A stretch of DNA of 38,116 bases from a virus: IMG/VR virus record IMGVR_UViG_3300010157_000130, positions 1-38,116 of that record; one strand, 5' to 3'. The position numbers and the translations under genes are program-made. Shown here piece by piece: positions 1 to 38,116 of the stretch (the stretch's first letter is position 1; every line of letters starts with the position of its first letter). The notes beneath the pieces were generated by a model. That model was given only the letters and a program-made list of their open reading frames with translations, was not told where the DNA came from and ran no database searches.

Positions 1-461
1 AAGTCCCCGTACTTACACATATTACGTATCCAAGACCATAGATTAAATTCAATATTAAGAACTGAATAGAAAAGATTCTCCAAGATTTTTTGTATATTCT
101 CATCTGAAGACCGTATTGTTAAAACTTGACCTTGATCATTTTTGAGTGTGGATTCATCAGCTATAATATCCAATGCTGAAGCTATGATTGCATCTGTATC
201 CATAGAATCATAATCAGCATAGATCTGTACCCTAGCAGATTGATAATTCATTGCTAAATTCAGATTGACCCCGTATGCAGTAGATGTAGTATAAACTTTG
301 TGGAATCTATCAATAAGAGAATTAGTCTGAATAACACCATTGGATTGGATATTATCTGTATCCATGACCGAAAGCATATTGCCCCCATCATTGCGGATTA
401 TAACGTCCGTACTGAATAGTCTGCGGAGTGTCGAAAATAGATTCTGTTGTATTTCTGCCAT
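1..461 (-). CDS. 20: Portal vertex protein (T4 gp20-like), N-terminal part, cut by window edge
   Basis: The portal forms the dodecameric ring at the head vertex through which DNA is packaged and ejected. The frame starts at the ATG at 461 and stays open to base 1, giving about 153 residues of the N-terminal part only. It includes the stretch IIASALDIIADESTL, then RSSDENIQKILENLFYSVLN, then an IEFNLWSWIRNMCKYGD segment. These are characteristic of gp20 portals of T4-like phages. It starts 12 bases after the terminase stop, and terminase-portal adjacency supports the call. No Shine-Dalgarno is seen; the spacer is nearly pure A/T. The C-terminal part, and probably the prohead protease and major capsid protein, lie to the left outside this window. 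Confidence 0.9.
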   Translation of the reverse strand, partial: MAEIQQNLFSTLRRLFSTDVIIRNDGGNMLSVMDTDNIQSNGVIQTNSLIDRFHKVYTTSTAYGVNLNLAMNYQSARVQIYADYDSMDTDAIIASALDIIADESTLKNDQGQVLTIRSSDENIQKILENLFYSVLNIEFNLWSWIRNMCKYGD

Positions 462-473
462 ATTTTTATTTTT

Positions 474-2078
474 TTATCCCAATAACCATGATATATCTTC
501 TAAAGAATTTCCACTTGCTGTAGAGATCTCCATTTGAAATGGGTTTTGAGTCATAAAGTTATTTGTATTATAGACTGGAGATTCTCCCATCTTTTTCATT
601 CCGTCTAATGCAGCGTATGTTAAACTCTCCGCTGTCCTTCTAAAACGTATAGAAGAATCTCTCATGTGCATTGATATTGCAAAGGACATTACAAGATCAT
701 CATTATATCCTTGCATTGCTTGAGGCTTTGAGTTCTTCCATATGAATACCCTAAGCTCTTCTAAAAGTCTAACAGATCTGATTTTGACTTGTTTTGTCTC
801 TATAAAGTCTCTCATCCTTTCTATTATTAAAGGTCTTGATGCGGATGACATTGTAAAGCCCGGTACTAGAGAATCTGTTGCGCCATATCTCTCTAATCTC
901 TTTTCTTGATCCAAACTAAAGTCTGTTCTATGTGAGTAGTGTAAATTTTGGTATCCACTCTCTATCAAAGACTGTAAAACGTCCCAGCCTATATTAGCAT
1001 TCTCCACAGCCACTAAAGCATTATTATACTCGAAAGCAGCAGCAAGTATAGTCTTTGCAAATTCTCTTGTATCACACTGCGCTTGGTATTCGGCTACCTG
1101 GGTCAGTGTATCTACATCGATGATATGGAATGCGGAATAGTCAGCTCCATCACCTCTTGCTACGTCTGCGCATAGCAGATATGTCTTTAGAGGGCTTGGA
1201 TACTCCCATACCCACATTGCTTTATCAAGCCCTCGTCTTTCAAGTGGATCTAAGACCATATTTTCTTCATACCAAGCTAAGATGTCTGGAATGATTACTG
1301 TATTACCTGAAGTTGAAAAGTCACAATCGCACTCTTGCGCAGCCATTCTTACTCCGAGGTCTTGATCTTGTTTATCTCTCCAAGGTTGACTTCTTTCTGG
1401 GTGTACTATCCAAGGAAGTGATACTGGTACAAAGCTATTTTCTTTCTTTTGTGCTTTTATATAAGTTTTGTGGAACCAATTACCTACACCGTTTGGAGTC
1501 GATAGCGCTAGACATTTACCACCAGTTGCCAAGGTTTGCTGAGCAGATCCAAAGAGGTCTTCGGCATTATCGATAAAGGCAGCTTCATCCATCGCCAATA
1601 ATGATACGGCTTCAGATCGAGCAGAGTCACTTGCTCCAGATACAGCTTTAATTTGAGAACCATTTGTAAGTCTTAGGCTAAGTCTATTGTCTTCTGTTGC
1701 GCCTATCTTTAACCAAACTGGTAGATTATCATAAGCAAATCGCACCTTAGTAACCATATTCTTAGCTGTCTCTTGCTTTGTTGCAATGACTAGTACGTTC
1801 TTATCTTTATGAAATAGCATTAGCCAGAGGGCATATGCAGATACCAGTGTTGATATTCCTAACTGCCTTGACTTATTTATAATTACATTTTGGTCTCCAG
1901 AAAATACCTTTAGTACAGATTCTTGAAATGGGTATAGATCAAATAGCATCCTTCCCCTTTGTGGGTGTTGGATCATATAGAATTTCTTCATGAAATACAC
2001 TGGATCTGTGGCACATTTCACGAATTCTTCTCGTATTTTATCTTTGATTGTGGTTTGCCTCGTAATTGGTTCGGGCAT
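474..2078 (-). CDS. 17: Terminase large subunit (T4 gp17-like)
   Basis: ATP-driven DNA packaging motor and headful nuclease docking on the portal. The protein is 534 residues, shorter than T4 gp17 (610). The ATPase has a Walker A variant NKSRQLGIST at about residues 68-77 (T4 also has SRQLG-type), Walker B LLAMDEAA at 160-167 with D164/E165, and a coupling motif STPNG at 193-197. The C-terminal RNase H-like nuclease begins at about residue 300 with LLCADVARGDGADYSAF, whose Asp residues are expected metal ligands; a later acidic NDDLVMSFAISMHM motif completes it. The ATG at 2078 follows a TATTTATA element by 13 bases. The portal gene follows directly. No small terminase is evident within the window. 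Confidence 0.95.
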   Translation of the reverse strand: MPEPITRQTTIKDKIREEFVKCATDPVYFMKKFYMIQHPQRGRMLFDLYPFQESVLKVFSGDQNVIINKSRQLGISTLVSAYALWLMLFHKDKNVLVIATKQETAKNMVTKVRFAYDNLPVWLKIGATEDNRLSLRLTNGSQIKAVSGASDSARSEAVSLLAMDEAAFIDNAEDLFGSAQQTLATGGKCLALSTPNGVGNWFHKTYIKAQKKENSFVPVSLPWIVHPERSQPWRDKQDQDLGVRMAAQECDCDFSTSGNTVIIPDILAWYEENMVLDPLERRGLDKAMWVWEYPSPLKTYLLCADVARGDGADYSAFHIIDVDTLTQVAEYQAQCDTREFAKTILAAAFEYNNALVAVENANIGWDVLQSLIESGYQNLHYSHRTDFSLDQEKRLERYGATDSLVPGFTMSSASRPLIIERMRDFIETKQVKIRSVRLLEELRVFIWKNSKPQAMQGYNDDLVMSFAISMHMRDSSIRFRRTAESLTYAALDGMKKMGESPVYNTNNFMTQNPFQMEISTASGNSLEDISWLLG

Positions 2079-2091
2079 AAAAACTTTTGTT

Positions 2092-2099
2092 TATAAATA
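2092..2099 (-). promoter_or_regulatory. ATATTTATA late-type element upstream of terminase
   Basis: The + strand reads TATAAATA here, so in the direction of the terminase gene it is TATTTATA within TATATTTATAAACAAAAG, 13 bases before the ATG. It is one of nine gene-proximal copies in the window, all in this orientation relative to the gene. The role as late promoter or initiation element is inferred. Confidence 0.5.
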
Positions 2100-2118
2100 T
2101 ATCGAATTTGACCGATTC

Positions 2119-2126
2119 TATTTATA
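2119..2126 (-). promoter_or_regulatory. TATAAATA (T4 late-promoter consensus) upstream of terminase
   Basis: In the terminase direction this reads CTTATAAATAG, an exact match to the T4 late promoter core, 40 bases before the start codon. Among the late starts examined only terminase has both this orientation and the inverted TATTTATA. In an AT-rich genome an 8-base match can occur by chance, so support is modest. Confidence 0.35.
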
Positions 2127-2183
2127 AGTCCTTGATAACATTATAACCTTTTAAATCGACTTTATGAAATATATCTTTTGAGT

Positions 2184-2852
2184 TTATTTACTCTTTAATC
2201 TTTTTATATCATTAAAAACTTTTATTAATAATTTATCATCATCTGTTTTTAAAAGCTTTAATAAAAAATCAGCTAATAATTCTTTAGCTGAGAGATTTAG
2301 ATCTTTAACTTCTTTTCCTTGTTTTAGATAACCCACTACCATATTAAATTTTGATGGATCTATTCCAAGTGCTTTTATATTTTGCGTATTGAATGATCCT
2401 TGTATTTTTTGTGGTGTTGTTTTTACAGGTTCATCTATTTCTTGTATACCAGTTATAGTTCTGCCTTTATACTTATCTTTTAAATAATCTACTAATTTTT
2501 GATTCATATTAAAATCATCTTCTAGTTTCTGATCATCAGGCATTTTATCTATTGTACTACTTAATGTTTTCATAAATCCATTTTCTACACTATCATCGAC
2601 TATTGTAGAAGTATTATCGTCTATATCTAATTTATCTAACCACGTCTTTGTTTTTTTATCATCTGGCTTATGCATTGCTGCTTTTATAAAATCAAAAGTT
2701 GTTTTTGCATTAGAGGCTCCTGGTATGAATCCTAAAATTTGATCTATGCCAAATTCTACGCCTCTTGATATTATTTTATCTCCTTTTTGTTTAAGAGTAA
2801 TGCTTTTTAGTAATTTTTTTAAATCACCATATGTCTTAAGATTATTCGCCAT
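2184..2852 (-). CDS. Conserved T4-like phage protein of unknown function
   Basis: 222 residues, highly charged and rich in Lys and Asp. The N-terminal 110 residues hold a segment I believe recurs in other T4-like phages: GFIPGASNAKTTFDFIKAA followed by KTWLDKLDIDDN and a VDDSVENGFMKTL stretch. The middle is low-complexity and the C-terminal 80 residues are predicted helical and Leu/Lys rich. No catalytic motif, signal peptide or membrane segment is seen. The gene is noticeably more AT-rich than terminase next to it. It ends 105 bases before the terminase start, the largest gap on this arm, and sits last in the run of leader-bearing genes, although it has no MIKL leader itself. Function unknown; a head or virion-associated role is inferred only from position. 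Confidence 0.75.
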   Translation of the reverse strand: MANNLKTYGDLKKLLKSITLKQKGDKIISRGVEFGIDQILGFIPGASNAKTTFDFIKAAMHKPDDKKTKTWLDKLDIDDNTSTIVDDSVENGFMKTLSSTIDKMPDDQKLEDDFNMNQKLVDYLKDKYKGRTITGIQEIDEPVKTTPQKIQGSFNTQNIKALGIDPSKFNMVVGYLKQGKEVKDLNLSAKELLADFLLKLLKTDDDKLLIKVFNDIKRLKSK

Positions 2853-2863
2853 TGTTTATTTTT

Positions 2864-3337
2864 TTATGCTTCAGCTGGTACTTCTTCTGATTTTGCTAAT
2901 CCTGGTTCTTCTTTTTCTGTCGGTAATTCATCTGACCTCGGTCCTTCTTCACTTTCTGGTCCTTGTGCTGATGTCTTAGCTCCATATCTCTGAAGTCTAG
3001 ATATAGCCATAGTTGCTCTTTGAATCTCTCCTATATTCATTAGGTAATATCGCTTACCTTGTACTGATGCTTCATATGCTTTTCCCATAAATGTCATATA
3101 GAAGTATTGAGCATTCTTAAGGAGTATTTTAAACGTAGTAGGCTTACCAGACATTATGAATACACCGGCAATATACTCCTCAAAATTATCGCCCATGAGC
3201 TTTTTTAAATTATCATTGAGTCTTTTGTACTTTTTAAGGATATAGCCCATGGGATTCTCCTCAAAGTTGGGATTTATTGATTGTTCTTCTCCAGCTTCTT
3301 TGAGTACTTTCTTGAGTATGTCTGTTAGTTTTATCAT
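2864..3337 (-). CDS. Leader-bearing phage protein with acidic C-terminus
   Basis: 157 residues. It begins MIKLTDILKKVLKEAGEEQS, the shared leader, here containing a possible prohead-protease site VLKE/A. The body (about residues 30-115) is probably mixed alpha/beta and includes GVFIMSGKPTTFKILLKN and YLMNIGEIQRATMAISRL. The last 35 residues are an acidic, Pro/Glu-rich tail. No enzyme motif is seen. The ATG overlaps the stop of a tiny upstream ORF (TAATG). By analogy to T4 internal proteins the leader would target it into the prohead and be removed; this is inference. The body is not recognised. Confidence 0.75.
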   Translation of the reverse strand: MIKLTDILKKVLKEAGEEQSINPNFEENPMGYILKKYKRLNDNLKKLMGDNFEEYIAGVFIMSGKPTTFKILLKNAQYFYMTFMGKAYEASVQGKRYYLMNIGEIQRATMAISRLQRYGAKTSAQGPESEEGPRSDELPTEKEEPGLAKSEEVPAEA

Positions 3338-3411
3338 TATTTTTCTATTTGTCTTAATGCCACTATAAGATTATCTATATCTTTATTACTCTCTAAAAGT
3401 TTATTTGACAT
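3337..3411 (-). CDS. Putative 24-residue micro-ORF
   Basis: ATG at 3411 to TAA at 3337-3339 encodes MSNKLLESNKDIDNL plus IVALRQIEK. It fills the only gap between the 206-residue gene and the 157-residue gene. Its start overlaps the end of the upstream gene in another frame, and its stop overlaps the next start as TAATG. The amphipathic helix-like composition and tight packing favour a real short gene or a coupling ORF, but a frame of this length could arise by chance. Confidence 0.35.
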   Translation of the reverse strand: MSNKLLESNKDIDNLIVALRQIEK

Positions 3412-4021
3412 ACCCTCTATCTTTTAGTTTTGATATGATATTGTCTACCTTATTTGATATCTTTTTATAGTGAGATTTCATTATAGATTCATGATCTTCA
3501 GAAGGTTGTCCCCAAACGTCTCCACTTTTATTTTCGCATTGTGAGCATTGTCCATCTATCATTTCTTCTCCACAATCTGTACAAACATCTTCTGCAATGG
3601 GGTGAGTTGACTTTATGGCATTCATATCTTGGTTATCGTATGAAGGTTGCTTAAAATACTTTCTCTTTTCATTTCCATAGTATATGTCTGGAGTCTCTGC
3701 TGGATTTGCTGTGAACTCCTTTAGCTTTCTTTCATTCCTTACTTTTATAATAGCGGCCTTGTCAATTCTTTTTATTATATCAGTGGCCTTTATAGCTATT
3801 ACAGTTGCACCTTTTCCTTCCACATCTATTACTAGCATCTCAGGTTTTACTCCAGGCTTAAAAGATGATTTTACTGGGAATTTCTCTTTTGTTTCAGGAC
3901 GATCCATAAATTTCTTGATCTCAGATTCTATCTGTTTGATCTTATCTGAAGTTATCACTATTCTACGATATGCTCCGAAGTCTTCAGGTCCTTCATTTAA
4001 AAAGCTTGCTAGTTTTATCAT
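3401..4021 (-). CDS. Leader-bearing protein with C-terminal zinc ribbon
   Basis: 206 residues. It starts with MIKLASFLNEGPEDFG, the shared leader with a possible cleavage point FLNE/G. Residues 18-100 look like an alpha/beta domain with IVITSDKIKQIESEIKKF and EMLVIDVEGKGATVIAIK, reminiscent of a small nucleic-acid- or protein-binding fold but not identified. A four-Cys zinc ribbon follows: C147, C150, C159 and C162 (CTDCGEEMIDGQCSQC). The C-terminus is a charged helix. An ATATTTATA element lies 16 bases upstream, so this gene may head a late transcript through the following genes. Function unknown; head packaging is inferred from the leader. Confidence 0.75.
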   Translation of the reverse strand: MIKLASFLNEGPEDFGAYRRIVITSDKIKQIESEIKKFMDRPETKEKFPVKSSFKPGVKPEMLVIDVEGKGATVIAIKATDIIKRIDKAAIIKVRNERKLKEFTANPAETPDIYYGNEKRKYFKQPSYDNQDMNAIKSTHPIAEDVCTDCGEEMIDGQCSQCENKSGDVWGQPSEDHESIMKSHYKKISNKVDNIISKLKDRGYVK

Positions 4022-4037
4022 GTCTTGTTATCTTTTA

Positions 4038-4045
4038 TATAAATA
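4038..4045 (-). promoter_or_regulatory. ATATTTATA late-type element
   Basis: Reads TAATATATTTATATAAAAGA in the gene direction, 16 bases before the ATG of the 206-residue leader-bearing gene and just inside the gap after the preceding stop. Same orientation as the other copies. Confidence 0.5.
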
Positions 4046-4047
4046 TA

Positions 4048-4290
4048 TTACTCTTTAGGAGAAAACCAATCACTACACCACTTAGTTGGATCTTTTATGT
4101 CCATTACTCCATTTCCATTCCATGCTTCATAATACTGGTTTCCGCAGATATGCTGATCATTCTCATAGCTATAGTATTTGCAAACTGCACAGCTAAAACC
4201 ATTAGGACTATACATGAAAGGTTCGTGATTTGAAGGAAGTATTATCTCGCCTTTGATCTCTTCTTGGAGTAATTTTATGAGACTTATCAT
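4048..4290 (-). CDS. Small four-cysteine protein with leader (HiPIP-like pattern)
   Basis: 80 residues. The leader variant MISLIKLLQEEIKGE carries a possible LLQE/E site. Four cysteines are at C34, C37, C49 and C72: CAVCKYY, then HICGNQYYEAWNG, then a terminal KWCSDWFSP. The C-x2-C, C, C-x-x-W arrangement resembles a high-potential iron-sulfur protein, where four Cys hold one [4Fe-4S] cluster; a zinc knuckle is the alternative. Similar short proteins occur in other T4-like phages as far as I recall. It starts one base after the stop of the 370-residue gene, so the two are co-translated. A packaged metal-cluster protein would be unusual; the cluster type is inference. Confidence 0.75.
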   Translation of the reverse strand: MISLIKLLQEEIKGEIILPSNHEPFMYSPNGFSCAVCKYYSYENDQHICGNQYYEAWNGNGVMDIKDPTKWCSDWFSPKE

Positions 4291-4291
4291 T

Positions 4292-5404
4292 TTATTTTTT
4301 TATGTAATCACACATTATATGAGATGGATATATTCCTCCTTGTTTATTTCTTATATTTATTTTAAATGAATATAGTGATGATTCTACTGTTATATCAACT
4401 CTTTTACCAGATCCATCTATTCCACCATAATATACTTTTGGAGAAGAAACGTCTGATGCAGTTTTTGAATAACTACTATCAACTTTATAAAATTCAGCGC
4501 CAGCTTTTTTTATATGTGCCATATAATATCCTGACCCTATTCCTGATTCTATAAGTTTTTTAATCTTATCTATGTCATATTCCGCAGATGAGGGATTTTT
4601 ATTAAATTTAGAAAAATCAACATCTCCATAATCATTGAATACCTTACAAAATAATTTATTGTTTATTCCAAAAGTTTCTAACATCGCTACTCCATTAGGA
4701 TTTGTGATTTTTCCAAGTTTTATTTCTGAGGCTGGTAGTGCTTTTGTTACTCCTGAATTAAAAAATGTTAAAGTATTACCGTATTTTACAGATATATAGT
4801 AAGACTTATTACCTTTTACTATTGTTATATCAGTCAATGTAGATGCTACAGTTTCACCTAAGTAATCTATTATAGGACCTGATGAAGAAAATTTTAAGGG
4901 TCTTTTTTGATTTTCATGACCCATGGGTTTTATTTCAAAATTACCTTTCTCTAATCCTAATTCTTTTGACATTTCTATCATTAAACTTGGATATGAAAAC
5001 TTTGATTCATTCTTTTTTGAAATACCTTCTTCGTTTAATAAATTTAAATCTTTGACTAAAATAGTTTCAGTTCCAGGTCCTTTTGATTTAGTGCCTCTTC
5101 CTCCTCTAGATCCTTCTCCCCAAAGTATAGAAAGTCCATCCCAATTAGCTCCAGACGTATCACTTACATTTACTTTTAATTTATTTGATAAGTATTGTAT
5201 AAATTTTGGATCTCTTTGTAAACTTCTTGATATTTTTACTTTTTTAGATTTTGGATCTGACATTACTATTGGGTCTTCCATTTCTAATCCAGGATATTTT
5301 TTTATAATGGAAAAAAGCTTTTTCACAGAATCATTTTCTATTTCTTGTTCAGAAGTAGGAAAAAATTCAAAAGCCTCATATAGTATGTCAATTAATTTTA
5401 TCAT
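4292..5404 (-). CDS. Leader-bearing protein, possible PD-(D/E)xK-type nuclease fold
   Basis: 370 residues beginning MIKLIDILYEAFEFF, leader with possible site ILYE/A. After a linker, residues 25-100 include KLFSIIKKYPGLEMEDPIV. The central part has GRGTKSKGPGTETILVKDLN and, near residue 200, TDITIVKGNKSYYISVKYG. A D in one strand followed by a hairpin and S-V-K in the next resembles the D...xxK core of PD-(D/E)xK nucleases, and similar 'ISVK..G' cores occur in phage proteins. The C-terminal 100 residues are a Tyr/Ser-rich beta domain. It is strongly AT-rich relative to terminase and endolysin. ATGA overlap with the holin-like gene upstream. The nuclease idea is tentative; otherwise unknown. 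Confidence 0.7.
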   Translation of the reverse strand: MIKLIDILYEAFEFFPTSEQEIENDSVKKLFSIIKKYPGLEMEDPIVMSDPKSKKVKISRSLQRDPKFIQYLSNKLKVNVSDTSGANWDGLSILWGEGSRGGRGTKSKGPGTETILVKDLNLLNEEGISKKNESKFSYPSLMIEMSKELGLEKGNFEIKPMGHENQKRPLKFSSSGPIIDYLGETVASTLTDITIVKGNKSYYISVKYGNTLTFFNSGVTKALPASEIKLGKITNPNGVAMLETFGINNKLFCKVFNDYGDVDFSKFNKNPSSAEYDIDKIKKLIESGIGSGYYMAHIKKAGAEFYKVDSSYSKTASDVSSPKVYYGGIDGSGKRVDITVESSLYSFKINIRNKQGGIYPSHIMCDYIKK

Positions 5405-5613
5405 TTCTTTTCTTTTTTAGGACGTAATACTATATATAAAATAAAAAATAATCCCGCAATACAATACAAAGCGGCATTGGCTCTCCATAAACTTCCTGTC
5501 TTTTGTATCAGCCACCACTGTACAATATCGAACCCAAAAGGATTGAAAAACATTGCTGTCATTAGACAAAGAGTCGCTAGATTCTGTTTTAGTGTATTGT
5601 TCCAAGTATCCAT
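5401..5613 (-). CDS. Small two-TM membrane protein, holin candidate
   Basis: 70 residues with two hydrophobic segments, about residues 12-36 (LATLCLMTAMFFNPFGF then DIVQWWLI) and about 47-62 (ALYCIAGLFFILYIVL), ending in a Lys-rich tail RPKKEKK. This size, topology and basic tail match class II holins, which release a cytoplasmic endolysin across the inner membrane. It follows the endolysin gene by 41 bases on the same strand, supporting a lysis pair. It has no similarity I can see to T4 holin gp t. Its stop overlaps the start of the next gene (ATGA). It could instead be another small membrane protein. Confidence 0.65.
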   Translation of the reverse strand: MDTWNNTLKQNLATLCLMTAMFFNPFGFDIVQWWLIQKTGSLWRANAALYCIAGLFFILYIVLRPKKEKK

Positions 5614-5654
5614 TTCTACTATCAGGGTCCATATTTTGGGGTTAACGTTAATAA

Positions 5655-6254
5655 TTATTTCAATAAAGCATAATATTCATTGAAATGCTGTATTCTATTT
5701 TCTAAACCAATAGTCCCTCCATTCACTCTCTTTGTAATCTTAGTTACTGCCTCTATAGTTGCCCCATCATCTGCTAGCTTATGTAGTCCATTTTTGTGGA
5801 AGAACCATGCGGCTGATGCAAGAGGATATTTAGTTGCTATAAGCTCTGGGTTTGTTACGCAGTCTTCGCCTATTGCTGCTGAGAATGCCGCGTAGTTATC
5901 CTTGCCAGTAAGCTGAATACAACCACGGCCACAGAATTTATACCCATCTCCAGAAGCCTCAGGACCATTGCCCATACGACTGCCATAAACTAAATTTGCT
6001 ATCTTTTCAGGCTTTCTTTCATACTCTAGAGCTTTTGCATCTGTTGGGAAATACTTACTAAATATTGTACGAAGACCTTTAGCTCCATAGTTTAGATTCT
6101 CTTTTAGTACTTTAAAACCCCCAGATTCATGTCCTGCTTGAGCTAGGAAATGTGCTAAACGCAATGGAGTATTCAATTCAAATTTTGCCATCGTATCTGG
6201 CAATTGCATGATAATGCTATCTGGAATGTGTCCTTTTAAATTTTCAATGTTCAT
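5655..6254 (-). CDS. GH19 endolysin (chitinase/lysozyme-like)
   Basis: 199 residues, a single glycoside hydrolase family 19 domain, which in phages cleaves peptidoglycan glycan strands. Hallmarks are AHFLAQAGHESGGF with the likely catalytic E43, KENLNYGAKGL with E52 as probable second acid, YGSRMGNG, and GDGYKFCGRGCIQLTGKDNY, which forms the substrate cleft. It ends after a typical KRVNGG..GLENR motif. No signal peptide, so release needs a holin, probably the 70-residue protein just downstream. It replaces the T4 gp e-type lysozyme (GH24). It starts three bases after the stop of the leader-bearing gene before it, inside the late operon. Confidence 0.93.
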   Translation of the reverse strand: MNIENLKGHIPDSIIMQLPDTMAKFELNTPLRLAHFLAQAGHESGGFKVLKENLNYGAKGLRTIFSKYFPTDAKALEYERKPEKIANLVYGSRMGNGPEASGDGYKFCGRGCIQLTGKDNYAAFSAAIGEDCVTNPELIATKYPLASAAWFFHKNGLHKLADDGATIEAVTKITKRVNGGTIGLENRIQHFNEYYALLK

Positions 6255-6257
6255 AAT

Positions 6258-6725
6258 TTATGATTTTACTAGCTTAGTCTTATCTGTAAAGTCTACTCTT
6301 CTAATTGCTGGAACTGCTTTTACTTTATCTTCTATGGATTTTATCGTCTCTGTGCTAAAGTTTTCAAATGGGGCCGGATCTATCTTAATACTAATATCTA
6401 CAACATACTTCTTTAGCTTTTCTGCTGATGGTTGACGATTATTTGTAACACGCACAACAGTTATACCGACTATGGCTCTAATGTCAGAGAGGATATCTGT
6501 CAGCGATCTCTGAGTAGTATCAGCTACAAGTCTGCCTTCTATTTGATAGATTTTAGGACTTAGAGTTTCTTTCATAGAGTTTATATCCTTTGCCGCTTTG
6601 ATGGCCTTTTTAAAAGCAACGCTACCTTTATGAGCAGGTTTTTCTCCTCTCTTATGCTTTGCTTGGATATTTGCCCAGAGTCCTTTTCTTTTGACTTCCT
6701 GTAATATGCTAATGAGCTTTATCAT
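6258..6725 (-). CDS. Leader-bearing phage protein with basic N-terminal region
   Basis: 155 residues from the ATG at 6725. I chose this start over an upstream ATG at 6779 because it gives the shared leader MIKLISILQEVKRKG (possible site ILQE/V) and overlaps the preceding stop as ATGA. After the leader comes a very basic segment with LWANIQAKHKRGEKPAHKGS and KKAIKAAKDIN, a pattern seen in other T4-like phage proteins and suited to DNA or RNA binding. Residues 75-155 form an alpha/beta domain with repeated VDISIKID-like strands, ferredoxin-like in rhythm. No catalytic motif. A DNA-associated internal head protein is a reasonable inference, not shown. Confidence 0.75.
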   Translation of the reverse strand: MIKLISILQEVKRKGLWANIQAKHKRGEKPAHKGSVAFKKAIKAAKDINSMKETLSPKIYQIEGRLVADTTQRSLTDILSDIRAIVGITVVRVTNNRQPSAEKLKKYVVDISIKIDPAPFENFSTETIKSIEDKVKAVPAIRRVDFTDKTKLVKS

Positions 6726-6979
6726 TTTTTTATTATCTTTATCTTTACTGATCCTGTTCCTTTTATAGTGCGGTGCCAAATTCCTCTGGGTATAAATATC
6801 TCACCCTTCATCTCTATTGGCAATTGATTATCTATCTGAAACATCCAGTCTGTATCTCCTATGGCCTCTATTAACCGATCTTCACTATCTCTATGCCACT
6901 TAAGCTCTATTGGATCGATGTTCTCATCAAATTCTCTGATCAATATGTCTTCTATCAAAACGTCTTTATAAGGTCTCAT
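6722..6979 (-). CDS. Small conserved phage protein with WHRD motif
   Basis: 85 residues. It contains ELKWHRDSEDRLIEA, DWMFQIDNQLPIEMKG and IFIPRGIWHRTIKGTG, a combination I recognise from small conserved proteins of T4-like phages without assigned function. The two His/Trp motifs (WHRD and WHR), with the Gly-turn strands between, resemble a small cupin-like barrel (metal site HxD...H), but this is only a fold guess. It begins one base after the preceding stop and overlaps the next start by ATGA, so it is in the same operon. Its coding sequence for EIFIP happens to contain the ATATTTATA string (6791-6799); whether that copy functions is unknown. Confidence 0.8.
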   Translation of the reverse strand: MRPYKDVLIEDILIREFDENIDPIELKWHRDSEDRLIEAIGDTDWMFQIDNQLPIEMKGEIFIPRGIWHRTIKGTGSVKIKIIKK

Positions 6980-6980
6980 A

Positions 6981-7580
6981 CTACCAAAATCCTGAAAAAT
7001 TACTTTTTAAACCAAGTAACTTAGCAAATCGAGGCAATCTGCACGCCCACCAGCCAGCCTGTGTTTTATCCTTCTTCTGTGCACATTTATGTCTTGCCGC
7101 AAAGCTCTTTCTGGCTGCTGGGTTATTGATCTTTGCCTTGAGCCCAGTAGTGTCTCCAAAGCTGACCTTTTTTATACCACCAGTCTTAGGATTCCTTACA
7201 AATACATAAAATTTCTTTGACCCCCCTCTATGCGGTTTATTAAGCGCAGCATGCTTCTTAGGCTTAGACTTTGCTTTAGTCTCAAGTAGGAAATCAACTG
7301 TCATTGGATAGTCTAAAGGAACTGTGATACCCTTGTAGTTTCCGGTCAGCCCCAGGTCAGTTTCTGTTAGGTACCATGTATCTTCATCGCCTAATGATAA
7401 AAGTCCCCTATTTAGCAGCTGACGCGCTTCTGTGAAAAGAGCTACAAAGTTTGCTGACTGAGGACGATAAATATTTTCATTCAAATCTAGTGAATTATCC
7501 AAATGGTACGCAAGTCCCTCAGATATAAGGAGCTTATTTACAGATTCGTCTAAAGTTATCTTGCCTCTATCGCAACACAT
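6981..7580 (-). CDS. DUF5872-type conserved phage protein
   Basis: 199 residues from the ATG at 7580, which overlaps the preceding TGA as TGATG; an in-frame TTG one codon earlier is less likely. The N-terminal part contains LISEGLAYHLDNSLDLNENI, where ISE/G fits the prohead-protease (L/I)xE pattern. The C-terminal half carries a strongly conserved block: HAALNKPHRGG, KKFYVFVRNPKTG, KKVSFGDTTGLKAK and INNPAARKSFAARHKC, followed by a Trp/Cys motif TQAGWWACRLPRFAKLLG. I associate this block with the DUF5872 family, found in many large phages and of unknown role; the basic, Cys-containing end suggests nucleic-acid binding. Virion association is inferred from context only. Confidence 0.8.
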   Translation of the reverse strand: MCCDRGKITLDESVNKLLISEGLAYHLDNSLDLNENIYRPQSANFVALFTEARQLLNRGLLSLGDEDTWYLTETDLGLTGNYKGITVPLDYPMTVDFLLETKAKSKPKKHAALNKPHRGGSKKFYVFVRNPKTGGIKKVSFGDTTGLKAKINNPAARKSFAARHKCAQKKDKTQAGWWACRLPRFAKLLGLKSNFSGFW

Positions 7581-7954
7581 CAATGTAAATATTGGAGTTT
7601 ATAAAGCGTTGTCTCTATAAGTTGGTATATCTCATCTATAAGATTCTGAAGATATGTGTCATCTGGCATCGAATGTCTTGTCTTATCTACGTATTGGGAA
7701 AGAGCTTTGAAATATATGACTAAATTATCGTCTTCTCTAAATACTGCTGGACTTGAATATCCTCTAATGATTCCATATTTACCCTGGAAAGCTTCTACAA
7801 ATTCATCAACAAGATCTACAATCTCATCATAATATTCATTAAGTGCTTTATGTTCTGCGAAAGAAGAATCATCTTCTACTTGCCAGTGGAATATGTGTGC
7901 CTGTGTTCTTGATGCCAGAAGAGTCGATATGAACTTTGCTACTGTTGGATTCAT
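7580..7954 (-). CDS. Dps/ferritin-like four-helix protein
   Basis: 124 residues, predicted all-helical. Residues 18-57 (QAHIFHWQVEDDSSFAEHKA, then LNEYYDEIVDLVDEFVEAFQ) match the pattern of Dps and bacterioferritin-like proteins: H20/H23-W24 in helix A, H35, and acidic residues E40, D43, E44 and D50/E51 in helix B. These positions would serve a dinuclear iron or ferroxidase-type site. Dps binds iron and protects DNA; phage homologues (I believe DUF5856) are uncharacterised. Six bases separate it from the preceding stop, and the two ORFs are in the same frame, separated only by TAA AAC ATA. Whether it binds iron or assembles is not shown. Confidence 0.75.
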   Translation of the reverse strand: MNPTVAKFISTLLASRTQAHIFHWQVEDDSSFAEHKALNEYYDEIVDLVDEFVEAFQGKYGIIRGYSSPAVFREDDNLVIYFKALSQYVDKTRHSMPDDTYLQNLIDEIYQLIETTLYKLQYLH

Positions 7955-7960
7955 TATGTT

Positions 7961-7990
7961 TTATTTTAAGAATGAAATTAATTTTATCAT
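7961..7990 (-). other. Leader-like nonapeptide ORF (MIKLISFLK) fused to end of upstream gene
   Basis: ATG at 7990 through TAA at 7961-7963 spells MIKLISFLK. At DNA level it starts ATGATAAAATTAATT, identical over 15 bases to the start of the 370-residue gene at 5404. It lies in frame with the Dps-like gene; only TAA AAC ATA separates them. It looks like a truncated leader module. Confidence 0.55.
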
Positions 7991-8371
7991 CCCTTCATCT
8001 ATATCTTGTTTTATATTTGAGAAATCGTCTTTGCCATTGACTACCTTTCTGAATATCGGTTTCTTATTCATAGCGTCTAGAACTATGATCTCAGTCCCGT
8101 CGTGTATCTTCATCCAGAGTTTTCCTTTGTAAGATGTCGTTACGTCCTTTACTATGATCATGTTGGTTTTGATGCCGCTTTTTGCTTTTATGGCTTCGAT
8201 CATCGCTGCATCAAAGTTCTTAGAAAGCTCAAACTCATCTGGTCTATTCTGTCTCAGAGCATAGTATATCGCTCCTTTTGGGTCCTTTGCATTTTTGAAT
8301 TCGAGAAATTTTATCTTTCCCTCTTTCGTATCTACCCAAGACATCGGAACTTTGCTGGCATATACATTCAT
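7961..8371 (-). CDS. Unknown phage protein ending in the leader peptide
   Basis: 136 residues, alpha/beta. N-terminal part VPMSWVDTKEGKIKFLEFKN and DPKGAIYYALRQNRPDEFEL; middle MIIVKDVTTSYKGKLWMKIH; no known catalytic motif recognised. Its last nine residues are MIKLISFLK, the same peptide that begins five other genes in this arm, placed at the C-terminus and followed at once by TAA. The previous gene stops five bases before this start, so it is part of the same operon. The body may be a regulatory or virion protein of unknown role. The C-terminal peptide is either part of the product or the remnant of a neighbouring leader gene. Confidence 0.7.
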   Translation of the reverse strand: MNVYASKVPMSWVDTKEGKIKFLEFKNAKDPKGAIYYALRQNRPDEFELSKNFDAAMIEAIKAKSGIKTNMIIVKDVTTSYKGKLWMKIHDGTEIIVLDAMNKKPIFRKVVNGKDDFSNIKQDIDEGMIKLISFLK

Positions 8372-8376
8372 ATTTG

Positions 8377-9438
8377 TTAGTTTAAATCTTCTTCCTTTGC
8401 TCCAGATGCTCCTAAACGATATTTATTCTTTTGGCCATGAGATAATATAGGCTGTATGTTATACTTACCATCTCCATGATCGTGTATTACCTTATGTTTC
8501 TGTCCTTTATGGGGTCCTTTATTTGGGACAACAATATCACCGACTTTGTGTTTTGATCCTTCAGCGCTTTCATTTACTTTTGCATTTGGAAAGTGTTTTA
8601 TCATCGCTGCTCTATATAGTTCCTTTGCTTGATCTCCTAATTGATTCATCGTCTTTCTTATCTCAAGCTCTTCTTTTGCGCCCTTGCTATATTCAGAATT
8701 GCTATCGCTCATCATATAATACCAATCATGACTTTTCAGCATATTTTCAAAAGTGGCCATATCATCACCTTCACCCTCTTTTAATTTCTTTTTCTTCTTC
8801 CCGTCTTCTTCCTCTTCTGATTCTTCCTCTTTCTTAGATTTAGAAACTTTTTCAAGTTTATCCATCAAGTCTTCTATTTGACCTTGAATTTGAGATATAT
8901 GCTGCTTATGTTCGCTAGCGTGATCTGGATTCTCCTTTGCAAGCTTCATGTGATCTTTACGCTTTGATTCTAGCTTATCAATCATCGATGTCAGCTTCTT
9001 TGCCACTGTGCCTTTTTTCTCTTCAAGTTTCTTCATCTCATCGAGGTGGTCTTTATGAAGTCCTTCTGCGCATTTCATAGCCTCATCTTGATCTCCGTAA
9101 ACCCCATGAATAGTCTCAGCATCGATACCTTTATGAGTTGCTCCCATTACTGGATCTATCTCATGAACAAGATCTGCAACATCGCATCCTGGGTGTGGTT
9201 TTAGTACGACATGAAGAGGGCCTACTTTATTTTCATAGTTCTCTTTTACGACCTTCTTAGTCTTTTTTACCTTTACTGGTAGCTTCTTTGTCTTTGTAGA
9301 AGCATAATCTTTTGCTGATTTCTTTGTCATGGATTTTGCGAGTTTAGCTACTTTTTCTGATGGAGCTTTTATTTGACCTGTCTGAGCGGCATGAACCATT
9401 CCCATTAGGCGTTGTTGTTTAACTGATTTTGCGGGCAT
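8377..9438 (-). CDS. Mosaic protein: DUF3008-like N-terminus, coiled coil, KOW-like C-terminus
   Basis: 353 residues. The first 35 residues (MPAKSVKQQRLMGMVHAAQ) match the DUF3008 motif common in phage proteins. A Lys-rich segment then leads to a domain with VGPLHVVLKPHPGCDVADLV and a GVYGDQDEAMKCAEGLHKDH repeat of unknown role. Residues 140-220 are a coiled coil rich in Lys/Glu, ending in a KKKKKLKEGEGDD run. Next is HDWYYMMSDSNSEYSKG, and finally a basic module with VGDIVVPNKGPHKGQKHKVI that resembles a KOW/SH3-like barrel. LKE/G and VNE/S fit (L/I/V)xE prohead-protease sites between modules. An ATATTTATA element lies 14 bases upstream, so the gene may start a late transcript. Function unknown. 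Confidence 0.75.
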   Translation of the reverse strand: MPAKSVKQQRLMGMVHAAQTGQIKAPSEKVAKLAKSMTKKSAKDYASTKTKKLPVKVKKTKKVVKENYENKVGPLHVVLKPHPGCDVADLVHEIDPVMGATHKGIDAETIHGVYGDQDEAMKCAEGLHKDHLDEMKKLEEKKGTVAKKLTSMIDKLESKRKDHMKLAKENPDHASEHKQHISQIQGQIEDLMDKLEKVSKSKKEEESEEEEDGKKKKKLKEGEGDDMATFENMLKSHDWYYMMSDSNSEYSKGAKEELEIRKTMNQLGDQAKELYRAAMIKHFPNAKVNESAEGSKHKVGDIVVPNKGPHKGQKHKVIHDHGDGKYNIQPILSHGQKNKYRLGASGAKEEDLN

Positions 9439-9452
9439 TGATTTGTATTTTC

Positions 9453-9460
9453 TATAAATA
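9453..9460 (-). promoter_or_regulatory. ATATTTATA late-type element
   Basis: Reads CTAGTATATTTATAGAAAATAC in part in the gene direction, 14 bases before the ATG at 9438 and directly after the stop of the preceding gene, where the gap widens to 24 bases. Same orientation as other copies. Confidence 0.5.
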
Positions 9461-9462
9461 TA

Positions 9463-10038
9463 CTAGATTTCAATAGCTTTAATTTTCTTAATGTTCTCCT
9501 TGATCTCGTCATATACCTGAGTCTTATTGCCACCCTTCCAACTTTCTACCTCTCCATTCTCAGATACAAAGGACTCATCTTGCATCTCAAACCAAGAATC
9601 TATTGCCTTTTCTATATCTTCTAGGGTAGCGTTCTTATTTGAATTTAGAATGCCTTTTTCATACTCTTCCCATTTGCCTTCTAGCTTTATCTTAGATTCC
9701 ATATCAATAACGCAATCAAAGCACATCTGGTGGATTGAATACATCTTCTTATTGAGGTCATGGGATTTCATAGGTTTTGAACACTTTGGACAACATAGAG
9801 GTAGACTCAACAGCTTTTTCACGGAATCCAGCTTTGTCACCGTCTGTTTTATCCCACGTTTTATAGTCCAAGTCTTACCATCTTCTTCCCAAATATCGCC
9901 CTCTAAATGATCTTCAGCCTTCTTTTCGTATCCTGACTGTATTTGGGTCTTGTCTCCTGTTTTTCCTGTTAGGAGATTTCTTAACCTTGTAACATCTTTT
10001 TTAGAGAACTCTTTTTTTAGGTTTGATTCCTTTGCCAT
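9463..10038 (-). CDS. Conserved phage zinc-finger protein
   Basis: 191 residues. Residues 45-65 hold EGDIWEEDGKTWTIKRGIKQ. They are followed by a four-Cys zinc site, C83, C86, C106 and C109 (CPKCSKPM and MCFDC), separated by a basic loop with MYSIHQ. The C-terminal half is helical and acidic. I recognise the GD(I/V)WEE-GKTWTIK-GIKQ and CPKC...HxxCFDC pattern from conserved unassigned proteins of T4-like phages. The start overlaps the end of the protease/ADP-ribosyltransferase gene by 38 bases in another frame, a long overlap that implies translational coupling. Nucleic-acid binding is plausible; no catalytic motif is present. Confidence 0.8.
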   Translation of the reverse strand: MAKESNLKKEFSKKDVTRLRNLLTGKTGDKTQIQSGYEKKAEDHLEGDIWEEDGKTWTIKRGIKQTVTKLDSVKKLLSLPLCCPKCSKPMKSHDLNKKMYSIHQMCFDCVIDMESKIKLEGKWEEYEKGILNSNKNATLEDIEKAIDSWFEMQDESFVSENGEVESWKGGNKTQVYDEIKENIKKIKAIEI

Positions 10039-10849
10039 GTTTCGTAACTTTACTTCTTTCTAGTGATATTTTAAAATTTCCTCTATCCGCAATAACTTCA
10101 TATTCTGGATCTGCATCTTTACATTTATATGTAGCTAATAATTTTATATTAGTGTTTTCTAATGGTTTTATTTTAATTACAATTTCAATACTATTATTGT
10201 CCCCAAGTGAATATTCTATAGCTTGATTAATATCTGGACTCCAAGAAGAGTATGATTTAGTTTTTAAAACTGTAAAATTTTTTGTATTTAATTTAAAATT
10301 ATTGAAATCTTCTATGTTATTAAAATTTAACCCTCTATATAAATCTTCAGATTGTTTATATGGATATAATTGATAAGCCACATTGAATTCTTTTTTATAT
10401 TCTCCATAATTGTCTATTTGATGATCAGGATCATATGTCCAATCTTTTATAAATGATTTTGCTTGTATTTTAAGATCCTTATTTATTGATTCGTATATCA
10501 GTGGTTGTATCTTTCCGTATTCCCTTAAACATATTCCAGCCACATCGTGTGCATCATTCTCTATCGGGCTTCCAGTCTCTCCAGATTTTGGTCCCAGAGT
10601 TCCCATCTCGTTCTGCTTGTGGTGAGTCATTTCATGCGCCAGAGTCCTACATATGTCAGCGAGGTTCCTGTTCTTTACGTAAACGACTAGAGATTTTGTC
10701 TCGTTAGTATATTCTCCGAATGTACGCTTATTTTTTACCCAAGAGTTATCAGATATGAATTTTATCTTTGGAAGAGTTTCGATTTCTAGAGCTTCTTTGC
10801 AAAATTTTATAAAGTCTGCAAGTATCTCTGCTTTTTTCTGTAGTTCCAT
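10001..10849 (-). CDS. Zinc metalloprotease - mono-ADP-ribosyltransferase fusion
   Basis: 282 residues in two parts. Residues 1-118 look like a gluzincin/SprT-type metallopeptidase: LAHEMTHHKQNE gives HExxH (H72, E73, H76), with E97 or H101 in PIENDAHD as possible third ligand. Residues 160-265 fit the R-S-E class of ADP-ribosyltransferases: DLYRGLNF with R172, TKSYSSWSPDINQA as the S-T-S-like motif (S199-S204), and DPEYEVI with E249/E251 as the ExE motif that normally dictates arginine modification. T4 Alt and ModA are phage precedents for host-modifying ARTs. LIYE/S at 117-121 lies at the domain junction and fits a prohead-protease site. Base composition falls sharply at the junction (near 10490). 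No N-terminal leader. Both activities are predicted, not shown. Confidence 0.8.
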   Translation of the reverse strand: MELQKKAEILADFIKFCKEALEIETLPKIKFISDNSWVKNKRTFGEYTNETKSLVVYVKNRNLADICRTLAHEMTHHKQNEMGTLGPKSGETGSPIENDAHDVAGICLREYGKIQPLIYESINKDLKIQAKSFIKDWTYDPDHQIDNYGEYKKEFNVAYQLYPYKQSEDLYRGLNFNNIEDFNNFKLNTKNFTVLKTKSYSSWSPDINQAIEYSLGDNNSIEIVIKIKPLENTNIKLLATYKCKDADPEYEVIADRGNFKISLERSKVTKHGKGIKPKKRVL

Positions 10850-10852
10850 GTT

Positions 10853-13300
10853 TTATCTTTTTACTGCTCTATTTGCAGCTGTGAATCCTGCTCTGTTTAC
10901 CAATTTTACTGTACCTTTGGGATTTGAAACAACGTATCCTTCACCTCCAGCTATATCACCTATATTTGCTTTTACTCCAGAATCTTGAGCGTCGAGTTGT
11001 TTTACTATGTCATTTTTTATCTCCATTATCTTTGAAACTACGCTAAAGACATCTATGATTGCATCCCCATGCTCTTTTATGTAAGCTTCCATATTTGCTT
11101 TTTTATTACCAGACAGAGACTCATTTGCTATGAAAGAAAGAAAATCTTTACCTAATCCCTTTGTATTTCCAACTTTAGAATTATTATACTTGTACATTAA
11201 GTCTGGAAGATCAGATATCTTTTTGGCTGATAAAATAGGTTTGTCAAGGAATGAGTTTATCTCAGAAGCTTTTGATTTTACATCTGACATTGCTGATTTA
11301 ACGGCGCTTGTGTTTATATTTGGTGGAGTAGTAACTGACATTGGCGGTACTACTAAAAGCCCCTTTCCTTCTATAAATCCATACTGTTTTATATCTTTTA
11401 TCGCAGTTTCATTTCCATCATAATCTAAGAATCTATGAATGACTACCCCAGTTTTACTATCGCCTATCTTCTTTCCAAGATCGCTATTTTGAGCTACTGA
11501 GTATGTTGTGATATTAGGCTTAAATACGTAATTGCCGCCTTTTAATTCTGGGGTTGATTGATATAGCAGATCTCCTTTAAAATACCCCTTTACGCTTTTG
11601 GGTACTGATTTTTCAAATACGTCAAATATGCTACCCATGCTTTTTGCAAACTTAGTATATGATCCAGCCGTGTCTTCTTTGCCTTTGAGTCTGTCCATGA
11701 ACATCTTCTCTAAATCTTTTCCGCTCGTCACTTTTCCATCATACCCCTTTGCAGAGAATCCACTTTTATCAGTCAATACAAAAGTACCGTCTTCTTTTCT
11801 TCCAAATATGACAGCTGGTGATCCATCCCACTTTATTGTGATATCTTTAGAATCTTTCCCTAAACCTGCTAATATACTAAGAGCATTTAGAGCCCCTTTT
11901 GATCCATCCCAAAATATCATATCTTCTGGGTGTTGTATTCTTGCTTCTGCTGCTTCGGTGATCATAGATTCTTTTAGTGAAGTGGGAATATCTAGTCCTT
12001 CTTTGTCAAAGTCTTCTTTTGCTTGCTTTATCAGATCTTCATAATCAGGTCTGTCTTTTATTGCATGGATAATAGATTCAACACTCTCCATATCTTTTCT
12101 AGTGTTACCTTTCCCAAGTAGCATCTCAGCTATCTTATCAGGATCTTTGGTTATCACTTCGTTTGTAGTTCTATCAACTAGACCATGCTTATACGACCAT
12201 TTTAGATTCTGTGCTTTTGCTATACTTGAAAGTAAAAGGTGTCTATGCATTCCTTTGAATTTGGAATTATCAGCCCCTCCCAGCATTGAAAATTTCATCC
12301 ATTCAGGTTCTCCAAACATAAAGTCAGTCTGTACAAAACCATTCTTTGGGTTGCCTCCTATTGCAGTCTTGAAGTGAACACTGTCTCCAGATTTTTTTAC
12401 ATAAGATTTATCATATCCTGCTTTTGCAAGTATGCCTATAAGATCTTCTTTACTAAGCTTTGATACATCTACGGCTAAATCAAGATCTCCACTTGTGTCT
12501 TTCTTTCCTGTGGTACCCAATGCATTATCGAGTAATTTAAGCCCGGTTATTTTTTCTAGCCATTGGATAGTAGGAATCACATCAGCTCTATTTATCCTTT
12601 GGGTTTCTGATTGACCTTCTTTGTCCTTAAATACATTGCCACCTTCAGTTATCAAAGTCCGTATTGCGTTCTCTAATATAATCCTATTGAAAGAATATCT
12701 TGATTCTTTTATTGAAAATTTGTCTTTTAACATCTTGGCTATTTTTGGATCATACCAACCAAAAACTCCTATAAAAAGCTTCTTATAGTCTTCTGGAGAT
12801 ACATTAGCCGATAGCGCCTTTCTTACATTTGTACCGCTCATCTCTCCAATTCCAGGTATATCAAAACTCATATGAGGCGCCACTATCAAATATCCATGTC
12901 TGTCAAAGCCTTCAAGTTTCTTTTCATTTCCAGCATATGGTTTAAAGTATCCAGGCGAACCATCTTTCTTAGGATTCATTGCAAATCTTGGATCGTCTTT
13001 CATATCCTTTTCTCCTACCATGAATACTAGCGCTGTATCTTTTGGATCATACTTTGCTGTGATCTCTTCTGCTTTATATGGATTCTTTACTTGAACTAGA
13101 TTTGCCCCATATCCAAACTTATCAATGATCATTTTCTTTTCTAAAAAATTCAACGGACTTTTAATTGGATCTACTTTATCCGTAGTTGCTATGAAGCAGT
13201 CTTTGCCAAATTTAGATTCTAGCCACTTAAAAGCTTCAGAATGGTGCTTCGAAAATGGTTGAAAGCGGCCCGGAAAAATCGCAATTATATTTTTTATCAT
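10853..13300 (-). CDS. Three-domain nucleotidyltransferase protein (NMNAT-like + NTase + ligase-like)
   Basis: 815 residues. Domain 1 (1-210) is a cytidylyltransferase/NMNAT-like fold: IFPGRFQPFSKHH at 8-20 and MSGTNVRKAL as the ISSTxxR-type motif. Domain 2 (about 220-430) resembles a polymerase-beta-type nucleotidyltransferase: GTTGKKDTSGDLDLAVD near 263-278 (GG/GS-like turn plus DxD). Domain 3 (about 450-815) resembles the covalent nucleotidyltransferase (DNA/RNA ligase) superfamily: IKWDGSPAVIFGR near 489-500 (motif I KxDG) and GGEGYVV with TVKLVNR near 785-800 (motifs IV and V). TLITE/G near 217 and SMITE/A near 448, sited at the domain borders, fit prohead-protease cleavage. It follows the recombination gene by 13 bases containing an ATATTTATA element. 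Substrates unknown. Confidence 0.85.
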   Translation of the reverse strand: MIKNIIAIFPGRFQPFSKHHSEAFKWLESKFGKDCFIATTDKVDPIKSPLNFLEKKMIIDKFGYGANLVQVKNPYKAEEITAKYDPKDTALVFMVGEKDMKDDPRFAMNPKKDGSPGYFKPYAGNEKKLEGFDRHGYLIVAPHMSFDIPGIGEMSGTNVRKALSANVSPEDYKKLFIGVFGWYDPKIAKMLKDKFSIKESRYSFNRIILENAIRTLITEGGNVFKDKEGQSETQRINRADVIPTIQWLEKITGLKLLDNALGTTGKKDTSGDLDLAVDVSKLSKEDLIGILAKAGYDKSYVKKSGDSVHFKTAIGGNPKNGFVQTDFMFGEPEWMKFSMLGGADNSKFKGMHRHLLLSSIAKAQNLKWSYKHGLVDRTTNEVITKDPDKIAEMLLGKGNTRKDMESVESIIHAIKDRPDYEDLIKQAKEDFDKEGLDIPTSLKESMITEAAEARIQHPEDMIFWDGSKGALNALSILAGLGKDSKDITIKWDGSPAVIFGRKEDGTFVLTDKSGFSAKGYDGKVTSGKDLEKMFMDRLKGKEDTAGSYTKFAKSMGSIFDVFEKSVPKSVKGYFKGDLLYQSTPELKGGNYVFKPNITTYSVAQNSDLGKKIGDSKTGVVIHRFLDYDGNETAIKDIKQYGFIEGKGLLVVPPMSVTTPPNINTSAVKSAMSDVKSKASEINSFLDKPILSAKKISDLPDLMYKYNNSKVGNTKGLGKDFLSFIANESLSGNKKANMEAYIKEHGDAIIDVFSVVSKIMEIKNDIVKQLDAQDSGVKANIGDIAGGEGYVVSNPKGTVKLVNRAGFTAANRAVKR

Positions 13301-13303
13301 GTT

Positions 13304-13311
13304 TATAAATA
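13304..13311 (-). promoter_or_regulatory. ATATTTATA late-type element, 3 bases before a start codon
   Basis: Reads AAGATATTTATAAACATG in the gene direction: only AAC separates it from the ATG of the 815-residue gene. If it is a -10 element the transcript would begin at or inside the start codon, so either the mRNA is leaderless or the element acts in another way. Confidence 0.5.
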
Positions 13312-13313
13312 TC

Positions 13314-16300
13314 TTACTCGTGATGTACTTTTGAGAAACCGTCTTTTCCTTTTGTGATTTCTATGTGAGCGTCAACAACGTCTCTTATAGTATCTATGTG
13401 GGATATCATAACTATGAATTTGAATTGAGTCTTAAGGTAGTCTAAAAGTATTGATATATTCCCCATATTACTTTGATCCAGCGCGCCAAACCCTTCATCT
13501 ATTGCCAGAAAATTTGGTCTTGGAAGTGAAGTTGTATTGATCAATGAAGACCGTATTGCTAAAGTAGACACGAATTTCTCCATCCCAGAACTTAATTCTA
13601 TAGGCCATTTTCTATCCTCATCATACTCAAGGAAAGCGTTTATATTTTTGCCGTCTGACTCCATCACTATCTTAAAATCTACTACTTGAGAAAGAACATT
13701 ATTGATATCTTCTTGTATTCTTGGTATCACAGAGCTTATTATATCATAGGGCAGTCCATCTCTTCCTGTTGCCGATAGATAGTATTCATAGTACTTGAAT
13801 TTCTCTTCAAGTGATTTTAGATTTTCTATATTTAGCTTTGCATTCTCTATTTCCTTTTGAGTTATCTGGATATTAGTATTGCAATTCATTAGATCTTCTG
13901 AAATAATCTTTAATGCTGTTTTTAGAGTATCTATTGCAGTTTGAATCTCTTTGAGTTGCGTTGTTATCTCTTGGTTTAGTTTTATGGCAGCTTCTTTCTG
14001 CTTATATTGCTTTACGTTGTCATCTATCTCCTTTATGGATAAGTCCTTCTGGTGTAGCTCTAGGGTAAGCTTATCGATATTGGATTCTACCCTTAGCTTC
14101 TCATTTATTTTTTTATCCAGATTATTTTGTAAATTATCCCACGAGGTAACAAGTTTCTTAATAATCTCTATATTTTCTCTCAGGGTTTTTAAGTTATTTA
14201 CTACACCGCGCGCTTCTTCTTTATCTTTTTCTATAGAATCTCTTGTTGATATTGCGTCTTTTACAAAAACATTATCCATGCAAAATTGACAATTCTCATC
14301 ATATTTCAAATTCTCAAGATTTTTCATCTTTTCGAGTTTATTTGTGAGATCAGTCTTTAGCTTTTCTACTTGAATCGAAAGATTCTTTTCTGTATTTATA
14401 AGACTTTGTAGCTCAATCTTGCTGCCATTGAGGATCATTATATCTACTTTTTGAGCCTCATTTTCTATAGGAATGAGCTCTATTTTTAGATCATCTAAGT
14501 TCTTTTCTAATACTGCCCTATCTGATTCAATCTTAGTCTTAGATCTTTCTAGATTTTCTTTTCTAGATTCTAAACCTTCTATGTCGAGTATCTTTGAGTC
14601 TATCTGAACTATCTTAGAGCTTAGTTTCATGTATTTACCACTCTCCTTTTCTATCGATTTTTCTAAGTCTTTTTTGTCTTTTTGTAATTGACGATACTCG
14701 TTTGAATATGCTTTAGTATAATCTTCTAGCTCTTTAAGCTTTGTAAAATGGTCTATCTTTTTATATTCCTTTATGAGTACTGAGAATTCTTTTATATCTT
14801 CGTTTGCTGAAAAATACAGATCTTCAAATACTTTTATATCAAGGAACTGGGAGAGTAAATCCTTTCTCTCAGTCTGACTCATATCAATAAAGCCAGTATT
14901 ATTATTTTGCATAGACATACTCGTTAGGACAAAATCCTCATACGAACCTATGATCTCTCTTATCTTTGCATTTGTACCGTATCTATCATCTCCATTTAAA
15001 GATATTACCGCACCATTTTCTTCCGTATAATAGAAGTTTACGTCCTGTTTTACATTTTCTGATTTTGGTCTATATGATGCTTTTCTTTCTATCGTGTAGA
15101 TCTTTCCATCAAGCTCAAAATTAAATTTACAGTGAAACTCTCGTGATTTATTATTCATTACTAGTCCCGCTTTAGAAGTCTTAGAACACTTATCAAAAAG
15201 ACAATATACCAATGCTTCTATGCTCGAGCTTTTTCCAGATGCGTTTTGAGCGAATATACCATAGACCCCCTCCATTCCAGAAAAATCTATGACGTTATCT
15301 TTGCCATAACTGAACATATTTGAGAACTCTAATCTTCTTGGGCTCCATTGTATGTTCCTTGTAATTTCAGATTTTGGTATCTTATCATTTACGATCTTAT
15401 TTAGCTCACAAACTTTTAATATCGCTTCTTCAGTAAGATTAAACTTATTTTTAAGATACTGAGATAAATGCATATTTTGATACCCCACGTCTCTTACATT
15501 TATTGCGTTGGTACTCTGGTGGGAAGATGTCGCGGAGAAGTCATTCATTGTTTGGTGTGAAAGTTCTATGATATTTCTATCCTTTCGTATCTCAGCGGCT
15601 ATTTCTTTTATCAAAGTAGGCGGTGTATTCTTTGATCTAAGTCTAAGGTATAAGTTCTTAGGAAGATGCTCAGGTATATCTAGATGTATTCCATTCTCAA
15701 TGTATAGTGTATAGAAAGCAGTATCATTTTCTATAGGAACATACTGTGCACTTTTAGATTCTAAATCCCAGACCATTATACCATGCTCTAATGATTCACC
15801 ATGATTCTGTTGCACAAGGGAACCACAATATGCTATTGTCTTAGCTTCATTTAAAAATTGTGTCTTGTGAATATCTCCCAAAAGTACTAGATCATATCCA
15901 TCAAAATCAGCAACGTTTATTGAATTGCCGCTGAGTGAAAAATCAGCGTCTGTGAGTGAGTTATTGACAGGACCGTGATACATACAAATCTTGAAGTCAG
16001 ACTTTACTTTTGAAGCTTTTATGTATTTCTTAGGTTCATCAAATACAGACCAATGCACAAAATCAACATTTGCCATTCTAAAAATACCAGTGTCTTTTAT
16101 GTATGTAATGTTTTTATCCCCCATTGCATTTATAATAGGAGTAAGACTGTCCATTCTGTGGTTATTATTCAGATTAGCATCATGGTTTCCTGGGATTACT
16201 ATTGTGGGTAGTATGGAAGACATCAATTTCAAAAAGTTTTGCGTCTCTTCTACAAGTTCAGGTGTAATATCAGTCTTGGAATGCACTATGTCTCCAGTAA

Positions 16301-16469
16301 TGCAGATAATACTCTCTTCTGTCTTTGTTGACCTTATGTATTCAGCCAAAGTCTCAAATACTCGCTTATACTCATCATGGCGCTTAAAATTTCTTATATG
16401 AATATCACTTACGTGGTAAATCTTCTTGATCTCCTTTATACTTGATTCTATCTTTATTGGTTTTAGCAT
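13314..16469 (-). CDS. Fused gp47-gp46 (Mre11-Rad50/SbcD-SbcC) recombination nuclease
   Basis: 1051 residues joining both subunits of the Mre11-Rad50 complex, which processes DNA ends for recombination-dependent replication and repair. N-terminal calcineurin-like phosphoesterase: VSDIHIRN (D22, H24), TGDIVHSK (D60), PGNHDAN (N95-D97), MYHGPV (near 166) and LLGDIHK (near 197). A linker to about residue 375 leads to the Rad50 ATPase: RRLEFSNMFSYG, Walker A AQNASGKSS (near 406), long coiled coils, a zinc hook ENCQFCMD (CxxC near 729), ABC signature ELSSGMEKFVST (near 960) and Walker B FLAIDEGFGALD (near 990). In T4 these are two genes. All catalytic motifs are intact and there is no stop or frameshift. 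It overlaps the primase gene by 7 bases. Confidence 0.93.
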   Translation of the reverse strand: MLKPIKIESSIKEIKKIYHVSDIHIRNFKRHDEYKRVFETLAEYIRSTKTEESIICITGDIVHSKTDITPELVEETQNFLKLMSSILPTIVIPGNHDANLNNNHRMDSLTPIINAMGDKNITYIKDTGIFRMANVDFVHWSVFDEPKKYIKASKVKSDFKICMYHGPVNNSLTDADFSLSGNSINVADFDGYDLVLLGDIHKTQFLNEAKTIAYCGSLVQQNHGESLEHGIMVWDLESKSAQYVPIENDTAFYTLYIENGIHLDIPEHLPKNLYLRLRSKNTPPTLIKEIAAEIRKDRNIIELSHQTMNDFSATSSHQSTNAINVRDVGYQNMHLSQYLKNKFNLTEEAILKVCELNKIVNDKIPKSEITRNIQWSPRRLEFSNMFSYGKDNVIDFSGMEGVYGIFAQNASGKSSSIEALVYCLFDKCSKTSKAGLVMNNKSREFHCKFNFELDGKIYTIERKASYRPKSENVKQDVNFYYTEENGAVISLNGDDRYGTNAKIREIIGSYEDFVLTSMSMQNNNTGFIDMSQTERKDLLSQFLDIKVFEDLYFSANEDIKEFSVLIKEYKKIDHFTKLKELEDYTKAYSNEYRQLQKDKKDLEKSIEKESGKYMKLSSKIVQIDSKILDIEGLESRKENLERSKTKIESDRAVLEKNLDDLKIELIPIENEAQKVDIMILNGSKIELQSLINTEKNLSIQVEKLKTDLTNKLEKMKNLENLKYDENCQFCMDNVFVKDAISTRDSIEKDKEEARGVVNNLKTLRENIEIIKKLVTSWDNLQNNLDKKINEKLRVESNIDKLTLELHQKDLSIKEIDDNVKQYKQKEAAIKLNQEITTQLKEIQTAIDTLKTALKIISEDLMNCNTNIQITQKEIENAKLNIENLKSLEEKFKYYEYYLSATGRDGLPYDIISSVIPRIQEDINNVLSQVVDFKIVMESDGKNINAFLEYDEDRKWPIELSSGMEKFVSTLAIRSSLINTTSLPRPNFLAIDEGFGALDQSNMGNISILLDYLKTQFKFIVMISHIDTIRDVVDAHIEITKGKDGFSKVHHE

Positions 16470-17401
16470 AATGATATTTGCATTTTTAACATTAATAGTC
16501 TTGAAGCTGTCATTGGTTGTGCGTTATGTAAGTATTGTATCATTCCCTCAAATCCTATCTCAGAGGGGTCTTTTCCATTGAGTTGTATGAGATAGACTTC
16601 CTTGCCTAGATCTATAAGTCGCTGAGCATGATCTATCGATTCCATTATTGCATCCTCATCAAGCGCCAAGTATATCGTTTTGACTTGTGGCTGTAAAAGC
16701 TTTATCATCAAGGCCTTGGGTATTGTCTTTCCAAATAGAGGTATCGCGTTTCTTTTTATAGCTATCGCATCAAATACACCTTCGCAAAGTATTACTGGGA
16801 CATTCCAATTAATGTAATATTCAAAGCCAATCATCTCAGATTTATTACAAGACGGGGAATCTATCTTCTGCTTAGGATCTGTTTCGAATGATCTTGCTAC
16901 AAAGTAATTAATTCTACCATTTGAATCATATGAGGGCACTACTACCTTATTTCGGTATCTTCCAGTCTTACAGTAACCCATATTATATTTTTGGATATCT
17001 GCAGACGTAATCATTCTTTTTTTCAAGTAGACCAACGCTTGTCTTTTATCTAAACTCTTATCTAACGGATCACTTAGACTGATGAATTCCTCTGGTATAA
17101 TTATGGTTTTTACATCTTTTTCGATTTCTATCTTCGTAGTATCATTAACAAAATAACCCTTCATTTCGAGTATTGCTTCTGATGGTGCTGATATCTTTTT
17201 GAGTAATGATACTGGTGTTTTGCCTGTGGTTTTAGGATGACATGTGAAACAATTATAAGCTCCAGATATCACGTTCACCATGAGTTTTGGGTTTTTATGC
17301 TTGCATATTGGACAGTAATACGCATAATCCCCCTTTGCGAGTTTTTTGCCTTTGCCTAAATAAACATCCAATAAACATTGAACTAAGTTAGAATTATCCA
17401 T
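16463..17401 (-). CDS. 61: DNA primase (T4 gp61 / DnaG-type)
   Basis: 312 residues. An N-terminal zinc ribbon has C30, C33, C51 and C54 (CPICKHKN and CFTCH). A central region with KKRMITSADIQKYNMGYC precedes a TOPRIM domain with VILCEGVFDAIAI (E207), IYLALDEDA (D248, D250) and GKDPSEIG. This is the layout of bacterial-type primases trimmed to the phage gp61 length (T4 gp61 is 342 residues). It synthesises RNA primers for lagging-strand replication. First gene of the minus arm, starting beside the divergent intergenic region. Its stop overlaps the start of the gp47-gp46 fusion, linking primase and recombination nuclease expression. No helicase gene is in the window. Confidence 0.9.
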   Translation of the reverse strand: MDNSNLVQCLLDVYLGKGKKLAKGDYAYYCPICKHKNPKLMVNVISGAYNCFTCHPKTTGKTPVSLLKKISAPSEAILEMKGYFVNDTTKIEIEKDVKTIIIPEEFISLSDPLDKSLDKRQALVYLKKRMITSADIQKYNMGYCKTGRYRNKVVVPSYDSNGRINYFVARSFETDPKQKIDSPSCNKSEMIGFEYYINWNVPVILCEGVFDAIAIKRNAIPLFGKTIPKALMIKLLQPQVKTIYLALDEDAIMESIDHAQRLIDLGKEVYLIQLNGKDPSEIGFEGMIQYLHNAQPMTASRLLMLKMQISLC

Positions 17402-17567
17402 ATTAAAAGAATATACTGAAAATACTAATCAAAAAAAAATTTTAAAAAAAAGTGATAAAAAGTTTTTTTATTTCGGAATTTTGTTTATATTAGTTCTAGG
17501 GGAAAGGGGAGAGGAGGAGGAAAGAAAAGAATATAGACTATATATAAGTATAATAAAGTAATAAAGA
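17402..17567. promoter_or_regulatory. Divergent intergenic region with A/T tract and purine tract
   Basis: 166 bases between the outward-facing primase and small-acidic-protein genes; it must hold promoters for both arms. 17431-17451 is pure A/T with long A runs. 17498-17531 is an unbroken 34-base purine stretch with two GGGG runs and GAGGAGGAGG. TATAAT occurs at 17549-17554, 13 bases before the plus-strand ATG, without a convincing -35. No clear Bacteroidota-type (TTG / TAnnTTTG) promoter or hairpin terminator is seen. Confidence 0.5.
17498..17531 (+). repeat. 34-base uninterrupted purine tract
   Basis: Purine-only run starting AGGGGAAAGGGGAGAGG and ending in an A-rich GA sequence. G-rich sequence is rare in this AT-rich genome. 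The GGGG-AAA-GGGG-A-GAGGAGGAGG layout could form a two-tier G-quadruplex or a triplex. It lies 36-70 bases before the start codon, too far to act as that gene's Shine-Dalgarno. Confidence 0.6.
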
Positions 17568-17732
17568 ATGACTATTAATATAGAGGATTATAAGGAGAAT
17601 ATAGATCTTACAGAATCAGAGCTGGATATATTATATCTTTATTTAGATATAGAATATCAGAATATGAAAGATGAAGAAAGAGCTATATGGGCAGAGATCC
17701 TAGATAAAATTGACCCAGATGATGAAATATAA
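17568..17732 (+). CDS. Small acidic phage protein, 54 residues
   Basis: ATG at 17568 to TAA at 17730-17732. The product begins MTINIEDYKENIDLTESELD, then ILYLYLDIEYQNMKDEERAI, and ends LDKIDPDDEI. It is strongly acidic and probably a two-helix peptide. It is the first gene of the plus arm, just after the divergent regulatory region, and it overlaps the next gene's start by 14 bases. The coding-like composition, stop-start overlap and lack of another gene here support it. Not recognised; small acidic proteins at this position are often early regulators or host-interacting factors, but nothing here shows that. Confidence 0.65.
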   Translation: MTINIEDYKENIDLTESELDILYLYLDIEYQNMKDEERAIWAEILDKIDPDDEI

Positions 17733-18045
17733 AATTGTATTAGCGACACTAGCTGGATGTAAATCTTGTCAAGGACTTAAAGATCAGCTAACTGAGAATC
17801 AGATAAGTTTTGTAGATGTTCCATGTGATAAAGATCCTGGAATGTGTGACCAGCTTGAAAAATTAACTGGCGTTAGTCATTATCCTATAGTAATAATAAA
17901 AGATCTTACTCAGAACTTAGACTATGTTTATTTCACGAGTTTTGATTATAATGTATTAGGGAAAGAGAATAAAATAGATCAAAAAGTAAGAACAGTCGCA
18001 TTCTTTACTCCCCAGGAAATTATAAAAAAGATAAACAGTATATGA
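17719..18045 (+). CDS. Thioredoxin/glutaredoxin-fold protein
   Basis: 108 residues from the ATG at 17719 (a second ATG follows at once). An in-frame TTG at 17710 is less likely. MKYKIVLATLAGCKSCQGLK holds the first beta strand and a CKSC redox centre at the start of helix 1. HYPIVIIKDL provides the cis-proline typical of the fold. The size fits glutaredoxins. In T4-like phages such proteins reduce phage ribonucleotide reductase, but no reductase gene is in the window; the unusual KS dipeptide and a further CDKDPGMC pair (x6 spacing) suggest a different partner. It overlaps the HD-domain gene by 4 bases (ATGA). Confidence 0.8.
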   Translation: MMKYKIVLATLAGCKSCQGLKDQLTENQISFVDVPCDKDPGMCDQLEKLTGVSHYPIVIIKDLTQNLDYVYFTSFDYNVLGKENKIDQKVRTVAFFTPQEIIKKINSI

Positions 18046-18689
18046 TGAAACAATTGACAGAGCAGCAACTTATCGATAATGTAGCAAAATTCTACGACTT
18101 GATAAAGAAATATCTTCCAGATAATGCAAGGACAAAGAAGCTTATTAAATTCTACGAAGGAATAGAAGTAACTCTACTAACTTCTCCGGCATCAACTAAA
18201 ATAGATCATCACAATTGTTTCATAGGTGGATATGTAGATCACGTTATTAGAGTAACTGAAGCAGCGCTTGTAGTAGATAAGGTTTGGGATAAATTTGGGC
18301 AGATTAAAACTCACACGACAGAAGAACTTGTATTTTCTGCAATTAATCATGATTTGGGGAAACTCGGCACTAATGAACATCCATTTTATATTCCGCAATC
18401 TTCTGAGTGGCATCAAAAAAATCAAGGAAAGTATTTTACATATAATCCCGCAACTACACATATGAGGATTGCAGATCGAAGTCTATTCTATCTTCAACAA
18501 GCTGGGATACAAGTTACTGAGAATGAATATATTGCGATAAAAATACACGATTCATTATATGAACCAGGAAATGAAGCCTATTTAATAACTCATACTCCAG
18601 AATCAAAAATAAAGGGGAATTTACCCTACATTATACATCAGGCAGACTTTATGGCATCTAATGTAGAAAATCAAATAAATAAAGCATAA
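18042..18689 (+). CDS. HD-domain phosphohydrolase
   Basis: 215 residues. Metal-site motifs of the HD superfamily occur in order: a His-rich segment KIDHHNCFIGGYVDHVIRVT (first His of the site in GGYVDHV), INHDLGKLG (the HD dyad), H in THMRIADRSLFYL, AIKIHDSLYE, and the closing Asp in IIHQADFMAS. HD enzymes hydrolyse nucleotides, including cyclic nucleotides and (p)ppGpp, or phospho-esters. Which substrate applies cannot be told; a role in removing host signalling nucleotides or in dNTP supply is possible. It is co-translated with the redox protein upstream (ATGA) and ends one base before the next gene. Similar HD proteins are common in T4-like phages of marine bacteria. Confidence 0.85.
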   Translation: MMKQLTEQQLIDNVAKFYDLIKKYLPDNARTKKLIKFYEGIEVTLLTSPASTKIDHHNCFIGGYVDHVIRVTEAALVVDKVWDKFGQIKTHTTEELVFSAINHDLGKLGTNEHPFYIPQSSEWHQKNQGKYFTYNPATTHMRIADRSLFYLQQAGIQVTENEYIAIKIHDSLYEPGNEAYLITHTPESKIKGNLPYIIHQADFMASNVENQINKA

Positions 18690-18690
18690 T

Positions 18691-18963
18691 ATGATAACAA
18701 TAATTTCAATAGCAATTTGGCCTCTCACAATCATTGGATATGTGATCTGGAACCTATATAGTAAGAACATCAGACTTGAAAACATGCTCAAGAAGGAAGA
18801 TGAATTCGTAAGAAGCGTACTATCCTTGGCTGATAACATAGATAAGACAGCTGCAAAGATAGATGCAACTATGTGGGTATCAGCTGATCCAGAACTTAAA
18901 ATAATGTTTGAAGACATCAAGACTATGCAAGAGAGTATCAAACAATTCACTGGTAAACTATAA
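18691..18963 (+). CDS. Membrane-anchored coiled-coil protein
   Basis: 90 residues. Residues 2-22 (ITIISIAIWPLTIIGYVIW) form one transmembrane helix with a short N-terminus; the remainder is charged and helical with heptad-like leucines (RLENMLKKEDEFVRSVLSL) and ends KQFTGKL. It is predicted to sit in the inner membrane with a cytoplasmic or periplasmic helical rod. It lies between the HD hydrolase and the late sigma gene with gaps of only 1-2 bases. Function unknown; similar short membrane proteins accompany sigma/HD clusters in related phages as far as I recall. A lysis-inhibition or spanin role is not supported because no lipobox or second component is visible. Confidence 0.75.
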   Translation: MITIISIAIWPLTIIGYVIWNLYSKNIRLENMLKKEDEFVRSVLSLADNIDKTAAKIDATMWVSADPELKIMFEDIKTMQESIKQFTGKL

Positions 18964-18965
18964 AC

Positions 18966-19700
18966 ATGACAGAAGAAGTTTTATTGACAAAGAAAGGAAA
19001 ACCGAGGAGAAGAAAACCAAAGTCAAAGATAGATTACTTTACCTTAGATACGCAAGATGCAATTATCAGATATAGAGAGAGTGATAGTCAAGATGAAAGA
19101 AATAGGATATATAATAATGAGATTCATAACGCTCTTTATAAATTAGCAGAGAATATCATTCACACTTTTAAATTCTATCATACAGAAGTTGAAAATCTAG
19201 AGGATTTAAAATATGAAGTTATATCTTTCTTACTTCAAAAACTTCATTTATATGATATATCAAAGGGTAAAGCATATTCATACTTTGGAACTATAGCTAA
19301 GCGGTATTTGATTGCGTATTGTCAAAGAAACTATAATAAGCTTGTAGAAAAAAAATCACTTGATAATGCTGATAATGATGAAATGACAATAGACAGTCTA
19401 GTCATAATTCCTGGAAGTGGTCAATTAAATAGACTTGAAGTTATAGATGAGCTGATACAATATATGGAAATTAATATGTTCAGCATGTTTGAAAAAGAGG
19501 ATGATATAAAAGCAGCTGATTCTATAGTAGAGATACTTAAAAGATCAGATAATATAGACATCTCAAATAAAAAAGTATTGTACGTTTATGTTAAAGAGAT
19601 GGCGAATGTAAAATCAGCTTCTATAACCCACGTAATAAACAAAATGAAAATTATATATAGGGAAATACTAAATAGAAAAATAGAAAACGACGATTACTAA
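18966..19700 (+). CDS. 55: Late-transcription sigma factor (T4 gp55-like)
   Basis: 244 residues. A basic N-terminus (KKGKPRRRKPKSK) precedes a sigma-70 region 2-like core: an Asn/Glu-rich helix, then FLLQKLHLYDISKGKAYSYF and GTIAKRYLIAYCQRNY. The last part parallels the 'FD..KG..FSTYA...I' core that melts the -10 element. No region 4 is evident, as in T4 gp55, which relies on gp33 and the sliding clamp. The predicted role is to direct host RNA polymerase to late promoters. Its stop is immediately followed by an ATATTTATA element and the first baseplate-cluster gene. The protein is larger than T4 gp55 (185), mainly in the C-terminal helical part. Identity rests on motif pattern and position. 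Confidence 0.75.
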   Translation: MTEEVLLTKKGKPRRRKPKSKIDYFTLDTQDAIIRYRESDSQDERNRIYNNEIHNALYKLAENIIHTFKFYHTEVENLEDLKYEVISFLLQKLHLYDISKGKAYSYFGTIAKRYLIAYCQRNYNKLVEKKSLDNADNDEMTIDSLVIIPGSGQLNRLEVIDELIQYMEINMFSMFEKEDDIKAADSIVEILKRSDNIDISNKKVLYVYVKEMANVKSASITHVINKMKIIYREILNRKIENDDY

Positions 19701-19708
19701 TATTTATA
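19701..19708 (+). promoter_or_regulatory. ATATTTATA late-type element
   Basis: CTAATATTTATATAGAAAAG, starting directly after the sigma gene stop and 12 bases before the ATG at 19721. It would drive the baseplate operon. Confidence 0.5.
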
Positions 19709-19720
19709 TAGAAAAGAAGT

Positions 19721-20083
19721 ATGGCTATGGATTTAAGTCAGACGGTATTCGAGGGAAAAAAGCTTGAAGATCTAGTCAAAGAAGTATACAATAATCATAA
19801 GGATCAAGATCAGAAATTGAAAACAGAGATCACTCGATTAGCTGGGATGATATCAAATCCTGGAGATGCTGTGGTGATTATACCAATGCTAAAGGGTCTT
19901 ATGGATTCTAGCTTAAAGAATGATGAAACTATCCTAAAACTAGTAACTGTATTCCAAAAGGCGAGTGATAGTGCTAAATCAGATGGTGAAGATCTTGGAA
20001 TACTTACAGAAAAAGACGTAGAGCAATTGTTTCAGGAAATTAGTATTATAAAGGCACCAAAAACAAAAGAAAGTGTCAAATAG
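19721..20083 (+). CDS. Helical protein opening the baseplate operon
   Basis: 120 residues, mostly helical: FEGKKLEDLVKEVYNNHKDQ begins a probable coiled coil, followed by ITRLAGMISNPGDAVVIIPM and a helical remainder ending KAPKTKESVK. No enzyme motif. It is the first gene after the sigma factor and overlaps the hub gene by 11 bases. The position suggests a baseplate assembly factor or small structural protein; I do not recognise it as a specific T4 protein. ATG at 19721 follows the late-type element. Confidence 0.7.
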   Translation: MAMDLSQTVFEGKKLEDLVKEVYNNHKDQDQKLKTEITRLAGMISNPGDAVVIIPMLKGLMDSSLKNDETILKLVTVFQKASDSAKSDGEDLGILTEKDVEQLFQEISIIKAPKTKESVK

Positions 20084-20981
20084 CCTAGGGCAATCACAAG
20101 GATCTGGACGTGGAAATGGCGGCGGTTCTCTTTTTTATATAGGAAGGGTCACTCAAATAGTATTGAATCCTTATGTAGATAATACAAAGACACCAAATTA
20201 CGATTATAAAACACCGGCAGATATAGGGAAAATAAGATTTGATAGAATCTATTCATCTGTTACTGGAACTAAAAATAGTAACGAGAATGACTTTGCGTAT
20301 CCAATATTTAGTTTTGTTAAGCAATATCCACTAGTAGGTGAAATAGTAGCGATATTTCATGGTCCATCAGATGGTTTAAATGATAGCAAAGATAATCAGA
20401 AGCTCTTTTATATGCCAGCTTATGCTCTTTGGGGCGCTGTCAATCATAATGTAATGCCAAATATAGCAGAAATGAGTCAATTCTATTCAAGCTATAAATC
20501 AAAACCGGGTTATCAAGGGGCATCAATTAGTGCTCCAGAGTTTCCAAAAGGTTATACATTCACTGAATCTGATATAAAAGCGTTAACCCAATTTGAAGGA
20601 GATAGTATACTAGAAGGAAGATTTGGTCAGTCTATAAGATTTGGGTCCACTGTTACTAAATTTAAAGGATTTAATGAATGGTCTGATACTGGGAATAATG
20701 GAGCTCCTATAACTATAATAAGAAACGGTCAAGGGGCATTAACTGATCCTCAAAATAAATTCGCTAGTACAGTAGAGGATATAAATACAGACGGGGCTTC
20801 TATATATATGACAAGTGGGCAAAGAATAGTAATAGATGATCTCAGTAATTTTCCACAAAAAACATACGGTAATCCTGTTGCTTCTACCGAAGTATCTAGT
20901 ACTAATACAATATTCCAAATCCCAGCTTCTCATGATTATACATCTGCTGCCGATCAAGATAAATACACACTCAGTCCATGA
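20073..20981 (+). CDS. Baseplate hub OB-fold protein (gp5-like N-terminal part)
   Basis: 302 residues with a GTG start at 20073 overlapping the previous stop. After a Gly/Ser-rich N-terminus comes LFYIGRVTQIVLNPYVDNTK, then AYPIFSFVKQYPLVGEIVAI, the hallmark of gp5/VgrG-type OB domains in which 'P..GE.V.I' strands form the barrel. Near residue 180 DSILEGRFGQSIRFGSTV is a conserved signature of this phage family. The C-terminal 60 residues are low-complexity and end near a predicted beta region (YMTSGQRIVIDDLSN). No lysozyme domain is inserted, unlike T4 gp5. It overlaps the spike gene by ATGA. Assigned as the central hub that carries the spike. Confidence 0.75.
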   Translation: MSNSLGQSQGSGRGNGGGSLFYIGRVTQIVLNPYVDNTKTPNYDYKTPADIGKIRFDRIYSSVTGTKNSNENDFAYPIFSFVKQYPLVGEIVAIFHGPSDGLNDSKDNQKLFYMPAYALWGAVNHNVMPNIAEMSQFYSSYKSKPGYQGASISAPEFPKGYTFTESDIKALTQFEGDSILEGRFGQSIRFGSTVTKFKGFNEWSDTGNNGAPITIIRNGQGALTDPQNKFASTVEDINTDGASIYMTSGQRIVIDDLSNFPQKTYGNPVASTEVSSTNTIFQIPASHDYTSAADQDKYTLSP

Positions 20982-21412
20982 TAAAGCCAGAATTTCCATA
21001 TAAAGGCAACCAAGTCATAATAACCTCTGAAAGATTATTATTCCATTCTAGAAAAGATGGAATTTTTCTATTTGGTAAAGCTACTATAGGACTATCCTCT
21101 GTTGGAACTATAAATATAGATTCTAATGAGGGTATTAAAATGAATGCTCCATATATAGAACTAGGTCTAAATGCTCAGACTTTAGGAGAATCAGCAGTAT
21201 TAGGAGATACTTTGACTTCTATACTTTCAAACTTAAATTCTGCCTTGTCTTTAGTTGCAAATGGATTAAGCAACGTTGATGGTAGCTCAGAAGAGTCTGT
21301 GGCCACATCTATGTCAATACTTAGTACAGTTGGAGATAGCTTAGTAAGCGCAACAAATGATTTTAGTAATAGATTAGATGGAATAACATCTGATACTGTA
21401 TATTTAGTATAA
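20978..21412 (+). CDS. Probable central spike (gp5 C-terminal-like) as a separate gene
   Basis: 144 residues. The first 65 residues have beta-strand repeats (QVIITSERLLFHSRKDGIFL, then GKATIGLSSVGTINIDS, then GIKMNAPYIELG), the pattern of the 'D-x-I..S...I.L' beta-prism of gp5 and VgrG needles. The C-terminal half is helical with many Ser/Asn (LTSILSNLNSALSLVANGLS). In T4 this region is the C-terminal domain of gp5; here it is a separate cistron tightly coupled to the OB-fold gene (4-base overlap). Its TAA overlaps the following ATG. Trimeric assembly is expected by analogy. Confidence 0.7.
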   Translation: MIKPEFPYKGNQVIITSERLLFHSRKDGIFLFGKATIGLSSVGTINIDSNEGIKMNAPYIELGLNAQTLGESAVLGDTLTSILSNLNSALSLVANGLSNVDGSSEESVATSMSILSTVGDSLVSATNDFSNRLDGITSDTVYLV

Positions 21413-23193
21413 TGGCAAAGAATTCACCCATAGCGAATATATCTAAGCAATTAGAGCAGATAAGAAAGGATTTTGAGAATTATTCTAATATATCTGATAA
21501 TCTTCCTGATGCAAGTAAGGGTCTTTCTTCTGTGGTTAAACAAAAGAAAAAAGAGATAAAAGATTTTTTTAACGCATTTCCTACTATATTTTTTGGTAAA
21601 AATTCTACAAAAAAAGGATCTAAGGGAGAAAAAGCAATGGATTACGGAATTGCTTATCTTACCGCGCTTCTAGCATCTATAGACATATGTTCTATTATTC
21701 AAACTATAACAAATTTATCAAAATCTATAGGAGGTTCTTTTAATCCAAATCAAAATCCACCACCAAATGATCCAAAGTGGAAGATACAAAAAATAGCCTA
21801 CGATGTTCAAGTTTCTATAGATATATTTGAAGCAACATTGGCTACTGCCATAGATCCTAGTACTGCAATATTGAGTTTAATATCAGAAATTAGTCCCAAT
21901 CTAATAAAATTAGGTGGAAATGATTATCTAGGATCTCCAGAAATAAGAAAAGCATATCCGCAAGTCGATCATTTTAATAATTTTATAGCCGATACACTTA
22001 CTAAATATTCAAAGATAGGAACTATATCGTCTAAAGATAAAGCTACTATAAATTCTCTACAAAAAAGTATTACTTTACTCAGACAGATATGTCTATTAAT
22101 TCAAGGACTATCATCTCCAGCAAGTCTAGTTACTGCAGCAATGAGTTCACTAGATCCATCTATTCTTAAGACTATAAATACCCTAGGTTCAGATAACATA
22201 AGACCAGAAGATATTTCTAAAACAATAGCTAGCATAAATCTCGCAATAAATCAGATTAATAAAATATTAAGCGGTATAATTGGTGGTATTAGGTATATTC
22301 AAAATATCATTAAAATTTGTCTTAATATAGTCAATATTTTCAAGATAATCGAAAATTTCTTGTTAATAATGCCCATGCCAAATATGTATACAACTACTGG
22401 TATTACTACGACATTTGGAAAAGTCTATAATTACATAAATCAATTTACAAAAGATACTTTAAAGTTATTAAATGATATAAACCTATTTATTACAGTCATT
22501 ATAAGCTTAATACAGGGAGTTGCGGCAGTATTAGATCAGATTTCTGCAAATTTAGATCAAATACTTGAAAATTTAAAAGCTTGTCAAAGAAATCCTGCTC
22601 TAGATCCCACAATTGCAAGTCTAGAAAATAGTATAAATAGCATAAAACAAATAAATCAAGAATTAAAAGATTTTGTACAAAATTACCAAGCTCAAAAATC
22701 TAATACTAGTAATACATACTATGGATATACAATTCAGATACTTACAGAAGAAATTGCTGATAAAGCCGTACTAGCAAATACTATTCCAAGAAGATATGGT
22801 ATAGCTGTAAATGCTGCTAATATTGAAGTTGTAAAGACTGATTATACTTTTGCATCAAATGATACTGTTATAGTAAACGCGGTTAAATTACTTCTAGCTG
22901 AGAAACATTTAATAAATATTCCTACTAGTGCATTAACTAATCAAGAAACAGATATTATTAATCAAGCGATGAATGCTCTTCAAGATAATAATATAAGCAT
23001 GGATAATATTCCAAATGATAATCCTATGGCTTTAGTGGATAATCCAGATAATGAAGACGATAATAATGGCTTAGGCATAAATGCATTCTTTAATAAACAA
23101 AAAGGTGGAAAAAAGATGAGGAAAAAAATAAAGCAAATAATGAATCAGAGCAAACAAAAATTAAATTCTGATCTACAAAACTCAAAAAAATAA
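21412..23193 (+). CDS. Large hydrophobic baseplate-region structural protein
   Basis: 593 residues. The middle (about 260-400) has several long hydrophobic helices such as INKILSGIIGGIRYIQNIIK and LFITVIISLIQGVAAVLDQI, unusual for a baseplate protein and suggestive of membrane contact or a tightly packed helical bundle. The C-terminal region has GYTIQILTEEIADKAVLANT and IPRRYGIAVNAANIEVV, then an acidic stretch, GLGINAFFNKQKGGKKMRKK and a basic tail. I believe this C-terminal pattern recurs in structural genes of other T4-like phages. It is more AT-rich than gp25 and gp6 downstream. Could be a hub, tape-measure-like or tail-tip membrane-interacting protein. Confidence 0.65.
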   Translation: MAKNSPIANISKQLEQIRKDFENYSNISDNLPDASKGLSSVVKQKKKEIKDFFNAFPTIFFGKNSTKKGSKGEKAMDYGIAYLTALLASIDICSIIQTITNLSKSIGGSFNPNQNPPPNDPKWKIQKIAYDVQVSIDIFEATLATAIDPSTAILSLISEISPNLIKLGGNDYLGSPEIRKAYPQVDHFNNFIADTLTKYSKIGTISSKDKATINSLQKSITLLRQICLLIQGLSSPASLVTAAMSSLDPSILKTINTLGSDNIRPEDISKTIASINLAINQINKILSGIIGGIRYIQNIIKICLNIVNIFKIIENFLLIMPMPNMYTTTGITTTFGKVYNYINQFTKDTLKLLNDINLFITVIISLIQGVAAVLDQISANLDQILENLKACQRNPALDPTIASLENSINSIKQINQELKDFVQNYQAQKSNTSNTYYGYTIQILTEEIADKAVLANTIPRRYGIAVNAANIEVVKTDYTFASNDTVIVNAVKLLLAEKHLINIPTSALTNQETDIINQAMNALQDNNISMDNIPNDNPMALVDNPDNEDDNNGLGINAFFNKQKGGKKMRKKIKQIMNQSKQKLNSDLQNSKK

Positions 23194-23201
23194 TATTTAT
23201 A
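23194..23201 (+). promoter_or_regulatory. ATATTTATA late-type element
   Basis: AATAATATTTATAGAATATG: only GAAT separates the element from the ATG at 23206, and it overlaps the gap after the previous stop. As at 13304, the spacing is too short for a normal 5' leader. Confidence 0.45.
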
Positions 23202-23205
23202 GAAT

Positions 23206-23679
23206 ATGACAAAGTCACAAATATTTAGGAAGATGATCAGAGAAGAAGTTCAAAAAGCTCTTCATGATGAAATGCCTAAGATACTCAGAGAACTAAAGTC
23301 TATACCAGAATCTAAGTCTTCGTTGAAAGAGAGCACTAAAGACATGTATGGCGTGCCTCTTACGCTTAATCAACCAAAAAAGCAAATTAAACAGACTCCT
23401 CAGAATATGCCAGCTTTTGCAAATAATCAAGCTCTAAATAGTCTTTTACAAGAAACAATGTTAAGTATGACTAGCGATGATGCTGAGGGATATGGTTATA
23501 ATACAGAAGAACAACATCCTGGAGTAATATTTCAACCTAAAGAAGATAGAGTTGGTAGCGTAGATGAAATGTTAGCAACTGCAAGAGGAGCTGGGAATAT
23601 AGAAGCGGTACAAGTGAATGTTGTTCCGGATTTTAGTGCTCTAATGGATAGACTATTGGAAAAAGGAGATATAAAGTAA
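23206..23679 (+). CDS. Tail/baseplate-cluster protein of unknown function
   Basis: 157 residues. N-terminal amphipathic helix MTKSQIFRKMIREEVQKAL is followed by a charged, Pro/Gln-rich linker. A conserved-looking C-terminal block is VGSVDEMLATARGAGN and VVPDFSALMDRLLEKGDI. No catalytic motif or membrane segment. It sits just before gp25 (one-base gap) and after a late-type element. It may be a baseplate assembly or adaptor protein; the helix-linker-helix layout would suit a partner-binding tether. Not recognised. Confidence 0.7.
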   Translation: MTKSQIFRKMIREEVQKALHDEMPKILRELKSIPESKSSLKESTKDMYGVPLTLNQPKKQIKQTPQNMPAFANNQALNSLLQETMLSMTSDDAEGYGYNTEEQHPGVIFQPKEDRVGSVDEMLATARGAGNIEAVQVNVVPDFSALMDRLLEKGDIK

Positions 23680-23680
23680 T

Positions 23681-24094
23681 ATGGCATACGGACTAAAACA
23701 GATACCTATAGTAGATCTTCAACCCTCAACGGCACTTGGAGTAGCAATACCTTTTCAGTCTCCTAGTGTTTTTACATCCGTATATACTACTTTAGAGCAA
23801 ACTAAGTATAATATAATTAATTTTATGTTGACTGATAGAAGGGAGAGACCTTTTAATCCTAATTTTGGAGCCGGGCTTAGATCTAGATTATTTGAACAGA
23901 TAACACAAGATGATCTGGACAGCCTTAAGCAGACAATTTCAAATCAGATAGAAGCATACTTCCCTAATGTTTTGGTAAACTCCTTGAATATCCTGGGCAG
24001 CCCGGATGATAACTCAATTTCAATAACACTGACCTACTCTCTAAAGAACATAAAGTCTAGCGATAGTTTGGTCCTAAAGATACAAAACGTATAA
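23681..24094 (+). CDS. 25: Baseplate wedge protein gp25-like
   Basis: 137 residues, GPW/gp25 family. PFQSPSVFTSVYTTLEQTKY, then LLTDRRERPFNPNFG-type core (here FMLTDRRERPFNPNFGAGLR) and the following SRLFEQITQDDLDSLKQTIS match the gp25 signature, in which 'GERPFNPNFG' and 'LFE' are characteristic. gp25 nucleates sheath polymerisation at the baseplate wedge. The length equals T4 gp25 (132) closely. It is one base downstream of the previous gene and directly followed by gp6, the usual order in contractile systems. Confidence 0.92.
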   Translation: MAYGLKQIPIVDLQPSTALGVAIPFQSPSVFTSVYTTLEQTKYNIINFMLTDRRERPFNPNFGAGLRSRLFEQITQDDLDSLKQTISNQIEAYFPNVLVNSLNILGSPDDNSISITLTYSLKNIKSSDSLVLKIQNV

Positions 24095-24095
24095 G

Positions 24096-25937
24096 ATGGC
24101 TAACCAAGTAAAAGACATTCACTATATAAATAAAAATTTTGATTCATTTAAGGGAGACCTTATCGAGTATGCAAAGGCGTACTTTCCTACTACCTATACG
24201 GATTTTAGTCAAGCTTCTCCTGGTAGTATGTTCATTGAGATGGCATCCTATGTTGGCGATGTACTATCTTTCTATCTAGATAATCAGATCCAGGAAACAT
24301 TCGTACAGTATGCAAAACAAAGTAACAATCTATACACTTTGGCTTATATGCTAGGATATAGACCTAAAGTTATCTCTGCGGCATTAGTTGATCTTGATGT
24401 ATATCAACAAGTCCCTTCAACTATAGTGGGTGGATCATATATTCCAGACTGGACATATGCTCTTACAATACAGCCTGGAATGCAAGTAAAATCTAATATA
24501 AACGGGAATGTTTCTTTTTATATTCCAGAAAGAATTGATTTCACATTGTCTTCTTCTATGGATCCTACTGAAGTTTCTGTATACGACACATCAGGAGTAA
24601 ATCCATCACACTATCTTCTTAAAAAGACAACTCAGGCTGTATCTGGACAAGTAAAAACTACTTCTTTTACATTTGGAGCAGCGCAAAGATTCAGTACGGT
24701 ATCTATAAATGATTCTAATATAGTCTCTATCATTTCAGCAGTAGATTCTTCTGGAAATAATTGGTATGAAGTTCCATATCTCGCTCAAGATTATATACTT
24801 AGTGCATCTTTAAATTCTTCTACTGATAAGAGTCAAGTGCCATATATGATGCAAAAGACGACTATTCCAAGAAGATTTACGTCTAGATTTTTATCAAATA
24901 ATACTCTTAGCATAGAATTTGGCGGTGGTATAAATCCCAATGCAGACTCAGTATATATTCCAGATCCAAATTCAGTTAGCGTTGGTCTTACTGGAGGTGG
25001 TCTAAGTCAGATGGGAACTGCGTATGATCCTACAAACTTTGTTACTACTCAAACATATGGACTAGCTCCAAAGAATACAACTATAACTATATCTTATCTA
25101 GTTGCAGGAGGCGCTCAAGATAATGTTCTATCTAATCAACTGACTCAGCCTACTACCTTTACTACGACTGGTATTAATACGTCTTATCAAAATACAATAG
25201 TAACAAATAATCCTAGTCCTGCTGCTGGAGGTGGTGATGGAGATACCACTGATGAATTGAGAATGAATTCAATGGCAGAGTTTCAAACACAATATAGAGC
25301 GGTCACTCAAGAAGATTATTTAGCTAGAACTCTTAGTATGCCAGGACAGTTTGGAAAGGTATCTAAAGCGTATGTAACTAAGGATGATGTAACTTTTGGG
25401 AATTATACGGCAAATGATCCAGCTGATAGAGATCCTATTTTGGTTAGTCTCTATGTTCTTGGACTGGACTTTAATGGCAACCTTGCAGCACCTTCGCAAA
25501 ATCTTATAAATAATCTTCAAACATATCTACAGAATTATAGAATGCTGACAGATGCAATAAATATTAAACCAGCTTATATTATAAATTTTGGAGTAAATTA
25601 CGATATTGTATTAAGACCAAATTATAATCCCCAAGATGTTTTAGCAAGAACATTAATCGCTGTTCAGAATTTTTTTAATATAGATAACTGGCAGATAAAT
25701 CAACCAATAGTGCTCTCTAATCTATATACCGCTATAGATTCTATAGATGGAGTTCAAACAGTAAAAAATATAGAACTTGTAAATAAATCTGGAGTTGTAA
25801 ATGGATATTCAAAATATAGTTATGATATAGTAGGAGCAACAAATAATGAAGTGGTGTATCCGTCTTTAGATCCTAGTATATTTGAAGTTAAATATCCAAA
25901 TGTAGATATTCAAGGTAGAGTAGTTCCATTCAGCTAA
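24096..25937 (+). CDS. 6: Baseplate wedge protein gp6-like (gpJ family)
   Basis: 613 residues, close to T4 gp6 (660). N-terminal block FDSFKGDLIEYAKAYFPTTY, then SQASPGSMFIEMASYVGDVL and SFYLDNQIQETFVQYAKQSN, followed by LAYMLGYRPK, is the gp6 signature. The central region is beta-rich; ELRMNSMAEFQTQYRAVTQE plus DYLARTLSMPG is the conserved J-family motif. The C-terminus folds as repeated alpha/beta domains (NIDNWQINQPIVLSNLYTAI). gp6 dimers form the iris ring around the hub and drive baseplate change at infection. Directly after gp25 with a one-base gap. Confidence 0.93.
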   Translation: MANQVKDIHYINKNFDSFKGDLIEYAKAYFPTTYTDFSQASPGSMFIEMASYVGDVLSFYLDNQIQETFVQYAKQSNNLYTLAYMLGYRPKVISAALVDLDVYQQVPSTIVGGSYIPDWTYALTIQPGMQVKSNINGNVSFYIPERIDFTLSSSMDPTEVSVYDTSGVNPSHYLLKKTTQAVSGQVKTTSFTFGAAQRFSTVSINDSNIVSIISAVDSSGNNWYEVPYLAQDYILSASLNSSTDKSQVPYMMQKTTIPRRFTSRFLSNNTLSIEFGGGINPNADSVYIPDPNSVSVGLTGGGLSQMGTAYDPTNFVTTQTYGLAPKNTTITISYLVAGGAQDNVLSNQLTQPTTFTTTGINTSYQNTIVTNNPSPAAGGGDGDTTDELRMNSMAEFQTQYRAVTQEDYLARTLSMPGQFGKVSKAYVTKDDVTFGNYTANDPADRDPILVSLYVLGLDFNGNLAAPSQNLINNLQTYLQNYRMLTDAINIKPAYIINFGVNYDIVLRPNYNPQDVLARTLIAVQNFFNIDNWQINQPIVLSNLYTAIDSIDGVQTVKNIELVNKSGVVNGYSKYSYDIVGATNNEVVYPSLDPSIFEVKYPNVDIQGRVVPFS

Positions 25938-25952
25938 ACAAAATAATAAAAA

Positions 25953-27047
25953 ATGTCAGTATACAAGATATTTGCAGCCGCAGACGCAACATTATACTCT
26001 GCATATAAAAATCAAAACACAGGACTTGATGAGATCCTTGAGATAGCATGTAAAAATGCAGTTATCCCAAGTGCTGTATTATCTACTAATTCAGCAGACG
26101 ATATAAGAAGAGCCGTAATTCAATTTAGTGATTCTGATCTTCAATACGCTAGTAATTTAGTAAGCGGATCAACATGGTCATCTAATCTTAGACTGTTTTT
26201 TGCAACTGCTGAAAATCTAAATACAGATTATAATATTGAAGTATATCAAGTATCTCAATCATGGGCAATGGGTACTGGAAAATTTTTGGATACGCCTCCT
26301 TCACAGAATGGCGTATGTTGGAATAATACAGGATCATACATAGATGGGGCTACTGATTGGGGGTCACCGCAATATTATAATACTCCTGGGGGTGGTACAT
26401 GGACTACTGCCACATCTTCATTACAAAACTTTGGATATAAAGATAGTAAGGATTTGAATGTCGATGTAACTGGTATAGTTAATAATTGGCTATTTAATGA
26501 AGATCCTAATTTTGGATTTATAGCAAAACTCCCATTAGCTGTAGAACAAGATAGCGGAAGTTATATCGCATTAGATTTTTTTAGTATAGACACACACACT
26601 ATATATCCTCCAACATTGGAATTTAAATGGGATGATAGCACATATAATACTGGAAGCTTGTCCATAGTATCTAATAATAGTACAATATTGACCATTGGAA
26701 ATAATCCTAGTGTTTTTAAAAATGATACTGCAAAATATACATTTAGAATAAACGCAAGAGATCAATATCCAATTAGAGCATTCGTAACGTCATCCGTATA
26801 TACTGTAAATAAGGCATTACCATCAACATCTTTCTGGGCAATACAAGACGTGAAGACAGAAGAGATGATTATCGATTTTGATTCATCATTTACAAAAATA
26901 AGCTGTGATTCAAATGGTTCATATTTCCCAGTTTACATGAATGGATTAGAGCCTGAGAGGTTTTATAAAATTCTTATTAAGATTAATCTACCGACTGGAG
27001 AAAGTATAGATATAGATAATAATAATATATTTAAAATAACAAGGTAG
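25953..27047 (+). CDS. DNRLRE-like structural protein of the tail cluster
   Basis: 364 residues. Residues 5-190 resemble a DNRLRE-type beta-sandwich: AAADATLYSAYKNQNTGLDE, RAVIQFSDSDLQ, SNLRLFFATAENLNTDYNIE and VYQVSQSWAMGTGKFLD, then DVTGIVNNWLFN. Such domains occur in surface and wall-bound proteins. The C-terminal part has further beta domains ending YFPVYMNGLEPERFYKILIK. Located between gp6 and the very large tail protein, where T4 has gp7/gp8; gp8-like function is possible by place but not by sequence. A-rich leader (AAACAAAATAATAAAAA) before ATG, no Shine-Dalgarno. Confidence 0.65.
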   Translation: MSVYKIFAAADATLYSAYKNQNTGLDEILEIACKNAVIPSAVLSTNSADDIRRAVIQFSDSDLQYASNLVSGSTWSSNLRLFFATAENLNTDYNIEVYQVSQSWAMGTGKFLDTPPSQNGVCWNNTGSYIDGATDWGSPQYYNTPGGGTWTTATSSLQNFGYKDSKDLNVDVTGIVNNWLFNEDPNFGFIAKLPLAVEQDSGSYIALDFFSIDTHTIYPPTLEFKWDDSTYNTGSLSIVSNNSTILTIGNNPSVFKNDTAKYTFRINARDQYPIRAFVTSSVYTVNKALPSTSFWAIQDVKTEEMIIDFDSSFTKISCDSNGSYFPVYMNGLEPERFYKILIKINLPTGESIDIDNNNIFKITR

Positions 27048-27048
27048 T

Positions 27049-27387
27049 ATGACAGATATAACTTTTATAAAGGAAGTAAGGGGTCTAAATACTTATAAAA
27101 AGGTAGTAGATACAAACTTTTCTGAGCTGATAATACCCGTAACTGTGACTCCAACCCCTATTGTGACAGTGGTCGACTTCTTCTCTTATTATGATCAGTT
27201 ATTTTTTGATATTCCAGTATCTGGGTCTATAAATTCTCATCCGTACTTAGTACAAAGAAGTCAACAGTATATAGGAGCGGGTGTTATAGATCAAGAAAAA
27301 CAAGCATTAATAGAAGAAATCAATTCACTAAGAGAGCAATTAGTTCAACTAGGATCAACATACCTTAATATATCGAATTTAACATAA
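27049..27387 (+). CDS. Small tail-cluster protein with C-terminal coiled coil
   Basis: 112 residues. The N-terminal part is beta-like (IIPVTVTPTPIVTVVDFFSY) and the C-terminal 35 residues form a coiled coil (EKQALIEEINSLREQLVQLG). Its TAA overlaps the ATG of the 1815-residue gene, implying close stoichiometric or assembly linkage; it may form a trimeric connector or chaperone for the large protein. Not recognised. Confidence 0.7.
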   Translation: MTDITFIKEVRGLNTYKKVVDTNFSELIIPVTVTPTPIVTVVDFFSYYDQLFFDIPVSGSINSHPYLVQRSQQYIGAGVIDQEKQALIEEINSLREQLVQLGSTYLNISNLT

Positions 27388-30300
27388 TGGCAGAGATAGT
27401 AAATATATCGTACTTGGGATCGGGAACAGAATCCCAAAATTATAGTCAAAAGGATGACTCTCTGATAACTAATAGTTTTATCTATACTCAGTTCGGTGAT
27501 CCAAATGATAGTATTGAATTCTTTATAAGCGATTTGAATGGATCATTGCTTGATAAGGTATATAATGCTAGTGGATACACTCCCAGTCCTAGTATTAATC
27601 CGTCTACTGGTCTATTTAGCTCTTTAACTTTAGATCCGCAAAAAGATCTTGCTTCTAGAGGTTATACGAGAGGAAGTCTCAATATACAATATAATTTTCT
27701 CAGAAATCTATTCAACTCTTCTTACGGTGGATTCTTCTGGATAAAAGAAGTCTCGACTAGCAGAACTGAGATAAAACTCGCATCTCAAAATATAAGCAAT
27801 ACTGATATCCTAAACGGGTTTAATCAATATCAAGCATATGTTGCGAGACTAAATTACTTTAACGATTTTTATCTAAATTTCGGTAATAATAGGCATATCA
27901 TCGCAGTAAACGTTGCATATACAGAGGACGCAGACGGGGCGTATTTGTTGATTAAGCTATATGAACCACTACCTAGCGATTTCGATGTCAAGGATCAGCT
28001 CTGGATAGTAGAAAAGATAGCCGAATCGTCAGCATATAATATAGATATCCAAGTAGAAGCTATAAGTGTAATTGAACAGAATGTACTTAGAGGTCCTAAT
28101 TTTAATGTTAATTTGAATCAACAAGTAGGACAGACTACTCCATACTATTCATACAATGGACTTTTTACTACAACTGTATCTAGTTCATTTCAAAAGATGC
28201 TGAGTTATTACCAAGACAAGGCTGTGGATATAAACGTTGACTACTCTGATTTTTCTAATTTCATACACTTTTCTAGTGCTACTTCAAGAGTGGAAAATTT
28301 TGCTGAGAAAGTAGGACAGATAGAGACTTACAATAAACAGATCTCAGCTAGTCTTTCAATTGCCGGTGGAGCAGCAGTTTCATCATCTGTATTAACTTTG
28401 CAAAACTACATAACCGATATTACTACGAATTTTGATACATACGAGTACTATCTTTATTATGCTTCAAGTTCTTACGCTTGGCCAAAATCTACATCGGCCC
28501 AACCATATTCACTATATTCTGTGACTTCTTCTCAGGCTATAAATTGGCTTGGATCTACATCGATTGTACCAACTCCTACGACGCATTCAATATTATTTTC
28601 AGCTTCATACTATGATACGACAAATAAAGACCTGCTGGTAAATACTATACCGCAATATATTCTTGATGATGGCAATAATCAACCATATATCACCTTTGTA
28701 AATATGATAGCTCAGCATTTTGATAATGTTTGGATATATTATAAAGATGTAACAAACAGATTCGATGCGACAAATAATCCTCATACGGGTATATCACCAG
28801 ATATCGTAGCAGACGCTTTGATAGGACTTGGAAGTACTCTATACACAAATTCAAATATTTCTGATAATCTATACTATAGTCTATTTGGCATTAATCAAGA
28901 TGGATCACTACTTCCTCCAACTGGATCTGAATTGATATCAAGCTACATAACGTCAAGTTTAACTACAGAATCGCCAAAAATATTACAAGGGGAGATTTAT
29001 AAAAGAATATATCACAATATCCCCTATTTATATAAGACTAAGGGTACTAGAGAAGCTATAAAAGCGCTTACGAATATCTTTGGAGTACCAGATTATATTC
29101 TCAAAATGAATGAGTTTGGTGGATATAGTAGATATTCTATAGACGGCATAGATGAGATCAATAATATCAAAATAACTGGGTCTATAAATACTCTAGAGAT
29201 AAGCTCTTCTATGCTTAGTCCAGATGTAACTATTCAGTATTATAATAACGCAAATAGACTTAATTCTAGAAACCTCGAGTTTGGATTCTCTCCTTCTGAT
29301 GAAATAAATAATACGATATCAAGTTCTTTGGGATATTTTAATATAGATCAATATATTGGCGATCCAGCGTATCAATACTCTAGTTCATATGCAGGTCTTG
29401 ATCAATACGAAAGAAGTTTCTTTTCGGGATACTCATATGCCCATAATATTTACGAATACATAAGACTTCTAAAGTACTTTGATAATTCGCTTTTCAAAAT
29501 GGTCAAGGATTATGTCCCGGCTAGAGCGAATCTATCCGAAGGCCTAATAGTAAAGTCTCACATACTCGAAAGAAACAAGTATGAAAGACATGAGCCTGAA
29601 ATAGATATGAGCATGAATTTCTCCGAGTCTATAAATCTTGTTGAAATTTCAGGTACAGATCCAGATGAGATACCATTTTCAACTGCAAATACCGCATACT
29701 CGCAATTTACAATAGTGTCACTCTCTAACCCAACAGGATCTACTCCAGTATACGGACCAATTCCAGTCGTAAATACATATTCCTGGGAGAAATACACAGG
29801 AGAATTTGGTGGATCTGAGATACGGGCTGATTATTCAACTTTTGATCAGACTGAGCTTACTTCGATAATGAGTCCATGGACATCTTCTGTTCCAGTTCAT
29901 GACCCCTGCTATTTTTATAAGGGGTCTTGGTGGGCTACAGGTGGAGGCGAAACTATAACGTACTCTGATTGTTTAACAGGAATCACATACTCCTATTATT
30001 ACCCAGATACCACTAGTCCTCTGGACCTTACTATAAATACAACTTGTGCTAGATCTGGAAGTTTAAAAATAAATGGTGGGACTTCTCCATTTGTAACACT
30101 AACGTCCTCCTCCTGCGCTTTACCCACCATATTTGTTGGCCAAGACCAAGGTGCTTTATATAATAATGTTACTAATGCTGTACTTTCTAATAAAATGATA
30201 GAAGCAGAATATAGTTATGGCATAGGAGCTCCAGTAAACCTTTCCAACATAATATCCCAATCTAGCTGTGAGAGCTGTAATAGAATTTACTGCTATAATT

Positions 30301-32834
30301 ACCAATTACAAAGTACTACAAATGTTACACAGAGCTTGATGTACCAAGACTGTAATAATAATCAGAACTATCAAACTCTGAGTCCAAGTTCTAGTATAAA
30401 TATTTGTGCTAAACCAGAGACATTACAATTTTATATATATACAGGAGCTCCATCTCATATAACATTTACAACAGGATCTTATACGATTACAACAGGTAGG
30501 GTATGCTCAACAGCTTTCTCTAATTACGCATATGATCTATACGCTACCGCGCCTATTTGTAAAAATACAACCTTAACATTTACAAGCATTACAGGTACGG
30601 CAATAGTAGATTACATTGGTTGTTATGGGGCAATCGGGAGTAGATCTGTTTCTACGCCTACTTCAAATATTCTAGGATGTATTCAATCTGGAAGTGTAAA
30701 TGTAAGGTATGGTTTTGGTAGTAGTGGAACTTATAATCTTACTGATACAGGCGATTGCATTACCATACCACCATACGCACAATATTGTTATAATTTAGGA
30801 TATGGGAGTGTAATGGGATATACAAATTGGTCTATACAATATACAACATGTGATGGCACTTTTAAAACTCAGTCTGGGTACAATAGTAGTGGGGTTATTA
30901 GAAATGTATCATTTACAGACTGTGTTAGAAATCTACCTATAGTAACATCAGGAATCAGTCTTACTCTAAATACAGGATCGTCTAATGTATGTGGTTATTA
31001 CGAAGATCAGCAGGAGTATACGGGAAGTAGGACATTAGCGGAAGTGCAAGACTACAATTACTATCGTCAAAGCTCTATTAATTCAAAGTATAATGGAGCT
31101 AAAAGTATAAGCGCTAAGTACAATGTTTTTACTCCTGGAGATGATTCTTATGGAACTTCGCCAGCTATAGATTACTATGTCGACTATACAGGATTATTCA
31201 CAAGTGTGGAATCAAGTTCATATTTCACAAATCAAATGGTAGCGAAGATGAGCTACATGGCCGATATTTCAGGTGGTTTACAAGATTTGAATTTACAAAA
31301 CAACAACTGGGTATACTTTCAGAATATGTATAAGCCCGGTGATAAGGTCACAATGAAACAATTCAATGCGACTCAATACTCAAATCAAAAGTACTTGGAT
31401 CAACAATGGACAGTGCTAGAGAGCGGTTGGAGTTATCCGCCGTATTGGTATAGGGCTTCTGGATCTGCAATTGAATGTTATGATACTAACGTAATACCAT
31501 CACCTGGTACAGATTCTATAATAAATACACCTAATGGAACTCTTACTGGGTCTTATGGACCGTATAGTTGGAGCCCGATATATAATTTAATAACAACTCC
31601 GTATAGTCCTGCAGGATATCTAGGATTTACGATACGACCAGACAGATCATTAGACCTACCTATAGTAAAATGTTACCCTACTATTACAGCGTCTGCTTAT
31701 TTAGGGGATGTAGGTCATGTTTCTAGTTCTACTGGTACGTATTACACAAGTTTATACTTCGATAATAATAGTTATGTTACAAAATATGATCCAGATAATA
31801 ATTTTATTAGTTATTTAATAACTGAATCATCACATACAAATAGAAATTATATAACAGGGTCCTATTATAATACTCCTACTAGCGGGTCCTATAAAATAGA
31901 TACTAGTATTTTATACTATTACGCTAAAGCTTTAACTGATGAAGATGTTAGTATATCATTGGAAGTTGTTAAAGTATCAGCCGCATCTTCATTGGATGTA
32001 AGTTTAAGTAATGGAGTAGTTATAGCTACCCAAGGTTATACTATAGCGGCAGGAGTAACGCATATTGCTACAGGACTGGGTACAGGAACTGCAGATAGTG
32101 GAGCTACTTTACTAGCTATTAGCAAAAATGCGTACCTAGAAACTGGAGATAAACTGTTTTTTAGAATAAAAACAACTAATCTAAATCAAGTAACTGCACC
32201 AGATATTTCCGGTCATGATTATGACTTTGGATTTTACCCATATATAACTTCATTTTATTACGAAGTAAATAGAAGTGGTATATACGGAACACAATGCATT
32301 CCTTTATCATATCCTACTACAAATCTTATAAGCTCAAGTTATTCAGACCCCGGAGAGATACCTCTTACCAGTATTATGAGTACATATTTTAATGATTCCA
32401 TATACTTTTTACCTTATACGAGTGATAACATCTCTTCATTATACGGTTCATACGGAGATGTAAACTATAATACTAATATAGAAATAGGAGACAGGATCAT
32501 ATTATATTATAGCGGTTCAATATCAAGCTTACCCATAAGTAATATAGCTCCAATAGAAGTACAAGTAGTAGGAGTAACTAATAATGGAACAAGTAAAACC
32601 ATACAAGTATACCCAGATCTACCTTTGTACTTAAATGGATCAAACATAAACAATTATCAAAAAGCAGTATTTGTAAAAAGAGTACCAGATGAAACTACTA
32701 TGACCCTTAAAGGTAAAAAGAATCCTGGAGATACGTCATTTGGTTTCCTTGTACCTGAAAATGTAAATCCAAACATACAAAAAAATATAAATACTCTGCA
32801 GGCAACAATACAATCTCAGATATTAAACTACTAA
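27387..32834 (+). CDS. Giant tail/baseplate protein (1815 residues)
   Basis: N-terminal 240 residues are mixed alpha/beta with VARLNYFNDFYLNFGNNRHI and LIKLYEPLPSDFDVKDQLWI. Around residue 543 comes NIPYLYKTKGTREAIKALTN and FGVPDYILKMNEFGGYS, a motif of large tail proteins (phage tail protein I / gp7-like region). Residues 841-1202 hold four Cys-containing repeats. After them EVQDYNYYRQSSINSKYNGA and further beta domains lead to LVPENVNPNIQKNINTLQAT at the end. T4 gp7 (1032) is the positional parallel: a peripheral wedge linking gp6 to fibres. The extra length comes mainly from Ser/Thr/Tyr-rich beta domains that probably face outwards. The Cys-rich insert suggests a receptor-contact or decoration role. 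Confidence 0.75.
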   Translation: MAEIVNISYLGSGTESQNYSQKDDSLITNSFIYTQFGDPNDSIEFFISDLNGSLLDKVYNASGYTPSPSINPSTGLFSSLTLDPQKDLASRGYTRGSLNIQYNFLRNLFNSSYGGFFWIKEVSTSRTEIKLASQNISNTDILNGFNQYQAYVARLNYFNDFYLNFGNNRHIIAVNVAYTEDADGAYLLIKLYEPLPSDFDVKDQLWIVEKIAESSAYNIDIQVEAISVIEQNVLRGPNFNVNLNQQVGQTTPYYSYNGLFTTTVSSSFQKMLSYYQDKAVDINVDYSDFSNFIHFSSATSRVENFAEKVGQIETYNKQISASLSIAGGAAVSSSVLTLQNYITDITTNFDTYEYYLYYASSSYAWPKSTSAQPYSLYSVTSSQAINWLGSTSIVPTPTTHSILFSASYYDTTNKDLLVNTIPQYILDDGNNQPYITFVNMIAQHFDNVWIYYKDVTNRFDATNNPHTGISPDIVADALIGLGSTLYTNSNISDNLYYSLFGINQDGSLLPPTGSELISSYITSSLTTESPKILQGEIYKRIYHNIPYLYKTKGTREAIKALTNIFGVPDYILKMNEFGGYSRYSIDGIDEINNIKITGSINTLEISSSMLSPDVTIQYYNNANRLNSRNLEFGFSPSDEINNTISSSLGYFNIDQYIGDPAYQYSSSYAGLDQYERSFFSGYSYAHNIYEYIRLLKYFDNSLFKMVKDYVPARANLSEGLIVKSHILERNKYERHEPEIDMSMNFSESINLVEISGTDPDEIPFSTANTAYSQFTIVSLSNPTGSTPVYGPIPVVNTYSWEKYTGEFGGSEIRADYSTFDQTELTSIMSPWTSSVPVHDPCYFYKGSWWATGGGETITYSDCLTGITYSYYYPDTTSPLDLTINTTCARSGSLKINGGTSPFVTLTSSSCALPTIFVGQDQGALYNNVTNAVLSNKMIEAEYSYGIGAPVNLSNIISQSSCESCNRIYCYNYQLQSTTNVTQSLMYQDCNNNQNYQTLSPSSSINICAKPETLQFYIYTGAPSHITFTTGSYTITTGRVCSTAFSNYAYDLYATAPICKNTTLTFTSITGTAIVDYIGCYGAIGSRSVSTPTSNILGCIQSGSVNVRYGFGSSGTYNLTDTGDCITIPPYAQYCYNLGYGSVMGYTNWSIQYTTCDGTFKTQSGYNSSGVIRNVSFTDCVRNLPIVTSGISLTLNTGSSNVCGYYEDQQEYTGSRTLAEVQDYNYYRQSSINSKYNGAKSISAKYNVFTPGDDSYGTSPAIDYYVDYTGLFTSVESSSYFTNQMVAKMSYMADISGGLQDLNLQNNNWVYFQNMYKPGDKVTMKQFNATQYSNQKYLDQQWTVLESGWSYPPYWYRASGSAIECYDTNVIPSPGTDSIINTPNGTLTGSYGPYSWSPIYNLITTPYSPAGYLGFTIRPDRSLDLPIVKCYPTITASAYLGDVGHVSSSTGTYYTSLYFDNNSYVTKYDPDNNFISYLITESSHTNRNYITGSYYNTPTSGSYKIDTSILYYYAKALTDEDVSISLEVVKVSAASSLDVSLSNGVVIATQGYTIAAGVTHIATGLGTGTADSGATLLAISKNAYLETGDKLFFRIKTTNLNQVTAPDISGHDYDFGFYPYITSFYYEVNRSGIYGTQCIPLSYPTTNLISSSYSDPGEIPLTSIMSTYFNDSIYFLPYTSDNISSLYGSYGDVNYNTNIEIGDRIILYYSGSISSLPISNIAPIEVQVVGVTNNGTSKTIQVYPDLPLYLNGSNINNYQKAVFVKRVPDETTMTLKGKKNPGDTSFGFLVPENVNPNIQKNINTLQATIQSQILNY
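29907..30992 (+). repeat. Four divergent Cys-containing protein repeats in the giant tail protein
   Basis: Copies begin at about residues 841, 969, 1047 and 1134, each 70-80 residues. The shared layout is (C/A)Y.(Y/L), about 15 residues, Y.(D/T)C or D(Y)..C, about 20 residues, (I/T/F).C(A/I/V) or DC(V), a (G)S(L/V) turn, then about 20 residues and a closing C. Examples are TYSDCLTG, MYQDCNNN, VDYIGCYG and QYTTCDGT. Spacing between the first two copies is longer (a 55-residue linker with CESCNRIYC). At DNA level they are well diverged. Confidence 0.6.
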
Positions 32835-32841
32835 ACGCATA

Positions 32842-32849
32842 TATTTATA
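32842..32849 (+). promoter_or_regulatory. ATATTTATA late-type element
   Basis: GCATATATTTATAACTACAA, placed in the 37-base gap before the ATG at 32872 (22 bases away). The longer gap fits a promoter with a short A-rich leader. Confidence 0.55.
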
Positions 32850-32871
32850 ACTACAAAAGCAAAATAGAAAA

Positions 32872-33531
32872 ATGGCTTATTTAAATAGTACATCGGTGGT
32901 AATAGATGCCATCCTTACGAAAAAAGGACGTGAACTCCTAGCTAGAAATGACGGAAGTTTCCAAATAACACAATTTAGTCTTGCAGATGATGAGATAGAT
33001 TACAGCCTCTATAACCCCTACCATCCTTCTGGTTCTGCGTTTTACGGTGAAGCAATCCAAGCTATGCCGGTAATTCAAGCGTACCCAGAAGATCAGGAGA
33101 TCATGAAATACAAACTATTGACACTTCCAAGAGGTACAGGAGCAATTCCGGTAATAACCTCAGTAGATACTAATATACCTTTAGTATTTGGAACTCCAAA
33201 TACTATAACTCCAAAAACAGCAAACTATAATGGATCTAGTAATTTCCGTGAGACTTCAGGATACCAATTCACCATCGGAGATGTTAGAACTATGTCAAGC
33301 TTTACTGCTGTTGGCATTAATACACCGGCTGCAACTTCTTTAAATGGCACAGTAACAATAGGGACTAATGTATCAAAGACGGTAATTGGTACTACATTAA
33401 ATATGACTGCGACAACGATAAAATCATTTTTTGGTTCAAGCACATCTTCTACTTTAAGTACAATACTTACTATAGTAGGACGTGATTCAGGCGCAAGAAT
33501 AACAATACCAGTAACAATAAAACAAAGCTAA
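32872..33531 (+). CDS. Conserved tail structural protein (YLNxxS...TKKGRE family)
   Basis: 219 residues. MAYLNSTSVVIDAILTKKGR then FQITQFSLADDEIDYSLYNP and HPSGSAFYGEAIQAMPVIQA followed by MKYKLLTLPRG is a strongly conserved block I recognise from virion proteins of many T4-like phages, especially of marine bacteria. The C-terminal half (about 110-219) is a beta-rich, Thr-rich domain. 'TKKGRE' and 'F.LADDEIDY' are typical of proteins annotated as tail or baseplate structural. It follows a late-type element and precedes a pair of related structural genes. The exact virion location is unknown. Confidence 0.8.
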   Translation: MAYLNSTSVVIDAILTKKGRELLARNDGSFQITQFSLADDEIDYSLYNPYHPSGSAFYGEAIQAMPVIQAYPEDQEIMKYKLLTLPRGTGAIPVITSVDTNIPLVFGTPNTITPKTANYNGSSNFRETSGYQFTIGDVRTMSSFTAVGINTPAATSLNGTVTIGTNVSKTVIGTTLNMTATTIKSFFGSSTSSTLSTILTIVGRDSGARITIPVTIKQS

Positions 33532-33545
33532 AAACAAGATAAAAT

Positions 33546-34604
33546 ATGTCTTTTTCAACACTAGCATCTACAGATTTCGTAGTAAGTTCAGACTCAGTAA
33601 TAGCGCCAGCATGGCCTTCAGGTCTTCCAACCCTGATAAATACCAGTATGATTACATCGTCAACTGCACCATCTCCAGCGGGTCAATTCTACCTTGATGT
33701 GTATAATAGCGCACTTACGGGATCAACTGCGCAGAGAGTATTCTCAATTGCATATGGTAACGTATTAGGCTCAGGATCGAGAGCATATAATACGCTAGTG
33801 CCGGGTATGTCTCCATCAAGGACTACTTACGGGCAATATAGGAATCTTGTATATGCTGACGAGACTGCAATGTTTGACTTCGGTTCAGGGTCTTCTGGAA
33901 AACAGTTCATTGCTATAAATGTAGACAGGAATATGTATAAAGAAAGTCTGTTTCCTGGTAATTTAAAATTGAGTTTAGGGGATCTTGCTGGCCATAAAAT
34001 AGACCTAACAGATGATAGTAAAGATGTAATGAATAATAATACCCCTGTTACTTATTTAGACTGTGGACGAGTATTTAATATAGTTAGCGGGTCTTATGGA
34101 TCGGCAACAACATCTACGGCAGGGTCTGCAACAAAGGGGTGGACTAAATCGGGCTCTTACGGATTCTTCCTTCCGGACATTGGCACTATACTACTTAATG
34201 CAGATGCGTTGGCTCTACCATATGTGTCTGGTGGTGTAAATATTAGCTGGGATACTTCAAGTATATCTGCCACTCCGAGCTCTTCCTTAAATAACGTGAA
34301 GCTGTATAACTCAATGGTCAATGGTACATGTTTTCAGCTTAACTCTCAGGAGACTATCTCTGCTAATTATGTATTTGTACGTGTAGGTAACCAAGAATAT
34401 AACTACAGCAACAACCCATCTTTCTTATCAGGATCTAGCGGCCAGTTGATATACCCTACTTTGGTTAATAGTCCACAAACATTCCCTACTACTGTAGGCC
34501 TCTACAATACTAATGGAGATTTACTTGCTGTGGCAAAAATGAGTAAACCGCTAATGAAAGATTTTACGCATGAGGCACTTATACGTGTCAAGCTAGATTG
34601 GTAG
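33546..34604 (+). CDS. Structural protein A of a paralogous pair
   Basis: 352 residues, Ser/Gly-rich and beta-structured. N-terminal ASTDFVVSSDSVIAPAWPSG; middle AFSIAYGN-type core (RVFSIAYGNVLGSGSRAYNT), GKQFIAINVDRNMYKESLFP; C-terminal NYVFVRVGNQEYNYSNNPSF then TTVGLYNTNGDLLAVAKMSK and PLMKDFTHEALIRVKLDW. The last block recurs in the next gene with about the same spacing, so the two are paralogues. I recall this 'NQEFNYSNNP...GLYN...LAVAK' block in virion proteins of T4-like phages. Function not known; a fibre or sheath-associated adhesin-like part is a guess. Confidence 0.75.
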   Translation: MSFSTLASTDFVVSSDSVIAPAWPSGLPTLINTSMITSSTAPSPAGQFYLDVYNSALTGSTAQRVFSIAYGNVLGSGSRAYNTLVPGMSPSRTTYGQYRNLVYADETAMFDFGSGSSGKQFIAINVDRNMYKESLFPGNLKLSLGDLAGHKIDLTDDSKDVMNNNTPVTYLDCGRVFNIVSGSYGSATTSTAGSATKGWTKSGSYGFFLPDIGTILLNADALALPYVSGGVNISWDTSSISATPSSSLNNVKLYNSMVNGTCFQLNSQETISANYVFVRVGNQEYNYSNNPSFLSGSSGQLIYPTLVNSPQTFPTTVGLYNTNGDLLAVAKMSKPLMKDFTHEALIRVKLDW

Positions 34605-34637
34605 TCAATGAGTTATAAAGCTTACTTAAATTAATAA

Positions 34638-35462
34638 ATGGGCCGCGCATACAATACACTTAAAGCTTCGGATGTAACTGTTACTCCCATAAAGCTAAAA
34701 TATAGCGCGAGTTATTCAAGCTCTTCGCTAAGTTCTAGTGGCATCACTATAAATGCTGCTATGAATGGACCTATGTCTCCTACTGGTAGTTATCCCAATT
34801 CTTTTTTACTATATAGGTCTGTAAGAAGTATGTTCTATATGCAGTACATTTCCGGTTCTCTTTTAGGATCAGGAAGCGGATTTGAATACTACCCGCAATC
34901 TACAGCCGCATCTGGAACTTTAGACGATGATTATAGGTATTTTCCTACAGAGTCAAATGCACAAGTGACAGTCATTTCTATACCAAGGCAGTTATATGGA
35001 GAGAATATAGCTAAGACTAGTTTCCGCATGTCATATACATCAAGTTATAATCTTGTAGATGATGGTAATGGTAATATTATAGATACATCTGCAAGCAATG
35101 CTCAAATTGGAAACTTAATATATCCTATGGGTCTTGCTATCATAACTTCTAAGACATATCAGAATGTGACTACTTATCCATTTACTATGTCATTTCAAGC
35201 AGAATCTACAATATATCAAAATGAAATTCGGTGCCATATAAATGAGAACGAATTTAATTACTCTACAAACCCATCGACAATACTATCCTCTAGTCTTGGT
35301 ACTTTATATAATAATATAACTGGATCAGATTTCAGCCCATACGCAACTACGATAGGATTATATAATGCTCAAAATGAACTTTTAATAGTGGGTAAATTTG
35401 GCACTTCATATCCTATTCCTAGACATACAGACGTAACATTTACAGTAAAATATGATACATAA
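34638..35462 (+). CDS. Structural protein B, paralogue of preceding gene
   Basis: 274 residues. The C-terminal block ENEFNYSTNPSTILSSSLGT and ATTIGLYNAQNELLIVGKFG parallels VGNQEYNYSNNPSFL and TTVGLYNTNGDLLAVAK in the gene before. The N-terminal half is shorter: it lacks the large Ser-rich first domain but keeps a YFPTESNAQVTVISIPRQLY region matching the position of KQFIAINVDRNMY. Beta-rich, no signal peptide. Begins after a 33-base AT-rich gap; the TAA overlaps the ATG of the GIY-YIG gene. Likely a structural protein of the same virion substructure. Confidence 0.7.
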   Translation: MGRAYNTLKASDVTVTPIKLKYSASYSSSSLSSSGITINAAMNGPMSPTGSYPNSFLLYRSVRSMFYMQYISGSLLGSGSGFEYYPQSTAASGTLDDDYRYFPTESNAQVTVISIPRQLYGENIAKTSFRMSYTSSYNLVDDGNGNIIDTSASNAQIGNLIYPMGLAIITSKTYQNVTTYPFTMSFQAESTIYQNEIRCHINENEFNYSTNPSTILSSSLGTLYNNITGSDFSPYATTIGLYNAQNELLIVGKFGTSYPIPRHTDVTFTVKYDT

Positions 35463-35899
35463 TGAATTGGTTATTAGAGAATATAGAGATTAAGAGTGTA
35501 GATCAATTCCCAGTAGGCACTGTAGGATTTGTATATAAGATTACTAATATTGCAACAGGGAAATTCTATATTGGAAAGAAAATCCTTGAAAATAAACTAA
35601 AGAAAATTCTTACAAAGAAAGAACAGTCTGAGTGGGTTAAACCTGGTCGTATTCCAAAGAAGAAAGTTGTAATTAAAGAGAGCAATTGGCTTGATTATTG
35701 GGGAAGTTGTAAGCCTCTAGTAGAAGATATAAAGTACATGGGAAAAGATAATTTTAAAAGAGAGATAATTAAAGTCTGCTTTAGCAAGAAAGGCTTAAGC
35801 TATTGGGAAACATATTACCAATTTGAATATAAAGTTTTGCATGTAGATAGTTATTGTGAAAATATACTTGGGAAATATTTTAGAAAAGATACTCAATAG
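35462..35899 (+). CDS. GIY-YIG endonuclease-like protein
   Basis: 145 residues. The GIY-YIG core is visible: GFVYKITNIATGKFYIGKK (GFVY in place of GIY, then YIG). It is followed by a basic insert RIPKKKVV, WLDYWGSCKPLVEDIKYMGK, an Arg in FKREIIKVC, and the likely catalytic Glu in LSYWETYYQFE; DSYCENILGKY supplies the terminal Asn. The fold cuts DNA as a homing or repair nuclease. Embedded among structural genes (TAATG overlap upstream) and AT-rich, which fits a free-standing homing endonuclease. It could also be a domesticated gene of this phage lineage. No DNA-binding module beyond the basic insert is visible. Confidence 0.75.
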   Translation: MNWLLENIEIKSVDQFPVGTVGFVYKITNIATGKFYIGKKILENKLKKILTKKEQSEWVKPGRIPKKKVVIKESNWLDYWGSCKPLVEDIKYMGKDNFKREIIKVCFSKKGLSYWETYYQFEYKVLHVDSYCENILGKYFRKDTQ

Positions 35900-35903
35900 T
35901 TCA

Positions 35904-35911
35904 TATTTATA
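35904..35911 (+). promoter_or_regulatory. ATATTTATA late-type element
   Basis: TTCATATTTATAAATGCATAC, in the gap after the GIY-YIG gene and 29 bases before the ATG at 35941. The ATG at 35913 inside the gap opens only a very short frame. Confidence 0.5.
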
Positions 35912-35940
35912 AATGCATACAAATCTAAATAAAAGTATTC

Positions 35941-36393
35941 ATGGCAATAATAACCTCAACATTTAGTCTACAAACCAGCACACTACTCCCCGACTCTATA
36001 GTATTATCAGCATACGCTACTAATATAGTTAATTATGATGCTGATTATATATCTGAAATTATAAAGCCAAATAGTAAAACTACTATATACAAATCCAATA
36101 TTTCAAAAGGTACGGTATATATATACATAAAGTCTAAAGATACTAATGATGCGAATATAGAAGTATATATTACTAATTCAGCAGGTACAGAGATAAAAGC
36201 GATGACGCTCATTTCTGGAGACTTTGCATGGTTTCCCCTAGCATCTGACTTATCTGGAGCTACAGTTAAGGTACTTAGTCTTTCAAAATCAAATACAGCT
36301 AATATAGATTATTTCTTTGGGGAACGTGGCTCGTATCCCACTACTACTGTTTTAAATAAAGTAGCTTTACCTGCAAATCCAATAATTATATAA
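35941..36393 (+). CDS. Small virion-type beta protein, paralogue of next gene
   Basis: 150 residues, predicted beta-sandwich. SKGTVYIYIKSKDTNDANIE and VYITNSAGTEIKAMTLISGD are followed by FAWFPLASDLSGATVKVLSL and the terminal NIDYFFGERGSYP. The next gene has the same end pattern (LDYYIGDRGGEYG) after a similar GDTATLPI strand, so both share a domain. No known motif. Preceded by a late-type element. Probably a tail fibre-linked or decoration protein; not recognised. Confidence 0.65.
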   Translation: MAIITSTFSLQTSTLLPDSIVLSAYATNIVNYDADYISEIIKPNSKTTIYKSNISKGTVYIYIKSKDTNDANIEVYITNSAGTEIKAMTLISGDFAWFPLASDLSGATVKVLSLSKSNTANIDYFFGERGSYPTTTVLNKVALPANPIII

Positions 36394-36406
36394 TAAAACA
36401 TAAATA

Positions 36407-37021
36407 ATGGGAACATTTTCAACAAATATAAACATATCTACTAATGATGCATTACCTATTATACTAAACTCTAGTGCAATAAATAACTATGCCATTGACG
36501 GAAATTATTCGGAGTATGGTAAATTAGTGCTATCTGCGGGGACTTATATGGCGCTTTCTACAGAAGATTGCGGTCCAAGGGGGGCACTTGTCTACGCACG
36601 ATCACTTATCTATAATGCCCCCGGTACTGCAATAAAACTCTACGTAAGTACTGATTTTTATGTATCAGGAAGTGAGTACTATCCTATATCTGAATCTATA
36701 CAGAGCTTTGCAACACTGTACCCGGGAGATACTGCAACCCTGCCGATTACTCCACAACAAAAAGGACTAATCGCATCTGTTACACAAGATAGTGCTACGC
36801 TAGATTATTATATAGGAGATCGTGGTGGGGAATATGGACATAACGTTAGCGTAAGGGTATCGGATAATACTAATTACGAATATTTTATAATGGACACTGA
36901 ATTGGGAGAAACAACTCCAATGATTGACACAGGACTTGCAGTAGCAGATTGGACATACTCAAATACTTACATAGTAAATAATAAGGGTTATATATATGAA
37001 TTTACTACTATCGGCGCATAA
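36407..37021 (+). CDS. Virion-type beta protein, paralogue of preceding gene
   Basis: 204 residues. Residues 35-140 align by eye with most of the preceding protein: KLVLSAGTYMALSTEDCG, AIKLYVSTDFYVSG, SFATLYPGDTATLPITPQQK and DSATLDYYIGDRGGEYG. A C-terminal extension (about 60 residues, RVSDNTNYEYFIMDTELGE) is absent from its neighbour. No signal peptide or enzyme motif. A-rich leader TAAAACATAAATA before ATG. Role unknown; likely late structural. Confidence 0.65.
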   Translation: MGTFSTNINISTNDALPIILNSSAINNYAIDGNYSEYGKLVLSAGTYMALSTEDCGPRGALVYARSLIYNAPGTAIKLYVSTDFYVSGSEYYPISESIQSFATLYPGDTATLPITPQQKGLIASVTQDSATLDYYIGDRGGEYGHNVSVRVSDNTNYEYFIMDTELGETTPMIDTGLAVADWTYSNTYIVNNKGYIYEFTTIGA

Positions 37022-37027
37022 GAGTTA

Positions 37028-37035
37028 TATTTATT
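37028..37035 (+). promoter_or_regulatory. ATATTTATT, one-base variant of the late-type element
   Basis: GAGTTATATTTATTATTACA, 20 bases before the ATG at 37056. It differs from the other eight in the last base. Confidence 0.4.
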
Positions 37036-37055
37036 ATTACAAAAAGTAAACAACA

Positions 37056-38116
37056 ATGGCTTTAACACAATATAAACCAGTATTTGTAAACACTAGAGGG
37101 GAGATGGTAAGTTCTTCTATGCAAACTATGTTTAATGGAAATATAGTCAATGAATCTAATTTAAACTTCCACGGATATGCTTACTTTTACACATACATGA
37201 GCGGTAGTGAAGTAACTTACTTTGATGGCGATAATGTCTATACCCACACCTTCACTGGGTCTACTAGCGTAACAATAGATAATAATTACGATGAATGTAA
37301 TAATGTTGGATGTTTTATAGCATATGTCACAGATTATAATGGGGTTGAGGGGGATTACGCCACTGTGCTTATAAATAAGGATAAGGTTTATGTTCTTAAT
37401 GTGCTAAATAGCTCTACATATTTATATGCTAATAGCTTTGTTTACAATTATGCTGAGTTTATATTTACTTCAATATACAATGATGATAATTCTATATACG
37501 AAACATTTCAATTCTGGGACATAAATGGTAATCTAATAGAGAGCATAGATGTTTCTAGTTATAATTTTGATACAGTAGAGAGGTATTTCTATGGAACAGG
37601 GAAGTTGCAGTTGATATTCAATAACTCTTTAGATACGAATCAGCCTTTTTATATGATTAATTATGATGAGGCGCTAAACGTATTTCAGGGTGATGATATG
37701 ACTTGGTGGCATGAGCGGGGTGATCATTTTTCAAACTATAAAGTATATGCGAAGAATAAAAACGGACTAGACCCATATTATTATGAATCTACAAATAGCT
37801 CCTATACTCCTGAATCTGTGGCGATATTATTCTTTTCAGGAACAGTTGATTTTAACTATTTCTTAAATTATTCCGTAGCTTATGCTGATATATCCTATGT
37901 TTTTCCTGGATATGCATACGGAAATTACACCTTTGCCTCTAATAGTACATCTAGTTTATTGAGAATACCTAGTAGCGTAACAGATACATCAGCTATATAT
38001 CCTACAAGCGATGATATAATATTCAACTACAATTTAATAGATTCGGCTTCTGGGGATCTAAATGCTCTAGTAATAACTCCAACGGGGATCAATACTACGC
38101 AAATTATATCAGATAT
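37056..38116 (+). CDS. Truncated virion protein, open at the right edge
   Basis: ATG at 37056 opens a frame of 353 full codons with no stop before the window ends. Start MALTQYKPVFVNTRGEMVSS. The rest is Tyr/Asn/Asp-rich and beta-like (GYAYFYTYMSGSEVTYFDGD, GKLQLIFNNSLDTNQPFYMI, VAILFFSGTVDFNYFLNYSV) with four or more similar-length strand-rich blocks. High Tyr, Asn and Ser content is typical of tail fibre or adhesin proteins. A late-type element variant precedes it. No domain recognised. It is the last gene here, so its C-terminus and any further fibre genes lie outside. Confidence 0.7.
   Translation, partial: MALTQYKPVFVNTRGEMVSSSMQTMFNGNIVNESNLNFHGYAYFYTYMSGSEVTYFDGDNVYTHTFTGSTSVTIDNNYDECNNVGCFIAYVTDYNGVEGDYATVLINKDKVYVLNVLNSSTYLYANSFVYNYAEFIFTSIYNDDNSIYETFQFWDINGNLIESIDVSSYNFDTVERYFYGTGKLQLIFNNSLDTNQPFYMINYDEALNVFQGDDMTWWHERGDHFSNYKVYAKNKNGLDPYYYESTNSSYTPESVAILFFSGTVDFNYFLNYSVAYADISYVFPGYAYGNYTFASNSTSSLLRIPSSVTDTSAIYPTSDDIIFNYNLIDSASGDLNALVITPTGINTTQIISD

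Follow-up and report, generated by a model that had tools for sequence, protein, structure and literature searches.

The 815-residue protein encoded at positions 10853 to 13300 (minus strand, like every feature of the window located below) is probably a head-packaged cargo polyprotein, which a T4-type prohead protease would cut at sites recognizable in its sequence. The window, which is the whole stretch of 38,116 nucleotides analyzed here, appears to derive from a lake-water virus with a bacterial host, and this 38-kb record is probably a fragment. ORF calling gave an intact reading frame with an ATG start. The gene neighbourhood is T4-like, with a T4-type terminase, a primase gene upstream and, from reading by eye, an SbcCD-like gene also upstream; the polyprotein gene is located between head-packaging and DNA-metabolism genes. 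A protease gene could not be recognized in the window; Rfam and tRNA searches of the window and a PADLOC search gave no match. A scan of viral contigs yielded 80 loci, about a dozen of them with a three-domain ORF, full or truncated. The fusion alignment comprised eight sequences, the 815-residue protein being 54-96% identical over its full length to its seven fusion relatives. Cellular or prophage relatives were not found in the genome-contig scan.

A first-pass annotation, made from the letters alone, had proposed three nucleotidyl-transfer domains in this single ORF and had advised fold prediction for each part. The motifs on which it relied (GRFQPFSKHH, SGTNVR, SGDLDL, KWDGSP, EGYVV, KLVNR) are all present, and the three domains are confirmed. 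Domain 1 (residues 1-199, positions 12704..13300) is a HIGH-superfamily adenylyltransferase, NMNAT/PPAT-like. Its matches to PF01467 and to a cytidyltransferase PHROG were weak, as was the best result of a sequence-only PDB search (1f9a, M. jannaschii MJ0541, E 0.25). For the predicted structure of domain 1, the top Foldseek matches were NadM 2qjo, PPAT 3k9w and NadD 8aih (prob 0.99-1.0, E 4e-3 to 3e-2). GRFQP..xHH is conserved among domain-1 relatives and SGTxxR is present in 77 of 79, which together with the fold agrees with the SxTxxR-type motif of the HIGH superfamily. The (H/T)xGH signature was not found: all 77 relatives that have the motif carry [GSA]xHH, two of them in the form AGPHH, and the last His is kept. 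The substrate of domain 1 is uncertain because of this replacement. The cyanophage cytidylyltransferases of T4-GC190 are also HIGH-superfamily transferases; they are found in virions, often with a targeting-like leader (MRFLDFIKE|A), but they are stand-alone proteins with HAGH or TTGH, whereas domain 1 is fused and has [GSA]xHH. A predicted NMNAT activity of domain 1 could restore NAD, which is consumed by ADP-ribosyltransferases (ARTs) and is a target of defences (PMC9503650). A general NadV-NMNAT salvage pathway was considered and rejected, since, of the 6 relatives searched, 5 lack NadV, the partner enzyme in nicotinamide salvage. In one genome with an NMNAT fusion (G004), a NadV-like gene (PF04095, C1:111469-112365) and an RNA ligase gene (113380-113973) are close neighbours.

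Domain 2 (residues 220-444, positions 11969..12643) is a PolX-like nucleotidyltransferase, as indicated by its AlphaFold2 model, by Foldseek and by its Asp motifs (SGDLDL, VQTDFM). The model of residues 220-815 reached a mean pLDDT of 93.8, and domain 2 within it matched Pol lambda, mu and beta at prob 1.00 (E about 1e-3 to 5e-2), that is, a Pol beta-type fold. SGD[LIM]D and VQxD are nearly universal in domain-2 homologues, in keeping with the G-S/T...DxD motif and third Asp of Pol beta. Domain 2 thus has in common with the PolX polymerases (Pol beta, lambda, mu and ASFV PolX) the fold, SGDxD and the third Asp, but it is only about 225 residues long and its sequence identity to them is just 11-19%. 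Sequence-only PDB searches were uninformative for domains 2 and 3.

Domain 3 (residues 450-815, positions 10856..11953) belongs to DUF6267 (PF19782, E=2.7e-35, 122.9 bits against a gathering score of 27), which corresponds to cyanophage T4-GC 71, and is here fused to two other domains. It is ligase-like by its motifs (KWDGSP, EGYVV, KLVNR): KxDG, EGxV and K[LF]VxR, characteristic of covalent nucleotidyltransferases, are kept in more than 100 homologues. For this domain the ligase assignment of the first-pass annotation held for the motifs, while the fold matches were weak, to fungal tRNA ligase Trl1, T4 Rnl1 and AsfvLIG at prob 0.1-0.35 and to a phage RNA ligase at prob 0.82. Our literature search retrieved no paper on DUF6267 and no described function for it. 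The enzymatic roles of the three domains are put forward tentatively.

The strict pattern [LI]xE[AGS] has only four matches in the 815 residues (IKE199|S, ITE219|G, LKE444|S and ITE449|A), and all of them are in the linkers, at the borders of the would-be mature parts, as a gp21-type (L/I)xE|small-residue motif should be; as background, a related genome contains about 2 such matches per 815 residues. Both LxE-type sites of the first-pass annotation were real, although LITE, placed near 217, ends at E219 and MITE, placed near 448, at E449. Two further sites, IKE199|S and LKE444|S, lie just upstream, so that each linker is bracketed by a pair. Linker 1 (residues 200-219, SRYSFNRIILENAIRTLITE, positions 12644..12703) and linker 2 (residues 445-449, SMITE, positions 11954..11968) both have low pLDDT. 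The sites go beyond a chance occurrence: E219, E444 and E449 are invariant across the eight aligned fusions, as are G220 and G221, in linkers that are for the most part variable. The full-length model, built from 8 sequences, was disordered at 198-245 (pLDDT <50) and at 434-455, but it was poor for domain 2 and the former stretch takes in part of domain 2 that is ordered in the better model; for this reason an alignment of 124 rows was used for residues 220-815. In that model the sole segment with pLDDT <50 is 445-450.

The concentration of sites in the first linker is a wider feature of these proteins. The analysis of 24 non-redundant NMNAT fusions gave 23 sites among 1,104 first-linker residues and 29 among the 16,335 residues elsewhere, a density 11.7 times higher in the linker, with at least one first-linker site in 19 of the 24; their NMNAT domains, 4,745 residues in all, contain 1 site. 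The T4 sequences served as a benchmark. The sites that we read in IPI (ITE19|A), gp24 (MAKINELLRE10|S), gp23 (LTE65|A) and gp21 (LIE9) agree with the published cuts, namely leaders of 10-19 residues, 65 residues in gp23, 10 in gp24 and LIE-9. In the T4 leader, residues 8 and 10 govern processing, Asp at 10 being inhibitory, and T4 Alt is known to lose residues from both termini (PMC9026906).

The same borders recur when the modules are found in other arrangements. In other phages, unrelated cargos follow the NMNAT module, with LLxE|GG or a similar sequence at the joint. One locus (L012) has the order NMNAT, another KxDG protein and domain 2, with LVKE|GG ahead of domain 2; another (L152) has the reversed order, domain 3 then domain 2, with LTE|GG between them. 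Wherever domain 2 is preceded by any leader, fusions included, the residue before GG is Glu (86 of 86), with L, I, V or F at P3 (86 of 86) and P2 free. The remaining five domain-2 proteins have Met at that place (Met-GG or Met-SG). Met preceding Gly or Ser is normally removed, so the leader and the Met-start routes would leave the same N-terminus on domain 2. For domain 3, the first-pass annotation had expected stand-alone relatives starting at the sites, and many were indeed found: leaders end with [LIVF]xE before A(R)IQH, or the protein starts M(A/S)KNTHLEH without a leader. The T4-like leaders of the stand-alone proteins include MRAFEFLTE|A, MITFQTFIAE|A, MLNFSGFLAE|D and MKLYEIKRQTPEFLLTE|S, while the stand-alone proteins of many marine cyanophages have none. 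[LIVF]xE precedes domain 3 in 75 of 82 leaders, where shuffles gave 31, and in all 16 fusions, where shuffles gave 4.3, although such border counts are not independent and are inflated, as the sequences are related. The pattern of presence and absence is hard to account for by folding constraints.

The partners of domain 2 also vary. Among 79 loci found via domain 2 alone, domain 3 was in the same ORF in 8 and in a separate downstream gene in 63, the separate genes mostly overlapping by 4 bases; elsewhere domain 2 adjoins other KxDG proteins, the neighbour in Atu_ph07 being a weak RNA_ligase match. Proteins of about 565 residues, found in L036 and about 40 similar loci, have a different, frequently found cargo following the NMNAT module (GGAAGHMAHPFD...VKIDGVNASIRL). 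This cargo contains a KxDG ligase-like motif and gave no match in Pfam and PHROG searches. Its borders have Cys or Asp at P1 in 5 of 32 distinct cases. In the NMNAT fusions of L016 and L072, an HNH-like endonuclease sequence is present at or near the E|GG border and is followed by Cys instead of Glu before GG. Self-splicing introns were considered for the Cys exceptions (LLLC|GG), and an Rfam search gave none; these borders consequently remain counter-examples.

Targeting-like leaders are also present on neighbouring genes of the window. Gene 4292-5404 starts with MIKLIDILYE|A (5375..5404), of the same form as the T4 gp24 leader. Reading of the sequences gave further leaders in gene 2864-3337 (MIKLTDILKKVLKE|A, 3296..3337), gene 3401-4021 (MIKLASFLNE|G, 3992..4021) and gene 4048-4290 (MISLIKLLQE|E, 4261..4290). 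Another, MIKLISILQE|V (6696..6725), begins at an ATG within ORF 6258-6779, and its orthologue in G001, a 158-kb relative, starts MISLISILQE. On other contigs, 131 of 677 genes near domains 2 and 3 have such leaders, against 46 in shuffles. The 815-residue protein itself begins at its own domain (MIKNIIAIFPGRFQP) and has no N-terminal targeting leader of about 10-19 residues. Leaders are present in homologues of Microcystis phage Mel-JY01, with the sites LLSE and IIAE|GG, and of Methylophilales phage Melnitz, with YITE|D, FLSE|A and IIE|A. Linker 1 is a possible internal targeting peptide.

The gene just downstream of the polyprotein gene (10001-10849) encodes what is apparently, judged from its sequence, a second two-part cargo protein. 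It consists of a metallopeptidase-like domain (residues 1-120, positions 10490..10849), which ends with LIYE|S at a border conserved in homologues, and of an ART-like domain (residues 121-282, positions 10004..10489) recognized by eye (LYRG, SYSSWS, EYE) and without match in a Pfam search. The border I[YF]E is present in 56 of 58 metallopeptidase-like homologues, the other two being a truncated contig and a remote match. Most homologues lack the ART-like domain and have a tail that begins right after IYE, in many cases the short tail SxSLKLxxILKEIKRK; the G001 orthologue stops right after IYE (NIYE*). The tails resemble N-terminal leaders (MIKLADILKEIG in G001, MIKLKDILLE in G002) and may on that ground be targeting peptides at the C-terminus. 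In L020-L045, the metallopeptidase homologues have leader-like C-terminal tails after an [I]xE site (SESLKLGNILKEIKRK). Likewise, gene 7961-8371 ends with the tail GMIKLISFLK (7964..7993) after IDE126|G, and its G001 orthologue ends ILSE|NIIKCLLSKNK. These C-terminal tails, in both cases, are possible capsid-targeting peptides.

Of the 9 records searched, 8 encode a gp21-type protease (PF03420). G001, whose orthologue of the polyprotein is 73% identical, encodes one; the product of its putative major capsid gene begins with MNLVNSLLQE|S and its protease with MSKQLLIE|Y. In the G001 (L100) protease gene (C1:81498-83207, minus strand), about 365 codons are inserted in frame right after GELDHPE, with the borders DHPE|CLRPSAM...LSGN|CSTIN; in sequence, the insert looks like an intein near the active site. 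Virion data are available for relatives of two domains. In PA5oct, the domain-2 homologue EST35_0231 carries the annotation of structural protein on the basis of ESI-MS/MS. NMNAT-like cytidylyltransferases were detected by mass spectrometry in virions of S-SM1 (PMC3037559), S-SCSM1 (PMC9602691), S-CREM2 (PMC10665884) and S-SZBM1 (PMC9146016); the S-SZBM1 protein has the leader MRFRQFIIE|A. The domain-3 protein of S-SZBM1 was not seen in the part of the virion table that was examined (PMC9146016), and virion evidence was found for no domain-3 homologue. The earlier proposal of a polyprotein cut during head maturation has good, though indirect, support from border sites in many architectures, from the leaders of homologues and from the protease and virion mass spectrometry of relatives.

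We propose that the polyprotein would be drawn into the prohead core during assembly of a T4-type phage head, probably via the linker joining domains 1 and 2, which is helical and similar to the short targeting leaders of the neighbouring proteins. The gp21-type prohead protease of the phage would then cleave the chain following the Glu of each paired (L/I)xE site. Three fragments had been predicted, of 217, 231 and 367 residues; the number stands, but since the cuts are probably double, the sizes are revised to about 199 (NMNAT-like adenylyltransferase), 225 (PolX-like nucleotidyltransferase) and 366 residues (ligase-like enzyme), and linker peptides of 20 and 5 residues would be discarded. 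The freed enzymes would be ejected with the DNA. Domain 1 would probably support NAD or a related adenylated cofactor, while domains 2 and 3 may act as an end-repair pair, adding nucleotides to broken ends and sealing them; a nucleotide-adding and a sealing enzyme together suggest that cut DNA or RNA is repaired. The action on NAD, RNA or tRNA put forward in the first-pass annotation is conjectural.

The protein could alternatively be an ordinary multidomain enzyme, a single repair enzyme that stays uncut in the infected cell and in which xE-GG and xE-A cap the start of each domain structurally. Conservation of GG and ARIQH as domain starts in their own right is in line with this, as is the order that the 220-815 model gives to the N-terminal segment GGNVF; the D3-NMNAT fusion of S-PM2 has no site at its joint, and the Cys or Asp at P1 in some 565-type fusions fits as well. 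But Glu is missing from proteins that begin with the domain itself (Met-GG, MAKNTHLEH) and is nearly always there with a leader, the site persists in the reversed domain order of L152, the leaders are of T4 targeting type and the linkers are bracketed by pairs of sites, which makes such an enzyme unlikely.

Two other readings accept packaging in part. The polyprotein could be packaged via its linker and delivered largely uncut, like the N4 virion RNA polymerase or the polyvalent proteins carried by conjugation, for which unprocessed delivery is possible (PMC5512222). We consider this quite improbable, given the near-perfect T4-type cleavage sites at both joints and the stand-alone homologues, in which single domains suffice. 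Or the sites might be used in just the small number of molecules that reach heads, the protein acting mainly inside the cell, late in infection. Such a role would suit the location of the gene between head-packaging and DNA-metabolism genes, and phage NMNAT-like genes are often taken as metabolic genes, but purified virions contained relatives of domains 1 and 2, and it appears highly improbable.

The cargo polyprotein that we favour can be compared with two known systems. In T4, the internal head proteins and Alt carry a short N-terminal leader ending with (L/I)xE, are cut by the prohead protease and are ejected with the DNA (PMC9026906). Each T4 cargo is however one protein per gene, whereas the 815-residue protein joins three enzymes, with paired internal sites and no N-terminal leader. 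The polyvalent proteins of phages and conjugative elements (Iyer et al.) combine several enzymes and are presumed to reach the host together with DNA; their domains include nucleotidyltransferases and metallopeptidases (PMC5512222). The multidomain architecture is common to both, delivery being presumed here; but release of polyvalent proteins was proposed to occur by embedded metallopeptidases (PMC5512222), whereas the present sites fit the head protease of T4-like phages. No paper on enzyme polyproteins cut by a head protease was retrieved in our literature search.

More broadly, and with somewhat less than even confidence, we hypothesize that T4-like phages of lakes and seas use a modular cargo system, in which the (L/I)xE targeting peptide may be N-terminal, C-terminal or between domains and enzymes may be joined as cleavable polyproteins. 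Here it would deliver an adenylyltransferase along with two enzymes, the PolX-like transferase and the DUF6267 ligase, for the repair of nucleic-acid damage inflicted by the host at the time of infection. If the polyprotein reading is right, covalent nucleotidyl transfer would be the likely chemistry of DUF6267 and the PolX-like transferase its constant partner, and the (L/I)xE border would become a searchable mark of unknown injected proteins. The head protease would double as the enzyme that frees the cargo, and several host-takeover enzymes could be packed in the head and released as separate enzymes. Tailed phages would use proteolytic polyproteins for injected enzymes, as many RNA viruses do for their replication proteins.
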